Origin: Cytophagaceae bacterium
GTDB taxonomy: Bacteria; Bacteroidota; Bacteroidia; Cytophagales; Cyclobacteriaceae
Reading direction: 5' to 3'
Length of the DNA stretch: 64,000 nucleotides
Assembly: GCA_006969745.1 (NCBI GenBank)
Contig: CP030886.1
Span: 2,019,234-2,083,233 of the forward strand
Position 1 is the stretch's first letter, and each line of letters starts with the position of its first letter. The notes under the pieces were generated by a model. It made no database searches, was not told the DNA's origin, and saw nothing but the letters and a program-made list of their open reading frames with translations. This document shows positions 1-64,000 of the stretch, piece by piece. A program made the translations under genes and the position numbers.

Positions 1-81
1 GAAAACGGGATACGCATATTGATTGCTAAAATGCTAATTTTATAAAATCTCAACTCATTATTGACCCAATTTAGTATAAGT

Positions 82-654
82 ATGCAAACGCGATGTAGCT
101 GGTGTGCCAACTCTTTTGAAGAATATGTCAGATATCATGATGAAGAATGGGGTGTTCCCGTTCATGATGATCAAAAACATTTTGAGTTTTTAGTCTTGGA
201 AAGTGCTCAAGCAGGACTTAGCTGGGCCACTATATTGAAAAAGCGAGAAGGCTACAGAAAAGCATTTGCCAATTTCGATTATAAAGTTGTTGCAGAATAT
301 GGTCCTGGTATGGTAGAGGAGCTTTTACAAGACTCATCTATTATAAGAAATAGAATGAAGATTGAGGCAACTATTAATAATGCGAAACGATTCATGGAGG
401 TTCAAAATGAATTTGGGTCATTTGACAAGTATTGCTGGCAATTTGTAGGAGGAAAACCCATTATGAATGAATGGAAGACAATGCAGGAGGTCCCCGTAAC
501 AACCAAAGAATCAGATGCATTTGCAAAAGATTTGAAAAAGAAAGGATTTAAGTTTCTTGGATCTACGACAGTTTATGCTCACATGCAAGCCATCGGGATG
601 GTAAATGATCATACGACCGATTGCTTTAGGTATGAAGAGTTGAAAAACCAGTAA
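82..654 (+). CDS. tag: DNA-3-methyladenine glycosylase I
   Basis: Base-excision repair enzyme that removes 3-methyladenine from alkylated DNA in the cytoplasm. The 190-residue length matches the family. The N-terminus reads RCSWC followed by YHDEEWGVP, and the zinc ligands known from E. coli Tag (Cys, His, His, Cys) are present as C5, H19, H177 and C181; the last two lie in DHTTDC. The segment QAGLSWATILKKRE is the family's helix-hairpin-helix-side signature. An in-frame TTG at 61 would add seven residues, but the ATG at 82 puts the zinc cysteine where the family has it. It stands alone; the next gene starts 27 bases later on the same strand. Confidence 0.95.
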   Translation: MQTRCSWCANSFEEYVRYHDEEWGVPVHDDQKHFEFLVLESAQAGLSWATILKKREGYRKAFANFDYKVVAEYGPGMVEELLQDSSIIRNRMKIEATINNAKRFMEVQNEFGSFDKYCWQFVGGKPIMNEWKTMQEVPVTTKESDAFAKDLKKKGFKFLGSTTVYAHMQAIGMVNDHTTDCFRYEELKNQ

Positions 655-681
655 CTTTAATCTAACTCTACCTGAATCACT

Positions 682-3450
682 ATGAAAAAGCTATTCCTTT
701 CAGCCATTGGCTTGGCCATTGTAGCTGGAGCCATTCTCACACGGCAAAATACTCAAAGTACAGAGAAGCTATACTTAAATAACATTTCAGAACTCAATGT
801 CGATAAGCTTGATGGACCTGAAAAATCGGTTTTTAGAGATGTATTGATGACGATGGATCCGCAGACAGGTGAAATTCCTATCGAAAACCTTCGTGGTACA
901 ATCAGGAATCAGAAAGGCAGAGTATCAAACAATAGAGATTTTAATTGGAAGCAAATCAACACGGACATTGCAGGTCGGGCTCGCTCGATAATGATCGACC
1001 CAAATGATCCGGCAAAACTTTGGCTTGGAGCAGTAACAGGTGGACTCTGGTATAATCCTGATTTTAGAAATAACAATGCATGGGTTCCAGTATCCGACGA
1101 CTGGGAGACACTTTCCATATCAAGTATCGCTTATGATCCGAACAACTCAAATATCTTTTATGTGGGTACCGGAGAGTCCTTCACTTCTGTAAATATCTAT
1201 CGCGAGTCCTCCTCAAAAGGAGCGGGTATTTACAAATCAACTGACGGAGGCTCTACCTGGTCTTTGATGTCTTCGACCTCAGACTTTCAATATGTAAATG
1301 ATATTGTGGTGAGAGATGAAGATGGAACAAGTGTAATTTATGCCGGAGTGGCATCTGGGCTATATCAGGGAAGTGTTTTTGGATCGTCCCCATCAGATGG
1401 ACTATATCGATCTACTGATGGTGGATCTTCATGGACACAAGTGCTACCGAATATTGAAGGAGCCTCAGTTCCGTACACGGTTAGTGACATTGAATTGACT
1501 TCTTCCGGCGATCTCTATGTAGGTTCAATGAGAAACCTTGCGTCCGAGGGAGGAGGTGTAATATTGTCCTCTTCAGATGGAATAAATTGGGATGTAGATG
1601 ACAGTTATGCTGTCGACATTGTGCAAGAATTTATTGACTTTTATGATGTTATACCAGGCCGTGTCAGGTTTGCTTCCGCAGGATCAATGGTCTATGCTAT
1701 AGCCACGGGAGGGTTATTAAATGTATTTGATCAAATACGAGATTTCGGTTTTTTTACAAGGATGAAGTATAAAGATGGTGATGGCGATTGGCAAGATCTT
1801 GATGGGCCTTCTTCAAATTGGGCATCCATCCCGTGGCATGCACTGGCAATGGGTGTCGATCCAAATGACGATAACCATTTAGTTATTGGTGGACTAAATG
1901 TACATGCACTGTCAAATGCCCGAGAAGCTGGTTCACTTAGCTGGGTAGAATTGAGCGATTGGTCATCAATGTATCATTTTTCAGATTACCTCATTCCATA
2001 CTACGGCTTAGTTAATAGTGATAGTATTCAAAATCACTTTGTGCATGCAGACGTACATTCCCTTGTTTTTGCTGGTAACTCCGATGAACTAATAGCATCC
2101 ACAGACGGAGGTGTTCAATACACGAGTGATCTCACTAAGGGCTTTGCTTTGCTTGAGGGTGAGCGACTGGATTCGTATCCTACATTCAGTCACATAAACA
2201 ATTCTTTGGCTACTACCCAGTATTACACCGTGGCGTTGAATCCTAATACAGGAAATAATGAAGTACTCGCGGGTTCTCAAGATAATAGCACGCATACCTC
2301 CGAGGCTGGAAGTATCAATTACGAAAGCATGATTGGAGGAGGTGATGGTGCTTATTGTTTTTTCGATTCAGACGACCCAGACTTACGCATCACGTCATCA
2401 CAAGTAGGAAACTATAACTTCTTTATTGATGATGTTGGATATTTTTCCAGTGTAGGAGGAGGAACATTCATAAACCCGGCTGATTATGATGATCGTTCCA
2501 ATTTGATCTATTCCAATCTTGCAGTAGATGGTGGGTTCGAGGCGTTATCCACTGGTTTAGCCGGAAGGTATTTGGATTCTCTCGCTATTCTCAATGTGAA
2601 TCCATTCCTGGAAAAAGATGATTTGGATCTAGATACACTGACGTATGTCAAACTAGGCACTAACACAACTACCTCGTTTTCTTCGGTAAAAGTATCTCAG
2701 CATTCAGATGAACTAAATGCCACTGTTTTTCTGGGAAATCAACTTGGTGATGTCTTTAAAATCACCGGACTACCTTATGCACCTACCTCCACAAAGATTG
2801 ATAATGATCAATTACCTGTTGGATACATTTCTTCGATTGATATAGGAAGTTCTGAGGATGAAATTTTGGTCACTTTTTCAAATTATGGAGTGGAGTCCGT
2901 ATGGTATTCAAGCTCAGGTGGGATTGACTGGGAGAACATCGAGAGGAACCTACCAGATATACCTGTACGCCATGGATTATTTAACCCGCTTGATGAGCAG
3001 AAAATTTTGCTTGCAACAGAGCTGGGGATTTGGGGATTAGAAGATATCTCAGATGAAAACGAGGAGTGGCAATCTTATAATGAGGGTTTTCCAAATGTTA
3101 GGGTAGACATGATTGATGTTCGAGGTGCAGATAGCGTCATCGTTGCTGCCACGCATGGCCGAGGTTTGTTTTTAGGTAAGTTTAATCAAGGCGAAAAAGT
3201 TGATGAACCACTGGCTGCTGAAACGGCTACAAAGTCGAAACTTCTATATCCAAATCCAGCCTTTGACATAGTCAAATTCAACTTTGATGTTAAGAAGGTC
3301 ACAATCTATTCACTTGGAGGAGTATTGTTACTTGATCAGGAGGTTTCAGGTGGAAAGGTTGATATTAGCTCATTGCCTCGAGGGATCTACTTTTTGAGAA
3401 CACGATCCGAATCTGGTGAAAAAGAGTCTTTTAAAATAATAAAGCAGTAG
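682..3450 (+). CDS. Secreted BNR/sortilin-type beta-propeller protein, T9SS cargo
   Basis: Large exported protein of 922 residues. A signal peptide occupies about residues 1-20. The body carries repeated Asp-box (BNR) motifs of the SxDGGxxW type, such as KSTDGGSTW, RSTDGGSSW and SSDGINW, which mark sialidase- or VPS10/sortilin-like propellers; I see no catalytic sialidase signature. The last 75 or so residues (LLYPNPAFD..., GIYFLR, ending FKIIKQ) are a Por-secretion type A sorting domain, so the protein should leave through the type IX system and be surface-anchored or released. It is convergent with the next gene, stop codon abutting stop codon with no spacer. Substrate or partner cannot be told from sequence. 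Confidence 0.85.
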   Translation: MKKLFLSAIGLAIVAGAILTRQNTQSTEKLYLNNISELNVDKLDGPEKSVFRDVLMTMDPQTGEIPIENLRGTIRNQKGRVSNNRDFNWKQINTDIAGRARSIMIDPNDPAKLWLGAVTGGLWYNPDFRNNNAWVPVSDDWETLSISSIAYDPNNSNIFYVGTGESFTSVNIYRESSSKGAGIYKSTDGGSTWSLMSSTSDFQYVNDIVVRDEDGTSVIYAGVASGLYQGSVFGSSPSDGLYRSTDGGSSWTQVLPNIEGASVPYTVSDIELTSSGDLYVGSMRNLASEGGGVILSSSDGINWDVDDSYAVDIVQEFIDFYDVIPGRVRFASAGSMVYAIATGGLLNVFDQIRDFGFFTRMKYKDGDGDWQDLDGPSSNWASIPWHALAMGVDPNDDNHLVIGGLNVHALSNAREAGSLSWVELSDWSSMYHFSDYLIPYYGLVNSDSIQNHFVHADVHSLVFAGNSDELIASTDGGVQYTSDLTKGFALLEGERLDSYPTFSHINNSLATTQYYTVALNPNTGNNEVLAGSQDNSTHTSEAGSINYESMIGGGDGAYCFFDSDDPDLRITSSQVGNYNFFIDDVGYFSSVGGGTFINPADYDDRSNLIYSNLAVDGGFEALSTGLAGRYLDSLAILNVNPFLEKDDLDLDTLTYVKLGTNTTTSFSSVKVSQHSDELNATVFLGNQLGDVFKITGLPYAPTSTKIDNDQLPVGYISSIDIGSSEDEILVTFSNYGVESVWYSSSGGIDWENIERNLPDIPVRHGLFNPLDEQKILLATELGIWGLEDISDENEEWQSYNEGFPNVRVDMIDVRGADSVIVAATHGRGLFLGKFNQGEKVDEPLAAETATKSKLLYPNPAFDIVKFNFDVKKVTIYSLGGVLLLDQEVSGGKVDISSLPRGIYFLRTRSESGEKESFKIIKQ

Positions 3451-5088
3451 CTAGTTAGAGTTGTTATATCGGGATAGGAAATCGAGCAGACTTTCATCGC
3501 CATCTATTCCAAGTTTAACCCTGAGCCGATATCGACTCGTTTTTACGCTACCAGGCGCAATACCTAAAACAGATGCAGTTTCTTTTATTGAGAGATTGAG
3601 TTTGATTAGTGCTGCTAGCCGCAAGTCTGTGATTGTCAAGCCATCAAAATCAGCTTGTAATCTTTGAAAAAACCCTGTGTGTACTTTTTCAAAGTAGATT
3701 CTAAAATTATCCCATTCTTTATCGTTACGTTGTTGTGCACTTATTATCCTTTCAAGCTCCCTGACCTTTGCCTTTACGATCTCAGATGTATCTTTCGATT
3801 TTAGCTCCCTTGTTATTGCCGTCAACTCCTCCATCATCTCCTGTTTCTGGATGAAATTTATGGTGAAGGTGCTTAATTCGTTGTTCTTGTGATTTAGTTC
3901 ACTTTCTAATTTTGCCTGTCTGGCTTGTTGCAATTCCCGATTTTTTCTGGCCTTGGTTCGATACCAAAGGAATAGGACGATAAGGAATGCAGCAATAAAT
4001 ATTAGAGCCACCAATTGAATTAAAAGCAATTTTTGATCTTTTTCTAAGAGCGCGATCCTCTGCTCATTGATCATCAACTCTTGTTCTTTCTTGGCTAGCT
4101 GATAACTTGCCTCTAATTGCTCCAACTCAGATTTTTGACGCTCCTCAAGTACTTCAATATACAAGCGAGAGCTCAGCCGATCGTACTCGTTTGCCAACTC
4201 TATGTTTCCGGCTCTTCGTTCAGACCTGGCCCAGCGCACATAGGTGGACGCTTTCACACCTTTTGCTTCAGCAGAGTCAGCATATTGGATGGCTGTTTGG
4301 TAGTATTTTCTGGCTTCAATGTACTTTCCAATATTTCTATGAAGGTTGCCGAGGTTAATGTAGGTGTAGGCCATTTGAAAAAAATCACCATTTTTTCTTT
4401 TCATAGCCAATGATTTTTCATAATAGAACCTGGCGAGTTCCGGGTCGTTATCCTTCTGATATGCTATCACACCCAGGTTTCCATAGGTGATTCCAAGGCC
4501 ATACAAATCCTTGATCTCTTCGCGGATATCAAGGGCTTTGTGATAGTACCATTCAGCACTATCATAAAGATCCATATACGCATAGGTAGCACCAATATTG
4601 TTGAAAGTATTGGCTTTGATTTTAGCATCAGCACGATTCAAAATAAGAGCTTTTCGAAGGTATACTAATGCACTGTCCATCAAATGGATATCCTGGAAAT
4701 AGGTTCCGATGGAATTGTATGCGCTTGCCATTTGAGCAGAATCGCCAACCTGCTCAAAAAGCCTGTATGCGCGAAATCCATTTTCCAGGGCTTTGGTCAG
4801 GTCGCTTCTGGTGCGGAAGACAGCAGCAAAGTTTAGGTAGGCTGCAGCTTCGCCTTGGGCATAGTTGATTTTTTTACTACCATTTAATGCTTTACGTGCG
4901 AATAGTTCTGCAATAGAAGGGTAAGAAGCTGCATTTTTCTGAGTCAATTCGTTTAGTAAATCGATTTCAGAACGATTAGATCCTGAGATTTGGTCATACA
5001 GCAATACCAGACTATCAGTCTTACTTTGCCCATGCATAAATCCTGTTAGTATCAGTGTGGCGAAAAAAAGAACGATGATCCGCTTCAT
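3451..5088 (-). CDS. TPR-transmembrane-LuxR-type regulator
   Basis: Membrane-anchored transcriptional regulator of 545 residues, a design common in Bacteroidota. A signal peptide (1-20) leads into tetratricopeptide repeats over about residues 80-300 (for example ANTFNNIGATYAYMDLYDSA). A coiled coil and one transmembrane helix near 355-378 (LVALIFIAAFLIVLFLW) follow, then a cytoplasmic coiled coil. The C-terminal 65 residues form a LuxR/GerE-type helix-turn-helix (LSIKETASVLGIAPGSVKTSRYR). TPRs face the periplasm and the DNA-binding domain the cytoplasm, so it could couple an envelope signal to transcription. Targets are unknown; it is monocistronic and convergent with the T9SS protein. Confidence 0.85.
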   Translation of the reverse strand: MKRIIVLFFATLILTGFMHGQSKTDSLVLLYDQISGSNRSEIDLLNELTQKNAASYPSIAELFARKALNGSKKINYAQGEAAAYLNFAAVFRTRSDLTKALENGFRAYRLFEQVGDSAQMASAYNSIGTYFQDIHLMDSALVYLRKALILNRADAKIKANTFNNIGATYAYMDLYDSAEWYYHKALDIREEIKDLYGLGITYGNLGVIAYQKDNDPELARFYYEKSLAMKRKNGDFFQMAYTYINLGNLHRNIGKYIEARKYYQTAIQYADSAEAKGVKASTYVRWARSERRAGNIELANEYDRLSSRLYIEVLEERQKSELEQLEASYQLAKKEQELMINEQRIALLEKDQKLLLIQLVALIFIAAFLIVLFLWYRTKARKNRELQQARQAKLESELNHKNNELSTFTINFIQKQEMMEELTAITRELKSKDTSEIVKAKVRELERIISAQQRNDKEWDNFRIYFEKVHTGFFQRLQADFDGLTITDLRLAALIKLNLSIKETASVLGIAPGSVKTSRYRLRVKLGIDGDESLLDFLSRYNNSN

Positions 5089-5176
5089 TGAACTTATCTA
5101 ATACGAGAATAAAAGAAGGTAGATACTTTTTAAGTAAATCGCCAACAAAACTTAATTCTCTCCTGATAAAAATGAA

Positions 5177-5208
5177 TTGAGTGAAAATGCTAAATCACAG
5201 TAACTTTA
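5177..5208 (+). promoter_or_regulatory. Candidate Bacteroidota promoter for prfA
   Basis: TTG at 5177-5179, 21-base spacer, then TAACTTTA at 5201-5208, close to the TTTG / TAnnTTTG consensus of the Bacteroidota primary sigma factor. It lies in the divergent gap and would give a start of transcription about 15 bases before the prfA ATG. Confidence 0.45.
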
Positions 5209-5229
5209 CCTTCAATAATCGCTAAGCGG

Positions 5230-6300
5230 ATGATTGATAAACTTGAGGAAATAAAACACAGATTTGAGGAGGTAGGCCAGCTCATTGTACAGCCGGACAT
5301 TGTCACGGATATGGAGAAGTATGGCAAGCTGAACAAAGAGTACAAAGACCTGGAAAAAATCGTAGTCAAATACAAGGAGTATACAGAAGCCACCAGCAAC
5401 CTGGCCAATGCAAAAGAAGTTCTGGGAAATGAAAAGGACCCGGAGTTTCGTGAAATGGCAAAAGCAGAAATCGATGAGCTAGAACCTCAAATCTCTTCAT
5501 TGGAGGAGGAATTAAAAGTGATGCTAATTCCTAAAGATCCTAATGATAGCAAAAATGTGATTTTGGAAATACGCGCTGGGACCGGTGGAGACGAAGCATC
5601 AATTTTTGCGGGCGACCTGTTCCGCATGTACAAATCATATGCTGAGGATCAAAACTGGTCGTTTTCTGTCTTGAATTTTAATGAAGGCAGTGCCGGAGGG
5701 TATAAAGAAATAGTAGCATCGGTGGAAGGTGAAGATGTTTACGCGAAGTTAAAATTTGAATCTGGCGTACATAGAGTGCAAAGAGTACCAGCCACTGAAT
5801 CTCAAGGAAGAGTGCATACTTCTGCGGCTACCGTGGCAGTCTTGCCAGAAGCTGAAGAGGTGGATGTAGAACTAAACATGGGAGATATCAGGAAAGATAC
5901 ATTTAGAGCATCCGGAGCTGGAGGTCAGCACATTAACAAAACAGAGTCAGCAGTAAGACTTACACATGCACCTTCCGGCCTTGTAGTGGAATGTCAGGAT
6001 GGAAGATCGCAGCACGCCAATTATGATAAAGCATTGAAGGTACTCCGATCCCGACTATATGAGATGGAGTTACAAAAACACAATGCAGAGATTAGCAGTC
6101 AGCGAAAAAGTATGGTAGGCTCTGGTGATCGATCGGATAAAATCAGGACGTACAATTACCCACAAGGAAGAGTCACAGATCATCGGATTGGGGTATCCGT
6201 GTTTAACCTGCCCAATGTAATGAATGGAGAAATCGAAGAGTTTATAGAGCAGCTTCGAATTGCAGAAAATGCAGAGATCATGAAAGAAGCGGAGAATTAG
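5230..6300 (+). CDS. prfA: Peptide chain release factor 1
   Basis: Ribosomal release factor that reads UAA and UAG and hydrolyses the finished peptidyl-tRNA. The 356-residue length is normal. The RF1-specific tripeptide PAT is at residues 187-189 (RVQRVPATESQGR), which separates it from RF2 with SPF, and the catalytic GGQ is at residues 231-233 (SGAGGQHINK). The N-terminal 100 residues are the usual helical domain. No frameshift site is present, as expected for RF1. A lipoprotein gene follows after 15 bases and may share the transcript. Confidence 0.97.
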   Translation: MIDKLEEIKHRFEEVGQLIVQPDIVTDMEKYGKLNKEYKDLEKIVVKYKEYTEATSNLANAKEVLGNEKDPEFREMAKAEIDELEPQISSLEEELKVMLIPKDPNDSKNVILEIRAGTGGDEASIFAGDLFRMYKSYAEDQNWSFSVLNFNEGSAGGYKEIVASVEGEDVYAKLKFESGVHRVQRVPATESQGRVHTSAATVAVLPEAEEVDVELNMGDIRKDTFRASGAGGQHINKTESAVRLTHAPSGLVVECQDGRSQHANYDKALKVLRSRLYEMELQKHNAEISSQRKSMVGSGDRSDKIRTYNYPQGRVTDHRIGVSVFNLPNVMNGEIEEFIEQLRIAENAEIMKEAEN

Positions 6301-6315
6301 TCCGTTAACATCACA

Positions 6316-7689
6316 ATGCGAAATACCTTTTTTGTACTACTTCTTGTTTTGATTTGGGTTGGGTGTTCCACTAAAGACGAAACCATATCATTTAACCCAG
6401 GGTTGATGCTCGGGTTTAGTAATGACTCTGTTGCTTTTGACACCTTACTCTCCAATCGCAGAAGCAGCACGAAACGTCTTACAGTTTTCAACCCAAACGA
6501 AGAAGCGATTCAGTTTGATGAGATTGCTCTTGGCAGGGCAGGTAACTCAGACTACCAGATAATCATCAATGGCAAGCAGACAAATTCGCTTGTCAACGAG
6601 CGACTCCTGGGAGGAGACAGTATTTTGATCCTGATAGAAGTAAACATCACTCCTCAAAATGAAAATCTACCCTATTTGGTAAAAGACTCAATAGTCTTCA
6701 GATGGAATACCAATGAAGAACATGTGAAGTTGGTGAGCTATGGACAAGATGGCAATACCATAACCAGCTCTAGCGTATGCAATGAAATCTGGACAAATGC
6801 CAGGCCATATATTATTAGCGATACAGTACTTGTTTCTCCGGGATGTGAGTTGGTAATAGAAAGGGGGACCAATATTTATTTTGAGAATGATGCAGTAATG
6901 TTTGTTCAAGGAACACTGAAAGCCATTGGCGATTCGGCAAATCACATAGTCTTCCGAAATGCAAGATTCGACGGGGTATACGACAGGGTTCCAGGACAGT
7001 GGGACGGGATATATTTTTTGGAAGGGAGCTCAGATAATGAAATTGCTTTTGCAGAAATTTTTAACGGACAAATCGGATTAAGAGTGGGCACTCCCGATGA
7101 CGATGATTTACCGGACGTGGTGATTTCAAATACTGAAATCTTCAATATGAGTTTGGCTGGGATACTGGCCTTCACCTCAGATATTGAAGCGACAAATTCG
7201 CTGATCTACAATTGTGGAAACTATTTGTTTGGTGGGTTTGCGGGAGGAAATTATAATCTTAGACATTGCACTTTTTCAAACGAACCAGCTTTGTTTATTC
7301 AGGATGAAGCAACTGTTCAATTTTCAGATAACCTCGTTATCGGTGAAAACGAGCTGCTGGTTGCAGATTTGAATCTGGAGATGACCAATTGCATAATTTG
7401 GGGTACTGCCGATGAGGAGCTTCTGATTAATAATGGAGGTAACGCAATGGTATCTGTAGGCTTGGTGGCCAATATCATCCGTTCCGGGGAAGAAATAGAG
7501 AATAATTTTACTTCAAGAGATTTCAATTTCCCAGGTTTTGTAGATGCATTTGATAATGATTATAGACTAGACACGCTCGCATTTGCAAAGGACAAAGGCG
7601 TTGATATCGGAATTCAAAGGGATTTGACAGGCAAAAACCGAGATGCCACTCCGGATATTGGTGCATTTGAACGTATCGAAAAACAGTGA
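6316..7689 (+). CDS. Lipoprotein with right-handed beta-helix
   Basis: Exported lipoprotein of 457 residues: residues 1-17 are a signal peptide ending in the lipobox VGCS. A beta-sandwich-like N-terminal part (about 30-140) precedes a repetitive region (about 155-400) of short hydrophobic strands and polar turns (EIAFAEIFNGQIGLRVG, VVISNTEIFNMSLAGI, LIYNCGNYLFGG) typical of right-handed parallel beta-helices. The end (PDIGAFERIEKQ) matches the closing motif of choice-of-anchor/beta-helix proteins in Bacteroidota. No enzymatic residues of pectate lyases are obvious, so function is unknown. It starts 15 bases after prfA. Confidence 0.75.
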   Translation: MRNTFFVLLLVLIWVGCSTKDETISFNPGLMLGFSNDSVAFDTLLSNRRSSTKRLTVFNPNEEAIQFDEIALGRAGNSDYQIIINGKQTNSLVNERLLGGDSILILIEVNITPQNENLPYLVKDSIVFRWNTNEEHVKLVSYGQDGNTITSSSVCNEIWTNARPYIISDTVLVSPGCELVIERGTNIYFENDAVMFVQGTLKAIGDSANHIVFRNARFDGVYDRVPGQWDGIYFLEGSSDNEIAFAEIFNGQIGLRVGTPDDDDLPDVVISNTEIFNMSLAGILAFTSDIEATNSLIYNCGNYLFGGFAGGNYNLRHCTFSNEPALFIQDEATVQFSDNLVIGENELLVADLNLEMTNCIIWGTADEELLINNGGNAMVSVGLVANIIRSGEEIENNFTSRDFNFPGFVDAFDNDYRLDTLAFAKDKGVDIGIQRDLTGKNRDATPDIGAFERIEKQ

Positions 7690-7747
7690 TACACTCGTCT
7701 AAATCATAGCTTCATTTTTCGTTTTTATTGTTATCTTATATTTCTTG

Positions 7748-9715
7748 ATGAGATTTATAAGAACCACTATTTTATTGCTCACTCTCTCTACAGCTTTTGG
7801 TCAGGCAGACAGCTTGATTCAAATCATGGAAGAGAAAAATGGAATCGACCGAATAGAGTTGCTTCATGAGATCGTGATCGATTTGTGGTTGAACTATCCA
7901 GAGCGAGCTAGAACCTATGGTATGGAGGCCCTCAAAATTTCGAAAGAGTTGGGAGACTCGACAATGATATCAAAGTCCCTAAGACTTATCGCCGGCGTAC
8001 ATTATTATAAAGGGGACTATGACCAGTCACTGGAGTATAACCAAAGAGCGTTTGACATTGCGGTTGCGCTAAAAGACTCCACGCTCATCAACAATGGGTA
8101 CAACAATATTGGCCTGCTTTACTACAACCTAGGGAGCTATCAAACAGCACTTGAGTATTTATTGAGATCAAAGACCATCAAAAATAAAATTGGAGAATCG
8201 TACGGACTATCTACTACGCTAAATAACATTGGTCTTGTCTTTGAAAGAATTCACGATTATGGGCAAGCAAGAGACTACTTTGAGCAAGCTTACGATCAGG
8301 CCATCAGTCTCAACGAACCGGACAACATACTCTACTCCATTAATAATATCGGGATCACCTATATGAAAGAAGGCAACCTTGAAGAAGCCTTGAAATATTT
8401 CAGGCGTGGCTATCGGATGGGTGCTGAAATAGAAAATATAAATTGGGGAGCTGTTTCAGCCAGAGGAATAGGAGAAGTATTTATGCTCAGTGGAGAAAAG
8501 GACTCAGTATTGTATTATCTCCAAAGTTCGCTGGATGCCAGCCAGTCCATTGATGATAAGAAAGGGATGGCAGAGGTGTACTATCTATTTGCCAAAAACT
8601 CGTTGGAAGATGGTGACGCCAGGCGAGCATTGGAATACTTAGACAAGTGTGATGATTGGGCCAAACAGATACAGATACGACAACAGCAACTTGACAACCT
8701 GAAACTATACTCTACCATCTACTCTAAGCTGCAAGACAGAGACAAGGAGAAAGAGTACCTAGGAAAATATATTGAACTGAGGGACTCCCTTTTTCAGGAT
8801 GTGGTGACAAGAAACCTCAGTCTGATACCATTGAAAATAAAGGAAGAAGAAGATCGGTTTACGCTTACAAGTCAGCAGGCTAAAATTCAAAACCAACTCG
8901 TTACCAATCAGCTTTTCACATTCATCATCATCATAACGGTTCCTTTATTGATTGTGATGATTATTCTTCTTCGGAAAAATGATAAGAAAAATAAAGAGCT
9001 TCAACGGAACAATGAAGAACTTAAGCATACCCAGAAGCTACTGATAACATCAGAAAAAATGGCATCACTTGGTGTGCTTGCTGCAGGAGTTGGTCATGAA
9101 ATAAACAACCCGCTCAACTTTATAAAGAATGGTATTGGAGCACTTTCGAAAAAGCTGGAAGGAAACGAAGATGAAGAACTCAAATCATACTTTAAGATTG
9201 TAAATGAGGGAGTAGATCGGGCTACCAACATAGTGAAAAGCCTTAGCCATTTCAGCAGAAAAGGACCAGGAGTAGATGAGAAATGCAACATTCATGAGAT
9301 CATAGAAAACTGCTTGCTGATCCTTCACAATAAGATCAGAAATAAAGTAAGAGTAATAACAAATTTTACAAGCCAGAGCGCAATCCTAAAAGGAAATGAA
9401 GGACGATTGCATCAGGCAATGATGAATATTATAGCCAATGCTGAGCAAGCAATAGTAGATGAAGGCACCCTTACCATCACCACTCGACGAAAGTCAGATG
9501 TCATGGAAATTTGGATTGAAGATGATGGCGAGGGCATTCCTGAGGAGAACTTAATGAAGATTAGTGACCCTTTCTTTACAACCAAACCACCGGGTGAAGG
9601 AACAGGATTAGGTTTATTCATTACCTTTTCGATTATTGAAGAACACAGCGGGAGTATTGAAGTTGAATCAAACCCTAGCGAAGGAAGTAAGTTTATTATT
9701 AAGCTACCATTATAA
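7748..9715 (+). CDS. TPR-containing sensor histidine kinase
   Basis: Membrane sensor kinase of 655 residues. A signal peptide (1-19) is followed by TPRs over about 60-330 (NNIGLLYYNLGSYQTALEYL and similar), predicted periplasmic, then one transmembrane helix near 388-407. The kinase core has the H-box AAGVGHEINNPLNFI with phospho-acceptor His450, an N-box (MNIIANAEQAI), a G1 box (EDDGEGIP) and a G2 box (GEGTGLGLF). The GHEINNPLN style places it near the NtrB/HisKA-type kinases. The in-frame TTG just before the ATG at 7748 is not needed. The response regulator begins three bases after the stop, so the two form one system. Confidence 0.9.
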   Translation: MRFIRTTILLLTLSTAFGQADSLIQIMEEKNGIDRIELLHEIVIDLWLNYPERARTYGMEALKISKELGDSTMISKSLRLIAGVHYYKGDYDQSLEYNQRAFDIAVALKDSTLINNGYNNIGLLYYNLGSYQTALEYLLRSKTIKNKIGESYGLSTTLNNIGLVFERIHDYGQARDYFEQAYDQAISLNEPDNILYSINNIGITYMKEGNLEEALKYFRRGYRMGAEIENINWGAVSARGIGEVFMLSGEKDSVLYYLQSSLDASQSIDDKKGMAEVYYLFAKNSLEDGDARRALEYLDKCDDWAKQIQIRQQQLDNLKLYSTIYSKLQDRDKEKEYLGKYIELRDSLFQDVVTRNLSLIPLKIKEEEDRFTLTSQQAKIQNQLVTNQLFTFIIIITVPLLIVMIILLRKNDKKNKELQRNNEELKHTQKLLITSEKMASLGVLAAGVGHEINNPLNFIKNGIGALSKKLEGNEDEELKSYFKIVNEGVDRATNIVKSLSHFSRKGPGVDEKCNIHEIIENCLLILHNKIRNKVRVITNFTSQSAILKGNEGRLHQAMMNIIANAEQAIVDEGTLTITTRRKSDVMEIWIEDDGEGIPEENLMKISDPFFTTKPPGEGTGLGLFITFSIIEEHSGSIEVESNPSEGSKFIIKLPL

Positions 9716-9718
9716 AAG

Positions 9719-10093
9719 ATGAGTGAGAAGCCAGCTATATTATATGTGGATGACGAAGAGGCAAATTTGCTTCTCTTTCGGATTTCTTTTGAAGGTGAAC
9801 GAGATGTTTTGGTCGCCAATTCTCCGGAAGAAGGCCTCTTGAAACTAGAGGAAAATAGAAGCAGAATACGTGCCGTGATAAGCGATATGCACATGCCAAA
9901 GATGAACGGTGTCCAGTTTATTGAAAAAGCACAAGAAACAGTCAACGATATACCTTATTACATCCTCAGTGGCTATGCTTTCAATGATGAGATAGATCAG
10001 GCACTTCAACGAAACACCATTAAAAAGTTTTTTACAAAACCCTTTGATAGAGCAGAGATTGAGGGTTACTTGAGCAACTCAAGCAACGGCTAA
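9719..10093 (+). CDS. Single-domain response regulator
   Basis: Stand-alone CheY-like receiver of 124 residues and the likely partner of the upstream kinase. The acidic pocket is DDEE near residue 11, the phospho-acceptor is Asp56 in ISDMHMPKMNG, the switch Ser is in YILSGYAF and the conserved Lys is in FFTKPFD. There is no output domain, so it acts by protein contact or relays phosphate to another protein. It starts three bases after the kinase stop. Its last four bases overlap the end of the convergent gene on the minus strand. Confidence 0.9.
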   Translation: MSEKPAILYVDDEEANLLLFRISFEGERDVLVANSPEEGLLKLEENRSRIRAVISDMHMPKMNGVQFIEKAQETVNDIPYYILSGYAFNDEIDQALQRNTIKKFFTKPFDRAEIEGYLSNSSNG

Positions 10094-10407
10094 CCGCCAC
10101 TGTCTCCCCCAGCTTTTACTTCTGTATCTTCTTCTTTTCCGAGGATTTTATCTCTCTTGTCTTTAATGCTCTCAGCAGCCTCTTCCAGGTTAAGTCTCGC
10201 TTTAAGTCGATTGATTATCCCCTTTCCAATAGATAAAGCCCGGTCACTAAATGTAAGCTCCTCCTTGGCAGCTGCTGTTTCTGATTTTACCTTCGGCTTG
10301 ATTAGGTACTTATTTGTAGACACGCTATCAACCACAATCTTTTGTCCACTTGCTGAAATTGCAAGCCAACAGAATAAAAGACTAAGTGTGAATAGTTTAT
10401 AACTCAA
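10090..10407 (-). CDS. Small secreted protein of unknown function
   Basis: 105-residue exported protein: a hydrophobic signal peptide covers residues 1-21 and ends near SASGQ. The mature part is short and charged, with a Lys/Glu-rich helix-forming middle (INRLKARLNLEEAAESIKDK) and a Gly/Asp/Ser tail. I recognise no domain. The start is a TTG at 10407; an in-frame stop lies a few codons upstream and there is no ATG before the signal peptide, so TTG is the only reasonable start. It is convergent with the response regulator and overlaps it by four bases. Confidence 0.6.
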   Translation of the reverse strand: MSYKLFTLSLLFCWLAISASGQKIVVDSVSTNKYLIKPKVKSETAAAKEELTFSDRALSIGKGIINRLKARLNLEEAAESIKDKRDKILGKEEDTEVKAGGDSGG

Positions 10408-10457
10408 TGCAACGAATTATTTTCGGGGTTCATCAATATTAGTGTAAACAAGGAATA

Positions 10458-11186
10458 TTGGAAAGGATTTGCAAAAACTGTGAGAAAAAACTTGAAAAGG
10501 AGTTCCAATTCTGCCCCAGATGTGGTCAGGAACACAAAGAGAAAGTTGTCCATTTCAAACAATTTGTCCTTGACTTTCTAGGTGATTACTTCACCTTCGA
10601 CTCATTGATAATAAGAAGCGTAAGACCGCTATTATTTAACCCTGGATTTTTGACAAATGAATTTATTGCAGGTCGCAGAGTTCGATACATTCCACCTTTG
10701 CGAATGTTTATCTTTATCAGCATCATATTCTTTTTGATACTAGGCCCGGTAGATAAAACTGTCGCACTTGAAAGAAATGAGGAAGCCGAGTTTTTGGATA
10801 ATTTTTTCAGTGTCTGGTTTCCACGTCTTTTTTTTCTTTTACTTCCTTTGTTTGCCTTGTTTCTCTATGTCCTGTTTAGGAAGCCGGGCAGGTTTTACCT
10901 TACACACTTTATTTTTTCAGTGCATTTGCATGCCTTCATATTCGTTCTCCTGACCATCATGGTTGTCCTGATCGATTTCATTTTCCCATCGAGTGTTTTC
11001 CTTAGTCAATGGTCGTTGATCATTACCATTTTCGTGCTGCAGTTCTATTTGCTGGTAGCGCTGCGTCAGGTGTATAAACAACGATGGATCACCACATTTT
11101 TTAAGCTTGTTTTAGTCAACATCATGTACGTCACATCGGCCATGATCATTTTTAGTACAGTAGGAGCGCTTATCTACTATCTATGA
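10458..11186 (+). CDS. DUF3667 zinc-ribbon membrane protein
   Basis: 242-residue inner-membrane protein of the DUF3667 family, found mainly in Bacteroidota. An N-terminal zinc ribbon (CKNC at residues 5-8, CPRCGQ near 19-24) is followed by the family's conserved linker (TFDSLIIRSVRPLLFNPGFL, then GRRVRYIPPLRMF) and about five hydrophobic helices. Function is not established for the family. Start is a TTG at 10458; no ATG lies between it and the zinc ribbon. It precedes the MFS exporter by 22 bases and may be cotranscribed with it. Confidence 0.8.
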   Translation: MERICKNCEKKLEKEFQFCPRCGQEHKEKVVHFKQFVLDFLGDYFTFDSLIIRSVRPLLFNPGFLTNEFIAGRRVRYIPPLRMFIFISIIFFLILGPVDKTVALERNEEAEFLDNFFSVWFPRLFFLLLPLFALFLYVLFRKPGRFYLTHFIFSVHLHAFIFVLLTIMVVLIDFIFPSSVFLSQWSLIITIFVLQFYLLVALRQVYKQRWITTFFKLVLVNIMYVTSAMIIFSTVGALIYYL

Positions 11187-11208
11187 TTTTAACATTATCT
11201 TGAGAATA

Positions 11209-12753
11209 ATGTCTGCTCAAGCCCAACATCATTATCCACTTGATTGCCCGACGGGTAGATGGACGATGTTCTCCACGATTTTGGCTACTAGCATGGCATT
11301 TATTGATGGATCCGCGCTAAACGTCATTCTTCCTTCTCTACAGCAGGACTTATCAGCAAATGGAGTAGATCTTTTTTGGGTGCTAAATAGCTATTTATTA
11401 ATGCTGGCAGCGTTAATTATCGTAGGCGGCAGTCTGGGAGACAAGCTAGGCAGAGTGAAAGTATTCAAGTATGGGATCCTTGTCTTTACAATTGGCTCAG
11501 CATTGTGCGGACTATCACAGGATATCACACAACTAATCATATTTCGTACAATTCAGGGCATCGGAGGGGCGTTTATGATTCCAGGAAGTTTGTCAATTAT
11601 TTCTGCCGTTTTCAGTAAGGAAGAAAAGGGGAAAGCGATTGGTACCTGGTCAGCAACTACAACTATTGTTACCATTTGTGGGCCCGTATTAGGAGGAGCA
11701 CTAGCTGATGCAGGACTTTGGAGATTGATCTTCTTTATCAATTTGCCATTTGGGCTACTCTCTATCTTGGCTCTTCATTTCAAGGTACCGGAAAGCAAAC
11801 AACCAGATGCTTCCAAAATCGATTGGTATGGGGCATCGGCGCTTGTCTTAAGCTTAGCAGCACTTACTTTCGGGTTTCTTGAAATGCCAGAGTTGGGATT
11901 TCAGCATCCACTGGTAATTACAAGCCTGGTTCTGGGTACAATATTCCTCATAGCCTTTCTTATCATTGAGAAAAAAGTAAACGACCCGATGGTACCGCTG
12001 GATATGTTTGCGAATAAAACATTTTCTGGAGTAAACCTTTTAAGTTTCTTTCTCTATGCTGGAATGGGCGCGACCATGCTTTTTCTTTCCTTAAACATTA
12101 TTCAGGTTCAAGGCTATTCACAATTTCAGGCAGGTCTCACCTTTTTGCCATTTTCCTTTATTATGGTATTGGCGGCCAGGAAGATGGGAGAGCTTACCAG
12201 CACCTACGGAGCGAGGAGATTTTTAATCATTGGACCGACAATCACGGGGTTGGGAATGGTTTGGTTTTCCTTCATTGAAACCACCGGGGGACCTTCAACT
12301 TATTGGAGCACTTATTTTCCACCATTTTTAGTGTTTGCGATAGGTATTGCAATTACTGTTGTGCCACTTACTACTGCAGTAATGGCATGTGTGGACGACA
12401 GCAAAAGCGGGATTGCATCTGGTATTAACAATAGCGTAACCCGTATATCCGGAACATTCATGAATGCAGTCTTAGGTGCGATTGTAATTTTGGTATTTGG
12501 CAATTATGTATTGGAGGGGATGGAATCATTATCAGTTTCAGGTGCCATAAAAGACCAAGTGATGCAGGAGGCTTCCAAGCTGGGAGAAGCCGTGGCTTCC
12601 TCTGAATTCAGCGCACAAATGCAAGACTCAATTAACACCATTTATGACAATAGCTTTATTTCAGTTTATAAAATGGTATGCTGGATCAGCGCATTCCTTG
12701 CATTCTTATCTGCGGGTATTGCTTTTTTCATGGTAGAAAGCAAAAAGGTTTAA
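11209..12753 (+). CDS. MFS drug:H+ antiporter, DHA2 (14-TM) family
   Basis: Proton-driven exporter of 514 residues in the inner membrane, EmrB/QacA type. The motif-A loop is present as GSLGDKLGRVKVF between helices 2 and 3, and motif C as GPVLGGALAD in helix 5. Length and hydrophobicity fit 14 helices. The ORF opens at a TTG three codons earlier, but the ATG at 11209 (MSAQAQHHYP) is preferred. No EmrA-like adaptor or TetR regulator is adjacent, so substrate cannot be inferred. The family includes multidrug and dye exporters. Confidence 0.88.
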   Translation: MSAQAQHHYPLDCPTGRWTMFSTILATSMAFIDGSALNVILPSLQQDLSANGVDLFWVLNSYLLMLAALIIVGGSLGDKLGRVKVFKYGILVFTIGSALCGLSQDITQLIIFRTIQGIGGAFMIPGSLSIISAVFSKEEKGKAIGTWSATTTIVTICGPVLGGALADAGLWRLIFFINLPFGLLSILALHFKVPESKQPDASKIDWYGASALVLSLAALTFGFLEMPELGFQHPLVITSLVLGTIFLIAFLIIEKKVNDPMVPLDMFANKTFSGVNLLSFFLYAGMGATMLFLSLNIIQVQGYSQFQAGLTFLPFSFIMVLAARKMGELTSTYGARRFLIIGPTITGLGMVWFSFIETTGGPSTYWSTYFPPFLVFAIGIAITVVPLTTAVMACVDDSKSGIASGINNSVTRISGTFMNAVLGAIVILVFGNYVLEGMESLSVSGAIKDQVMQEASKLGEAVASSEFSAQMQDSINTIYDNSFISVYKMVCWISAFLAFLSAGIAFFMVESKKV

Positions 12754-12857
12754 AATTTAATTTCCATCTGTAACCTTCCCTCTCTTTTCTTGTAACTTAT
12801 CTGATTTAACAAAACACCACCCGATGATTCGGGGACTAACCTGGTTAGAATTTGGAA

Positions 12858-13391
12858 ATGACAGACGAACAGTTGATGTCTCTGGTAAAAGCAGGGCAGC
12901 TGGATTATTTGAACGAAGTTTTTAATCGCTACAGTAAGCGGATCTACAACTACTTTCTCAAGTCTACGCTGGAACGTGCCGATAGCGACGACCTCACACA
13001 AGACCTTTTTATACGTGTGATGAAATATCGCAACTCCTACAAAGAGGGCCATTCTGTTCAATTCTGGATTTTTCAGATCGCCAGAAATATGGTGAAAGAT
13101 CACTTTCGAAAGCTGAAGGTGCATCAGGATAAATTCAATCCTGTGGAAGTAATGCCGGAAGTACTTGAAGAGAATGGGGAGATGGAGTTTGAAAGAGAAA
13201 AGAAACTTCATCAGGCAATGAGGGCACTACCGGATGAAAAAAGAGAACTGTTGGTGCTCAGTAAATTTCAGGGAATGAAATATGAGCAAATAGCGACCAT
13301 ACGAGATACGTCTGTCAGCAATATAAAGGTGCAAGTGCACCGAACAATTAAGGAACTGAGAGACATTTATTTTGAATTAGCACAAGAATAA
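12858..13391 (+). CDS. ECF-family RNA polymerase sigma factor
   Basis: Alternative sigma factor of 177 residues. Region 2 spans about residues 22-90 (NRYSKRIYNYF..., DDLTQDLFIRVMKYR, FWIFQIARNMVKDHFRK) and region 4 about 115-170 (ALPDEKRELLVLSKFQGMKYEQIA with the helix-turn-helix in SVSNIKVQVHRTIKELR). Start chosen at the ATG at 12858; a TTG two codons upstream is also in frame. It begins a four-gene cluster: the next gene, eight bases on, is a membrane-anchored HEAT protein that fits the position of an anti-sigma factor, and two DUF4097 proteins follow. Confidence 0.92.
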   Translation: MTDEQLMSLVKAGQLDYLNEVFNRYSKRIYNYFLKSTLERADSDDLTQDLFIRVMKYRNSYKEGHSVQFWIFQIARNMVKDHFRKLKVHQDKFNPVEVMPEVLEENGEMEFEREKKLHQAMRALPDEKRELLVLSKFQGMKYEQIATIRDTSVSNIKVQVHRTIKELRDIYFELAQE

Positions 13392-13402
13392 AAATACAAG
13401 TG

Positions 13403-14146
13403 ATGAAAGAAGAAATCACAGATGAACAATTGATTGCACTTCTGGAAGGCGAGCCCAACAAAGAGTTGGAGGTTCGTATTCAGAAGGATACAGACTTGAA
13501 AAGACGATTTGAAGAATTGCAGGAATTGATGCATACAATCGATTCCTCCGCAGAAGTTGAGGTTCCGGCGCATGTTCGGGCAGGGTTTCAGCAAGCCTTG
13601 ATCAATGAAAAAATTAGCGGAAGTAACAACAGCCAAAGACCCTGGATGCAAATTGCAGCAGCAGTCGCTCTAGTTATCATTGGCTTTGGAATGGGAAAAT
13701 TTTCTACCAACGATTCATCCCAGGAATTGGCACTCCTCAAAGATGAAATTCAATCTCTACGTCAAGTGACTTTGACCAGCAGGCTTCAACGACACTCGGC
13801 AAGCGAGCGAATCATGGCTGTAAATCAGATTGAGGAGCGGTCTACAATCAACACGGAGCTCATTTCGACACTCATATCCACCTTGAATTCCGATGAAAGT
13901 CCAAACGTGAGGTATGCAGCACTTCAGGCTCTGGAAAAATTCATAGGAGATAAGGATGTAAGAGCCGAGCTAGTCAAATCACTCGACTCGCAAACAGATC
14001 AACTGATTCAAATCTCTTTGATTACCATTTTGGTGGATGCAGAGGAACGTAGCGCGATTGCACCGCTCAAAGACATTATTGAAAAAGAAGAAACATCTCC
14101 TGAAGTAAAACAGCAAGCACAGGTTGCCATTCAGGTTTTGACATAA
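13403..14146 (+). CDS. Anti-sigma-like membrane protein with HEAT repeats
   Basis: 247-residue protein with the layout of an anti-sigma factor: a cytoplasmic N-terminus of about 75 residues (ITDEQLIALLEGEPNKELE...), one transmembrane helix near 80-98 (IAAAVALVIIGFGMGKF) and a periplasmic part. The periplasmic part has a short coiled coil and two to three HEAT-like repeats (SPNVRYAALQALEKF, IQISLITILVDAEER, SPEVKQQAQVAIQVL). The zinc HxxxCxxC motif of many anti-sigma factors is absent. Position directly after the ECF sigma gene makes anti-sigma function likely; this is inference. GTG at 13400 precedes the ATG chosen. Confidence 0.7.
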   Translation: MKEEITDEQLIALLEGEPNKELEVRIQKDTDLKRRFEELQELMHTIDSSAEVEVPAHVRAGFQQALINEKISGSNNSQRPWMQIAAAVALVIIGFGMGKFSTNDSSQELALLKDEIQSLRQVTLTSRLQRHSASERIMAVNQIEERSTINTELISTLISTLNSDESPNVRYAALQALEKFIGDKDVRAELVKSLDSQTDQLIQISLITILVDAEERSAIAPLKDIIEKEETSPEVKQQAQVAIQVLT

Positions 14147-14195
14147 AACATACCGGTACTTATAAATAACGACTAAAAATTCAAATAACAATAAA

Positions 14196-14987
14196 ATGAA
14201 AACGATTATAGCAGGACTAATACTATTAACATGTGCCAGCACAGTGGCACAGGAAAGGAAGACGACGGCCAACTTTAGCTTCCCGATAAAAGGGAATGCT
14301 GCAGAGACTTGGCTTCTCATAGAAAACCTGAGTTCCGATCTAAAGATTGAGGGAACCTCGGGATCAGAGATCAAAATTGAAAGCAGAAACTACAAAGGGC
14401 TTCCGGAGAAAGCTAAAGGATTGAAACCACTATCGGCATCAGGACCAGAAAATACTGGCGTGGGCTTGAGTATGAAACAAGAAGGGAATATGATTTCCTT
14501 GTCCGGAGCTCATCGAGAGGCTGATAATGCAGACTATACGATCTATTTACCTAAGAGTTTGATGCTTAAAATAGATTATAATTCATGGCAAGCAGGAGAT
14601 GTGGTGATTAAAGGAATGGAAGGTGAGATAGAAGCCAAAAGTCAGGTAGGAGATCTGGAGTTTATTGATGTGACAGGGCCAATTGTCGCTCATACGCTGA
14701 GTTCTGATCTTGAGGTCACCTTTACCTCTTTATCAAAAGCCTCACCTACATCTTTGAGTTCTACTAGTGGAGACATTGATGTGACCTTTCCCGGCACAAC
14801 AAAAGCGACATTTAAGATGGCCACTATATCAGGAGGAGTCTACACAGGATTCGACTTTGATTTTGGGGAAGACGCTCAGATCAGGAGAGTAGGTGGTCAG
14901 AATGCGACTGGCAAGCTGAATGGAGGAGGCGTTGAGGTCTCGCTAAAGACTGTAAGTGGCGATATCTATGTTAGAAAAGCAGAATAA
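14196..14987 (+). CDS. Exported DUF4097-type beta-repeat protein
   Basis: 263-residue protein with a signal peptide (1-18, ending STVAQ). The mature part is a run of short beta-strand repeats in which the phrase SGD/SGG recurs about every 20-25 residues (SSDLKIEGTSGSEIKIE, LSSTSGDIDVTFPG, TISGGVYTGFD, LKTVSGDIYVRKA). This is the DUF4097 / putative auto-transporter adhesin fold that often sits next to ECF sigma and anti-sigma genes in Bacteroidota. The role is unknown. It shares its closing motif (SGDIYVRKAE) with the next gene (SGNIYLRKG), so the two are tandem paralogues separated by one base. Confidence 0.75.
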   Translation: MKTIIAGLILLTCASTVAQERKTTANFSFPIKGNAAETWLLIENLSSDLKIEGTSGSEIKIESRNYKGLPEKAKGLKPLSASGPENTGVGLSMKQEGNMISLSGAHREADNADYTIYLPKSLMLKIDYNSWQAGDVVIKGMEGEIEAKSQVGDLEFIDVTGPIVAHTLSSDLEVTFTSLSKASPTSLSSTSGDIDVTFPGTTKATFKMATISGGVYTGFDFDFGEDAQIRRVGGQNATGKLNGGGVEVSLKTVSGDIYVRKAE

Positions 14988-14988
14988 G

Positions 14989-15648
14989 ATGAAAGCACTA
15001 CTAATGATCATGTGTCTGGCAACTTTAGGGTTGTCAGCACAACCAAAAAAAGTAACAGAATCCGTGCAGGTTTCCGGGCAAACAATGCTCGATCTAGAGT
15101 TTGACTTTGCGGATGACATCATTTTCAAAACCTGGGATAAAAATGAAGTATATGTCGAAGTAATGGTTGAGATAAACGGTGGTGAGGACAATGAAATTTT
15201 CACATTGGAAACGGACAAGTCGAGTTCCACGATCTATATAGAAATGGATGAAGATATGTGGAAAAAGATCAGCAAAAAAGAAGATGGGAAGTGGAAAAAT
15301 TGCAGTTACACTTCCACAATTAACTACACCGTATATCTACCGAAGAAGCTGAGCGTAAGGTCTAATACCATTTCCGGAGATTATGAATTTGAATACTACG
15401 GAACCGAAATGAACCTGAAAACTATATCCGGAGTAATAGATGTGACCATACCTCAAAAGCTGGGTATGGATTTCAAAGCGAAGACCATATCCGGAGAAGT
15501 TTACTCAGACATTGAAATATCCTATCCATATGGCAAAGAAGGGCTCCGCCAAATCGTTGGTCAGGACGTACGTGGTAGAGTAAGCAGTGGCGGTGAGCAG
15601 TCCAACTTTGAAACAATAAGTGGCAATATCTATTTAAGAAAGGGATAA
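14989..15648 (+). CDS. Exported DUF4097-type beta-repeat protein, second copy
   Basis: 219-residue paralogue of the preceding gene with a signal peptide (MKALLMIMCLATLGLSAQ) and recurring strand motifs (TISGDYEFEYYG, TISGVIDVTIPQ, TISGEVYSDIEI, TISGNIYLRKG). The ORF is open from 14956, but those extra codons overlap the upstream gene; the ATG at 14989, one base after its stop, gives a clean signal peptide. Likely the last gene of the sigma-factor operon because a bidirectional hairpin terminator follows at once. Confidence 0.75.
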   Translation: MKALLMIMCLATLGLSAQPKKVTESVQVSGQTMLDLEFDFADDIIFKTWDKNEVYVEVMVEINGGEDNEIFTLETDKSSSTIYIEMDEDMWKKISKKEDGKWKNCSYTSTINYTVYLPKKLSVRSNTISGDYEFEYYGTEMNLKTISGVIDVTIPQKLGMDFKAKTISGEVYSDIEISYPYGKEGLRQIVGQDVRGRVSSGGEQSNFETISGNIYLRKG

Positions 15649-15650
15649 CT

Positions 15651-15680
15651 AAAAGGGACGAGTTACTCGTCCTTCTTCTT
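15651..15680. terminator. Bidirectional hairpin between convergent genes
   Basis: Stem GGACGAG (15656-15662) and CTCGTCC (15666-15672) with loop TTA, flanked by an A-run upstream and a T-rich tract downstream. The loop TTA is the reverse-strand stop codon of the paraoxonase-like gene, so the hairpin serves both converging transcripts. Confidence 0.65.
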
Positions 15681-16697
15681 TAACACCACCAATTGATCAT
15701 CCATCACAGTTCCTACGAAAAGGAGATTTTTATATGGAGCCGCTACACTACTTGCAGACATAACTGAACCATCATTTTCGTACAAGCTTTCCACTTGGTT
15801 ACCATCAGTAACTTTAATTGTTTCGGAAGGTGCCATTTCTTTTTTTCCTGCAGCATAGGCAGCAAAAGCCAGTAAACTAGGATGAGACCCCATCCATAAA
15901 TCTCCATTTTGATCCAGTTCAATGTTGTCAATTCCGGATCCAACATCAAGATCTCTGTCATGCATGAGAGTGCCATCTTTTAGAATGTTGTAATAGTGAA
16001 GCTGAAAGGCTCTTGGTGAAGCAACGAGGAGTTGGCTTTTGTCTTGTGATATATTGATGCCGTTCGCGTAATTGATATCGCTGGCTACTTCCAGGTATTT
16101 TCCGTTGTAATAAATCACATTTGAGACTCCAATACCGAGATAATCTTCAGCTAAGCGTCCCCATTTGCCCGTGTAGCCGTGATCATTGGTGAAGTAGAAG
16201 GATTCCTCATCCACAGCTACGACATCATTTGGGCTGATCATGGATTGATCACGGTAAGTAGCCTGATAAACAAGACTATCGCCAATCAGCTCAAACTTTA
16301 CGATGGAATGGCTTTTGGCATGATTGACGACCAACAGTTGATAATGAGCAGAATCGAGCTTTAGCATGCTGATTCCATGGGGATAGAAGGGAAAGTTGTA
16401 ATTGGCTGAAATCAACTTCGGTTGAAAATTACCAGAATCTAAATCGAGATAGTAAAGCCCGCCTTGTGAAGGAGATCCGTCTCTTCTCCCTGCCCTGTCA
16501 TCTTGCGAAATAATCATAAACCGATCAGTATAGCTGATCGTCAAATCTTCGGCACCTTTGACAGGGATTTCCGCAATAACCTCATAGCTTTCCGTGTTAT
16601 TAATTTCACGGAAGTAACCCGTTGAAACAAAGGTGTATAAAACAAAGGCCATAATAGATAGCAAAATGACCAGGAGGGTGAGCAGAAACTTTTTCAT
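15663..16697 (-). CDS. Paraoxonase/arylesterase-like beta-propeller hydrolase
   Basis: 344-residue protein with an N-terminal signal anchor (6-27). The body matches the six-bladed calcium-dependent propeller of serum paraoxonase (PON) and related arylesterases/lactonases. Calcium and active-site positions known from PON1 are recognisable: AEDLTI (Glu53 equivalent), FYPHGISM (His115), VVNHAKSHS (His134), SPNDVVA (Asn168), NGINIS (Asn224) and GIDNIELD (Asp269-Asn270). The motif FYFTNDHGY is also typical. It probably hydrolyses esters or lactones in the periplasm; the natural substrate is unknown. It is divergent from the small lipoprotein gene. Confidence 0.8.
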   Translation of the reverse strand: MKKFLLTLLVILLSIMAFVLYTFVSTGYFREINNTESYEVIAEIPVKGAEDLTISYTDRFMIISQDDRAGRRDGSPSQGGLYYLDLDSGNFQPKLISANYNFPFYPHGISMLKLDSAHYQLLVVNHAKSHSIVKFELIGDSLVYQATYRDQSMISPNDVVAVDEESFYFTNDHGYTGKWGRLAEDYLGIGVSNVIYYNGKYLEVASDINYANGINISQDKSQLLVASPRAFQLHYYNILKDGTLMHDRDLDVGSGIDNIELDQNGDLWMGSHPSLLAFAAYAAGKKEMAPSETIKVTDGNQVESLYENDGSVMSASSVAAPYKNLLFVGTVMDDQLVVLKKKDE

Positions 16698-16746
16698 AAC
16701 GGTTAAGCATGTACACTATAAAAGTAGAGAAACTTTTATTCTGCTG

Positions 16747-17196
16747 ATGATTGGAATGACTTCATTCTTAGTTGCATGTGTGAATGACGATATCCAGTTA
16801 CCTGAGCAAGAGTTGGTAGGCAAGATTGATGGCAAAGAGTGGACGTACCAATCAGCGAATGGTTACCTCATTTCTTCCGACTTTCAATATCGTGTTCGTT
16901 TTTTATCAGATGAAGAGTCAGTCAAAGATCCATGCACATTGCCGTCTCCCACACTCAAACACGTAAAGGCAATCTTCAGGCCAGCAGAAATGAGCTATTT
17001 CGTAGCTCCACAAGCAATCGATAACAACCAGGTTCAGGTATCATTCGAAATAAGTCCGTCCAGAAGTTTGATAGCCTCCAGTGGTTTTATGGAAATATAT
17101 GCGATAGACAACCTCATAGCCTTTGGGTATTTACAAGCAGTGCTCGATGATGATCACACCGTCGAGGGATTGTTTGAAATAAGGCTATGTAATTAG
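16747..17196 (+). CDS. Small lipoprotein with uncertain, possibly frameshifted 5' end
   Basis: Open frame with a lipobox (SFLVAC) followed by a mature part of about 140 residues that I do not recognise; it contains a GKIDGKEWTYQSANGYL start typical of Bacteroidota lipoproteins of unknown function. The ATG at 16747 leaves only nine residues before the lipid cysteine and no basic n-region. Another ATG at 16709, in a different frame, encodes MYTIKVEKLLF before a stop; one more T in the run TTTT at 16734-16737 would join it to FILLMIGMTSFLVAC and give a textbook signal peptide. An in-frame GTG at 16678 would overlap the divergent gene. Only the body of the gene is sure. Confidence 0.6.
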   Translation: MIGMTSFLVACVNDDIQLPEQELVGKIDGKEWTYQSANGYLISSDFQYRVRFLSDEESVKDPCTLPSPTLKHVKAIFRPAEMSYFVAPQAIDNNQVQVSFEISPSRSLIASSGFMEIYAIDNLIAFGYLQAVLDDDHTVEGLFEIRLCN

Positions 17197-17209
17197 AATA
17201 CCAAGCCGT

Positions 17210-20089
17210 TTAAGCCTCAACCGCTTCTTCACTTTCCTCATACACATCCAGCGGAAGACAACTACAAACAAGGTTGCGATCGCCATATGCACTATCTACT
17301 CGGCTAACCGCAGGCCAGAATTTATTCTCTCTCACGTACTCAGCCGGGAAAGCAGCCTTTTCTCTTGAGTAAGAATATTTCCATTCATCAGCTACCAAGA
17401 CTTTGTAGGAATGAGGAGCGTTTTTTAGTGGATTGTCCTTAGCATCAGATTTACCATCAATGACCTCCTGAACTTCGTTTCGAATTGCAATCATTGCGTC
17501 GCAGAACCGATCCAACTCAGCAGGCACTTCACTTTCTGTAGGTTCAATCATCATGGTGCCAGGTACCGGGAAAGAGACTGTAGGGGCATGGAAACCATAA
17601 TCAATCAGACGCTTCGCAATATCTTCGACCTCTATGCCAGACTTCTTAAACTCACGACAATCGATTATTAATTCATGGGCGTTTCTTCCTTTATCATTCG
17701 CATAAAGCACCGGGTAGCTGTCCTTGAGTCTTGCTGCAATGTAGTTTGCGTTTAAAATTGCGGTTTTAGTGGCGTTGGTCAATCCATTTGCACCCATCAT
17801 GGCGATATATGCATGAGATATAGGCAAAATGCTTGCGCTACCGTAGGCTGCAGCTGATATCGCCGGATTGCTACTATGCTCAGTAACGTGGCCAGGCAAG
17901 AACGGCGTCAGGTGTTCGGCAACACCAATTGGGCCCATACCCGGGCCTCCACCACCGTGAGGAATACAAAATGTCTTGTGAAGGTTAAGGTGACAAACAT
18001 CCGCACCAATAATGCCCGGAGACGTAAGTCCAACCTGGGCATTCATATTCGCGCCATCCATATAAACCTGGCCTCCATTTTGGTGAATGATTTCGCAGAT
18101 CTCAATGATCGCCTCTTCAAACACACCATGCGTAGAAGGATATGTAACCATAAGTGCTGCTAGCTCCTGGCTATGCGCCTCGGCTTTTTCTTTCAGATCC
18201 TCTACATCAATATTTCCATTTTCGTCACATTTCACAATTACAACTCGCATGCCGGCCATCACGGCACTTGCCGGATTAGTGCCATGAGCAGATGAGGGAA
18301 TCAATGCTACGTTCCTGTTTGGCTGTCCAGTACCTTCTAGATAGGACTTGATTACCATCAAACCAGCATACTCTCCTTGCGCGCCCGAGTTTGGTTGAAA
18401 TGAAATAGAGTGAAAACCTGTAATTTCTACCAACCAATCATGGAGTTCAGTGATAAGCTCACCATATCCCTCTGCCTGATCTTTAGGAGCAAATGGATGT
18501 ATGTGAGCAAACTCAGGCCATGTTACCGGAATCATTTCTGTGGTCGCATTGAGCTTCATGGTACAGGATCCCAGGGAAATCATCGAATGAACCAATGAAA
18601 GGTCTTTGTTTTCAAGACGCTTCATGTATCTGAGCAGTTCGTGCTCAGAATGGTATAAGTTGAATACTGGATGCTCCAGAAATGAGCTGGTTCGTAGCAG
18701 TGAAGACGGGTATTCCACTTCAAAGTCTTCAACAATTGGAGACTCAAATGCATTGCCCAATCGCGCAAATAATTTTACTACCATGTTTGCATCCTCGACG
18801 GTATGGGATTCGTCAAACGAGACACCCACACCATCCTCAAAATATCTGAAGTTGATTTCACTTTCCTCACTCAATTGCTTGATCATGAGCAATTGTTCTG
18901 GGTTTAGTGGGACTCTGAGCGTATCAAAGAAATAGGTGTTTTGATTTTCGAAACCAAACTGAGCGATGGTATTTGCGGTTTCTTTGGCAAGGCCGTGCGT
19001 ACGTGCTCCAATTTGTTTGAGCCCTTCAGCGCCGTGATATACAGCGTACATTCCTGCCATCACCGCCAATAGTACTTGCGCAGTACAAATATTCGAAGTA
19101 GCTCTTTCTCTTTTGATATGTTGTTCTCGTGTTTGGAGCGCCATGCGATAAGCGTCATTGCCATGCGCATCTTTAGAGGCTCCAATAATTCTCCCAGGTA
19201 TCGATCTTTTGAAAGCTTCTTTTGTAGCAAAAAATGCGGCGTGAGGGCCACCATATCCCATAGGGACACCAAAGCGTTGGCTTGTTCCAACGACAACATC
19301 AGTACCCCACTCTCCTGGCGCAGTAAGTAATGTAAGCGCTAAAAGATCGGTAGAGCAGGCTGTAAATACATTATGTTCTTGAGCGGCAGCAACAATAGCT
19401 GACCAATCTCTAACCGAACCTGAGTTGTTTGGATATTGAAAGAATACACCAAATACTTCTGGAGCCGAAACGTCTGCATTTGCAAGGTCTACAACCTCTA
19501 ATTCGATACCGAAAGGAAGCGCACGGGTTTTTAGTACATCCAAGGTCTGAGGGAATACTTCTGAATCAACCAAAAACTTGTTGGAAGATTTTTTGTCTCC
19601 TTTTCTCAATCCGTACAGCATACTCATAGCTTCAGCAGCAGCCGTACCTTCATCCAGCAAAGAAGCATTCGCTATTTCCATTCCCGTCAGGTCAATGACC
19701 ATCGTCTGGAAGTTGATCAATGCCTCCAGTCTACCCTGAGCGATTTCAGCCTGATACGGAGTGTATGCAGTATACCACCCGGGATTTTCCATGATGTTTC
19801 GTTGGATCACCGTAGGCACCACACAATTATAATATCCCTGTCCAATGAAGGATTTAAAGACTTGATTCTTGTCAGCCATCCTTTGCATTCGGTTGAGGTA
19901 TTCAAACTCATTAAGAGATGGAGGCAAGTTGAGGGGCTTTTTCTTAAGTATTGGAGCCGGGATGGCTTCTGCAATAAGTTCGTCAACTGACTTTAAGCCA
20001 ATGGTTTCCAACATTGCTGAGATTTCACTGTCAGAAGGACCATTATGTCTTCTTTCAAACTCAATTCGATCGTTCAGGTTTATTTTCAT
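17210..20089 (-). CDS. gcvP: Glycine dehydrogenase (decarboxylating), P-protein
   Basis: PLP enzyme of the glycine cleavage system that decarboxylates glycine and passes the aminomethyl group to lipoylated GcvH. The 959-residue length is the homodimeric type with both halves fused. The N-terminal half starts [14 protein letters not shown], and the PLP lysine is K705 in [17 protein letters not shown], followed by the glycine-rich loop. The ATG at 20089 is preferred to the TTG one codon before it. Neither gcvT nor gcvH is in this window, so the system's genes are dispersed. Confidence 0.97.
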
Positions 20090-20112
20090 CAAGAGGTACC
20101 GTTTAGAGGCCG

Positions 20113-20141
20113 CAAATTTACGTCACGGCGCTCACTACAAA
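20113..20141 (-). promoter_or_regulatory. Candidate promoter for gcvP
   Basis: On the minus strand TTTG (complement of 20138-20141), 17-base spacer and TAAATTTG (complement of 20113-20120) match the Bacteroidota consensus, with a slightly short spacer. It lies just upstream of the gcvP ATG. No glycine riboswitch fits in the remaining 5' space. Confidence 0.45.
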
Positions 20142-20173
20142 AAGCTTTTAATGCCTAACCATTAGTGTAATTG

Positions 20174-20207
20174 TTTGGTTTAGCCGGATTAAAATTATTT
20201 AGCTTTA
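20174..20207 (+). promoter_or_regulatory. Candidate promoter for the M28 peptidase gene
   Basis: TTTG at 20174-20177, 22-base spacer and TAGCTTTA at 20200-20207, about 30 bases before the ATG; close to the TTTG / TAnnTTTG pattern. Confidence 0.4.
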
Positions 20208-20235
20208 CTTCTGACTTTTAACACGTTATATCACA

Positions 20236-21687
20236 ATGAGAAAGATAACTTATGTAATAGGCCTTTTTGTGGCCTTCGGACTGCTGGCGCAGGATAAAAC
20301 GGCCATGAAATATGCTAAGACGATCACTGCAGATGACTTGAAAGCTCACCTTTCAATTTTGGCATCTGATGAGTATGAGGGACGAGAAACAGGAAAAAAG
20401 GGTCAGAAGATGGCAGCTAAATACATTGCCAAGCATTTTGAATCTTTGGGATTTGAAGCCCCTGTAGATGGCTCTTACTTCCAAAAATTTGATTTGACAG
20501 AAGCACAAATCGGCTCAGTATATTTCCGCAAAGGCGATGATAAGAAAATAGGATTTGAAGATTTCGTTTACTATTCCAGCTCTGAGACCAGTGGGGAAGA
20601 GTATATCAAAGCTGTGATAGCTGATGAAGAGAAAAGTGAAGATTATACAGGTAAGTATGTTGTCTACACAGCAGAAAAACTTGGCGGCTTGCAAGCAAAA
20701 GCTGAGAAGGCCAAAGAGGCTGGAGCTGTTGGTGTTATAATAACGCTTGAAGATGATCAAGAATTTGAATCATTCATCACCCGCTATTCTCCATATCTAA
20801 AGCGACCATCCTTGAGAATGGAAGGAAGAGACAATGAATCAACGAAATTGATCATTGGAGATAAGGCGATGGCAGAGTGGATGTTTGACAAGACGTATGA
20901 CGAAATCTCCGCCGGAGATGAGTCTCAAGTTATTTTCAATGCAGATTACCTGGACAGACCTGTGGGTACGGAAAACGTATTAGGATTTCTAAAAGGAACA
21001 GAAAAGCCAGATGAAGTTTTGGTAATAACATCTCACTACGATCATGTTGGGATCATCAATGGAGAAATCCATAATGGTGCTGATGATGACGGGTCAGGAA
21101 CAGTGACAGTTTTAGAGATAGCAGAAGCTTTTTCTACCGCAGCAGCGAAAAATAAAGGCCCTAAAAGAAGTATTCTTTTCATGACCGTGACTGGTGAGGA
21201 AAAAGGATTGTTAGGCTCTAAATATTACACAGATACCGATCCAATTTTTCCGCTTGAAAATACCGTGGCAAACCTAAACATTGATATGGTGGGCAGAGTG
21301 GATGATGCACATGCTGAGAACTCTGATTATATCTATTTGATTGGATCTGATAAGCTCTCTCAGGAACTACACAACCTTTCTGAAGAAATGAACAAAACGT
21401 ATACGAATCTGGAACTGGACTATACTTATAATGATGAGAATGATCCGAATCAATTCTATAAGCGGTCTGACCACTACAACTTCGCAAAGAACAATGTTCC
21501 TATTATTTTCTACTTCAATGGGACACATGAAGACTATCATAAACCAACAGACACAGTTGACAAGATAGATTTTGAAACCATGGAAAAAAGAGCACGACTG
21601 GTTTTTCACACAGGTTGGGAATTGGCCAACAGAGCCGAGCGAATCAAAGTGGATAAAATAAAGGAGGAGAAAGTTTCTGGAGACTAG
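20236..21687 (+). CDS. Exported M28-family zinc aminopeptidase
   Basis: 483-residue secreted metallopeptidase. A signal peptide (1-18) precedes an N-terminal segment and a PA-like insert (about 90-250, with YVVYTAEKLGGLQAKAEKAKEAGAVG in pieces). The catalytic domain has the full M28 two-zinc ligand set: ITSHYDHVG (His), NGADDDGSG (bridging Asp), TGEEKGLLGS (catalytic Glu and ligand Glu), NIDMVGR (Asp) and HEDYHKPTDT (His). It likely releases N-terminal amino acids from peptides in the periplasm. Monocistronic, with its own terminator downstream. Confidence 0.92.
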   Translation: MRKITYVIGLFVAFGLLAQDKTAMKYAKTITADDLKAHLSILASDEYEGRETGKKGQKMAAKYIAKHFESLGFEAPVDGSYFQKFDLTEAQIGSVYFRKGDDKKIGFEDFVYYSSSETSGEEYIKAVIADEEKSEDYTGKYVVYTAEKLGGLQAKAEKAKEAGAVGVIITLEDDQEFESFITRYSPYLKRPSLRMEGRDNESTKLIIGDKAMAEWMFDKTYDEISAGDESQVIFNADYLDRPVGTENVLGFLKGTEKPDEVLVITSHYDHVGIINGEIHNGADDDGSGTVTVLEIAEAFSTAAAKNKGPKRSILFMTVTGEEKGLLGSKYYTDTDPIFPLENTVANLNIDMVGRVDDAHAENSDYIYLIGSDKLSQELHNLSEEMNKTYTNLELDYTYNDENDPNQFYKRSDHYNFAKNNVPIIFYFNGTHEDYHKPTDTVDKIDFETMEKRARLVFHTGWELANRAERIKVDKIKEEKVSGD

Positions 21688-21705
21688 TTGAAGAGAAATT
21701 GATCA

Positions 21706-21735
21706 TTGTGGGGCATTCGCCCCACAAGATCTTTT
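21706..21735 (+). terminator. Hairpin terminator after the M28 peptidase gene
   Basis: Perfect 9-base stem TTGTGGGGC (21706-21714) and GCCCCACAA (21719-21727) with loop ATTC, followed by GATCTTTT. The U-tract is modest but the stem is strong and lies 18 bases after the stop codon. Confidence 0.65.
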
Positions 21736-22013
21736 CAACCAGCTATGGAAAGAAAGACTATTAATCCATCTTTCTATTACAAGTATAATTATTTAATGCG
21801 GTTTCCAAGAAAAATTAACTTAAAAAAAAATTAAAGACCCTTCTGGGGATCTGAACTTGATATTAAATCTGCGATTAAGAGCTTTTTAAAAGCTCTTTTT
21901 TGTTTTCATTTTAGTTTAACTTTTAATCTCAATTGCGGTGCAAATATCATTGTTCATAACTACTGGATGTATTGGGTTTCCAGAATAACAATATTTTAAA
22001 TTGATATAATCAT
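21736..22013 (+). other. AT-rich intergenic stretch with an orphan terminator
   Basis: No ORF is supportable here. It holds a run of nine A residues near 21825, a small hairpin (CCC TTCT GGG near 21838-21847) and, at about 21876-21901, a strong hairpin (AAGAGCTTTT / AAAAGCTCTT) followed by a run of T, with no gene immediately upstream of it. It could end a short non-coding transcript or act as a leader/attenuator for the dihydroorotase gene; neither can be decided by eye. Confidence 0.4.
21876..21902 (+). terminator. Orphan intrinsic terminator
   Basis: Stem AAGAGCTTTT and AAAAGCTCTT with minimal loop, then TTTTTTG. It sits 190 bases after the peptidase stop, beyond a first terminator, and 110 bases before the dihydroorotase ATG. 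Confidence 0.6.
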
Positions 22014-23348
22014 ATGTATTTAATAAAAGAAGTAAGTGTTGTCAATGAGGGAAAAGTGTCAGTTTTGGATGTCCTAATCAAGAATGATTTGATTGAAAAG
22101 GTTGCTTCAAGTATTTCCGTTGAATCAAATCACACAGTAATTGACGGAAGTGGATTACACTTATTTCCCGGAGTGATTGACGATCAGGTACACTTTCGAG
22201 AACCAGGACTTACACACAAAGGGAACATTTTCACTGAATCCAGAGCGGCAGTAGCTGGAGGAGTCACCTCATTTATGGAAATGCCCAATGTGAACCCTCA
22301 AACCATCACACAAGAACTGCTGACGGCCAAGTATCAGATCGGTGCTGAAAACTCACTTGCCAATTATTCATTTTACATGGGCAGTACAAACAACAATCTG
22401 GACGAAGTGCTCAAAACTGATCCGGCTTCTGTTTGTGGAATAAAAATATTTATGGGCTCTTCCACAGGAAATATGCTGGTAGATGATCAGGAAACGCTCG
22501 AAAAGATCTTTTGTAATGCACCTATTCTCATCGCAACCCATTGTGAGGATGAAGCTACAGTTCGAGCAAATACAGAAAAGTATTTCGCTCAATATGGCGA
22601 TGATATTCCCTTTAAGTATCACCCAATTATACGTAGTGAGGAGGCTTGCTACTTATCATCATCTAAGGCAATTGAACTGGCCAGGAAATGTGATGCGCGT
22701 TTGCACATCCTACATATCTCTACCGGAAAAGAGACTCATCTATTTTCCAATGATCAACCGCTCGGGAAAAAGAAAATCACTTCCGAAGCGTGCATTCACC
22801 ATCTATGGTTTACCGACGCTGATTATGATGAAAAAGGGGCCTTTATTAAATGGAATCCTGCTGTGAAAACAGCGGCGGACAGAGATCAGATATGGAAAGC
22901 GCTGCTTGACGATCGCATTGATGTAATCGCAACAGACCATGCACCTCATACCTTGGAGGAGAAACAAAATCCGTATACCAAGGCTCCGTCAGGTGGGCCG
23001 CTTATTCAGCACACGCTTGTAGCTATGTTGGACTTCTATCATCAGGGAAAGATTTCGCTGGAGCGAATAGCGGAAAAAATGTGCCATGCTGTAGCGGAGT
23101 GTTTTGATGTGAAAGAGCGGGGATATATTCGGGAAGGATACAAGGCTGACCTGGTACTGGTGGACTTGAATAAACCCTGGACCGTAGATCGGGAAAGTAT
23201 TCTTGCAAAGTGTGGATGGTCGCCATTTGAAGGACATCAATTTAAGTCTAGCATCGAGAAAACTTTTGTATCAGGGCATCTGGCATATTCGGATGGAAAG
23301 CTAAATGACAGTACACTAGGTCAGCGTCTTTATTTTGATCGAAAATAA
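22014..23348 (+). CDS. pyrC: Dihydroorotase
   Basis: Zinc amidohydrolase that interconverts carbamoyl aspartate and dihydroorotate in pyrimidine synthesis. The 444-residue length and motifs fit the class I (PyrC/allantoinase-like) type: DDQVHFREPG (first two His ligands and substrate Arg), the carbamylated lysine K144 in GIKIFMGSSTG, His ligands in ATHCEDE and LHILHIST, and the catalytic Asp in ATDHAPHT. The alternative call is a hydantoinase/allantoinase, but HFREPG with the GSSTGNM loop favours dihydroorotase. No other pyr gene is adjacent; tRNA-His follows. Confidence 0.9.
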   Translation: MYLIKEVSVVNEGKVSVLDVLIKNDLIEKVASSISVESNHTVIDGSGLHLFPGVIDDQVHFREPGLTHKGNIFTESRAAVAGGVTSFMEMPNVNPQTITQELLTAKYQIGAENSLANYSFYMGSTNNNLDEVLKTDPASVCGIKIFMGSSTGNMLVDDQETLEKIFCNAPILIATHCEDEATVRANTEKYFAQYGDDIPFKYHPIIRSEEACYLSSSKAIELARKCDARLHILHISTGKETHLFSNDQPLGKKKITSEACIHHLWFTDADYDEKGAFIKWNPAVKTAADRDQIWKALLDDRIDVIATDHAPHTLEEKQNPYTKAPSGGPLIQHTLVAMLDFYHQGKISLERIAEKMCHAVAECFDVKERGYIREGYKADLVLVDLNKPWTVDRESILAKCGWSPFEGHQFKSSIEKTFVSGHLAYSDGKLNDSTLGQRLYFDRK

Positions 23349-23351
23349 TCG

Positions 23352-23382
23352 TTTGCAGATTTGAAAAGGGGTATTACCTTTG
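23352..23382 (+). promoter_or_regulatory. Promoter of tRNA-His
   Basis: TTTG at 23352-23355, spacer of exactly 19 bases and TACCTTTG at 23375-23382, a full match to the Bacteroidota TTTG-N19-TAnnTTTG consensus. The predicted start is about seven bases downstream, some 25 bases before the tRNA. Confidence 0.75.
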
Positions 23383-23412
23383 CATTCCTTTTCAGGATTC
23401 CTGAAAGTATAC

Positions 23413-23487
23413 GGTGGTTGTAGCTCAGTTGGTTAGAGCATCGGTTTGTGGTACCGAGGGTCGTGGGTTCGAGCCCCATCTTCCACC
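23413..23487 (+). tRNA. tRNA-His (anticodon GTG)
   Basis: Cloverleaf: extra G at -1 (23413) as expected for tRNA-His, D-arm GCTC/GAGC, anticodon stem TCGGT/ACCGA with loop TTGTGGT giving anticodon GTG, variable loop GGGTC, T-arm GTGGG/CCCAT with loop TTCGAGC, and discriminator C. CCA is not encoded. The acceptor stem GTGGTTG / CTTCCAC shows two opposed T-T positions (5-68 and 6-67) as I align it. It has its own promoter and terminator. Confidence 0.95.
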
Positions 23488-23497
23488 CTTAAATGTT

Positions 23498-23528
23498 AAA
23501 GCAGTCACAGAAATGTGACTGCTTTTTT
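23498..23528 (+). terminator. Strong intrinsic terminator of tRNA-His
   Basis: Perfect 9-base stem GCAGTCACA (23501-23509) and TGTGACTGC (23514-23522), GAAA tetraloop, then six T. The A-residues before the stem may also let it terminate the minus-strand gene ending at 23549. Confidence 0.9.
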
Positions 23529-23548
23529 AATTGTGACTCTTCCAGAAC

Positions 23549-24154
23549 TCAATCCACCAAGGAGTCTTCTTGTTCTTTCAATACTTCCATTTCCATAAGT
23601 GCAATTTCTTTATCTACAAATTGAAGCTCTGCCATTACTTTGAACCCCTTAGTCAACACAGTACATTTTACGTAATATGTTTTATCCCTTTGTACATCAA
23701 GCTTATACATCTCGTTGTTAATTGAGAAGACTCCTGCTACAAAGAGACGCTCCCCCAGGTGCGCATAATCCATCTTAAACCACCTTCCATTCTTAAGTGC
23801 GACTACCACTTCATCCGGCTCGGCAGTTCCAACAATAATTTTTGTTTTGCTATTGGCAAACTTCTTTGGTCTGTAAAAATAGATTGTTGCTACGCCCTCG
23901 ATTACATCACTACCTTGTGTGGTGAAGATGTCTTTAGATCCATTTTCATAGTTAATCATAAAAATCTCGCTTTTTTTAAGTGTATAGAGAGGCCCTTCCA
24001 GGTTGTCGTACTTCTTATACTTTACAATATTTGGTAAGACCTCTGTGACAACTGCCAGAATATCATCGCCACTCGTTGTAGTAATGATATCCTGACAATA
24101 TGATGTGAATAGTGTCGTGCTCAATAGCACGATCAGGAATCTTCGCGTGCTCAT
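23549..24154 (-). CDS. Exported protein with YKKYDN...YENGSKD domain, unknown function
   Basis: 201-residue exported protein: signal peptide from MSTRRFLIV to about residue 20. Residues 21-80 form a compact domain (VKYKKYDN, GPLY, FMINYENGSKDIF) that is paralogous to the N-terminus of the upstream gene, matching at about 35 of 60 positions by my hand alignment. The remaining 120 residues (FYRPKK..., KNGRWFKMDYAHLGERLFVAGVF) are beta-rich and unrecognised. The ATG at 24154 overlaps the upstream stop as ATGA, so translation is coupled; the longer start at 24166 is less likely. Confidence 0.7.
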   Translation of the reverse strand: MSTRRFLIVLLSTTLFTSYCQDIITTTSGDDILAVVTEVLPNIVKYKKYDNLEGPLYTLKKSEIFMINYENGSKDIFTTQGSDVIEGVATIYFYRPKKFANSKTKIIVGTAEPDEVVVALKNGRWFKMDYAHLGERLFVAGVFSINNEMYKLDVQRDKTYYVKCTVLTKGFKVMAELQFVDKEIALMEMEVLKEQEDSLVD

Positions 24155-24945
24155 TTGAAATCCCATCCAAATGAAAGCTCAATCATGGCGAAGATGGTAG
24201 TTTCTTTCTTCGATGAATGAAATGAACCGTCTATAACGTACCGTTCTTCGTCGCTCAATGTGAATGCAGCCCCGGCAAGTAGGCCAAGGTTTATATATGA
24301 ACTGCCTTTGGATCTCCATCGATATCCAAAGTTGGAGATAATTGCGAGGCTAGTAGCATCGTTTTTTGTTTCACTGGTTTGTCCAATATCGAACCTTGCA
24401 GTCGTCCAGCTGTAGTCAAGAAGTCCTCCATAATACAACGAATTGCCACTTGATGTAAATCCTTTGAATCCCAATCCCACAGCCGCGGAACCTGGAGAAA
24501 GCTCATTATCCTCATCAAATTCGGTCCAAATGGCATGTGTGGCTACACCAGCATAGGCATAACGAAAATATGGAACTATATAGCTGGAAGAACCAATTTT
24601 GCCTTCATACTGAAGAATGGGTCCAAATTGCAACAGCCCGAGTGGGTTGAAATTGATTGAGCCTTTTGGAAAAGGTCGAGCATCTGGTTCATCTTTTTTA
24701 GGCTCTTCTTTTTGGGTGTTAAATACATCTTTACTTCCGTTCTCATATCGGATCATAAAGACGTCAGCCTTGTCTATACTGTAGGTTGGTCCCTGCTGGT
24801 TGTCGTATTTTTTATATTTGACTGATTCAGTGCCCACTTCCAGAACCACGGCATTTAGTTCATCCCCATTTTTCATAACTATGACATCCTGGGCAATGGA
24901 AAAATGCACCAATAAAGTAAAGGAAACGATTAGTAGTTTTTTCAT
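24151..24945 (-). CDS. Exported YENGSKD-domain protein with outer-membrane barrel-like C-terminus
   Basis: 264-residue exported protein with signal peptide 1-18. Residues 19-78 are the same small domain as in the coupled downstream gene (ESVKYKKYDNQQGPTY, FMIRYENGSKDVF). After a short linker, about residues 90-264 alternate hydrophobic and polar residues in strands ending on aromatic residues (IVPYFRYAYAG, LYYGGLLDYSW, IISNFGYRW, MIELSFGWDFK, with a terminal Phe-Lys), suggesting an eight-strand outer-membrane barrel. The domain is widespread in Bacteroidota proteins by my recollection but has no role I can name. Confidence 0.7.
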   Translation of the reverse strand: MKKLLIVSFTLLVHFSIAQDVIVMKNGDELNAVVLEVGTESVKYKKYDNQQGPTYSIDKADVFMIRYENGSKDVFNTQKEEPKKDEPDARPFPKGSINFNPLGLLQFGPILQYEGKIGSSSYIVPYFRYAYAGVATHAIWTEFDEDNELSPGSAAVGLGFKGFTSSGNSLYYGGLLDYSWTTARFDIGQTSETKNDATSLAIISNFGYRWRSKGSSYINLGLLAGAAFTLSDEERYVIDGSFHSSKKETTIFAMIELSFGWDFK

Positions 24946-25079
24946 GATAGATCTGATTTGATTTCAGATACCAAGCTAGGGATCACGCCCAGCATTGTTT
25001 GACACCAACGTTTCAAGGATTAATACACAGGTTACATTCCTTCAGAAAGAGACAAAATGTTAATTAAATAGGGCGAATA

Positions 25080-28000
25080 TTAAATCTGAGAAGGGTTTTT
25101 ACCATAGACTTCTTTGAACGCCTTGGTGAAATAGGAGAGGTTATTAAACCCTACTGAATAGGCAATCTGCGAGACCGAGTCTGCTTTGTTTTGCAGAAGT
25201 GTGAAAGCCTTCTTTAAACGGTATTGCCGTATAAATTCTGATGCGGAGCACCCAATGATGGCTTTCATTTTGCGATGAAGCTGCACACGACTCATGGCCA
25301 TTTCTCTAGCGAATTGATCAACGGAAAACTCGTGATTACTAAGATGGCTTTTAAATACTTCTACCGCTTGCTCCAAAAACTGATCATCCATCGAAGTGAT
25401 GTTTTCGACTTTTGGATTGATAAGGAACTCACTGTAATTGTGCTCTCTAATTCTCTTTCGCTGGTTGAGTAAGCTTTTCGATCTGACCATCAGTTCTTCA
25501 ATGTCAAACGGCTTGCTTAAATAGTGATCTGCGCCCTTTTCCAATCCCTCGAGCCTGGACTCTTTTTCAGCCTTCGCGGTGAGCATTATAATTGGAATAT
25601 GATTTGTTTTAGGATCAGATCTTACTTTCTGAAGTAATTCAATCCCATCGATTTCGGGCATCATAAGGTCGGTAATGATCAAATCTGGTATATGAGAATT
25701 TGCCATCTCCAACCCTTCATGCCCATTCGCAGCTTCGATAATTTCATAAGCCTGTGCCAACTCTAAGGCCATGTAGGATCTAAGATCTTGGTTATCTTCC
25801 ACAATTAGCAGCGTAGGTAATTCTTCCTGGTTTTGTAAGTCTCTGGTCAAAGGTTCATTTTCCTCATCTTGCTGCTGAATCGCCTTAAATACTTCCGTGT
25901 CTTCCATTGACACACGATCATCATCTTCATAAGCAGAATCGGCAGTAGGTATAGAAAGGGTGAACACGGTAAAAGATTCCTTCCGGTCAACAGTGACTGA
26001 ACCGTGATGCAGCTCTATGAACTCTTTAACTAAAGCCAAACCAATACCACTTCCTTCCACCACTTTTTTTGAATTTTCTACCTGGTAGAATCGATTGAAT
26101 ATTTTCTCTTGATGCTCATGTGGTATTTCAGCCCCTTCATTGGCGACTATTATGCTGAGAGTGTCATCACCTGAAAGGACATTTAGCTGGATTTTTCCGC
26201 CGGGGTTGGTGTATTTAAAAGCGTTGGAGAGAAGGTTAATTAGTATTTGCTCCACCTTGTTTTTATCATAGAACATGATCACAGGGTCAACCGGTATACT
26301 GACCTTAAAATCAATATCTGAATTGATAGCCATCGACTCAAATGAGGCAGCGGTTATTTTTACCCAACCTGCAATGTCGCTTTTGCTTACCTGGAGTCTT
26401 AGCTTACCGGCTTCAAGTTTCGAGAGATCCAAAAGTTGATTTATCTGTCTTAACAGTCGATCTGCATTTCGTTTTACTAACTCTAAAGACCACTTGACAT
26501 CATCATTTTCGCTAAACCTCTTTATTAATTGTTCGACTGGGGAAGAAATGAGGGTAAGGGGCGTACGAAACTCATGAGAGATGCCAGCAAAAAATCTGGA
26601 CTTTAAATGATCCAGTTCTTCAATTTTCTTGCGCTCTAGCTGCTCTATTCTTAAAGAAGACTTGAGTCGTTCTCTTATCTTGAATGTACGAACAATGACC
26701 AAAAAAACTGCGACAAAAGTTGCGAGATAAAGTGCATAGGCCCACCATGTTTTCCAAGGAGGAGGTAGAATCAGGATACTTATAGATCTGGTATTATCTC
26801 CCCAAACTCCATCACTATTTGATGACTTTACATTGAGCGTGTATTCTCCATGATCCAGGTTGGTAAAGGTTGCTTGCCTATTGGAAGCATCGGTATAGAT
26901 CCAGTCTGAACTAAACCCTTCCAGTTGATAAGCATATTGGATTTTTTCGGGAGCAAAGTATTCTAAGGCAGCAAAGTTTAAAGTGAAGAAATTCTGTTTG
27001 TGGGTGAGCGAAACAGATTTTACCAGATTGATGTGCATATCTAAAATTCCGCTTGATATGTCAATAGACTGATTGAGGACTTTAAAATCACTAAAGAAAA
27101 CAGGGGGAATATGGGTTGATGGCCGAATACTATCCGGATGAAAAAAGTTGAACCCATTACCGCTTCCGAAAAAGAAGCGCCCGGCAGAGTCTTCGAAGAA
27201 AGCATCAGCATTAAAACCTTTCGAGACCAGGCCATGTGACTGATCATAATTAGTAAATTTTTCACGTTGCTTATCGTATTTTGAAATGCCTGCATTCGTA
27301 CTCATCCACAGGTTGTTATTGTCATCTTCCAGTATACCCAGGATGACATTGCTTGGTAGACCGTCAAGCGTTGTTTTCAGTGTAATTGCTCCCGATTTGG
27401 TATCAAGTCGATTTAGTCCACCCCCGTCGGTACCAATCCAAAGAATATTGTCACTGTCTAAGTATAAGCTAAGAATCGTGTTGTGGCTTATGGTATTAAT
27501 TTTTTCTATGGATCCTTTTTCAATATCGAGCTTGATAAGGCCTTCTCCGTAAGTACCTACCCACAAGTCATTGCTTGCATCATCTATTACATTGAGTACA
27601 GGAGCTGAAGCCTGTCCACCTGAATCGATCAGCGGATAGAAAGAAAATTGATCTAAGTAAGGGTCATATGAAAACAGACCTTCTCCAAACGTTCCCATCC
27701 AAATGAGGCCATTTCTGTCCTCTAACAAATAGGTAGCATTTTCGAGATGTTCATTTAATGGATTTAAATATTGTTGAATCAACTCATATTCCATACTATA
27801 TCGGAATACACCATATCCATAAGACGAAACCCAAAGTTCATCCTTGGATTTTAGCATTGACCAGATATCCGGTACTTCAAGCAGTTTTTTGACTCCGTCA
27901 TCATTATAAATCCCCACTTCTTCTTCCGTTGAAAACAGAATGTCTGCACCACTTTCATTAAATCTAGTGATGACAGTATTGCCAAAAGCCGGACTAAGTG

Positions 28001-29042
28001 CAGATGTACCAACAGCTTGAATTGGTTTTGGATTAAGGTTTAAAGCTGAGATACCGCTTTCAGTACCGATCCATAGGTTACGCAGATCATCTTCATAAAG
28101 GATCCATACGTTATTGTTTACGATACTTGTTTCGTTGAGGGGATCATGGGCAATTGAATACAATTCACCGTTGGTGTCGAAGGTAACCAAACCACTACCA
28201 AGGAAGCCGGACCAGACTTTATTTTCAGAATCTACTGTGACATAAGCCACACGGTTACCACCTTCTTTATCTAGCATGTAATGTTTGATGGTTCCACTTT
28301 CCGGATCAAAGGAATTGAGACCTCCGCCCCATGTGCCCAACCAGAGCATTCCATCTTTATCTTGAGCGATAGACAGTACGTTATCATTGTTTAAACCGTA
28401 GTTGTCAGAATTTATTCGTTTGAAGCTGCGAGTTGCCGGATCAAACAAATTGAGACCACTCTTTGTACCTGCCCAAATCCGTCCTTCTCGATCTTCAAAA
28501 ATCTGATGAACGTAATTACTGCTAAGGGACGATTTGTCTTCTGTGTCGTGAGCGAAGTTTTCAAAAACTCCCGCCTCTTTTTGCCTTGAGATTCCTCCAC
28601 CAAAGGTTCCTATCCAAAGGGTACCATTTTGATCTTCAATGATTGTGTTTACAGAATTATGGATCAGGCTATTTGAGCGACTTGGGTCGTGTCGATAGGT
28701 AATAAAGGTCTCCTTTTCTCTATTAAAAAGTGATAGCCCACCGCCATCGGTACCTATCCAAATGTTACCCGATGAATCTTCCAGAAGACCCCAAACGCTG
28801 TTATCAGGAAGGCTGGTTGAATCTCCCGGGATGTTTTGATATATAGTGAAATTGTGGCCGTCATATTTATTGAGTCCATCAGTGGTTCCAAACCACATAA
28901 AGCCGAGCTCATCTTTAATAATTTCAAAAACAAGGCTATAAGATAGCCCCTCCTCAACAGTGATATTCTTGAAGGTTTTGTTAGTCTGGCTAGTGGCTAG
29001 CAAACAGTTGAACAGAACTAGAAAACAGATTCTGTATTTCAT
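25080..29042 (-). CDS. Hybrid two-component sensor (HTCS), propeller-HK-REC-AraC
   Basis: One-component fusion of 1320 residues. Signal peptide (1-19); about 14 two-component-regulator propeller repeats (30-650) with recurring LWIGTxGGGL / LWVGTYGEGL motifs, forming two periplasmic beta-propellers; Y_Y_Y domain (about 690-755, ending YTLNVKSSNSDGVWG); transmembrane helix (about 765-785); HisKA with His823 in GISHEFRTPLTLI; HATPase (NLLSNAFKYTN, GSGIGLALVKEF); receiver with Asp1125 in TDLMMPEIDG; C-terminal AraC-type helix-turn-helix (SQIAYSVGFNNLSYFTKAFK). Such proteins usually switch on polysaccharide-use loci, but no SusC/SusD or glycosidase gene is beside it, so its ligand is open. The ATG at 29042 gives the proper signal peptide. 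Confidence 0.93.
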   Translation of the reverse strand: MKYRICFLVLFNCLLATSQTNKTFKNITVEEGLSYSLVFEIIKDELGFMWFGTTDGLNKYDGHNFTIYQNIPGDSTSLPDNSVWGLLEDSSGNIWIGTDGGGLSLFNREKETFITYRHDPSRSNSLIHNSVNTIIEDQNGTLWIGTFGGGISRQKEAGVFENFAHDTEDKSSLSSNYVHQIFEDREGRIWAGTKSGLNLFDPATRSFKRINSDNYGLNNDNVLSIAQDKDGMLWLGTWGGGLNSFDPESGTIKHYMLDKEGGNRVAYVTVDSENKVWSGFLGSGLVTFDTNGELYSIAHDPLNETSIVNNNVWILYEDDLRNLWIGTESGISALNLNPKPIQAVGTSALSPAFGNTVITRFNESGADILFSTEEEVGIYNDDGVKKLLEVPDIWSMLKSKDELWVSSYGYGVFRYSMEYELIQQYLNPLNEHLENATYLLEDRNGLIWMGTFGEGLFSYDPYLDQFSFYPLIDSGGQASAPVLNVIDDASNDLWVGTYGEGLIKLDIEKGSIEKINTISHNTILSLYLDSDNILWIGTDGGGLNRLDTKSGAITLKTTLDGLPSNVILGILEDDNNNLWMSTNAGISKYDKQREKFTNYDQSHGLVSKGFNADAFFEDSAGRFFFGSGNGFNFFHPDSIRPSTHIPPVFFSDFKVLNQSIDISSGILDMHINLVKSVSLTHKQNFFTLNFAALEYFAPEKIQYAYQLEGFSSDWIYTDASNRQATFTNLDHGEYTLNVKSSNSDGVWGDNTRSISILILPPPWKTWWAYALYLATFVAVFLVIVRTFKIRERLKSSLRIEQLERKKIEELDHLKSRFFAGISHEFRTPLTLISSPVEQLIKRFSENDDVKWSLELVKRNADRLLRQINQLLDLSKLEAGKLRLQVSKSDIAGWVKITAASFESMAINSDIDFKVSIPVDPVIMFYDKNKVEQILINLLSNAFKYTNPGGKIQLNVLSGDDTLSIIVANEGAEIPHEHQEKIFNRFYQVENSKKVVEGSGIGLALVKEFIELHHGSVTVDRKESFTVFTLSIPTADSAYEDDDRVSMEDTEVFKAIQQQDEENEPLTRDLQNQEELPTLLIVEDNQDLRSYMALELAQAYEIIEAANGHEGLEMANSHIPDLIITDLMMPEIDGIELLQKVRSDPKTNHIPIIMLTAKAEKESRLEGLEKGADHYLSKPFDIEELMVRSKSLLNQRKRIREHNYSEFLINPKVENITSMDDQFLEQAVEVFKSHLSNHEFSVDQFAREMAMSRVQLHRKMKAIIGCSASEFIRQYRLKKAFTLLQNKADSVSQIAYSVGFNNLSYFTKAFKEVYGKNPSQI

Positions 29043-29209
29043 TTCCGTCTGATTGGTGAGTAAAGGCAACCACTCCTTCGCTAAGTAAAAGTCAACAATA
29101 ACTGGAAAAAGTACAAATGTTACCTCATTGCCAAAGGATGAAACATGTGTGGCAAAGGCTCTAAAGCTTCGATTCTACCTTGCTTCCATCAAACTTAAAT
29201 ATCACAGTT

Positions 29210-29617
29210 ATGAAAACGCTATCAAGTAAAAAAGGAAGAAAATCGATTGTTCTATTATCGTGCCTCTTTGCCTGTATTTTATTTCTTGTTTCATGTAGTA
29301 AGGACGATCCGGGCCCATCAAAGACCCAGCTTTTGACAGGAAAATGGAATCTTGAGGAAATAAACGGGGTGAACCTCATTTCTGGTGTTCAAGTTGAAAT
29401 CACCTTTGATGCTGACGGGGACTATGAAGAAGAGATCAATGACAATGGCGATTTGGAACGGTATACCGGAGAGTGGGAGTGGAATTCAGATCAGGATGAA
29501 ATCACTATTGATTATGATCAAAATTTTTCTGATTGGGAGTTGGACGTAGAAGAATTGACAGCCACTGAGCTTGAGCTAGACGATGGATCTGATACTTATT
29601 TGTTTAGTAAGGACTAA
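29210..29617 (+). CDS. Lipocalin-like lipoprotein
   Basis: 135-residue lipoprotein: basic n-region (KKGRKS), hydrophobic core and lipobox FLVSCSKDD. The mature part has the pattern LLTGKWNLEEINGV, FDADGDYEEE, YTGEWEWNSDQDEITID, LTATELELDDGS, typical of the small lipocalin-like/DUF families of Bacteroidota that form an eight-strand barrel. It is strongly acidic. Ligand unknown. The ATG at 29210 is preferred over one at 29180 because it starts the signal peptide. It is divergent from the HTCS gene. Confidence 0.75.
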   Translation: MKTLSSKKGRKSIVLLSCLFACILFLVSCSKDDPGPSKTQLLTGKWNLEEINGVNLISGVQVEITFDADGDYEEEINDNGDLERYTGEWEWNSDQDEITIDYDQNFSDWELDVEELTATELELDDGSDTYLFSKD

Positions 29618-29630
29618 TCACCACCTCTTC

Positions 29631-29662
29631 GCCCACAGGTTGTTATAGCTTGTGGGTTTTTA
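29631..29662 (+). terminator. Terminator after the lipocalin-like gene
   Basis: Stem CCCACA (29632-29637) and TGTGGG (29651-29656) with a 13-base loop, then TTTTTAAT; 14 bases past the stop codon. It lies between convergent genes. Confidence 0.65.
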
Positions 29663-29696
29663 ATAAAATTCTTTTTGGAGCAGCAGTGGATTTTGG

Positions 29697-32600
29697 TTAC
29701 TCTCCATTAATCATCTCCAATATCAAAGCATACTTAAATGCAGTCTCCGCTAGCGATGCGTATCTGCCGGACGCTCCACCATGACCTGAAGAAAAATCTG
29801 TTCTAAGCAATATTTCATTGTCGTCGGTTTTCAATTCCCTGAGTTTGGCTACCATCTTAGCCGGCTCCCAATACCCAACTCTTGAATCGTTGACGGCAGT
29901 GAGGAAGAGCATATTAGGATACTCTTTTTCTTCTACATTTTCATAAGGAGAGTATGACTTGATGTATTTGAAATATTTCTTCTCATTTGGATTGCCCCAC
30001 TCATCGTATTCCAGGCTGGTCAACGGTAACTTTTCATCCAGCATTGTATTAATCACATCTACGAATGGAACATCAAGTATCAGCAGTTTATAGAGGTCGG
30101 GGCGCATGTTAGCAATTGCTCCCATCAATAGACCTCCTGCGCTGCCTCCTTCTGCAATGACTCTGCCTTCTTCACCATATCCGAGAGAAATCAGATGTTC
30201 TGTGCAAGAAATAAAATCGGTAAAGGTATTTTTCTTTTTAAGCATTTTGCCTTCCAAATACCACTCCTCTCCAAGATCTCCTCCTCCTCTCACGTGGGCT
30301 ATAGCATACACAAATCCTTTCTGAATTAGCGGTGCAATATTAGGGTTGTAACTAGCGGAGTAACTGGATCCGTAGGATCCGTAACCGGTAATATAAAGAG
30401 GTGGGGTTTTGCCGGCCTTGATCTTGTTTTTTACGTGACCCTTATTATAAATAAGGGTGATTGGTATTTGAGTCCCATCTTTTGCTTTCGCATACACTGT
30501 CTCCACTTTGGCGAAATATGCCGGAGAGAAGCCACCTACGGTTTTGAGATGTTTGATTTTTTTTTCGCTCATGTCATAGTCCTGAATTCGTAATGGCCGA
30601 TGGTAGTTTGCCTTGCTTATTCGCAAGGTATCTGTATCAAAATCATTGTTTTCCCCAATGTAAATGGAGCGATTCCTTCCTTGCTTCACGTAGTGTTCCT
30701 TTCCATCAATTTTGCTCACCACCTTGATTTTATGTTCAAGTCCGTGTCTTTCCTGAAAAACCATCCAATTTTTGAATGGAACCACAGAGGAGATTTCTAT
30801 TTCCGGATTTTCTGGGACTTCTTCAACCCAAAATTTTTCTTCAAACCTGGCAGTATCCGCAATCATTAATTTGTTGTTCAACGCTTTGTGATTGGTGAGG
30901 ATGTAGAACTTGTCTTCGTAATGGGACAGGCTGTACTTATGGTTTGCTCTTCTTGGAGTGACCATTCTAAATTTGCCATTCGGATTGTCAAGGTTTAGCA
31001 GGCGAATCTCATTCTGATTGCTCCCATAACTACCGATAAATGCAAATTGCTTGCTGCGCGATTTGGAAACTGAAACGGAGAATTTTACATCAGACTCTTC
31101 ATAGATCACCTTTCTTTCGCCCGTGGTAAGATCAAATTTTAAAACTTTAGATGCACGGAAAGTTTTCTCTTCCAGTTTTACATAAAGGATGGTAGAGTCT
31201 GTAAGCCAAACCATCCCGCCAACGTAATCAATGCTAAAAGGGAGCGGTTTGTCCTCATCAAAGTACTTAAACTTCAATACCCACTTATCATTGCCAGTGG
31301 TATTTTCTGAGTAGGCAATAACCTTGTTTTGTGGGCTTACAAGATAACCGCCGAAGGCATAGTATCGCTTATCTCCCGCCATTTTGTTGACGTCAAATAA
31401 GAGTTCTTCTTTAGCATCTTTTACCTTAGCTTTTCGATAGTGGTGGGCGTATTCTTCTTCAGGTGCGTACTTGTAATAGTATTTGTATCCACCTTCTTCT
31501 CTTGCGAGCGACTCATATGTATCTTGAATGTATGATCGTACTTCTTTGAACAGGTCGCGCTGAAGCGGTTTTAAGGGTTTGAAGTAATTATTTGTATAGC
31601 CGTTTTCCTGACTTAAATACTGCATGATTTCCTCGTTGCCCATGGGATTTTTAGTGTCCTTGAGCCAGGCATAGTCATCCCGAATTTTTTGTCCATGAAT
31701 TTCTACAATGGTTGGTTCTTTCTTTGCAATCGGCGGGAGGAGTGTAGTATCGCGGGTAAGCTTATCAGCAAATTGCTTCTCCAGATTGATTTCCTGGCTC
31801 ATAGCCACATGGACAGCCTCAGGAACTTTCGTTTCCGGATGATCCAGCATGTACTTAGCCCAAAATTCAGTGTTGTAACCTTCTGGTAAATCAAAGAGAT
31901 AGTTATAGTCAGAGTTGCTAAAATTTTCCTGTTGGGAAACACTCACTTTGTCCTTGGTTTTAACCTCATGGCTGAAAAATTCTGAAATAGCTGCATAGGG
32001 TATTCTGCGGGCCGTAGCTGTATCTTCCACGATAAATTCGTCCGCATGCTTTAAGTATTTCAATACGTATTTGTCTCCTTCTTTCGCATACTTTGACTCG
32101 ACAGAAAAGTCGAAGTGGCGCACGGACCAGCCTCGATATCCGCAGATATATTTTTTATATTCCGGAGGGACAGAGTAGTTTATTTCGGTGATGGCCAAAT
32201 CATCCTTACGGATCAGAATGTTGCCACCAAGTTTAAATTCATAGTCGTTTGGCCGTTTTTTGTCGCCCATCTTTTCGGGCGACACGCCCGGTTTAAAATT
32301 GATAAGGTAATAGCCTTCGTTGTTCTTTTCTACCTCCAGAAGAGTGTAGTCGTACTTGCCAAACTTGCTCATGAAATTGGCCGGATATTTCAGTCTATCC
32401 TTTGTGAGCGCACTCAATGGCCCCCCCTGTATGTTGGAATAGAGCCGGGTGGTGTTGAGGTCGTCACTGGATTTAGCCTCTACTATTTTCGCCTTTTCGC
32501 CTTTTAAAACTCTCTGATGAAAGTGCCACCTGTGAAGTGAAGATGATCTGGAAACCCAGCTGCCAATGGTAGTGACACCAGAAAGATCAACCGGGTTTTC

Positions 32601-33131
32601 AAACTTCTTCCGCTTTTCGTCTTTGCCTGTATATGGCTGAAGGTCTAGCACAAACGCTGCATCCGCATATTTTACGGGATTATCATTCTCTTTTACATAT
32701 TCCCTGTAGTAGCCTTCCAGGTTGAAAGGTTCATTCACATAGTTGTCGGGAATAGCTCTCAACGCCTTTTTGAGAATACTTTTTGGATTTAGATCACGCT
32801 TGGCACTCACCACCACTGTATATAGCTCGGTCACATCAGTTTTCATGTAAATCTTAACCGGCTGTTTGTAGTTGTGAAGTGGCAATTCGTAGGTCTTCAA
32901 GCCGACATAGGAAAACTCAAGGATGCTATCAAAATACTTAGAAGGAATTTTTAAAGAGAATGTGCCATCGTATTCTGTCACTGTTCCATAAGCCACACCT
33001 TTGAGCTTTACATAAGCAAAGGGCACGGGCTCTTTGGTTTCTTCATAATATACCGTGCCTTCGATAGTTTTTGTTTGGGAAAATGCAACAGCCCAAAAGA
33101 GGGTTGCTGCAATGACTAAGGTATGCTTCAT
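29697..33131 (-). CDS. Regulatory-domain / oligopeptidase B fusion (S9A peptidase)
   Basis: 1144-residue exported protein joining two parts. Residues 1-18 are a signal peptide; 20-100 a carboxypeptidase-regulatory-like beta-sandwich (IEGTVYYEETKEPVPFAYV...); about 110-440 a segment seen after such domains in Bacteroidota envelope proteins. From about 465 to the end is a complete prolyl-oligopeptidase-family enzyme: N-terminal helix and propeller (KKEPTIVEIHGQKIRDDYAWL), then the hydrolase with Ser997 in EGGSAGGLLMG, Asp1082 in AVNDSRVGYWEP and His1117 in SSGHGGASGR. The match is to oligopeptidase B, which cleaves after basic residues in peptides. Oligopeptidase B is usually about 690-720 residues and free, so the extra 440 residues are unusual. 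Confidence 0.85.
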   Translation of the reverse strand: MKHTLVIAATLFWAVAFSQTKTIEGTVYYEETKEPVPFAYVKLKGVAYGTVTEYDGTFSLKIPSKYFDSILEFSYVGLKTYELPLHNYKQPVKIYMKTDVTELYTVVVSAKRDLNPKSILKKALRAIPDNYVNEPFNLEGYYREYVKENDNPVKYADAAFVLDLQPYTGKDEKRKKFENPVDLSGVTTIGSWVSRSSSLHRWHFHQRVLKGEKAKIVEAKSSDDLNTTRLYSNIQGGPLSALTKDRLKYPANFMSKFGKYDYTLLEVEKNNEGYYLINFKPGVSPEKMGDKKRPNDYEFKLGGNILIRKDDLAITEINYSVPPEYKKYICGYRGWSVRHFDFSVESKYAKEGDKYVLKYLKHADEFIVEDTATARRIPYAAISEFFSHEVKTKDKVSVSQQENFSNSDYNYLFDLPEGYNTEFWAKYMLDHPETKVPEAVHVAMSQEINLEKQFADKLTRDTTLLPPIAKKEPTIVEIHGQKIRDDYAWLKDTKNPMGNEEIMQYLSQENGYTNNYFKPLKPLQRDLFKEVRSYIQDTYESLAREEGGYKYYYKYAPEEEYAHHYRKAKVKDAKEELLFDVNKMAGDKRYYAFGGYLVSPQNKVIAYSENTTGNDKWVLKFKYFDEDKPLPFSIDYVGGMVWLTDSTILYVKLEEKTFRASKVLKFDLTTGERKVIYEESDVKFSVSVSKSRSKQFAFIGSYGSNQNEIRLLNLDNPNGKFRMVTPRRANHKYSLSHYEDKFYILTNHKALNNKLMIADTARFEEKFWVEEVPENPEIEISSVVPFKNWMVFQERHGLEHKIKVVSKIDGKEHYVKQGRNRSIYIGENNDFDTDTLRISKANYHRPLRIQDYDMSEKKIKHLKTVGGFSPAYFAKVETVYAKAKDGTQIPITLIYNKGHVKNKIKAGKTPPLYITGYGSYGSSYSASYNPNIAPLIQKGFVYAIAHVRGGGDLGEEWYLEGKMLKKKNTFTDFISCTEHLISLGYGEEGRVIAEGGSAGGLLMGAIANMRPDLYKLLILDVPFVDVINTMLDEKLPLTSLEYDEWGNPNEKKYFKYIKSYSPYENVEEKEYPNMLFLTAVNDSRVGYWEPAKMVAKLRELKTDDNEILLRTDFSSGHGGASGRYASLAETAFKYALILEMINGE

Positions 33132-33233
33132 GCTTGGTGGTGTTGTATAGGTTATCGAAAAAAACGATGCCTACATGCAATTATTTTCTTTTTATGCAAG
33201 TTTTAAAAACCACATAAATGATGAACAATTGGA

Positions 33234-33908
33234 TCAAACGGTTGCACGATCAGAAGTAAGTTTTTTTCTCCAGCGCCTGGTTGCTAGGGATATGACGGGT
33301 GTGCCAATGATACCAGGAAGAATCCAAAGCAACCATTGGTTTGAGCTATTGGGCATAAAAATGTTTGGATTTTGAACAGCGAAGGCGGTCAATGCGGCGA
33401 TGTAGGAGCCACCCATCGCGCCAATGTGTTGGTAGAGCCACCAGCTTTTTTCGGAAACATTAGGCTTGATGAAAAAGCGCAGGTCATCTGTTCCGTTCTT
33501 TAAAGTCAGTATCCCGAAGGCGGCACATAAGAATGCCAAGACCGGCTGGCTTACCACAAAGTAGGTGTAAAGGCCGTAACCAACCAATCCGATTCCAAAC
33601 AGAGAAGTTGCTCCTGCTACCACCCAGTCGTACCATTTTTCTGAGCCGGGCCTTTTTCGATTTACCACTCGAATCCCGACGAATGAGGTATGAAAAGTAA
33701 GAACTGCGATTACCAGAAGAAATGCGCTGAATCTGTAGATTGTGATGATTGATAAGGCGCTCAGGCAAATCCACCACATGGAGCCTACATATATTTTTCC
33801 GAGTATGATGTGATTTTTACCTCCTTTACGATTAAACATTTGAATCAAGCCCAGGAGGAGTACTGTGCCACCGGAGATGATATGAGAAATGATCAGAAAT
33901 TGTTCCAT
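33234..33908 (-). CDS. DUF2306-like multi-pass membrane protein
   Basis: 224-residue inner-membrane protein with about six hydrophobic helices. The opening HIISGGTVLLLGLIQMF, RKGGKNHIILGKIYV pattern (His in helix 1, Gln, Arg, His, Gly-Lys-x-Tyr-Val) resembles DUF2306. Function is unknown. The ATG at 33908 (MEQFLIISHI) is preferred to the one at 33935. The C-terminal tail is basic (RRWRKK) and cytoplasmic. Confidence 0.6.
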   Translation of the reverse strand: MEQFLIISHIISGGTVLLLGLIQMFNRKGGKNHIILGKIYVGSMWWICLSALSIITIYRFSAFLLVIAVLTFHTSFVGIRVVNRKRPGSEKWYDWVVAGATSLFGIGLVGYGLYTYFVVSQPVLAFLCAAFGILTLKNGTDDLRFFIKPNVSEKSWWLYQHIGAMGGSYIAALTAFAVQNPNIFMPNSSNQWLLWILPGIIGTPVISLATRRWRKKLTSDRATV

Positions 33909-34059
33909 ACGAATTACGATTTGAATGTAATTCAAGCAATATTCCTTTTCAATTCAATTAATGAATGCTGAATTGTCAAATTAAGTGGATGAACCGTCAG
34001 GTTAATAGCAGAGTTTATAATATTTGATCGCTAAGTTCGAGTTGATAAATAATCCCAGC

Positions 34060-34587
34060 ATGTACCAGTTTCTTTCTCGCGTTTCCAACAAGTACTTTAA
34101 GAATCATGCGCATAGGCTTTTCAAGGTATTCTTCAATCTCTCGCCGATGTATCGAAGGTCGACAGGAAAGATTACCTCAGTGACACCTAATTTGGATAGA
34201 ATAGAAATTAAGATTCCTATTTCTTACAAAAACAAGAATTACGTAGGGACCATATTTGGTGGGAGTCTCTTTTCAGCAACTGATCCCATTTATATGGTAC
34301 AGTTAATACAGCTTTTGGGCCCTGCCTATGTTGTATGGGATAAATCATCGGTGGTAAGATTTAAAAGGCCAGCAAGTACTAATGCTTATTCTGTATTTGA
34401 GTTTACAGAGCAGGAGCTGGATGAACTTAAAAGCCAAATAGAGAAAAAGAAAGAAGTAGATCTTGTTAAGACAGTCCAGCTTACAAGCAAAGACGGCCAG
34501 CTTTTTTGCGAGATAGAAAAGACCATATACGTGGCAGATAAGGCTTATTACAAAGAGAAACGGAAGAAGAAGTCTGGAAGTCAGTGA
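34060..34587 (+). CDS. DUF4442 hotdog-fold thioesterase-like protein
   Basis: 175-residue cytoplasmic protein of the DUF4442 family, which has the hotdog fold of PaaI-type thioesterases. Diagnostic segments are ITSVTPNLDRIEIKIP, NYVGTIFGGSLFSATDPIYM (the active-site loop region with the conserved Gly-Gly) and VVWDKSSVVRFKRP. A basic tail (YYKEKRKKKSGSQ) ends it. The ORF is open from a TTG at 34024; the ATG at 34060 is the more likely start. Substrate unknown, probably an acyl-CoA. Confidence 0.75.
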   Translation: MYQFLSRVSNKYFKNHAHRLFKVFFNLSPMYRRSTGKITSVTPNLDRIEIKIPISYKNKNYVGTIFGGSLFSATDPIYMVQLIQLLGPAYVVWDKSSVVRFKRPASTNAYSVFEFTEQELDELKSQIEKKKEVDLVKTVQLTSKDGQLFCEIEKTIYVADKAYYKEKRKKKSGSQ

Positions 34588-34659
34588 CTTAAGGATAGTC
34601 TTGGTCTTTACAATACGACTAGATAAATAGCAATCTCATCGATTAGATTGGGGATTCAC

Positions 34660-34675
34660 ATTATCAATTGATAAT
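34660..34675. promoter_or_regulatory. Perfect palindrome upstream of nrtS
   Basis: ATTATCAATTGATAAT, a 16-base perfect palindrome, 26 bases before the nrtS ATG. Fifteen of its bases recur identically at 50291-50305 upstream of another gene, which suggests an operator rather than chance; no regulator is known. Confidence 0.5.
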
Positions 34676-34701
34676 ATTGAATTCCTAACCATCCGTAAAA
34701 T

Positions 34702-34908
34702 ATGACTTCAGAACAGGTTTTTGATTCCATCAAAATCGCTATTGTGGTGGGATCCATCCTCAGCATGATAAATCAATATGATGTATTGATTTCATGGGAT
34801 TTGAGCAGCACAGATGTTCTGCGAATCTTCTTTAATTACCTGGTGCCATTCAGTGTGGCGAGCATTTCGCGAGCTATGCATATCAAAAAAGAAGGGAGGA
34901 AGTTATGA
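34702..34908 (+). CDS. nrtS: NrtS-type nitrate/nitrite transporter subunit
   Basis: 68-residue protein with two hydrophobic helices (IKIAIVVGSILSMINQYDVLI and FNYLVPFSVASISRAM) and the family's FNYLVPFSVAS core. NrtS proteins are very small membrane subunits shown in cyanobacteria to support nitrate/nitrite uptake as paired subunits. Only one copy is visible here. Its stop overlaps the start of the next gene as ATGA, so both proteins are made together. No nitrate or nitrite reductase gene is in the window. Confidence 0.75.
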   Translation: MTSEQVFDSIKIAIVVGSILSMINQYDVLISWDLSSTDVLRIFFNYLVPFSVASISRAMHIKKEGRKL

Positions 34909-35369
34909 AGAAAGTAATCTTAGCACGGCCCAGTTCTCTGATAGTTTCAGATATGAAGAAGCTGGTTTCATCTACTGGCTTTGAAGCAATGCCTATTGCG
35001 GAAATTAATGAACTGACACACATTAGTCAGAGTGAAGCAGCAGGGATTGTGATATCTACGGCGCTATCTTCAACAGTAAAGGAGAAGTATTGGGAGGTGG
35101 TGCAGCGGTCGGCAGCCATTTTTCCGGGGAAACCAATTTTTCTGGCTTCTTATGCGACGATAAGGAGCACGAAAATTACAGCCGGAGCACACATTAAAAA
35201 TGCCGGACTTGACTTTGAGCTCCTTTCTATTGAGGAGGCAAAATCGGGATCATTTGACTCAAACAAACAAATTTTGATTTTGACGCAAAAGGAAATTTCC
35301 GATCCCATTGCTTTTAGCTCAATTAGTGAGTTGATGAAGCGTCTACTTATGTCCTCAGTTCCTGTTTGA
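34905..35369 (+). CDS. NrtS-coupled protein of unknown function, receiver-like
   Basis: 154-residue soluble protein. The order of strands and helices (KKVILARPSSLIVSDMKKLV; AAGIVISTALS; GKPIFLASYAT; KQILILTQKE) resembles a Rossmann-like/CheY-like flavodoxin fold, but the acidic pair and phospho-acceptor Asp of true receivers are missing. I recognise no family. It starts inside the nrtS stop codon (ATGA), which ties its dose to NrtS, and may be its partner or regulator; that is inference. It ends four bases from the convergent GNAT-like gene. Confidence 0.65.
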   Translation: MKKVILARPSSLIVSDMKKLVSSTGFEAMPIAEINELTHISQSEAAGIVISTALSSTVKEKYWEVVQRSAAIFPGKPIFLASYATIRSTKITAGAHIKNAGLDFELLSIEEAKSGSFDSNKQILILTQKEISDPIAFSSISELMKRLLMSSVPV

Positions 35370-35373
35370 GGAA

Positions 35374-36543
35374 TTAATTCTTAATGGGCATCCGCTTAAA
35401 TTCTTTTGTCCGGTCAAAGAGGTATCGAAAGGTATGATGTGTCTTCACCACATCGCCGCCCACTTGTTCTACTACCTTGATCATTTTAGGATTAAAGTCT
35501 CCAATCCAGTTCATTTCCAATTGCTCATACCTGGTATAGGTTTCTTGAATCACATCTCTAATAGCCATGATTAGTGCACCGTCCACACCTTTTCCCTGAT
35601 GTTCAGGAGAAATACCGAATACAAGCCCAATCATTTTTTTATTGGTCTTCATCAGTTTATGATAAAGAAATTTAAGTTTTCCTATCAAGTTAAGCTTTCC
35701 ATTAACATGTTTGAACACCTGATTCAACTCTGGAATATTGATGTAAAATCCAACAGGCTTATCATTATGATAGCCAAACCACATAATTTTTTCATCCATT
35801 ATGGGCTTCATCTTTTTGATGATAGCATTGGCTTGTAAAGAGGACATTTCAGCTACACCCGGATGCCTTGCCCAGGCGTCATTATACACAGTTCTGAAAT
35901 CTTCCGCATATTTTTTTAAATACTTCTTTTCGATATGTCTGAAAGTATAGTCCGCATTTTGTCGTGCAATAGCTGCTTTTTCATACAGCCGATCACTGAG
36001 CGGGTCCATCACCAGTCGACCGAATGTAAACTGCTTGAAATAAACCTCAAACCCATAGTTTTGAAACAGCGCTTCATAATACGAAAAGTTGTAATTGCAC
36101 TGATAGTTGGGCGGCCTGTCAAATCCGTCTACTAGCAATCCCCACCACGTGTCTCGGTCTCCGAAATTAATGGGTCCGTCCATTGCCTCCATTCCTTTGT
36201 CAGACAGCCATTTTTTTCCGGCATCAAACAAAAGATTGGCAGCTTCTTGATCATTTATACATTCGAAAAAGCCTACTCCACCAGTTGGTTGATCATTGTC
36301 TTTGTTTACTGTTTTCTGATTGATGAATGCGGCAATCCGGCCAATGGTTTTTCCTTGGTCATCTTTGAGGATCCACCGAATGCATTCACCATTTCTAAAA
36401 AACTTGTTGACTTTAGGATCAAAGACACCATTGATATCTTTGTCTAAAGGTCGAATCCAGTTGGGTTCATCTTTGTAGAGTTTTACTGGGAGGAGTAAAA
36501 ACTCATCGGCAGTTTTTTTATCGTTGACTTCAATGATTTGCAT
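35374..36543 (-). CDS. GNAT-like acyltransferase
   Basis: 389-residue cytoplasmic protein of a type common in Bacteroidota and usually annotated as an N-acetyltransferase-like protein. Two acyltransferase-fold halves can be guessed: an N-terminal half with DDQGKTIGRIAAFIN and FFECINDQEAANLLFD, and a C-terminal half with the acetyl-CoA-loop-like LVFGISPEHQGKGVDGALI, where QGKGVDGAL corresponds to the Q/RxxGxG/A motif. The middle has GPINFGDRDTWWGLLVDGFD. Substrate is unknown. Monocistronic. Confidence 0.65.
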   Translation of the reverse strand: MQIIEVNDKKTADEFLLLPVKLYKDEPNWIRPLDKDINGVFDPKVNKFFRNGECIRWILKDDQGKTIGRIAAFINQKTVNKDNDQPTGGVGFFECINDQEAANLLFDAGKKWLSDKGMEAMDGPINFGDRDTWWGLLVDGFDRPPNYQCNYNFSYYEALFQNYGFEVYFKQFTFGRLVMDPLSDRLYEKAAIARQNADYTFRHIEKKYLKKYAEDFRTVYNDAWARHPGVAEMSSLQANAIIKKMKPIMDEKIMWFGYHNDKPVGFYINIPELNQVFKHVNGKLNLIGKLKFLYHKLMKTNKKMIGLVFGISPEHQGKGVDGALIMAIRDVIQETYTRYEQLEMNWIGDFNPKMIKVVEQVGGDVVKTHHTFRYLFDRTKEFKRMPIKN

Positions 36544-36659
36544 GAGAGAATTTTGGCAAAGAAAACACCTTGTTTCTTAGAATAACAAGAATAGGCTAAG
36601 ATAAGAGCCATCAATTTGAAGAGCTTTGGTGTATCACTGAAGGTATCCAGCCAGCCGGA

Positions 36660-37241
36660 TTAGTCCTTGACGCACTTACAGCTTATGGCAAGAGTGTTCT
36701 CTCTTCCTTTGGCCAGCATATAGGTAGGCTCAATATGGAAAGAGTCACTTTCATCCTTTTGCCAAATGTGTATTCCAACAATGTGACGTTGATTACCTTC
36801 TTCCGGAGATCTAAAATAGGGTTTCAGTGTATCGGAGCTTGTCCAGTAGAAACCCACAGCGTTTGTCATGAATGCTGTGTCTTGCCTGCCAATACCACCG
36901 AGTAGCAAGCTGTTTTTTTCAAGTTCAACTCGAGGTACAACTTTACCTTCTCTGTCGTTTTGGATACCCATCATTTGATCGATCAGTTCGAGCCACTGCC
37001 CCTTTGAAGGAATATGGAATCCTTGTGGACAAACATTTGAGGAAGATGTGTGAGAGTAATAGGATCCGTAATTTGCAAAGCTCTTCGGTTGATATGCGAC
37101 CCCTTCTACATCTTTGAACCTCATATTCTCTACCAGCCACGTTTGATCACCTCGCTCAATCAAATGGTATATCGATTCATCTCTTGGATCCTTGAATGAT
37201 GAGAGTTGAAGAGTAACGAATAGAAGAAGAAGGTATTTCAT
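36660..37241 (-). CDS. FISUMP-domain exported protein
   Basis: 193-residue exported protein with a short signal peptide (1-16). The rest is a Fibrobacter succinogenes major paralogous (FISUMP) domain: QTWLVENMRFKD, the tyrosine/Ser-rich GSYYSHTSSSNVCPQGFHIP, KGQWLELIDQMMG, VGFYWTSSDT, and a closing region with two cysteines (ISCKCVKD). The domain is a C-type-lectin-like fold of unknown role, often on the cell surface. Often these are lipoproteins; here I see no lipobox. Confidence 0.8.
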   Translation of the reverse strand: MKYLLLLFVTLQLSSFKDPRDESIYHLIERGDQTWLVENMRFKDVEGVAYQPKSFANYGSYYSHTSSSNVCPQGFHIPSKGQWLELIDQMMGIQNDREGKVVPRVELEKNSLLLGGIGRQDTAFMTNAVGFYWTSSDTLKPYFRSPEEGNQRHIVGIHIWQKDESDSFHIEPTYMLAKGRENTLAISCKCVKD

Positions 37242-37334
37242 GTTTTGAAATTTTGGATTTCAAAACAAGCCAACAATGTCACAAATAGGAAGCGCTTATA
37301 AAGTAAAGGAGGTAGTAATAATTATTCTTTACCT

Positions 37335-38054
37335 CTATTCTACTCTTACAAATTTATAGTCGCTCAGCTCCCAATCTATAACCAGACCTCTACCTACACC
37401 TTTTGCGACCTGATCACCATATAGGTGATGAACGAGGTATAATGAGACATCATAGGATTTGGCACCCCCCGCAGAGGTGAGCAGATTATCATGATGTACA
37501 AAAGAAACATTCTCGTGCACAGTCAAGTGAGGAAATGATTTGCGATATTTTTCAATATCTGTAGGAAACGTTGTGGACTCTTTTCCGTCTACTAGCCCTG
37601 CTTTGGCCAACACAAAGGCACCATCGCAGAGAGACATCACGTAATCAGCCTTTGCACCAATCTCAGATACCCAATTAATAAGGGTTTCATTTTCCAGGTC
37701 AGAGTCCATATTATGTTCTGCACTGGGAACGACCAGAATATCTATTTCTGGAAGATCGGGGCTATCAAATGAATAGTGTGGAATAAGTTTTAGTCCTTCG
37801 AATGTGGTAACTGTGTCCATTGTCTGGTTGACAGTAAACACGTTGATGCCACCTTCGGTATGAAAAATCGTGTGTTGAAAAATATCATATGGTGCCATCA
37901 GCTCAGAATTATAAACACCATCGATCATCAAAAAGGCGGCATTGAAGGATTGACCTTCTGCTACGGGATCGATCTGAATGCTTGCTTTCTCCGATTTGGG
38001 TTGACATGCCGAGATAAGAATGGCAAGAATAAAAAGTGTCTTGATGATCTTCAT
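37335..38054 (-). CDS. DJ-1/PfpI-family lipoprotein
   Basis: 239-residue lipoprotein: signal peptide with lipobox LISACQPK. The mature domain (about 35-239) is DJ-1/PfpI-like: FLMIDGVYNSELMAPYDIFQ, ILVVPSAEHNM, and the nucleophile-elbow region YVMSLCDGAFVLAKAGLV with the conserved Cys. It resembles the amidotransferase-like part of GlxA-type proteins but lacks their AraC domain. A secreted, lipid-anchored DJ-1 protein is less usual. Its ATG overlaps the stop of the preceding NTF2-like gene (ATGA), making it the third gene of the metK chain. Confidence 0.8.
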   Translation of the reverse strand: MKIIKTLFILAILISACQPKSEKASIQIDPVAEGQSFNAAFLMIDGVYNSELMAPYDIFQHTIFHTEGGINVFTVNQTMDTVTTFEGLKLIPHYSFDSPDLPEIDILVVPSAEHNMDSDLENETLINWVSEIGAKADYVMSLCDGAFVLAKAGLVDGKESTTFPTDIEKYRKSFPHLTVHENVSFVHHDNLLTSAGGAKSYDVSLYLVHHLYGDQVAKGVGRGLVIDWELSDYKFVRVE

Positions 38055-38464
38055 AGCTTCAATTTTAGTTTGTCCCACAGGCTCATGTTTTCGAGTTGTG
38101 CTTTCATTTTCTCCCCTACTTTTTCAATGGCTTGGAATGGACGCAACATCACTTTGAATTCAACTATTTTGCCGTCCTCATTCCAGGAGATTATATCCAC
38201 ACCGTCCACCTCAATCCCATCAATTTTAGCATTAAACTCCAGAATAGCATCACTAGCTGTAGCTAACTCTTTGACATAGTGAAAATCATTTCCCTCAAAC
38301 ATTTTTGCAGCTGAGAGGAGGTATGTCATGACTTTCTTTCTGCCTTTTTGCGGCTTGAAAAGAATTGGAGAATAAAAAATGGCTTCTTTATCCAAAATGG
38401 ATTTAAGCAACTTGGCATCACTGGTTTTGACAACCTTGTGCCAGCTGCTTAATGGCTCATTCAT
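38051..38464 (-). CDS. NTF2/SnoaL-like protein
   Basis: 137-residue cytoplasmic protein with the cone-shaped NTF2-like fold pattern: helical start ([19 protein letters not shown]), [25 protein letters not shown], then strands ([34 protein letters not shown]). Such proteins bind or convert small molecules; no catalytic residue pair is certain. It begins in the stop codon of metK (ATGA) and its own stop overlaps the DJ-1-like gene, so all three are translationally coupled. Confidence 0.75.
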
Positions 38465-39714
38465 AGGTTGAAGGCCTCTTTTACCTGATCTACGTAATCC
38501 AGCTTTTCCCAGGTAAAGGTTTCCACCACCTTCTTCACTTCTTCTCCACCATTTCCTATGAAGTTTACTTGCTTAACCTCCGGAGCTCTACCCATGTGAC
38601 CATAAGCTGCAGATTCCGAATAAATCGGCTCTTTGAGTTTGAGCCGTTTGATGATGTAAGCCGGGCGCATATCGAATATTTTCTCAACGATTTTGGCAAT
38701 TTCTCCATCGTTCATGTCAACATTGGCGGTTCCGTAGGTGTTTATGTAGATTCCCATGGGCTCGGCTACTCCGATGGCATATGAAACCTGAACCAGAATT
38801 TCGTCAGCCACACCAGCCGCAACCAGATTTTTAGCAATATGCCTTGTCGCATATGCAGCCGATCTGTCCACTTTAGAAGGATCTTTACCTGAAAACGCTC
38901 CACCTCCATGGGCTCCTTTACCTCCATATGTGTCCACGATGATTTTTCTTCCCGTGAGCCCAGCGTCACCATGAGGTCCACCGATCACAAATTTTCCTGT
39001 TGGGTTTATATGATACTTGATCTGATCATTGAATAATGCCTGATTCTCATCTTTAAGTTTTTCTTTCACTCGTGGAATAAGGATATTGATCACATCCTCC
39101 TTGATCTTCTTCAACATGTTATCCTCATTGTCAAAGTCGTCATGCTGTGTTGAAACTACTATAGCGTCAATACGAATTGGCTGATTATTGTCATCGTATT
39201 CAATGGTAACTTGCGATTTTGCATCAGGTCTTAGATACGTCATTTGCTTTCCTTCCTTTCTGATGTCTGCAAGTTCCATCAGTATCCTGTGGGAAAGGTT
39301 TAATGCCAAAGGCATGAAGTTTTCGGTCTCTTTTGTCGCATAGCCAAACATCATCCCCTGATCTCCAGCTCCTTGCTCATCCTCAGATGCGCGTTCTACA
39401 CCCTGATTGATATCCGGAGATTGCTCATGAATAGCTGAAATAACGCCACATGAGTTTCCATCAAACATGTATTCCCCTTTTGTGTACCCGATCTTGTTAA
39501 TTACTTCTCTAGCTATGTTTTGAACATCTATATATGCCTTAGTCTTTACCTCACCGGCAAGAGCAACCAACCCGGTAGTCACCATCGTTTCACAAGCCAC
39601 CTTACTGTCAGGGTCAAAAGCCAGGAAATGATCTACAAGCGCATCAGAAATCTGATCGGCAATTTTATCTGGGTGTCCTTCGCTCACGGACTCTGAGGTA
39701 AATAAATAGGGCAT
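38461..39714 (-). CDS. metK: S-adenosylmethionine synthase
   Basis: Makes S-adenosylmethionine from methionine and ATP. 417 residues, slightly longer than the E. coli enzyme. Clear motifs: [20 protein letters not shown] (split: N-terminal ATP/Met site with His and Asp), [12 protein letters not shown], the P-loop-like [20 protein letters not shown] region, and [19 protein letters not shown]. First gene of a three-gene coupled chain with an NTF2-like and a DJ-1-like gene. I looked for a SAM riboswitch and found no room or fold for one. Confidence 0.97.
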
Positions 39715-39741
39715 CTAAATGTATTTTTTCTTTTAGGTCGG

Positions 39742-39749
39742 CAAATTTA
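39742..39749 (-). promoter_or_regulatory. Candidate -7 element for metK
   Basis: The complement of 39742-39749 reads TAAATTTG, a match to TAnnTTTG, 28 bases before the metK ATG. No clear TTTG lies at the usual distance, so this is weak. Confidence 0.35.
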
Positions 39750-39768
39750 GAAGATTCAGTCAACTCTC

Positions 39769-40479
39769 CTAAGGGAACTCACCAAAACTAAATATTGCTG
39801 GAATTTTATGTATTTGAATGTCAGTCTTTTGCCATTTTGAAATAGGCTGAGTCAGGATCTTTTCAGCTGACCCTGAGATATCAGCAGCGATGCTGAGTAA
39901 GGTGTCAGGCCGACAAGTTTTTAATATATCTTTTATTAATTGCTGATTTCGATACGGCGTTTCCATAAAGAGCTGTGTATAGCCAGACTGACTCAACTTT
40001 TCAAGTTCACGAATTTTTTGTTGTCGTGGGGCTTTATCAATGGGCAGGTAGCCATGAAATGTAAATCGTTGACCATTGAAGCCTGAAGCGATTAAGGCCA
40101 TTTGGATAGAGGAGGTTCCCGGCATTGGAACTACCCGAATATGCGTTTGGTGTGCAAAACTGACCGCTAAATTTCCGGGGTCTGCCAGGCAAGGCACTCC
40201 TGCTTCAGAAATAACAGCCATATCCTTGCCATTTCTTATTGGGTCAAATAGCGGATACATCTGATCCCAGTTGGATTTTTTGTCTAAAACTTGAAATTCA
40301 AGATCTTCAATTGTGATGCCAGCTTTGAGGCTGCTAATAAACCTTCTTGCCGTACGTACATTTTCAACAAAATAGTGCTGCGTATTTTTCAGTACTTCAG
40401 TCACCATTGGTGACATAAATGAAGCATCATTGTCCGAGGATAAATAGGTAGGTATTAGAAATAGCTTGCCTTGACTCAT
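39769..40479 (-). CDS. Tetrapyrrole-methylase-family SAM methyltransferase, RsmI-like
   Basis: 236-residue cytoplasmic methyltransferase. The motif VISEAGVPCLADPG corresponds to the SDAGTPxISDPG signature of RsmI, which 2'-O-methylates C1402 of 16S rRNA; VVPMPGTSSIQMALIASGF and FHGYLP also match. The catalytic ends differ enough from canonical RsmI (about 280 residues, often with a C-terminal domain) that this may be the shorter second paralogue found in many Bacteroidota with an unproven target. It starts in the stop codon of the esterase gene (ATGA). Confidence 0.8.
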   Translation of the reverse strand: MSQGKLFLIPTYLSSDNDASFMSPMVTEVLKNTQHYFVENVRTARRFISSLKAGITIEDLEFQVLDKKSNWDQMYPLFDPIRNGKDMAVISEAGVPCLADPGNLAVSFAHQTHIRVVPMPGTSSIQMALIASGFNGQRFTFHGYLPIDKAPRQQKIRELEKLSQSGYTQLFMETPYRNQQLIKDILKTCRPDTLLSIAADISGSAEKILTQPISKWQKTDIQIHKIPAIFSFGEFP

Positions 40480-41240
40480 GTAGCTAAAAATTCATTAATC
40501 ATATCGCTAAGTTCTTGTGGTTTTTCAGCATGAACCCAATGGCCTGCACCATCCACAACTTTAATTTCGGCTTTTGGAAAAAATGATCGAATGAGTTCAT
40601 GATCGTCACTTGTCACATAATCTGACTTACCTCCGGCTATAAACAATGTTGTTCCATTGAAACTCACCTTGCCTTCGATCCCTTCACCCACTTTTTCAAT
40701 CGCACTTTCGATCACTGATAAGTTTAATTTCCAAGAAAAGCTTCCATCCTTGCTTCGATCCAGGTTTTTCAATATAAACTGTCGCACTCCAAAATTCGAA
40801 ATCACCTTTGACATTTGGTTATCAGCATCTTTTCTGTTTTCAAGATTTGCTAAATCCACAGAATGAAATCCTGCAAAAATTTGCTGATGATGAGGTGCGT
40901 AATATTTGGGAGCAATATCAACAATAATCAATTTATCAACTTTATCCGGATGCTGAGTGGCCAAATGCATAGCAACTTTTCCTCCCATGGAATGACCTAG
41001 TATGTGTGCCTTATCAATACCTTCATCATTCATTAGCTCCACAATATCCTCGACCATAACATCATAGTCAAACTGATCACTATGGGGAGAATTTCCATGA
41101 TTGCGAAGGTCAACAAGGTATACCTTGAACTTTTCAGAAAAAACCTTTCCTAACGTCTGCCAGTTGTCAGACGACCCGAATACTCCATGCATAATGATGA
41201 GGGGGTGGCCTGCTCCTAATGTTCTAAAGTTTAATTTCAT
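40476..41240 (-). CDS. Alpha/beta-hydrolase, YbfF-like esterase
   Basis: 254-residue cytoplasmic hydrolase. It shows the oxyanion-side HGVFGSSDNWQTLG, VDLRNHGNSPHS, the nucleophile elbow GHSMGGKVAM, a late Asp (GGKSDYV) and the catalytic His in DGAGHWVHAEKPQEL. The overall pattern is that of E. coli YbfF, an acyl-CoA/ester hydrolase. The ORF extends to an ATG at 41297, but the ATG at 41240 (MKLNFRTLG) matches the family start. Coupled to the downstream methyltransferase by ATGA. Confidence 0.85.
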   Translation of the reverse strand: MKLNFRTLGAGHPLIIMHGVFGSSDNWQTLGKVFSEKFKVYLVDLRNHGNSPHSDQFDYDVMVEDIVELMNDEGIDKAHILGHSMGGKVAMHLATQHPDKVDKLIIVDIAPKYYAPHHQQIFAGFHSVDLANLENRKDADNQMSKVISNFGVRQFILKNLDRSKDGSFSWKLNLSVIESAIEKVGEGIEGKVSFNGTTLFIAGGKSDYVTSDDHELIRSFFPKAEIKVVDGAGHWVHAEKPQELSDMINEFLAT

Positions 41241-41348
41241 GAATTTGAATTCCGATTTGCCATAAGAATGAACAAAACCTTCATTTTGTTCATTCACTAA
41301 CGATAAAATTGATTTGAGTCAAAGATACATATTACCTTCACGGGCTTT

Positions 41349-42707
41349 ATGAACTCAATAAGTAGCTTTTTAACCAATGCAGTAAACTTTATCTGGGGGC
41401 CACCACTATTGGTCTTGCTCCTTGGAGGAGGTTTGTTTCTACTGATATATTCACGCTTTTTACCTTTCCGCTATCTACGCCATGCGATTAATGTATTGCG
41501 AGGCAAGTATGATGATCCGGATGATCCGGGAGACATCAGTCACTTCCAGGCTTTGTCTGGAGCTTTGGCAGCAACCATTGGAATGGGGAATATTAGCGGA
41601 GTTGCTCTGGCAATAGCTGCCGGTGGACCTGGTGCCATGTTCTGGATGTGGGTGAGTGCATTCATAGGGATGGCCACAAAGTATTTCACTTGTACGCTTG
41701 CGGTTCAGTTTCGAGGCAAAGATTCACAAGGTGAGATTCAAGGTGGCCCGATGTATGTAATTCGCGAAGCGCTGGGAAAAAAATGGATGCCTTTGGCAGC
41801 TTTCTTCTGTGTGGCTGGTTTTTTTGGAGCAACACCTGTTTTTCAAACCAATCAGATGGTGGCAGTATTCAAGAATGTAATTTTAGCACCCGCTGGAGTG
41901 CAGGATTCATTTGGCATCAACTTGACTGTTGGGATTGTGATTGCTGCATTAGTGGCGATGGTAATCTTAGGGGGAATTAAGCGAATTGGGAATGTGGCAT
42001 CCAAACTGGTGCCATTCATGGTAGTACTTTTTGTAATAAGTGTACTTTCTATCATGATTTTAAATCCTTCAGAGGTGATCCCATCCTTCCTTTTTATAAT
42101 AGAAGACGCATTTACTGCCAAAGCAATGCTTGGCGGTTTTGTTGGCGGTGTGATTGTAGAGGGTGCAAAGCGAGCAGCGTTTTCAAATGAAGCGGGAATA
42201 GGCATGGCGCCTTTGATGCATGGAGCCGCCAAAACGAAGGAGCCTGTGAGAGAAGGTTTGGTCGCAATGTTAGGACCAGCTATCGATACGATCATTGTCT
42301 GCACAATGACCGGGCTTTGTATTCTGATTACCGGAGCTTGGCAAAGTGGAGAATCAGATGGAATAGTAATGACTGCTCAAGCCTTTGAAATAAGTTTACC
42401 CGGTTTTGGTCCTTACATTCTGATGCTGTGTGTGATGGTTTTTGCAATCACAACCATTTTTGGTTTGGCGTACTATGGCCAGAAATGTTTGTCATTTTTG
42501 ATTGGTGCCAGGTATGGAAAATATTTTTACTATTGGTACATTGCTCTGGTTCTTGTTGGCTCTGTGGCATCATTGACAGACGTGGTTAACCTTGTTTTTG
42601 TCGCCTATGGTTTGATGGCAGTCCCAACAATGATATCAACAATAGTGTTAGCACCTAGAGTTATGGAGGCAACTAAGAAATACTTTAGTGAGGTATATAA
42701 ATCGTAA
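41349..42707 (+). CDS. AGCS-family alanine/glycine:cation symporter
   Basis: 452-residue inner-membrane transporter that takes up small neutral amino acids with Na+ or H+. It has the AGCS signatures ALSGALAATIGMGNISGVA and GGPGAMFWMWVSAFIGMATKY, GGPMYVIREALG, and RAAFSNEAGIGMAPLMHGAAKT. About 10-11 hydrophobic helices. Start ATG at 41349 stands in a divergent gap with a possible TTG-N21-TACCTTCA promoter just upstream. Followed by trkA after 60 bases. Confidence 0.93.
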   Translation: MNSISSFLTNAVNFIWGPPLLVLLLGGGLFLLIYSRFLPFRYLRHAINVLRGKYDDPDDPGDISHFQALSGALAATIGMGNISGVALAIAAGGPGAMFWMWVSAFIGMATKYFTCTLAVQFRGKDSQGEIQGGPMYVIREALGKKWMPLAAFFCVAGFFGATPVFQTNQMVAVFKNVILAPAGVQDSFGINLTVGIVIAALVAMVILGGIKRIGNVASKLVPFMVVLFVISVLSIMILNPSEVIPSFLFIIEDAFTAKAMLGGFVGGVIVEGAKRAAFSNEAGIGMAPLMHGAAKTKEPVREGLVAMLGPAIDTIIVCTMTGLCILITGAWQSGESDGIVMTAQAFEISLPGFGPYILMLCVMVFAITTIFGLAYYGQKCLSFLIGARYGKYFYYWYIALVLVGSVASLTDVVNLVFVAYGLMAVPTMISTIVLAPRVMEATKKYFSEVYKS

Positions 42708-42710
42708 TCA

Positions 42711-42744
42711 TTTGGAATGCTGGTACTTAGATGTGATATCTTTG
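42711..42744 (+). promoter_or_regulatory. Candidate promoter of trkA-trkH
   Basis: TTTG at 42711-42714, 22-base spacer, TATCTTTG at 42737-42744, followed 23 bases later by the trkA ATG. The -7 element matches TAnnTTTG exactly. Confidence 0.6.
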
Positions 42745-42767
42745 CAGCCATTATCATTTAAGATAGG

Positions 42768-44108
42768 ATGAGAATTGTAATAGCAGGAGCAGGAGAGATG
42801 GGCTTTCATCTTGCAAAGCTTTTAACCGCCGAAGAACAGGATATTGTAATCATAGATTCAAACCCTAATGTTCTAGAATATGTCTCTCAGCACCTGGATG
42901 TGAGCACGGTACGTGGGAGTTCTACTTCGCCACGTATCCTCAAAGAGGCAAACATTGGCAAAGCCGACTTACTAATAGCAGTGACTTCCATTCAGGAGAC
43001 AAACATCACTACGTGTATTCTTGGCAAAAGCCTTGGAGCGAAAAAGACCATTGCCAGAATATCTAATGTGGAGCTACTGCACTCTCGCGATGAGCTCAAT
43101 CTGAGTAATGTGGGCATAGATGAAATTATTTCTCCGGCATCTTTGGCGGCCCGAGAGATTAAAAGACTTTTGAAGCAATCTGCCCTTACGGATACTTTTG
43201 AATTTGAGAAGGGAATGCTTTCACTGGTTGGAATCACCGTGGATGAAGGATCTCAACTATATGGAAAAACGCTAACCGAAACAGCCTACCTCAACCCGGA
43301 TCACAATTTTACTACCGTAGCAATACTTCGAGATCAGAAGACAATCATTCCTTATGGAGAGAACAAATTTCAAGCGGGTGATCATGCATACTTTATTGCC
43401 CAGCCCGATGGAATAGACCGTGTTACTTCTCTTGCTGGCAAGGAAAGTATCGAGATAAAAAATGTGATGATACTTGGTGCAAGCAAAGTTGGTATTAATA
43501 CGGCTAAGCTCCTGAGTAAAAAATACCACATCAAGTTGATTGAAGCGGATAAAGAAAAGTGCCTCCATTTGGTAGACGAACTACCCGACACCATGATCAT
43601 AAATGGTGATGGACGAGATATTAATTTAATGAAAGAGGAAAGCATCGACCGAATGGATGCTTTTGTGGCTCTTACAGAAAACTCCGAAACCAATATAATG
43701 GCCTCTCTCGTGGCTAAAAACCAGGGAGTGAAAAAGACCATTGCTTTGGTTGAAAATGTTGATTACATCCATCTTTCACAAAGTATAGGAATTGACACGC
43801 TAATTAATAAGAAACTTATTGCGGCAAGCTTTATTTTCAGATATATCAGGAAAGGAGAGGTGCTAAACATAGCAGGTATCCATGGAGTTGACGCAGAGAT
43901 TTTGGAATTCGAACTCAGCGAGAATTCGAAGATCATGAAAGGACAATTGAAAGATCTTGACTTTCCTAGAACAGCCATTGTTGGAGGAGTAATTCGAGAT
44001 GGAAAAGGGATTGCTGTAAGAGGCAACTTTGAGTTTCATCCGAAAGACCGTGTGGTCGTATTGTCTAAACCGGAATGTATCAAAAAGGTGGAGAGCTTCT
44101 TCAAGTAA
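42768..44108 (+). CDS. trkA: Trk potassium transporter NAD-binding subunit TrkA
   Basis: 446-residue peripheral membrane protein that gates the TrkH channel. Two RCK units: an N-terminal Rossmann fold (IAGAGEMGFHLAKLL, with Asp in VIIDSNP) plus TrkA-C domain, then a second fold near residue 235 (MILGASKVGINTAKLL, LIEADKEKC) with its TrkA-C domain to the end. The layout is that of E. coli TrkA. TrkH follows after three bases, so one transcript makes the complex. Confidence 0.96.
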   Translation: MRIVIAGAGEMGFHLAKLLTAEEQDIVIIDSNPNVLEYVSQHLDVSTVRGSSTSPRILKEANIGKADLLIAVTSIQETNITTCILGKSLGAKKTIARISNVELLHSRDELNLSNVGIDEIISPASLAAREIKRLLKQSALTDTFEFEKGMLSLVGITVDEGSQLYGKTLTETAYLNPDHNFTTVAILRDQKTIIPYGENKFQAGDHAYFIAQPDGIDRVTSLAGKESIEIKNVMILGASKVGINTAKLLSKKYHIKLIEADKEKCLHLVDELPDTMIINGDGRDINLMKEESIDRMDAFVALTENSETNIMASLVAKNQGVKKTIALVENVDYIHLSQSIGIDTLINKKLIAASFIFRYIRKGEVLNIAGIHGVDAEILEFELSENSKIMKGQLKDLDFPRTAIVGGVIRDGKGIAVRGNFEFHPKDRVVVLSKPECIKKVESFFK

Positions 44109-44111
44109 ACC

Positions 44112-45569
44112 ATGCAGTTCAATTACAAGGTAATTTTTAAGGTCATCGGCTTTTTGCTCCTCATAAATGGAGCCTTTATGCTGACATGCCTGCCTTTTAG
44201 TTTCTACTATGGAGAAGGCGATCATATACCGCTGATATTTTCGGCACTCATTACCATCGGGTTTGGATCTGTTTTCGTGTTTCTCACTCGCAATTTGGAA
44301 AGCAATGATGTCCGGAAAAAAGATGGATATCTAATTGTTACCATGGGCTGGCTCTCCATGTCATTTTTCGGTTCGCTCCCATACCTATTGAGTGGAGCAA
44401 TACCCGATATCACAAATGCATTCTTTGAGACATTATCGGGGTTTTCAACTACCGGAGCTACGGTGTTAACGGATATAGAGTCTGTGGAAAAAGGTATTCT
44501 TTTTTGGAGGAGCCTAACACAATGGATAGGAGGAATGGGAATTATTGTATTGACGGTGGCAATCCTCCCACTTTTGGGCATTGGTGGAATGCAGCTATTT
44601 GTAGCCGAAGCTCCCGGCATCTCTCCGGATAAACTGCAGCCTCGAATCAAAGAAACCGCTAAAAGACTCTGGATCATTTACTGTGGACTCACACTTACTG
44701 AGATGGTGCTTTTGTGGGTTGGCGGGATGACGTTTTACGATGCTATAAATCACAGTCTTACCACCATGGCAACCGGTGGATTTTCTACCAAAAATGCAAG
44801 CATTGCTTATTACAGCGATCCATTTATTCAATATGTAATTATTGCCTTCATGTTTATGGCAGGAACCAACTTCACCATGACCTATTTTGGCCTTCATGGA
44901 AAGTTTAAAAAGGTTTTGCACAATGAGGAATTTAGATTCTATCTCATTTTTTGTGTAGCTGTCTCTTTAGTGGTTGGCCTTATTATTTTTAACCTTGGAC
45001 ATGACACGTTTGAGAAGTCTATTCGAGATGCCTTGTTTCAGATCGTATCAATAGTCACGACAACAGGATATGTCACGCATGACTACACTGCCTGGACATC
45101 ATTCCTGACAGTGATTTTTTTCTTATTGATGTTTGCGGGAGGATCGGCTGGTTCAACTGCTGGAGGAGTGAAATTAGTAAGGCATATTCTTTTGATTAAA
45201 AACAGTCTTCTGGAGCTGAAAAGAATTCTTCATCCATCAGCCATTATCCCTGTTCGCTTCAATGGGAAATCAGTAAGCAGAGATATCACATTCAATGTGC
45301 TGGCATTTATCATGATCTATATTCTGATTGTTTGTTTTGGTGCGATAGCTGTTTCTTCGTTCGGAATTGATTTTAATACCTCTTTAGGAGCAGTTGCTAC
45401 TACCTTGGGGAATATTGGCCCGGGTATTGGAGACGTAGGTCCGGTTGATAATTTCGCACATTTACCTACTGGCGTGAAATGGATTTTGTCATTCATGATG
45501 TTGTTGGGAAGACTTGAGCTTTTCACAGTGCTGATACTATTCACACCATTTTTCTGGAGAAAAGTCTAA
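44112..45569 (+). CDS. trkH: Trk potassium transporter membrane subunit TrkH
   Basis: 485-residue ion-conducting subunit. Four pore-loop repeats are visible by their filter-like segments, for example LSGFSTTGATVLTDIE, TTMATGGFSTKNASI, VSIVTTTGYVTHDYT and TTLGNIGPGIGDVG, between hydrophobic helices. Family motifs FAGGSAGSTAGGVKLVR and the final LGRLELFTVLILFTPFFWRK fit TrkH. Works with the adjacent TrkA in potassium uptake. Confidence 0.96.
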   Translation: MQFNYKVIFKVIGFLLLINGAFMLTCLPFSFYYGEGDHIPLIFSALITIGFGSVFVFLTRNLESNDVRKKDGYLIVTMGWLSMSFFGSLPYLLSGAIPDITNAFFETLSGFSTTGATVLTDIESVEKGILFWRSLTQWIGGMGIIVLTVAILPLLGIGGMQLFVAEAPGISPDKLQPRIKETAKRLWIIYCGLTLTEMVLLWVGGMTFYDAINHSLTTMATGGFSTKNASIAYYSDPFIQYVIIAFMFMAGTNFTMTYFGLHGKFKKVLHNEEFRFYLIFCVAVSLVVGLIIFNLGHDTFEKSIRDALFQIVSIVTTTGYVTHDYTAWTSFLTVIFFLLMFAGGSAGSTAGGVKLVRHILLIKNSLLELKRILHPSAIIPVRFNGKSVSRDITFNVLAFIMIYILIVCFGAIAVSSFGIDFNTSLGAVATTLGNIGPGIGDVGPVDNFAHLPTGVKWILSFMMLLGRLELFTVLILFTPFFWRKV

Positions 45570-45623
45570 CCCCTTTCATCAGATTGGCTCATCTTTGGGC
45601 GACTCATTTCAATACATGACTAA

Positions 45624-46715
45624 ATGAATATGTTGAGCTTTATTATCTGGACAGTTGATCCTTCAATTTTTACTATTCCATTCATTGACATCACGCCTAG
45701 ATGGTACGGAATATTGTTTGCTGTAGGATTTTTGCTGTCTCAACAGGTATTCTTCAAAATCTTTAAGACAGAGGGCCGTCCTGAAAAAGATGTGGAACGG
45801 ATCACCGGATATATGGTAATTGCTACCATTGTAGGTGCTCGATTGGGCCATTGCCTATTTTATAACCCTAGCTATTACCTGTCAAATCCGATTAAGATTT
45901 TCATGATTTGGGAAGGTGGACTCGCCAGCCACGGTGGTGTTCTTGGCATCCTCATTGCCATCTACCTTTTCAGCAAAAAATATAAATATAGATACTTGTG
46001 GATATTGGATCGGATGGTCATAGTAGGGATGTTAACAGCCGCGCTGATCCGAACAGGAAATCTTTTCAATTCTGAAATGGAAGGAACCTTGACAAACTCC
46101 AACACAGGTATTGTCTATGCCAGAGCAACACTTGAAACGCTTAAATTTTCTCCCGACATTGAGGATGTAAACTTTCAAAAAGGAGGAGACATGGTAAGTG
46201 ATCAGCCCGGCATTGTTCCGATTAAAGCAATTGTTGAATATCGCAGAGGTGTAAAATTCACTGTTAAGGACAAAGATTTTGTTGAGAACAGACTTAAAGG
46301 AGCTTTAAATAGGTATCGAGAGGTAACAGAACATGTAGATTTTGGAAATGGACCGCTGGTTTACAAAAACTATCAGCAGGACGGCAAAGAATTTTTGGAA
46401 ATTTCGGCATTAGGCAAAGTCAGACATGCGGCGCAATTGTATGAGGCATTATATGCTGCGATTCTCATGGTATTGTTCTATTGGCTTTGGGCAAAAAGAA
46501 GAGAAGTACTTCCTCAAGGGTTCAATTTTGCCTTATTTATGATTGTATTCTGGGCGCTGCGATTTGCGGATGAATTTTTTAAGATGAACCAGGAGGCATT
46601 TGAAGACAATCTCGTTTTGAATATGGGACAAATCCTGAGCATTCCTATGATCCTCGGTGGATTTATTATTATGATATGGATCTATCGGAATGATCAGAAA
46701 ATGTCTGATTTTTGA
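45624..46715 (+). CDS. lgt: Prolipoprotein diacylglyceryl transferase with enlarged insert
   Basis: Inner-membrane enzyme that attaches diacylglycerol to the lipobox cysteine of lipoproteins, several of which are encoded nearby. Signature residues are in RWYGILFAVGF, the MIWEGGLASHGGVLGI region (catalytic-side His and Gly) and the ALIRTGNLFNSE motif (Lgt signature). The late RHAAQLYEAL matches the RHPSQLYE of E. coli Lgt. At 363 residues it exceeds the E. coli enzyme (291) because of a charged insert of about 85 residues after position 165. A terminator follows. Confidence 0.93.
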   Translation: MNMLSFIIWTVDPSIFTIPFIDITPRWYGILFAVGFLLSQQVFFKIFKTEGRPEKDVERITGYMVIATIVGARLGHCLFYNPSYYLSNPIKIFMIWEGGLASHGGVLGILIAIYLFSKKYKYRYLWILDRMVIVGMLTAALIRTGNLFNSEMEGTLTNSNTGIVYARATLETLKFSPDIEDVNFQKGGDMVSDQPGIVPIKAIVEYRRGVKFTVKDKDFVENRLKGALNRYREVTEHVDFGNGPLVYKNYQQDGKEFLEISALGKVRHAAQLYEALYAAILMVLFYWLWAKRREVLPQGFNFALFMIVFWALRFADEFFKMNQEAFEDNLVLNMGQILSIPMILGGFIIMIWIYRNDQKMSDF

Positions 46716-46721
46716 TAGACA

Positions 46722-46751
46722 CAAAAAAAGGGAGCACTTGCTCCCTTTTTT
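46722..46751. terminator. Bidirectional terminator between lgt and the small lipoprotein gene
   Basis: Stem GGGAGC (46730-46735) and GCTCCC (46740-46745), loop ACTT, flanked by seven A on the left and six T on the right; it lies six bases past the lgt stop and serves the convergent gene too. Confidence 0.88.
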
Positions 46752-46769
46752 GATTTATGTAGATCAATA

Positions 46770-47012
46770 TTATTGATCAGCTTCCTCAGCCATTTCGTCA
46801 GCAGCTTCCTCAGCTTCTGCAGCAAGAGAATCTACAGCTACTTCCAGTGAGTCCATAGCATCACCGGCAGCTTCTTCCATTTCACCCATTGCTTCTTCAG
46901 CAGCCTCTCCGGCTTCTTCTACAGCGTCCTCAGCTTCAGACTCAGATGAGGCAGATGATGAGCATGCACCTAGGAATGCTACCATCGCTAATAATAATAG
47001 TACTTTTTTCAT
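46770..47012 (-). CDS. Small Glu/Ala-rich lipoprotein
   Basis: 80-residue lipoprotein: signal peptide with lipobox FLGACSSS, then about 55 residues built almost wholly of Glu, Ala, Asp, Met and Ser in a regular pattern (AEEAMGEMEEAAGDAMDSL) that predicts one long acidic amphipathic helix. No known domain. It resembles other tiny acidic lipoproteins in Bacteroidota that may coat the outer membrane; function unknown. A GATCAATA/TATTGATC palindrome overlaps its stop codon. Confidence 0.7.
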   Translation of the reverse strand: MKKVLLLLAMVAFLGACSSSASSESEAEDAVEEAGEAAEEAMGEMEEAAGDAMDSLEVAVDSLAAEAEEAADEMAEEADQ

Positions 47013-47213
47013 TTTTGGTCAGGTTTAAAAATTGAACCATTAAAATTAGAAGGTTACGCATCATAAACAAATGATTGAACCCTTTTTGTCAAAAAACGCA
47101 AAATAAAAATTTACGTTTTATCAATTCATTTAAATATTTATTCCTGACGACTTGTCTTCTTTTTGTCTACTAAACCACCCCATTACTGCCATTTTGACTT
47201 GAAATAATGCAAT

Positions 47214-47228
47214 TATTCCATTGGAATA
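47214..47228. promoter_or_regulatory. Palindrome in the clpB promoter region
   Basis: TATTCCA T TGGAATA, a perfect 7-1-7 inverted repeat 43 bases before the clpB ATG, beside TTTTGACTTG and TAGCTTTTG elements that could form a promoter. It may be an operator for heat-shock control; speculative. Confidence 0.35.
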
Positions 47229-47270
47229 GCTTTTGTTATCCTCCGGTCATATACGAAATAGAATCGAAAA

Positions 47271-49886
47271 ATGAATTTCAATAATTATACAATAAAAGCA
47301 CAAGAAGCCTTACAAAAGGCAACTGAGATTGCCTCAGGTGGTGGCCAGCAGGTAATTGAGACAGGGCATCTACTCAAAGCAATTTTAATGTCTGATGAAA
47401 ACCTTGTTTCCTTCTTATTGAAGAAGCTTGGTACAAGTAAGCAAATGATTGAAACTCCGCTGGATGAGCTACTTCAAGGATATCCTCAAGTATCCGGTGG
47501 TCAGCCATACTTATCGAACGAAGCGGCAAAAGCATTGCAAAAGGCAGAGAAACACCTCAAAGATTTTGGAGATGAATACGTGGCTGTAGAGCACCTAATA
47601 CTTGGAATATTGGCAGGCAATGACAAAGCAGGTCAGATTTTGAAGGATGCTGGATTTCAAGAGAAGCAGCTGATTGCTGCTATTAAAGAATTACGTGGAG
47701 GAGAGAAAGTGACTGATCAGAATGCTGAATCAAAATATCGTTCTTTGGAGCGGTACTCCAAAAACCTAAATGAACTTGCCAAAAAAGGTAAAATTGATCC
47801 TGTGATTGGACGGGATGAAGAAATTCGACGAGTCCTTCAAATACTGGCTAGAAGAACCAAGAACAACCCAATTCTTTTAGGTGAACCAGGCGTCGGTAAA
47901 ACAGCTATCGTTGAAGGAATGGCCCAACGAATAGTAGATGGTGATGTTCCTGAGAATTTGAAATCGAAAACCATCATTTCACTGGACATGGGCCTGTTGG
48001 TAGCCGGAGCGAAATATAAAGGCGAGTTTGAGGAGCGATTGAAATCGGTGATCAAAGAAGTAACCGATAGTGATGGGGAGATCATTCTATTCATTGACGA
48101 GATCCATACACTGATTGGAGCAGGCGGGGGTGGTGAAGGCGCCATGGATGCCGCCAACCTATTGAAGCCGGCACTGGCACGTGGTGAACTCCATGCCATC
48201 GGAGCAACCACACTTCAGGAATATCAGAAGTACATTGAAAAAGATAAGGCGTTGGAGCGAAGGTTCCAGTCAATCGTAGTGGATGAACCTAGCGTTACGG
48301 ATGCTATTTCCATTCTTCGAGGGATCAAGGATAAATATGAAGTGCACCATGGAGTGCGTGTAAAAGATGATGCTGTCATAGCAGCAGTTGAGCTGTCAAG
48401 CAGATATATTTCTGATCGTTTTTTGCCTGATAAGGCAATTGACCTAATGGATGAGGCTGCCTCAAAGCTGCGCATTGAAATTGATTCCTTACCGGAAGAA
48501 CTTGACGAGCTTAACCGTAAGATCATGCAGCTTGAAATTGAGCGTGAAGCGATCCGAAGGGAAAAGAATAAAGACAAGGAAAAGCAACTCAATAAAGAGA
48601 TTGCAGATTTGGAAGCTGATAGAAAGGAAATTAAAGCAAAATGGGACAACGAGAAATCAGTGATTCAAGGCCTGCGTGAAGAAAAGGAAAATATTGAGCG
48701 GTTTAAGACTGAAGCCGAGCAGGCTGAGCGCGCCGGAGAATATGAGAAGGTAGCCGAGATCAGGTATGGCAAGATTGTAGAGTCAGAGCAGAAGCTGGCA
48801 GACTACCAAAAGCAGCTGATAGAAATGCAGGGAGAAAAAAGCTTGCTCAAAGAAGAAGTTGATCCGGAAGACATTGCAGAAGTAGTTGCAAAGTGGACAG
48901 GAATCCCGGTATCTAAAATGCTGCAAAGCGACCGTGAGAAGCTGATTCATTTGGAAGAAGAGCTCGGTAGACGTGTAGCAGGACAGACGGAGGCAATTCA
49001 AGCGGTGTCTGATGCTGTCCGTAGGAGCCGTGCGGGATTGCATGATCCAAAACGTCCGATCGGTTCTTTCATATTTCTGGGTACTACCGGTGTAGGTAAA
49101 ACAGAGCTTGCCAAAGCCTTGGCGGAATATCTTTTCAATGATGAGAATGCCATGGTGCGCATCGACATGTCCGAGTATCAAGAACGCCATGCGGTAAGCA
49201 GACTTATTGGAGCGCCTCCGGGATATGTTGGTTATGATGAAGGGGGACAGCTGACCGAATCAGTAAGAAGGAAACCTTATAGCGTCATCCTACTTGATGA
49301 AATTGAGAAAGCGCATCCGGATGTATTCAATATTTTGTTGCAAGTACTTGACGATGGCCGACTAACAGACAATAAAGGCAGAGTAGCTAATTTCAAGAAT
49401 ACCATTATCATCATGACCACAAACATTGGCTCGGGACTCATCCAGGAAAACTTTGAAAAGCTTGATGAAGCCAATCCGGAGCCAGTGATTGAAGAAACCA
49501 AGAATCAGGTGTTTGAACTACTGAAAAAATCGGTAAGACCGGAATTCTTAAATCGTGTGGATGAAACCATCATGTTCCGTCCACTGAGCAAAGAAGATCT
49601 TCAGAAAATAGTTGGTATTCAGTTCAGACTGATCCAGCAAAGATTGAAAGAAAACGGAATCAAAATCGAAGCGGATGACAAAGTATTAAAACACCTGGGT
49701 AAGATTGGATTTGATCCTCAGTTTGGAGCTCGTCCGCTTAAGCGGGTACTGCAGCGTGAGATTCTCAATGAATTGTCCAAAGAGATTCTTGCAGGTAACA
49801 TCGCTAAAGATTCAGTTATTGGTGTGACTCTTTCAGAAAGTGGTCAAGTTGAATTCTTGAATCTTGACGCGGTAGAAATTGAGTAA
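47271..49886 (+). CDS. clpB: ATP-dependent disaggregase ClpB
   Basis: Hsp100 chaperone of 871 residues that rescues aggregated protein with DnaK. Order: Clp N domain repeats (1-150), first AAA domain with Walker A GEPGVGKT and Walker [10 protein letters not shown], coiled-coil middle domain (about 410-525, long Glu/Lys/Arg helices with [18 protein letters not shown]), second AAA domain with [16 protein letters not shown], Walker [11 protein letters not shown], and C-terminal ClpB-D2-small domain. The coiled-coil middle segment separates it from ClpA/ClpC. A small ORF overlaps its end. Confidence 0.97.
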
Positions 49887-50025
49887 AGCCTGGAAGGTTT
49901 TTAAAAGAATATGTTGGGTGGCGATCATTGGTACAATGATCGCTTTCCACAACATGTACAATCAGGAATTTAAATCTGTAGAAGAGGATAGAATAGAGAT
50001 GATTGCTGAGAATGAAGAAGAATAA
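49879..50025 (+). CDS. Candidate 48-residue membrane protein overlapping clpB stop
   Basis: Short frame from a TTG that overlaps the last codons of clpB. The product would be [10 protein letters not shown], then a hydrophobic segment ([13 protein letters not shown]) and an acidic tail ([16 protein letters not shown]): one transmembrane helix with a basic cytoplasmic n-region. The amphipathic order and the overlap with clpB favour a real small gene, translationally coupled to it; there is no homologue I know. It could also be a chance frame. Confidence 0.45.
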
Positions 50026-50120
50026 TTAAACCGACTTCATTAAAAAATTCATCATCTGATGAACCAACTCTACAAGATTCTCCTTAAATTTATTCTACAA
50101 TTACCCGTAACAAATACGTC

Positions 50121-50288
50121 ATGACTGCAGAAGAAATCCAATCCCAAATCGAAGAATTAGAAGCTAAATTGACTGGAGACATGTTTAATGACATGGAGAT
50201 CAAGGACAAAATTCATAACCTGAAAATGAAGCAAAACGGCACTCGGCCCATGAACTCAGAAATCGAGTGCGTAGGCTGTGGAAGTTAA
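50121..50288 (+). CDS. 55-residue protein ending in CVGCGS
   Basis: ATG-started frame MTAEEIQSQIEELEAKLTG..., a helical, charged N-terminal half followed by a short linker and the C-terminal tail IECVGCGS. From memory, proteins with a similar helical start and the terminal CVGCGS occur across Bacteroidota as hypothetical proteins, which I cannot check here. The terminal CxxCG may bind a metal or be modified. The gap before it (50026-50120) shows no other gene. The recurring palindrome lies three bases after its stop. Confidence 0.7.
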   Translation: MTAEEIQSQIEELEAKLTGDMFNDMEIKDKIHNLKMKQNGTRPMNSEIECVGCGS

Positions 50289-50290
50289 GA

Positions 50291-50305
50291 ATTATCAATT
50301 GATAA
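50291..50305. promoter_or_regulatory. Second copy of the ATTATCAATTGATAA palindrome
   Basis: Contains the perfect palindrome TTATCAATTGATAA and is identical over 15 bases to 34660-34674. It lies between the 55-residue gene and the VCBS protein gene, 62 bases before the latter's ATG. Confidence 0.5.
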
Positions 50306-50367
50306 CATTCTAATTTTCAGGAAACTGCGTATTTTTGGTGTTGCTGGAACCGTCAACACTACCACTG

Positions 50368-52605
50368 ATGCGCAAACAAAACCTAATTGCATGGTGTATA
50401 ACATTCGCCTTGTTAGTCACCACTTCTCTCCATTCTCAGACGTTTACCCTTCAAACCGGCACGGGTGCCGAAATTGGAGGAAATAAAGATGGAGGTGCCG
50501 TATGGGCAGACTTTGATAACGATGGAGACCTGGATCTTCTCGTCAACACAAATGTAAATACTGCTGCGGGCCGAACCCGACTCCTACAAAGTGATGGCGC
50601 TGCTGACCCATCTTTTACCGATGTAACTACAACGCTCGCCGGCGGACTTGATAATGTGCGCTGTGAACGTTCTATTATTTGGGGTGACTTGAATAATGAC
50701 GGGAATATGGATTTCGTAAGAAATGCACACTCAAGAATTGAATTCTACATTAACCGAGGGACGGACAGTACACCGAATTATCAGTTTGGTGTAGGCACTG
50801 GTCAAACTCCGAACTTTATTTTCACAGATTTACAACAAGACGGTTGCTCTCAGGGTGACGGATTAAATTCCGAAGGTTTAGCACTTCTCGATTATAACAA
50901 TGACGGCTGGTTGGATTTAGTTATTGAAAATGCAGAATGCGGCGTTGATATTTTAGAAAACCAGCAGCTAGACGGGGCAGCAACTAGAGGAGTTTTACTC
51001 GAAGATAATGGTGACAGTGATGGCAATTCAGAAAGTGCGGCAGAAGCTACAGGCAACGATTTTATGCAGCACGTATCAATAACCGGAAATACGCTCGGCC
51101 TGGAACTTACAGGTCAGAACGGAGATTACATGGCAAGCGGAGATTACGATGCTGATGGATACGTAGATTTTATAGTAAGAAAACCATCCAATGCCACAGG
51201 CTACAAATTGTACACAAACGATGGTGATGGAACCTTTACTCCAAACACTACTGTCCCGGAAAACAATGCTGCCACCGATGCTGACAACAGCAATAAAGGA
51301 GGGGTAATTTTTTGTGATTTCGATCTGGACGGAGATCTGGATATGTATTGGACGGATGCTGGCACAAACCAGGTTTGGCTTCAAACAACCGCCGGAACGT
51401 TTACAGCATCGGCGAAACCGACAATACCGGGCACACCGAATATAGATGGATGTGCTTGTGCGGATGTAGACGCAGATGGAGACATTGATTTGTTTTTAGG
51501 AAACAATACGGGCAACAGCTATCTATACATTAATACTACCTCGGGTACCAATAGTGTGGCCAATCTCAGCTTTACAAGGACGGATATTGCAGTCAATGCG
51601 AATGCAGAAGGTGTCAATCTTGTAGACTATGACGATGATGGAGACTATGATATTTACGTAAATGTCAATGGAGGGAACAACCAAATCTGGGAAAATGATC
51701 TCTGCGATGGCGGAGGATGCGACTACCTGAAAGTATTTACACAGGATTGTGTGGATGGCACTACAACTACACGTCCAATAGTAGGAGCAACAATGGTTAT
51801 TAGTGACGATATGGGCAACATTGTTTCGGGAGCTCAAAGCGGAAGTACTTCAGCTGGTCACGGAGCTCAAAATCCTCCCGTTACCATCTTTAGCCTTCCG
51901 GATATGACATCCGACTATACCATAGATATTACATTTCCAGAGAAAAATGGAACGATCGAAACGTACTCTTATGATTTCAATGCCGCAGATATTGTGGACA
52001 ATACACTGACGCTCACTTCAGTAAATGGAACTGATGGGTCATCATGCGACTCTTTTTCAGTATTGCCGGTTGAGTTGATTTCTTTCTACTCAATGGTGGA
52101 AGACCAGAACATTCGCCTCGAATGGTCGACAGCATCTGAATTAAACAATGACTACTTTGAAATAGAACGATCTTTGGATGGAACGTCATTCAAGCATATT
52201 GGAACAGTAAGAGGTCACGGTACGACCGCTGAGCAGCAGAAATATTCGTTTACAGACCAAAGTCCAGTTCAAGGCGCAAATTATTATCGATTGGTTCAAT
52301 ACGATTACGATGGAGTGAACGAACATATCGGCACCATTATAGCTTTCTTTGAAGCAAGCGATGAGATGATCGTTTATCCCAATCCAGTAATTGATAAGAT
52401 CAAAGTATTTCTTGGGGCACAGTTTAGTCGAACAGAAATCAAAATATCATTAACTGATCTTTCCGGTAAAATGGTATGGGAGAAAGAATTAAATGCGCCA
52501 GAATCAAACGTAGAAATCAACCTAGAAAATCTCAGACAAGGTCAGTACTTTATTCAAGTAAGCAATGATTCATTCACCTCAAGACAAAGAATAAGCGTGA
52601 AGTAG
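50368..52605 (+). CDS. VCBS/FG-GAP repeat protein, T9SS cargo
   Basis: 745-residue secreted protein. Signal peptide to about residue 25 (ending SLHSQ). The N-terminal 430 residues hold seven calcium-loop repeats of the type DxDxDGxxDLxV: ADFDNDGDLDLLV, GDLNNDGNMDFV, LDYNNDGWLDLVI, GDYDADGYVDFIV, CDFDLDGDLDMYW, ADVDADGDIDLFL, VDYDDDGDYDIYV, i.e. an FG-GAP propeller. A beta-sandwich follows (about 455-560), then FSVLPVELISFYSM and a T9SS type A sorting domain at the end (VYPNPVIDKIKV, YFIQVSNDSFTSRQRISVK). The ATG at 50368 (MRKQN) is preferred over a GTG/TTG-type start at 50335. Confidence 0.88.
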   Translation: MRKQNLIAWCITFALLVTTSLHSQTFTLQTGTGAEIGGNKDGGAVWADFDNDGDLDLLVNTNVNTAAGRTRLLQSDGAADPSFTDVTTTLAGGLDNVRCERSIIWGDLNNDGNMDFVRNAHSRIEFYINRGTDSTPNYQFGVGTGQTPNFIFTDLQQDGCSQGDGLNSEGLALLDYNNDGWLDLVIENAECGVDILENQQLDGAATRGVLLEDNGDSDGNSESAAEATGNDFMQHVSITGNTLGLELTGQNGDYMASGDYDADGYVDFIVRKPSNATGYKLYTNDGDGTFTPNTTVPENNAATDADNSNKGGVIFCDFDLDGDLDMYWTDAGTNQVWLQTTAGTFTASAKPTIPGTPNIDGCACADVDADGDIDLFLGNNTGNSYLYINTTSGTNSVANLSFTRTDIAVNANAEGVNLVDYDDDGDYDIYVNVNGGNNQIWENDLCDGGGCDYLKVFTQDCVDGTTTTRPIVGATMVISDDMGNIVSGAQSGSTSAGHGAQNPPVTIFSLPDMTSDYTIDITFPEKNGTIETYSYDFNAADIVDNTLTLTSVNGTDGSSCDSFSVLPVELISFYSMVEDQNIRLEWSTASELNNDYFEIERSLDGTSFKHIGTVRGHGTTAEQQKYSFTDQSPVQGANYYRLVQYDYDGVNEHIGTIIAFFEASDEMIVYPNPVIDKIKVFLGAQFSRTEIKISLTDLSGKMVWEKELNAPESNVEINLENLRQGQYFIQVSNDSFTSRQRISVK

Positions 52606-52652
52606 AAACTTTTCAGAAGTAATTCTGTCTTTAGCCTGTAAGTTGAGATTAT

Positions 52653-53867
52653 ATGAGATCTATTCAGGCAGCACTCTTTTTATTTCTTGTTTCAGTAAGT
52701 TCTTCCCTTGCGCAGGAAGAATCCAAATATGATTACATCTCCAGCTACGGAGAACAAGGCCATAGCAGCTTTGCATTAGTAAGGAAGGAAAATCGTTACG
52801 GACTGATAGACCGGCAAGGCAAGGAAATTCTGTCACCGGAATATGACAAGATTTACCGCTTTGGAGAATCAGGAGGTAACTGGGCAAAACTTCAAAAAGA
52901 AGGCCTATATGGGTTTATCGATCGGTCGGGAAGTGTGGTAGTGAAGCCGATCTATGATCGCATATATTCATTTGGTGAGAAAAGCTCCAACTGGGCGATG
53001 ATAGAACAAAACGGCCTCTATGGCTTTCTTGACAGAACCGGGGAGGAGGTGGTCTCACCAATCTATTCAAGCATTGGTTCGTTCACCTATAATGGAGCAG
53101 CATGGGCACGAGTTCAGCGGAGCGGGTTATATGGATTTATCGATCGGGCAGGGAAAGAAGTTGTTCCAACATCCTACCAGCGGATCGGGAGTTTTGGCTC
53201 TATTGGGACTGATTGGGCAAAGGTCGAGCAAAATGGGTTGAATGGATTTATTGATCGATCTGGCAAAGAAATAGTACCTCCAAGATACACCTCTGTATCT
53301 TCATTTGGAACAATTGCAAATCATTGGGCACGTGTTGAGCAAAACGGACTCTACGGGGTAATTGATCGAAAGGGGAAAGAGGTAATTACACCTAAGTATG
53401 AACGAATATATGATTTCGGTAACCGGGGAGCATCGAATCTAGCCATGGTAAGGAGGTCTGGCATGTTTGGCCTCATTGACAAAACAGGACGAGAGGTCGT
53501 GCCCGCCATTTATGATAAGATCGGGTATTTTGATCGTCAAAACTCCGATTGGGCGCTTATTGAGAAAGATGGCAAGTTTGGATTTATTGATAAAAGTGGA
53601 AAAGTAGTGGTGCCTGTAGCAATGACAGACTTAAGCAGTAGTTTTCACGAGCTAAGCGACCATTTCAGTTCCAGAGGCACACACATTGGAAATATAGGCC
53701 CGGTTAAGAAATATTGGGTTAGCGATTTCGTGGGAAAATATGCTTTGATCAAAAGCAAAAAAACCTGGCAGCTTGGCGTGATCAATAAAGATTTTGACGT
53801 GGTTGTGCCTGTAGAATACAAAAGGATACTTGTGGATCAGGCAGGCAGTATACATGTATGGAAGTGA
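52653..53867 (+). CDS. Exported WG-repeat protein
   Basis: 404-residue protein with a signal peptide (1-20) and eight clear WG beta-hairpin repeats of about 45 residues, each of the form GLYGFIDRxGKEVVxPxYxxIxxFG followed by NWAxVxxNG (first at about residue 45, last near 320), and a degenerate ninth at the C-terminus (WQLGVINKDFDVVVP). WG repeats form curved binding surfaces; ligand unknown. The high internal similarity indicates recent repeat expansion. A nested palindrome follows its stop. Confidence 0.9.
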   Translation: MRSIQAALFLFLVSVSSSLAQEESKYDYISSYGEQGHSSFALVRKENRYGLIDRQGKEILSPEYDKIYRFGESGGNWAKLQKEGLYGFIDRSGSVVVKPIYDRIYSFGEKSSNWAMIEQNGLYGFLDRTGEEVVSPIYSSIGSFTYNGAAWARVQRSGLYGFIDRAGKEVVPTSYQRIGSFGSIGTDWAKVEQNGLNGFIDRSGKEIVPPRYTSVSSFGTIANHWARVEQNGLYGVIDRKGKEVITPKYERIYDFGNRGASNLAMVRRSGMFGLIDKTGREVVPAIYDKIGYFDRQNSDWALIEKDGKFGFIDKSGKVVVPVAMTDLSSSFHELSDHFSSRGTHIGNIGPVKKYWVSDFVGKYALIKSKKTWQLGVINKDFDVVVPVEYKRILVDQAGSIHVWK

Positions 53868-53886
53868 GTTTGACAGGTTTGCTAAG

Positions 53887-53952
53887 TCATCCTGAACTTG
53901 TTTCAGGATCTAAATTGAACCATAAATAGATTCTGAAACAAGTTCAGAATGA
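53887..53952. repeat. Nested palindromic (REP-like) element
   Basis: Two 26-base arms at 53887-53912 and 53927-53952 are inverted copies with two differences and a 14-base spacer. Each arm is itself a hairpin: CCTGAA-CTTGT-TTCAGG in the first and TTCTGAA-ACAAG-TTCAGAA in the second. It sits between convergent genes and could act as a bidirectional terminator or be a mobile REP-type unit. Confidence 0.75.
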
Positions 53953-53986
53953 CATGGACATTACAAGCCTGTCAAACTCAATATTC

Positions 53987-54823
53987 TCACTTAAATACTT
54001 CGCTGAATAATACTTTCATCTCTTCCCAGCTTGCGCTATCTGCCTCCGCATTATATGCCAATGGCAAACCAAACTCTTCACCAAGTGCATCAGCACCTTT
54101 ATTGGTAAATGCATGCTTAGCTCCTTCGTATGATACATACGTGTAATCTACTCCTGCACCGTCCATCACCGCTTTAAAGTCTGCAACTTGCTGTTCCGAT
54201 ACCCAAGGATCTTCAGCACCGTTGGCAACCAGTACTTTTGCCTTTACCGACCCTTCTCCTTCGGGCATAATTGGTAAGCCAAGTCCTGCATGAAATGCAG
54301 CTACACCATCCAGGTCATAACCAGCATTTGCCATGCTCAAAGCCATTGTGCCTCCAAAGCAATAGCCAACAACGCCAATTTTCTCCGAATCAACATTTGG
54401 GTGATTTTTAAGTTGTTCTAAGGCGCTCTCAAAGCGAGCCTTGGCCAAATCCATGTTGCTTACAACAGCCGTCATGAATTTTCCTGCATCATCCGGGTGA
54501 TTGGTGTTTTTACCATCACCGTACATATCTAACGCAAATGCGACATACCCCAACTCTGCCAGCATATCAGCTCGTTCTCTAGAGTGCTCGTTATGGCCCC
54601 ACCATTCATGGATCACCAGTACTCCAGGTTTTTTTCCATCACTTTCTGAAACTGCAAAGTATCCTTTCAAGGTGGTGGAATCAGCAGAATATGTGACCTC
54701 ACCTGCTGGTGCAGCTACCTCCTCAGCGGTCTCCGCCTCTTCTGAAGTTTCTTCATTTTGGGTGGAGGTACATGCCACAGCAAACATTCCGAGTAGGAAT
54801 GCATATAACAGTTTTATTTTCAT
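53987..54823 (-). CDS. Dienelactone-hydrolase-family lipoprotein
   Basis: 278-residue lipoprotein (lipobox AVACTSTQ) with an acidic linker and a dienelactone-hydrolase-like alpha/beta domain: VLVIHEWWGHNEHSRERADML, FALDMYGDGKNT, nucleophile elbow VGYCFGGTMAL with Cys as in dienelactone hydrolase, the acid in NGAEDPWVSEQQ and the His in GAKHAFTN. It likely hydrolyses small esters or lactones in the periplasm or at the outer membrane. Start and lipobox are clear. Cotranscription with TonB, 76 bases upstream, is possible. Confidence 0.88.
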   Translation of the reverse strand: MKIKLLYAFLLGMFAVACTSTQNEETSEEAETAEEVAAPAGEVTYSADSTTLKGYFAVSESDGKKPGVLVIHEWWGHNEHSRERADMLAELGYVAFALDMYGDGKNTNHPDDAGKFMTAVVSNMDLAKARFESALEQLKNHPNVDSEKIGVVGYCFGGTMALSMANAGYDLDGVAAFHAGLGLPIMPEGEGSVKAKVLVANGAEDPWVSEQQVADFKAVMDGAGVDYTYVSYEGAKHAFTNKGADALGEEFGLPLAYNAEADSASWEEMKVLFSEVFK

Positions 54824-54899
54824 CTTTTTAAGGTTTTAGTTTTCACTAAAGTTAACAATGAAACGAAAACTGAGCTATTTAAATAGATGGGAATATCTG

Positions 54900-55562
54900 C
54901 TATTGCAGGGTAAAGTTGATCGGAACCACCATCTGTACACGAACACGCACATCCCCCTGCTTACCAGGAAGAAATTTTGGAACGAGTTTCATTACACGAA
55001 TGGCTTCCTCATCACAGCCGGCACCTATGCCCCTCATAATGTTGATGTCGGTGAGTGAGCCATCCCTTTCCACAACAAACTGTACAACTACCCTTCCTTC
55101 TACTCCCATTCGCTTGGCCTGCTTTGGATAGCGAATATTTTTTGAAATGAATTTATAGAAGTTTTGCATCCCTCCTTCAAAAGAAGGCATGACTTCAGCA
55201 AAGTTTACAGGAGCTGTTTCGGCTTTTTCTTCCGGAATTTCAGAGGGAATAAATTCCACGATTGGTTCTTCTTCTAAAACTTCAGAGTCAATAACTATCT
55301 CAGGTTCTTCTTCTGGTTCTTCTACTGTTGACTTGATAATTGGATGGCTTGGTGGCGGTGGTGGTGGCGGTTGATGGATAGTTATTGGAGTGAGTATTTC
55401 GTCAAACTTTTCATAATCTGTCTTCAATTCCATTACAGGGTCAACCGGCGATTTCCATTCAAAGGCGACCAGGGTCAAAGAGAGAGAAATAATCATCCCG
55501 ATACCGAAGAACAAAGGTCTTTTTTGTTCCAGGTCATACTTTTTGTTTTTCTTAAGTTCCAT
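54900..55562 (-). CDS. tonB: Energy transducer TonB
   Basis: 220-residue inner-membrane protein that passes proton-motive energy to outer-membrane receptors. Basic N-terminus and one transmembrane helix (19-38, FFGIGMIISLSLTLVAF), a rigid periplasmic spacer with a seven-Pro run then Glu/Pro repeats, and the C-terminal TonB domain from about 145 (YPKQAKRMGVEGRVVVQFVV, GIGAGCDEEAIRVM). No exbB or exbD is adjacent, so this is one of probably several TonB copies. Confidence 0.9.
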   Translation of the reverse strand: MELKKNKKYDLEQKRPLFFGIGMIISLSLTLVAFEWKSPVDPVMELKTDYEKFDEILTPITIHQPPPPPPPSHPIIKSTVEEPEEEPEIVIDSEVLEEEPIVEFIPSEIPEEKAETAPVNFAEVMPSFEGGMQNFYKFISKNIRYPKQAKRMGVEGRVVVQFVVERDGSLTDINIMRGIGAGCDEEAIRVMKLVPKFLPGKQGDVRVRVQMVVPINFTLQ

Positions 55563-55627
55563 AATTCAAACTTTTGTTAGGTTATCAATCATTTGATTGA
55601 AATAAAAGCATGAATCGTGCCTTAAAT

Positions 55628-56152
55628 TCAGTTTAGAAAATCGTTGATGTGTTTTGAAAGGTCAGCATAGACTTCTTTTCGTGGTAAAAGATCAGCCGAG
55701 TCAATCTTTGTCAGCGGGCGATAGACCGTCTTTTGAGAGTCTTGAAGATATTTTTCACAATTTTTTAGGTCTTGCAAAATCGGGTTTGAGTAATCAAGAG
55801 AGCAAGTATGGCGAAATTCTTCGAGGTAGCTATTGTACCACAAGCTGACGCTACTCAATGCGACTAGTGAGGTGAAGAATATTTCAAGCCCACGCTCTCT
55901 TCCTTCCACAAAAGTGAGCAGTGTTTTATCTTCAATTGGCTTGGTATACAGCTCCCAAAGTTTGAGTACTTGCTCTGACTTGTCTATATCAGCTTTGTAT
56001 ATAATGTCCGTCCTGTAAAGTGAAGAAATGACCAGGGGAGATCCTTCAGCAAGCGATTGAATTACTGACTTGAAGCTTCTGGAAGTTTGATCTCTGAAGT
56101 GAAATCGAGGTGCTTCTCTTCCTTGAATATGGATATAGCGAAGCATTGTCAT
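55628..56152 (-). CDS. Protein of unknown function in the katG-ankyrin cluster
   Basis: 174-residue, probably cytoplasmic protein without signal peptide. Mostly helical; features such as SFKSVIQSLAEGSPLVISSL, KLWELYTKPIEDKT, WYNSYLEEFRHTCSLDY and ILQDLKNCEKYL are not from a family I recognise; three cysteines fall in the second half. It starts seven bases after the ankyrin gene, so it is cotranscribed with it and may help with haem or peroxide protection, but this rests only on position. Confidence 0.6.
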   Translation of the reverse strand: MTMLRYIHIQGREAPRFHFRDQTSRSFKSVIQSLAEGSPLVISSLYRTDIIYKADIDKSEQVLKLWELYTKPIEDKTLLTFVEGRERGLEIFFTSLVALSSVSLWYNSYLEEFRHTCSLDYSNPILQDLKNCEKYLQDSQKTVYRPLTKIDSADLLPRKEVYADLSKHINDFLN

Positions 56153-56159
56153 GCGTATT

Positions 56160-56555
56160 CTAACTACTTTTTACAGCTACTGTTTTGGTGCCCGCCAAAA
56201 TAAGTAGCTGAGCTATTTGATCTTGACCATGTTTTTTTGCAAAATCCAAGGCCGTCAATCCTTCATGATTGGTTAAGTGAATATTTGCTCCTTTTTCAAT
56301 GAGCATCTCCGCTAAGTCGTGCGAACCCTTGAAACAAACTCCCATTAAAGCAGTATTGCCCAAAGCATCCTGTGCATCGATATTTGCTCCATTCTCAATA
56401 AGCATTTCAGCCACTTCTTTCTGGCCAAGATACGTAGCTAATACGAGTGGAGTGAATCCCCTTTCATCTGGCGTATTGACTAGATCCGACTTTTCCTCAA
56501 GCAGTCGCTTTATCGATTCCAGTTGACCAAAGCGGATATAATTAACTAATTCCAT
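56160..56555 (-). CDS. Ankyrin-repeat protein next to katG
   Basis: 131-residue soluble protein made of three to four ankyrin repeats (DERGFTPLVLATYLGQKEVAEMLIENGANI, quoted here only in part as GFTPLVLATYLGQ; NTALMGVCFKGSHDLAEML; GLTALDFAKKHGQDQIAQLL). In Pseudomonas aeruginosa the ankyrin protein AnkB sits beside katB and is needed for full catalase activity; the same neighbourhood here suggests a helper of KatG. No signal peptide, so cytoplasmic. A terminator-like hairpin separates it from katG. Confidence 0.85.
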   Translation of the reverse strand: MELVNYIRFGQLESIKRLLEEKSDLVNTPDERGFTPLVLATYLGQKEVAEMLIENGANIDAQDALGNTALMGVCFKGSHDLAEMLIEKGANIHLTNHEGLTALDFAKKHGQDQIAQLLILAGTKTVAVKSS

Positions 56556-56571
56556 AAGGTGGGTTTTTAAA

Positions 56572-56599
56572 GGGGTTCAACTTTATGAAGCTGAACCCC
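56572..56599 (-). terminator. Terminator-like hairpin between katG and the ankyrin gene
   Basis: Stem GGGGTTCA (56572-56579) and TGAACCCC (56592-56599) extended by CTT/AAG with one A-C mismatch, loop TATG. On the transcribed (minus) strand it is followed by TTTAAAAA. It may end most katG transcripts and let a fraction read into the ankyrin gene. Confidence 0.65.
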
Positions 56600-56608
56600 T
56601 GATTGATT

Positions 56609-58828
<2,220 letters not shown>

Positions 58829-58844
58829 TTAACTACAGTAAATC

Positions 58845-58855
58845 TAGTATTACTA
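58845..58855. promoter_or_regulatory. Small palindrome in the katG / DUF3089 divergent promoter
   Basis: TAGTA T TACTA in an AT-rich 65-base gap between divergent start codons. Could be part of an operator for a peroxide regulator; too short to be sure. Confidence 0.3.
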
Positions 58856-58872
58856 TAATTTATATATTTTAT

Positions 58873-59943
58873 ATGGCTATAAGCTCAACTTATGTAAAAT
58901 GTTTTGCATACTTTCTACTTATTTCGCTTTTCTCCGGTGCTTTTTCTCAAACCACAAAAAAATTTAAGTCGAAATACGGGCGTGACGATCTCGATTTAAC
59001 GCCAGCCCCTCCTGACTATTCTCAAATAAAATACTGGATAGCTCATCCGGATGTAGAAGACATGGCTGATCTCGTACCGGGAAAGGGTGAGTTGAAAGAA
59101 TATCAGGAGACTGCAGAAGCAGATGTCTTTTTTATCTATCCTACCATTTATACCAAAAAGCAACATAAGGATCATCCCTGGTTTGCAGATGTCAATGATG
59201 AGAAATTGAATAAAGAGATTGCTACTTCCACCATCAAGTATCAGGCAACTGTTTTCAATGCTTCTGCTAAAGTCTATGCTCCACTTTATCGACAGGCTCA
59301 TATTGGGGTCTACTATGCCGAAAATTTGCCGTTGAAGGTGGAAGCCCTGGACTTTGCTTATCAGGATGTAAAAAAAGCGTTTCAGTACTACCTGGATAAT
59401 TGGAACAATGGACGTCCAATTATCATTGCTTCGCATAGCCAGGGCACCAATCATGCGGTAACGTTACTGCGTGATTTCTTTGAAAGTAAGGCCCTGATGA
59501 ACCAGTTGGTGGCTGCTTATATCATTGGTATGCCTTTGGATAAAGGGACTTTTTCTTACATTCCTCCTTGCGAGGATCCCAAAGACACAAGTTGTTGGTT
59601 GACCTGGAATACGTATGCCAGAGATTACTATCCTCCCAACCATGATTTTTGGTATGGCGATGCACTTAATGTTAACCCACTCAGCTGGAAAACTGATACG
59701 ACCTATGTCTCATGGGGCGAAAACAGAGGCGGGCTTTTGAAGAACTACAAAAAGATCAGACCCGGAATTGCTGATGGTCAGAATATCGACGGCATGTTGT
59801 GGATCAATAAACTCAGATTCTTTTGGAGTTTTCTAATCAACTGGGATCGGTACCATGTCGTGGATTACAACCTATTTTATATGAATATCAGGGATAATGT
59901 AGAGGAGCGAGTGACTAGATACCTGGAGGAAAATAAGGATTAA
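58873..59943 (+). CDS. DUF3089 alpha/beta-hydrolase-like exported protein
   Basis: 356-residue exported protein with a signal peptide (1-25). The DUF3089 domain fills the rest: DVFFIYPTIYTKKQHKDHPW, FNASAKVYAPLYRQAHIGVY, the nucleophile elbow ASHSQGTNHAV, GMPLDKGTFS, and SWLTWNTYARDY. The family is predicted to be alpha/beta hydrolases (lipase/esterase-like) but has no proven substrate. Its last four bases overlap the end of the convergent minus-strand gene. Confidence 0.8.
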   Translation: MAISSTYVKCFAYFLLISLFSGAFSQTTKKFKSKYGRDDLDLTPAPPDYSQIKYWIAHPDVEDMADLVPGKGELKEYQETAEADVFFIYPTIYTKKQHKDHPWFADVNDEKLNKEIATSTIKYQATVFNASAKVYAPLYRQAHIGVYYAENLPLKVEALDFAYQDVKKAFQYYLDNWNNGRPIIIASHSQGTNHAVTLLRDFFESKALMNQLVAAYIIGMPLDKGTFSYIPPCEDPKDTSCWLTWNTYARDYYPPNHDFWYGDALNVNPLSWKTDTTYVSWGENRGGLLKNYKKIRPGIADGQNIDGMLWINKLRFFWSFLINWDRYHVVDYNLFYMNIRDNVEERVTRYLEENKD

Positions 59944-60704
59944 CCCTCTTCGTATTCCTTAAGAAACTTTGGGAGTAAATCCATCATGAGTTCGTAAATA
60001 GCAAACTGTGAAGCGCTAGCCAGGTAATCTTCAGAAAAATTACAGTAGGCAATGAAACTGGTGAGTTTATCTCCTTCGAGTTTGGTATTTTCACTTACCC
60101 ACTCTCGTGTAAATTTTAATCTCGCCTTTTCGGTAATGAATCTGGTTTTTCTGATTTGTTGCATTTTCCGTTTTTCTTTCTCCTTTTTACTTACAGAGTG
60201 ATGGATTGCAGAAATTGGGTGAAAGAATACAAAAACCGGATTCAAATACTCACTTTTTTCCATTTGAGGGTAAGGATCCATTACGACCCGTGGCACCCCA
60301 AAGATTTCGAAGGTGGTATCTTTTGGTTGTTCTTTGATGATAAGATCTTTGAAACGCTCGTACTCGGGAAATTCTCCTACAACAACTTCATCAAGATAAA
60401 TGGTATTGACGGCCAAAAGAAAATCAATCTCATTTTGCTTAAACCAGGATGAGTCTGCAACCCAGGCAAGTGTTTTATGACCTACGCTGGAGATCACAAT
60501 TGTATCTCCGACCTGTGCCGGTATTTTAAATTTTCCCTCCGCGTTTGTTGACGTCAGACTACCTGCATCAACATTTTGAATGTGCGCCCCAATCATAGGT
60601 TCTTGAGAAAGGCTGTCTTTCACCACACCATATATATAGTTTCGTTGAGCTTTTGAAGAAAAGCACACAACGGTAAGCAACGCTATGAAAATGAATTTTT
60701 TCAA
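59940..60704 (-). CDS. Carboxypeptidase-regulatory-like domain protein
   Basis: 254-residue exported protein. Signal peptide 1-19, then a regulatory-like beta-sandwich over about 22-105 (IYGVVKDSLSQEPMIGAHIQ, STNAEGKFKIPAQVGDTIVIS, GHKTLAW). The C-terminal 140 residues are basic and helical (KKEKEKRKMQQIRKTR, LLPKFLKEYEEG) and of unknown role; this arrangement is common in Bacteroidota envelope proteins without a TonB receptor. The start is a TTG (60704); there is no ATG before the signal peptide. Overlaps the DUF3089 stop by four bases. Confidence 0.75.
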   Translation of the reverse strand: MKKFIFIALLTVVCFSSKAQRNYIYGVVKDSLSQEPMIGAHIQNVDAGSLTSTNAEGKFKIPAQVGDTIVISSVGHKTLAWVADSSWFKQNEIDFLLAVNTIYLDEVVVGEFPEYERFKDLIIKEQPKDTTFEIFGVPRVVMDPYPQMEKSEYLNPVFVFFHPISAIHHSVSKKEKEKRKMQQIRKTRFITEKARLKFTREWVSENTKLEGDKLTSFIAYCNFSEDYLASASQFAIYELMMDLLPKFLKEYEEG

Positions 60705-60847
60705 GGAGTCAAATATGAGAGTAAATGCCTTTTAAATTCAGTAATTAATGTTTTTTAACAACGGGCTACTAATGTTAAAATGCTATTACTGAACCAATGG
60801 TTGCCTACTGAGAAAGGAAATTTGCTTCTCGATTCAATTGAGACTCG

Positions 60848-61372
60848 CTATTTACTAATAGTATAAAGGTAATTGAGTCCGCCTAGGTGTTTTAGATCTA
60901 CCCTGGCTTCCTGATCATCAAAGTGATCGATTAATCCTTTAATGATTCCCAGACCAAACCAAGGAATTCCTCTTGGTGAATCATAGAAAATTTCAATTCG
61001 AGTTTTGTCGAGGCGCTTTACAATTAGCTGGGCTGGGTCTGCGTACGGTGTGGTATGACGGACAGCCTTGTGGATCTCGGTCTCAACTACTTCTAGAAAG
61101 TCAAACAAACCCCAACTTGTGGGAGGTTCATAAAATTGAAGAAGGAATGGAGTAATTGATGTTCCGAACTTTTCCAGAGCGACTTCCTTCTCCAGACCTA
61201 ATTTTTCGACGGTCTTGGAAAACAACCTAAAAAAATCTCCGTCCGGATAGGTCTGACCTATGCTGGAATGAAGATTATCAAAACCTGTTTCTTGCGAAAT
61301 TTTAATCCATGGCCCGTGTCCAAACTCTTTAATAACAAATTTCTTGAATTGCATGAATACCATTGAGTGCAT
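60848..61372 (-). CDS. Stand-alone H-NOX haem protein
   Basis: 174-residue haem-nitric oxide/oxygen-binding protein. It starts MHSMVFMQFKKFVIKEFG like other H-NOX domains. The proximal haem His lies in VETEIHKAVRHTTPY, aligned with the H-NOX helix before xTPPxL (here PYADPAQL), and the porphyrin-propionate YxSxR motif is YDSPRGIPWFGLGIIKG. It would sense NO (or O2) in the cytoplasm and act on a partner; no diguanylate cyclase or kinase gene is adjacent. The ATG chosen lies inside an inverted repeat; ATGs at codons 4 and 7 are alternatives. Confidence 0.8.
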   Translation of the reverse strand: MHSMVFMQFKKFVIKEFGHGPWIKISQETGFDNLHSSIGQTYPDGDFFRLFSKTVEKLGLEKEVALEKFGTSITPFLLQFYEPPTSWGLFDFLEVVETEIHKAVRHTTPYADPAQLIVKRLDKTRIEIFYDSPRGIPWFGLGIIKGLIDHFDDQEARVDLKHLGGLNYLYTISK

Positions 61373-61430
61373 GTCGAATACTTGATTTAAAACTTGAGAG
61401 GTTTTGATTAATCAAGGTGGTATTCGATGC
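61369..61430. promoter_or_regulatory. Interrupted inverted repeat over the H-NOX start
   Basis: GCAT..CGAATAC..TTGATT at 61369-61387 is repeated in inverse at 61410-61430 (AATCAAGGTGGTATTCGATGC), with small gaps. It covers the start codon of the H-NOX gene and the region before it, so it could fold over the ribosome site or bind a regulator. Confidence 0.45.
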
Positions 61431-61526
61431 TAATATAGCATACGCCTTTTAAAACTTTTTTGATCGGTAAAACTTGTAAGGAATTTGGGCTAGCCAACAA
61501 ATCAGAAATAATAGGGTTACTGACAT

Positions 61527-62006
61527 ATGGTTGAAATTAAAAAACATTCCGGGATCTATACATTAGAAGTTCTTCAGCAACTGCCCATTGGTTTGCACGA
61601 GGCATGGGAGTTTTTCTCGTCTCCAAAAAATCTGGCACTGATTACACCCAAACATATGGGATTTAAAATCACCTCAGGTGACCAGGAGAAAATGTTTGCT
61701 GGCCAAATTATCAGCTATAAACTCTCCCCATTACCGGGGATCAAAACCAACTGGGTTACTGAAATCACACACGTTGATGATAAAAAGTTCTTCGTGGATG
61801 AACAGCGATTTGGGCCATATAGTATGTGGCATCATGAGCATCATTTTGCAGAAAATGAAAAAGGTGTTTTAATGACAGATCGAGTTTCCTATAAGATTCC
61901 GTTTGGGTTTCTTGGAGGAATCGCACAATCCCTTTTTGTCAGGCGGCAGCTCAAAGGAATTTTCAATTACAGGGTGAAAGCATTAAAAGACATGTTTGGC
62001 GAGTAG
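61527..62006 (+). CDS. SRPBCC-family ligand-binding protein
   Basis: 159-residue cytoplasmic protein with the START/Bet v1 helix-grip pattern: LEVLQQLPIGLHEAWEFFSSPKNLALITP, GQIISYKLSPLPGIKTNWVTEI, FVDEQRFGPYSMWHHEHHF (the conserved His-rich segment), then MTDRVSYKIPFGFLGGI and a C-terminal helix. Often labelled cell division inhibitor or cyclase-like; function unproven. Two such quoted segments are partial. Upstream is the divergent gap shared with H-NOX. Confidence 0.8.
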   Translation: MVEIKKHSGIYTLEVLQQLPIGLHEAWEFFSSPKNLALITPKHMGFKITSGDQEKMFAGQIISYKLSPLPGIKTNWVTEITHVDDKKFFVDEQRFGPYSMWHHEHHFAENEKGVLMTDRVSYKIPFGFLGGIAQSLFVRRQLKGIFNYRVKALKDMFGE

Positions 62007-62045
62007 CCTATCTTTATTGACGGTATTCATTTAAAACCTAAAAGT

Positions 62046-63311
62046 ATGAACCGTCGAAAAGTACTTAAAGGAATCGGACTTGGAATAGCCGGCCTTCCAC
62101 TCATTTCAGCAAAGGCAGCTAAACCCTCCCTCTCAGATTATCATTCCTCATTTGATCAGGATCAGACCACTGACGAGAAATTCTGGAAAAAATTTCGTAA
62201 AGACTTTTACGATGTACCCCAGGATTTTATTAACCTCGAAAATGGATATTTTGGTGTGCAGCCCCGACCAGTCTATGAAGCCTACATCAAGAATGTTGAG
62301 CGAGTAAACGTCAATTCTTCAAGGTATTTAAGGACGAAGTATAGTAGTGATTTTAAACAGATCATTAATAAGCTATCAACCTTTGCCGGTATAGCTTCGG
62401 AGGAAGCACTGATCACACGGAATGCAACAGAAGCACTAAACATTGCCATTCAGGGACTGGATTGGGAGGAGGGTGATGAGGTAATTCTTTCCGGTCAAGA
62501 TTATTTCAGCATGATTGAAACATTCGAAATGCTGGAAAAACAAAAAGGGATTAGTATAAAGCGGATTAAAATTCCATTGCTGCCGGAAAGTGATGAAGAA
62601 ATTCTGGCCTGCTATGAAGCGGCGGTGACGCCTAAAACAAAAGGTATTCTGGTCACACACATGATCCATCTGACCGGGCAAATCATGCCAGTCAAGAAAA
62701 TAGCAGATCGATTCAAACCACAAGGCATAGAAATTATCGTGGACGCGGCACATAGCTTTGCCCAAGTAGATTTTAAGCTGAAAGACCTGGGAGCAGACTT
62801 TGTAGGGGTCAACCTTCACAAATGGTTTGGAAATCCGCTCGGTGCAGGCCTCCTTTATGTGAATAGCAATCGAGTGAAAGACCTGAAACCACTGTATGGC
62901 GATCGCATCGAAGATGTGGATGACATTACCAAGCTTGGTCATTTTGGAACGTTATCCGTTCCGACAGTCATAACCATTCCGGATGCATTGGCTTTCAATC
63001 AGACCGTTACCATTCCAAAGAAAGAGAAGCGCCTGAGACACCTGCAAAATTATTGGACTTCCAGAGCAAATGACATTCCCAAAGTGACTATAACAACACC
63101 GCTTGATCCCACAAGAAGCTGTGCCATTGCCAGCTTTAAGATAGAGGGTATGGAAACCAAAGAGGTGATTGCCAAGCTATATGAGAAAGCAAAAGTGTTT
63201 ACAGTCATTCGTTACCTTGAAGATCAGCAGGTAGTTCGTGTGACTCCAAGTCTTTACAACCTTACCAGCGAGTTGGATACCTTATTAGACGGAATAAAAT
63301 CAATCACTTAA
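62046..63311 (+). CDS. Class V PLP-dependent aminotransferase/epimerase-like, Tat-exported
   Basis: 421-residue enzyme of the isopenicillin-N-epimerase-like/cysteine-desulfurase fold. It begins with a twin-arginine-like signal, MNRRKVLKGIGLGIAGLPL, ending near SAKAA, so it is likely folded before export to the periplasm. PLP-binding features: TRNATEALNIAIQGL, the Asp in IIVDAAHSFAQVDF and Lys259 in GVNLHKWFGNPLGAG. Substrate unknown. The next gene starts 13 bases later. Confidence 0.87.
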   Translation: MNRRKVLKGIGLGIAGLPLISAKAAKPSLSDYHSSFDQDQTTDEKFWKKFRKDFYDVPQDFINLENGYFGVQPRPVYEAYIKNVERVNVNSSRYLRTKYSSDFKQIINKLSTFAGIASEEALITRNATEALNIAIQGLDWEEGDEVILSGQDYFSMIETFEMLEKQKGISIKRIKIPLLPESDEEILACYEAAVTPKTKGILVTHMIHLTGQIMPVKKIADRFKPQGIEIIVDAAHSFAQVDFKLKDLGADFVGVNLHKWFGNPLGAGLLYVNSNRVKDLKPLYGDRIEDVDDITKLGHFGTLSVPTVITIPDALAFNQTVTIPKKEKRLRHLQNYWTSRANDIPKVTITTPLDPTRSCAIASFKIEGMETKEVIAKLYEKAKVFTVIRYLEDQQVVRVTPSLYNLTSELDTLLDGIKSIT

Positions 63312-63324
63312 ACGACCAATCCAT

Positions 63325-63669
63325 ATGAAAAATCTACTCAAGCTTGAAGAATTGGCAATGTTCCTTTTTTCAATTTACCTATTCAGTTTTCTCGATTATG
63401 CGTGGTGGGTGTACTTACTGCTGATCCTGACACCAGACATAGGGATGCTTGGTTATCTGGTCAACCCGAATCTTGGAGCCATGATCTACAATTTGTTTCA
63501 TCACAAAGGAATTGTCCTGATGGTTGGGTTTTTGGGCTTTTGGTGGGGAATCACGGAATTACAGCTTGCTGGAATTATCCTATTCGGGCATGCAAGCATG
63601 GATCGTGTGTTTGGGTATGGGTTGAAGTTTAATGATAACTTTAAGCATACACACCTCGGAAATTTATAA
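63325..63669 (+). CDS. DUF4260 membrane protein
   Basis: 114-residue membrane protein of the DUF4260 family, with about four hydrophobic helices and the family's conserved stretches LLILTPDIGMLGYLVNP, GAMIYNLFHHKG and HASMDRVFGYGLKF. Function unknown. Lies between the PLP enzyme gene and the VOC protein gene, all close-spaced on one strand. Confidence 0.88.
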   Translation: MKNLLKLEELAMFLFSIYLFSFLDYAWWVYLLLILTPDIGMLGYLVNPNLGAMIYNLFHHKGIVLMVGFLGFWWGITELQLAGIILFGHASMDRVFGYGLKFNDNFKHTHLGNL

Positions 63670-63671
63670 AT

Positions 63672-64000
63672 ATGGCAAAAGCACAATTCCCTACAGATGA
63701 AATGGCACTTACCACGATTTTAGTGGTTTCTGATATGGATAAGTCCAAGCATTTCTATCAGAATGTGTTAGGAGCAGAAATATATCGTGAGTACGGTGGT
63801 GATTCCTGTGTGATTCAATTTCTGGGCAACTGGATTTTACTTGTGACGGCCGGAGGACCAACTAAGGACAAACCAGATACTCAATTTGTTCCACCTGGCA
63901 ATCCCAATGACGTCAGCCATTCATTTACCATTAGGGTGAAAGACTGTATGGGATGTTACGAAACCCTGAAAGAACGAGGTGCTGAATTTCTTACACCTCC
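63672..64000 (+). CDS. VOC-family (glyoxalase/bleomycin-resistance-like) protein, cut by window end
   Basis: Starts two bases after the DUF4260 stop and runs off the window after about 109 residues. The visible part shows VOC features: ILVVSDMDKSKHFYQNVLGA, WILLVTAGGP, then HSFTIRVKDCMGCYETLKERGAEFLTPP. The family includes glyoxalase I and fosfomycin/bleomycin-resistance proteins and many metal-binding enzymes of unknown substrate. The C-terminus, with some metal ligands, is outside the window. Confidence 0.85.
   Translation, partial: MAKAQFPTDEMALTTILVVSDMDKSKHFYQNVLGAEIYREYGGDSCVIQFLGNWILLVTAGGPTKDKPDTQFVPPGNPNDVSHSFTIRVKDCMGCYETLKERGAEFLTP

Follow-up and report, generated by a model that had tools for sequence, protein, structure and literature searches.

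NrtS is a nitrate/nitrite transporter and one of the smallest transporters known. In the 64,000-nucleotide stretch of Cytophagaceae bacterium contig CP030886.1 analysed here (the window), an nrtS-like gene runs into the start of a second small gene, for a 154-residue protein that we call RL. The question raised by this locus is whether the two genes constitute an uptake unit with a dedicated partner protein, as was proposed in a first-pass annotation of the sequence. Here we find that nrtS and RL are a real and recurrent but non-obligate pair. The features of the locus are collected in Table 1; other genomes of the sample are given by number, with G000 denoting that of the window.

Table 1. 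Features of the nrtS/RL locus (positions in the window).
Feature	Position	Strand	Evidence and remarks
DUF4442 thioesterase-like gene, directly upstream	34060..34587	+	Pfam DUF4442, 52.2 bits
16-bp perfect palindrome ATTATCAATTGATAAT	34660..34675	.	Belongs to an operator-like motif spread over the genome
nrtS-like gene, 68 aa	34702..34908	+	NF038050, 26.1 bits; two hydrophobic segments; homologues in 20/390 family genomes
Pseudo-receiver gene (RL), 154 aa	34905..35369	+	ATGA start; homologues in 5/390 family genomes; AlphaFold2 model; receiver matches
Convergent 389-aa gene, GNAT-like (by inspection), conserved, closing the locus	35374..36543	-	

RL had been annotated as starting inside the nrtS stop codon, and the sequence bears this out: stop and start share the ATGA at 34905-34908, giving a 4-nt overlap, and GGGAGGA lies directly 5' of the RL ATG. 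Comparison with relatives of the same genus shows that synonymous change far exceeds replacement change, both for RL against G035 (pS 0.85, pN 0.25) and for nrtS against G148 (pS 0.81, pN 0.23), and thus both open reading frames are real genes. The DUF4442 gene is part of the conserved locus and stands outside the pair.

Profile searches and structure prediction, which had been suggested for the 154-residue protein, returned no Pfam family and a predicted receiver fold. By sequence RL has no match in Pfam, NCBIfam or the PDB, and none of the five RL homologues matches the Pfam Response_reg domain. A model built by AlphaFold2 from two sequences, those of the window and of Reichenbachiella versicolor, has a mean pLDDT of 85.3 and a pTM of 0.84; it supersedes a poor single-sequence model (pLDDT 57). 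The best solved matches of the two-sequence model are mostly response-regulator receivers, with those of GacS, KdpE and DctD among the best in Foldseek (E down to 7e-5) and a VIA-align Z of about 10-11 at an rmsd near 3 Å over about 120 residues, and the N-terminal domains of amino-acid decarboxylases score like receivers. Sequence comparison agrees, linking RL weakly to the receiver domain of a regulator of the NtrC type. We set aside a profile match to 8eoz_B, apparently a designed protein.

The five RL homologues align over their full length and share two invariant motifs, LARP following strand 1 and ST..SS following strand 3, which include R8-P9 and S51-T52. Aligned by eye with CheY, RL has R8-P9 in place of the acidic metal-binding pair and T52 in place of the phospho-acceptor Asp57, with IVIST corresponding to FVISD57. 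Since these replacements fall on the phospho-acceptor and acidic positions, RL is, on its predicted CheY-like fold, a stand-alone pseudo-receiver, and judged by these residues it could not be phosphorylated in the usual way. The earlier description of a receiver-like fold that has lost its phosphorylation site therefore agrees with the model and with the invariance of T52 and R8-P9.

The partner gene is less clear-cut. Its product matches the NCBIfam profile for NrtS (NF038050) at E 5.9e-6, narrowly above the cut-off of 25 bits, and has no match in Pfam. In size and hydropathy it is what NrtS should be, a small protein (about 65-120 residues) with two membrane helices, its hydrophobic segments lying at approximately residues 4-30 and 39-55. 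The first-pass annotation had further supposed that NrtS is normally paired with a second NrtS subunit; this premise looks wrong, since Maeda et al. 2019 reportedly found two subunits in one cyanobacterium only. The surroundings of NrtS-like genes elsewhere vary. In many species of genus g57 they adjoin a gene for an alpha/beta hydrolase-OsmC fusion, and several of these loci also have an Rrf2-type regulator gene alongside. Four NrtS-like loci adjoin large sensor-like genes, two of which were scanned: the one in G099 has PilJ/HAMP/GAF domains and the one in G016 Cache/GAF domains. The gene content of contig C203 of G046, which bears an NrtS-like gene, suggests that it may come from another organism.

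How closely the two genes are tied was assessed over 390 genomes of the family, assumed to be the same draw for both counts, in which RL occurs in five and NrtS-like proteins in 20. No further genome with RL was found among 395 sampled across the phylum, and two scans of genome contigs returned, respectively, no RL and that of Reichenbachiella versicolor only. A search of plasmids gave one weak match (27%, E 0.009) and a search of viral contigs none, so that nothing suggests that RL came from a mobile element. Both genes are present in the genome of the window and in G571, from another genus. In each of the two genomes they lie side by side and overlap, with nrtS first, and the overlap in G571 is 8 nt; the G571 pair lies downstream of a DUF885 gene, and its other neighbours are unrelated to those of the window. 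Outside these two genomes the genes part company. RL lacks an adjacent nrtS in three of its five genomes (G035, where no NrtS is detectable, G072 and Reichenbachiella versicolor), and 18 of the 20 genomes with an NrtS-like protein have no RL. The expectation that RL always follows nrtS thus fails, as does the expectation that the nrtS of close relatives keeps it, for the same-genus genome G148 has nrtS alone. What survives of the dedicated partner is the recurrence of the overlapping pair in a second genus; its exclusivity does not, each gene being found largely apart from the other.

Within the window's genus, the locus appears as a conserved DUF2306/DUF4442/GNAT-like block whose cargo varies: nrtS with RL in the window, nrtS only in G148, neither in G141, and in G035 RL without nrtS, lying across DUF4442 from the site used in the window. 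The DUF4442 gene adjoins the variable site in all four genomes. That of G141 has an in-frame TAA.

We tentatively favour a reading in which RL serves as an optional accessory whose amount follows that of NrtS and which docks on or otherwise modulates the NrtS oligomer. The chance of the two genes sharing at least two genomes is p about 0.02, and that of adjacency on top of sharing falls to about 1.6e-8, assuming two independent cases. The pairs of G000 and G571 may, however, both go back to a single ancestral pair, in which case the assumption would not hold, and support in the NrtS tree is too weak to decide on their common origin. It is also quite possible that the overlap is neutral, having arisen when two accessory genes of this lineage were joined at a variable insertion site, through one ancestral event or through transfer, with RL functioning independently. 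The presence of all four combinations of the two genes at the same locus in four same-genus genomes fits this, as does the solitary RL of Reichenbachiella versicolor, between dapF and secA. However, the same overlapping order has been kept in two genera in unrelated neighbourhoods at only about 35% protein identity, which speaks against a neutral by-product.

The perfect 16-base palindrome that had been described just upstream of the pair is indeed there (Table 1). Its core is TTATCA-NN-TGATAA, and it occurs in exact form three times in the genome, where base composition would predict about 0.006 sites. With up to one mismatch there are 11 sites (3 exact and 8 one-mismatch) against about 0.26 expected, all of them intergenic or close to the start of a gene as judged from a simple ORF map, and with up to two mismatches 25 sites are found against 3 for a reversed control. 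This genome-wide spread rules out a palindrome private to the nrtS/RL pair. Neither the nrtS of G148 nor the G571 pair has a copy nearby. In G035 a one-mismatch copy lies upstream of RL and forms part of a 24-base segment whose alignment with the promoter in the window is better than that of any of 300 shuffles. Two degenerate copies precede the gene of a regulator with a cNMP_binding domain (PF00027) and a C terminus that is Crp-like in appearance. Since copies precede this Crp/Fnr-type gene, the usual argument for autoregulation makes its product the best candidate for the palindrome-binding factor, putatively autoregulated. The region of the regulator gene is G000 C1:661630-669820, with the palindrome copies at sites 4001 and 4176 within it. 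A further copy in the window, at 50291-50306, is upstream of the gene for a 756-residue, secreted-looking protein.

That a palindromic promoter element precedes RL alone in G035 could also be taken to mean that RL is itself a regulator, of expression, proteolysis or some other membrane partner, with NrtS a minor member. This would explain the three genomes in which RL has no adjacent NrtS, but we consider it unlikely, as no DNA-binding or output domain is seen in RL and nothing points to a target.

The proposal of a two-gene uptake unit meets a difficulty in the genome of the window, where nitrate uptake has no obvious use. A search of that assembly, rated 98.4% complete, for PF01077 and PF00384 found no PF01077 siroheme nitrite/sulfite reductase, and the only PF00384 protein is of the FdhF/YdeP type (TIGR01701, 886 bits). 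Judged by these two enzyme families, nitrate uptake for assimilation seems unlikely in this host, and the substrate of its NrtS is probably not nitrate for assimilation. NasC-like or NapA-like reductases are carried by G571 (NasC-like), G099 and G016, and in G099 the NrtS-like gene follows apparent nitrate-type ABC transporter genes and the PilJ/HAMP/GAF sensor gene. That the unit takes up nitrate or nitrite, be it for assimilation or for respiration, and that RL is its required second subunit is very unlikely: the profile match, the context in G099 and the reductase of G571 would fit this, but the PF01077 and PF00384 results for the genome of the window and the many NrtS-like proteins that do without RL do not. 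It should be noted that the name NrtS is given to two-helix proteins whose host genomes may make no use of nitrate.

According to the reading that we favour, RL as an optional accessory of NrtS, the gene overlap would couple translation of the two genes so that RL is made in proportion to NrtS. The cytosolic RL would then dock on the NrtS oligomer from the cytoplasm, or modulate NrtS in some other way, its predicted receiver fold having exchanged the phosphorylation pocket for Arg/Ser/Thr. The palindrome in the promoter of the pair would be a global operator to which a Crp/Fnr-type regulator may bind. A more specific proposal, which we regard as improbable, is that RL founds a pseudo-receiver family in which the Arg/Ser/Thr pocket senses anions, and that RL directly gates a minimal two-helix channel of the NrtS type, the channel being for an anion other than nitrate for assimilation. 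We know of no described regulator of NrtS; recurrent overlap with a stand-alone pseudo-receiver would offer a testable first one, in which the receiver fold serves a new purpose.

Compared with known systems, the window protein shares with NrtS (NF038050) its size, two hydrophobic segments and above-cut-off profile match, as well as the conserved VG..L...N and P..V positions. It differs in its borderline score, its overlap with RL and a host in which the assimilatory enzymes searched for were not found, and the contexts of its relatives are very diverse. RL resembles CheY-like receivers in its predicted alternating beta/alpha fold, but differs from them in the substitutions at the acidic pair and the phospho-acceptor, in having no Pfam match and in a further strand and helix towards its C-terminal end. 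Circadian-clock proteins contain pseudo-receiver domains, which have the receiver fold without phosphorylation chemistry. RL is like them in this respect, but it stands alone and has no output domain, and its family is rare and unmatched in the family libraries searched. GlnK (PII) and AmtB are an example of a cytosolic regulator genetically linked to a transporter. The proteins are unrelated to those described here, and the nrtS/RL pair is non-obligate; the likeness is one of organisation only, the gene for a membrane transporter being linked to that for a small cytosolic protein.
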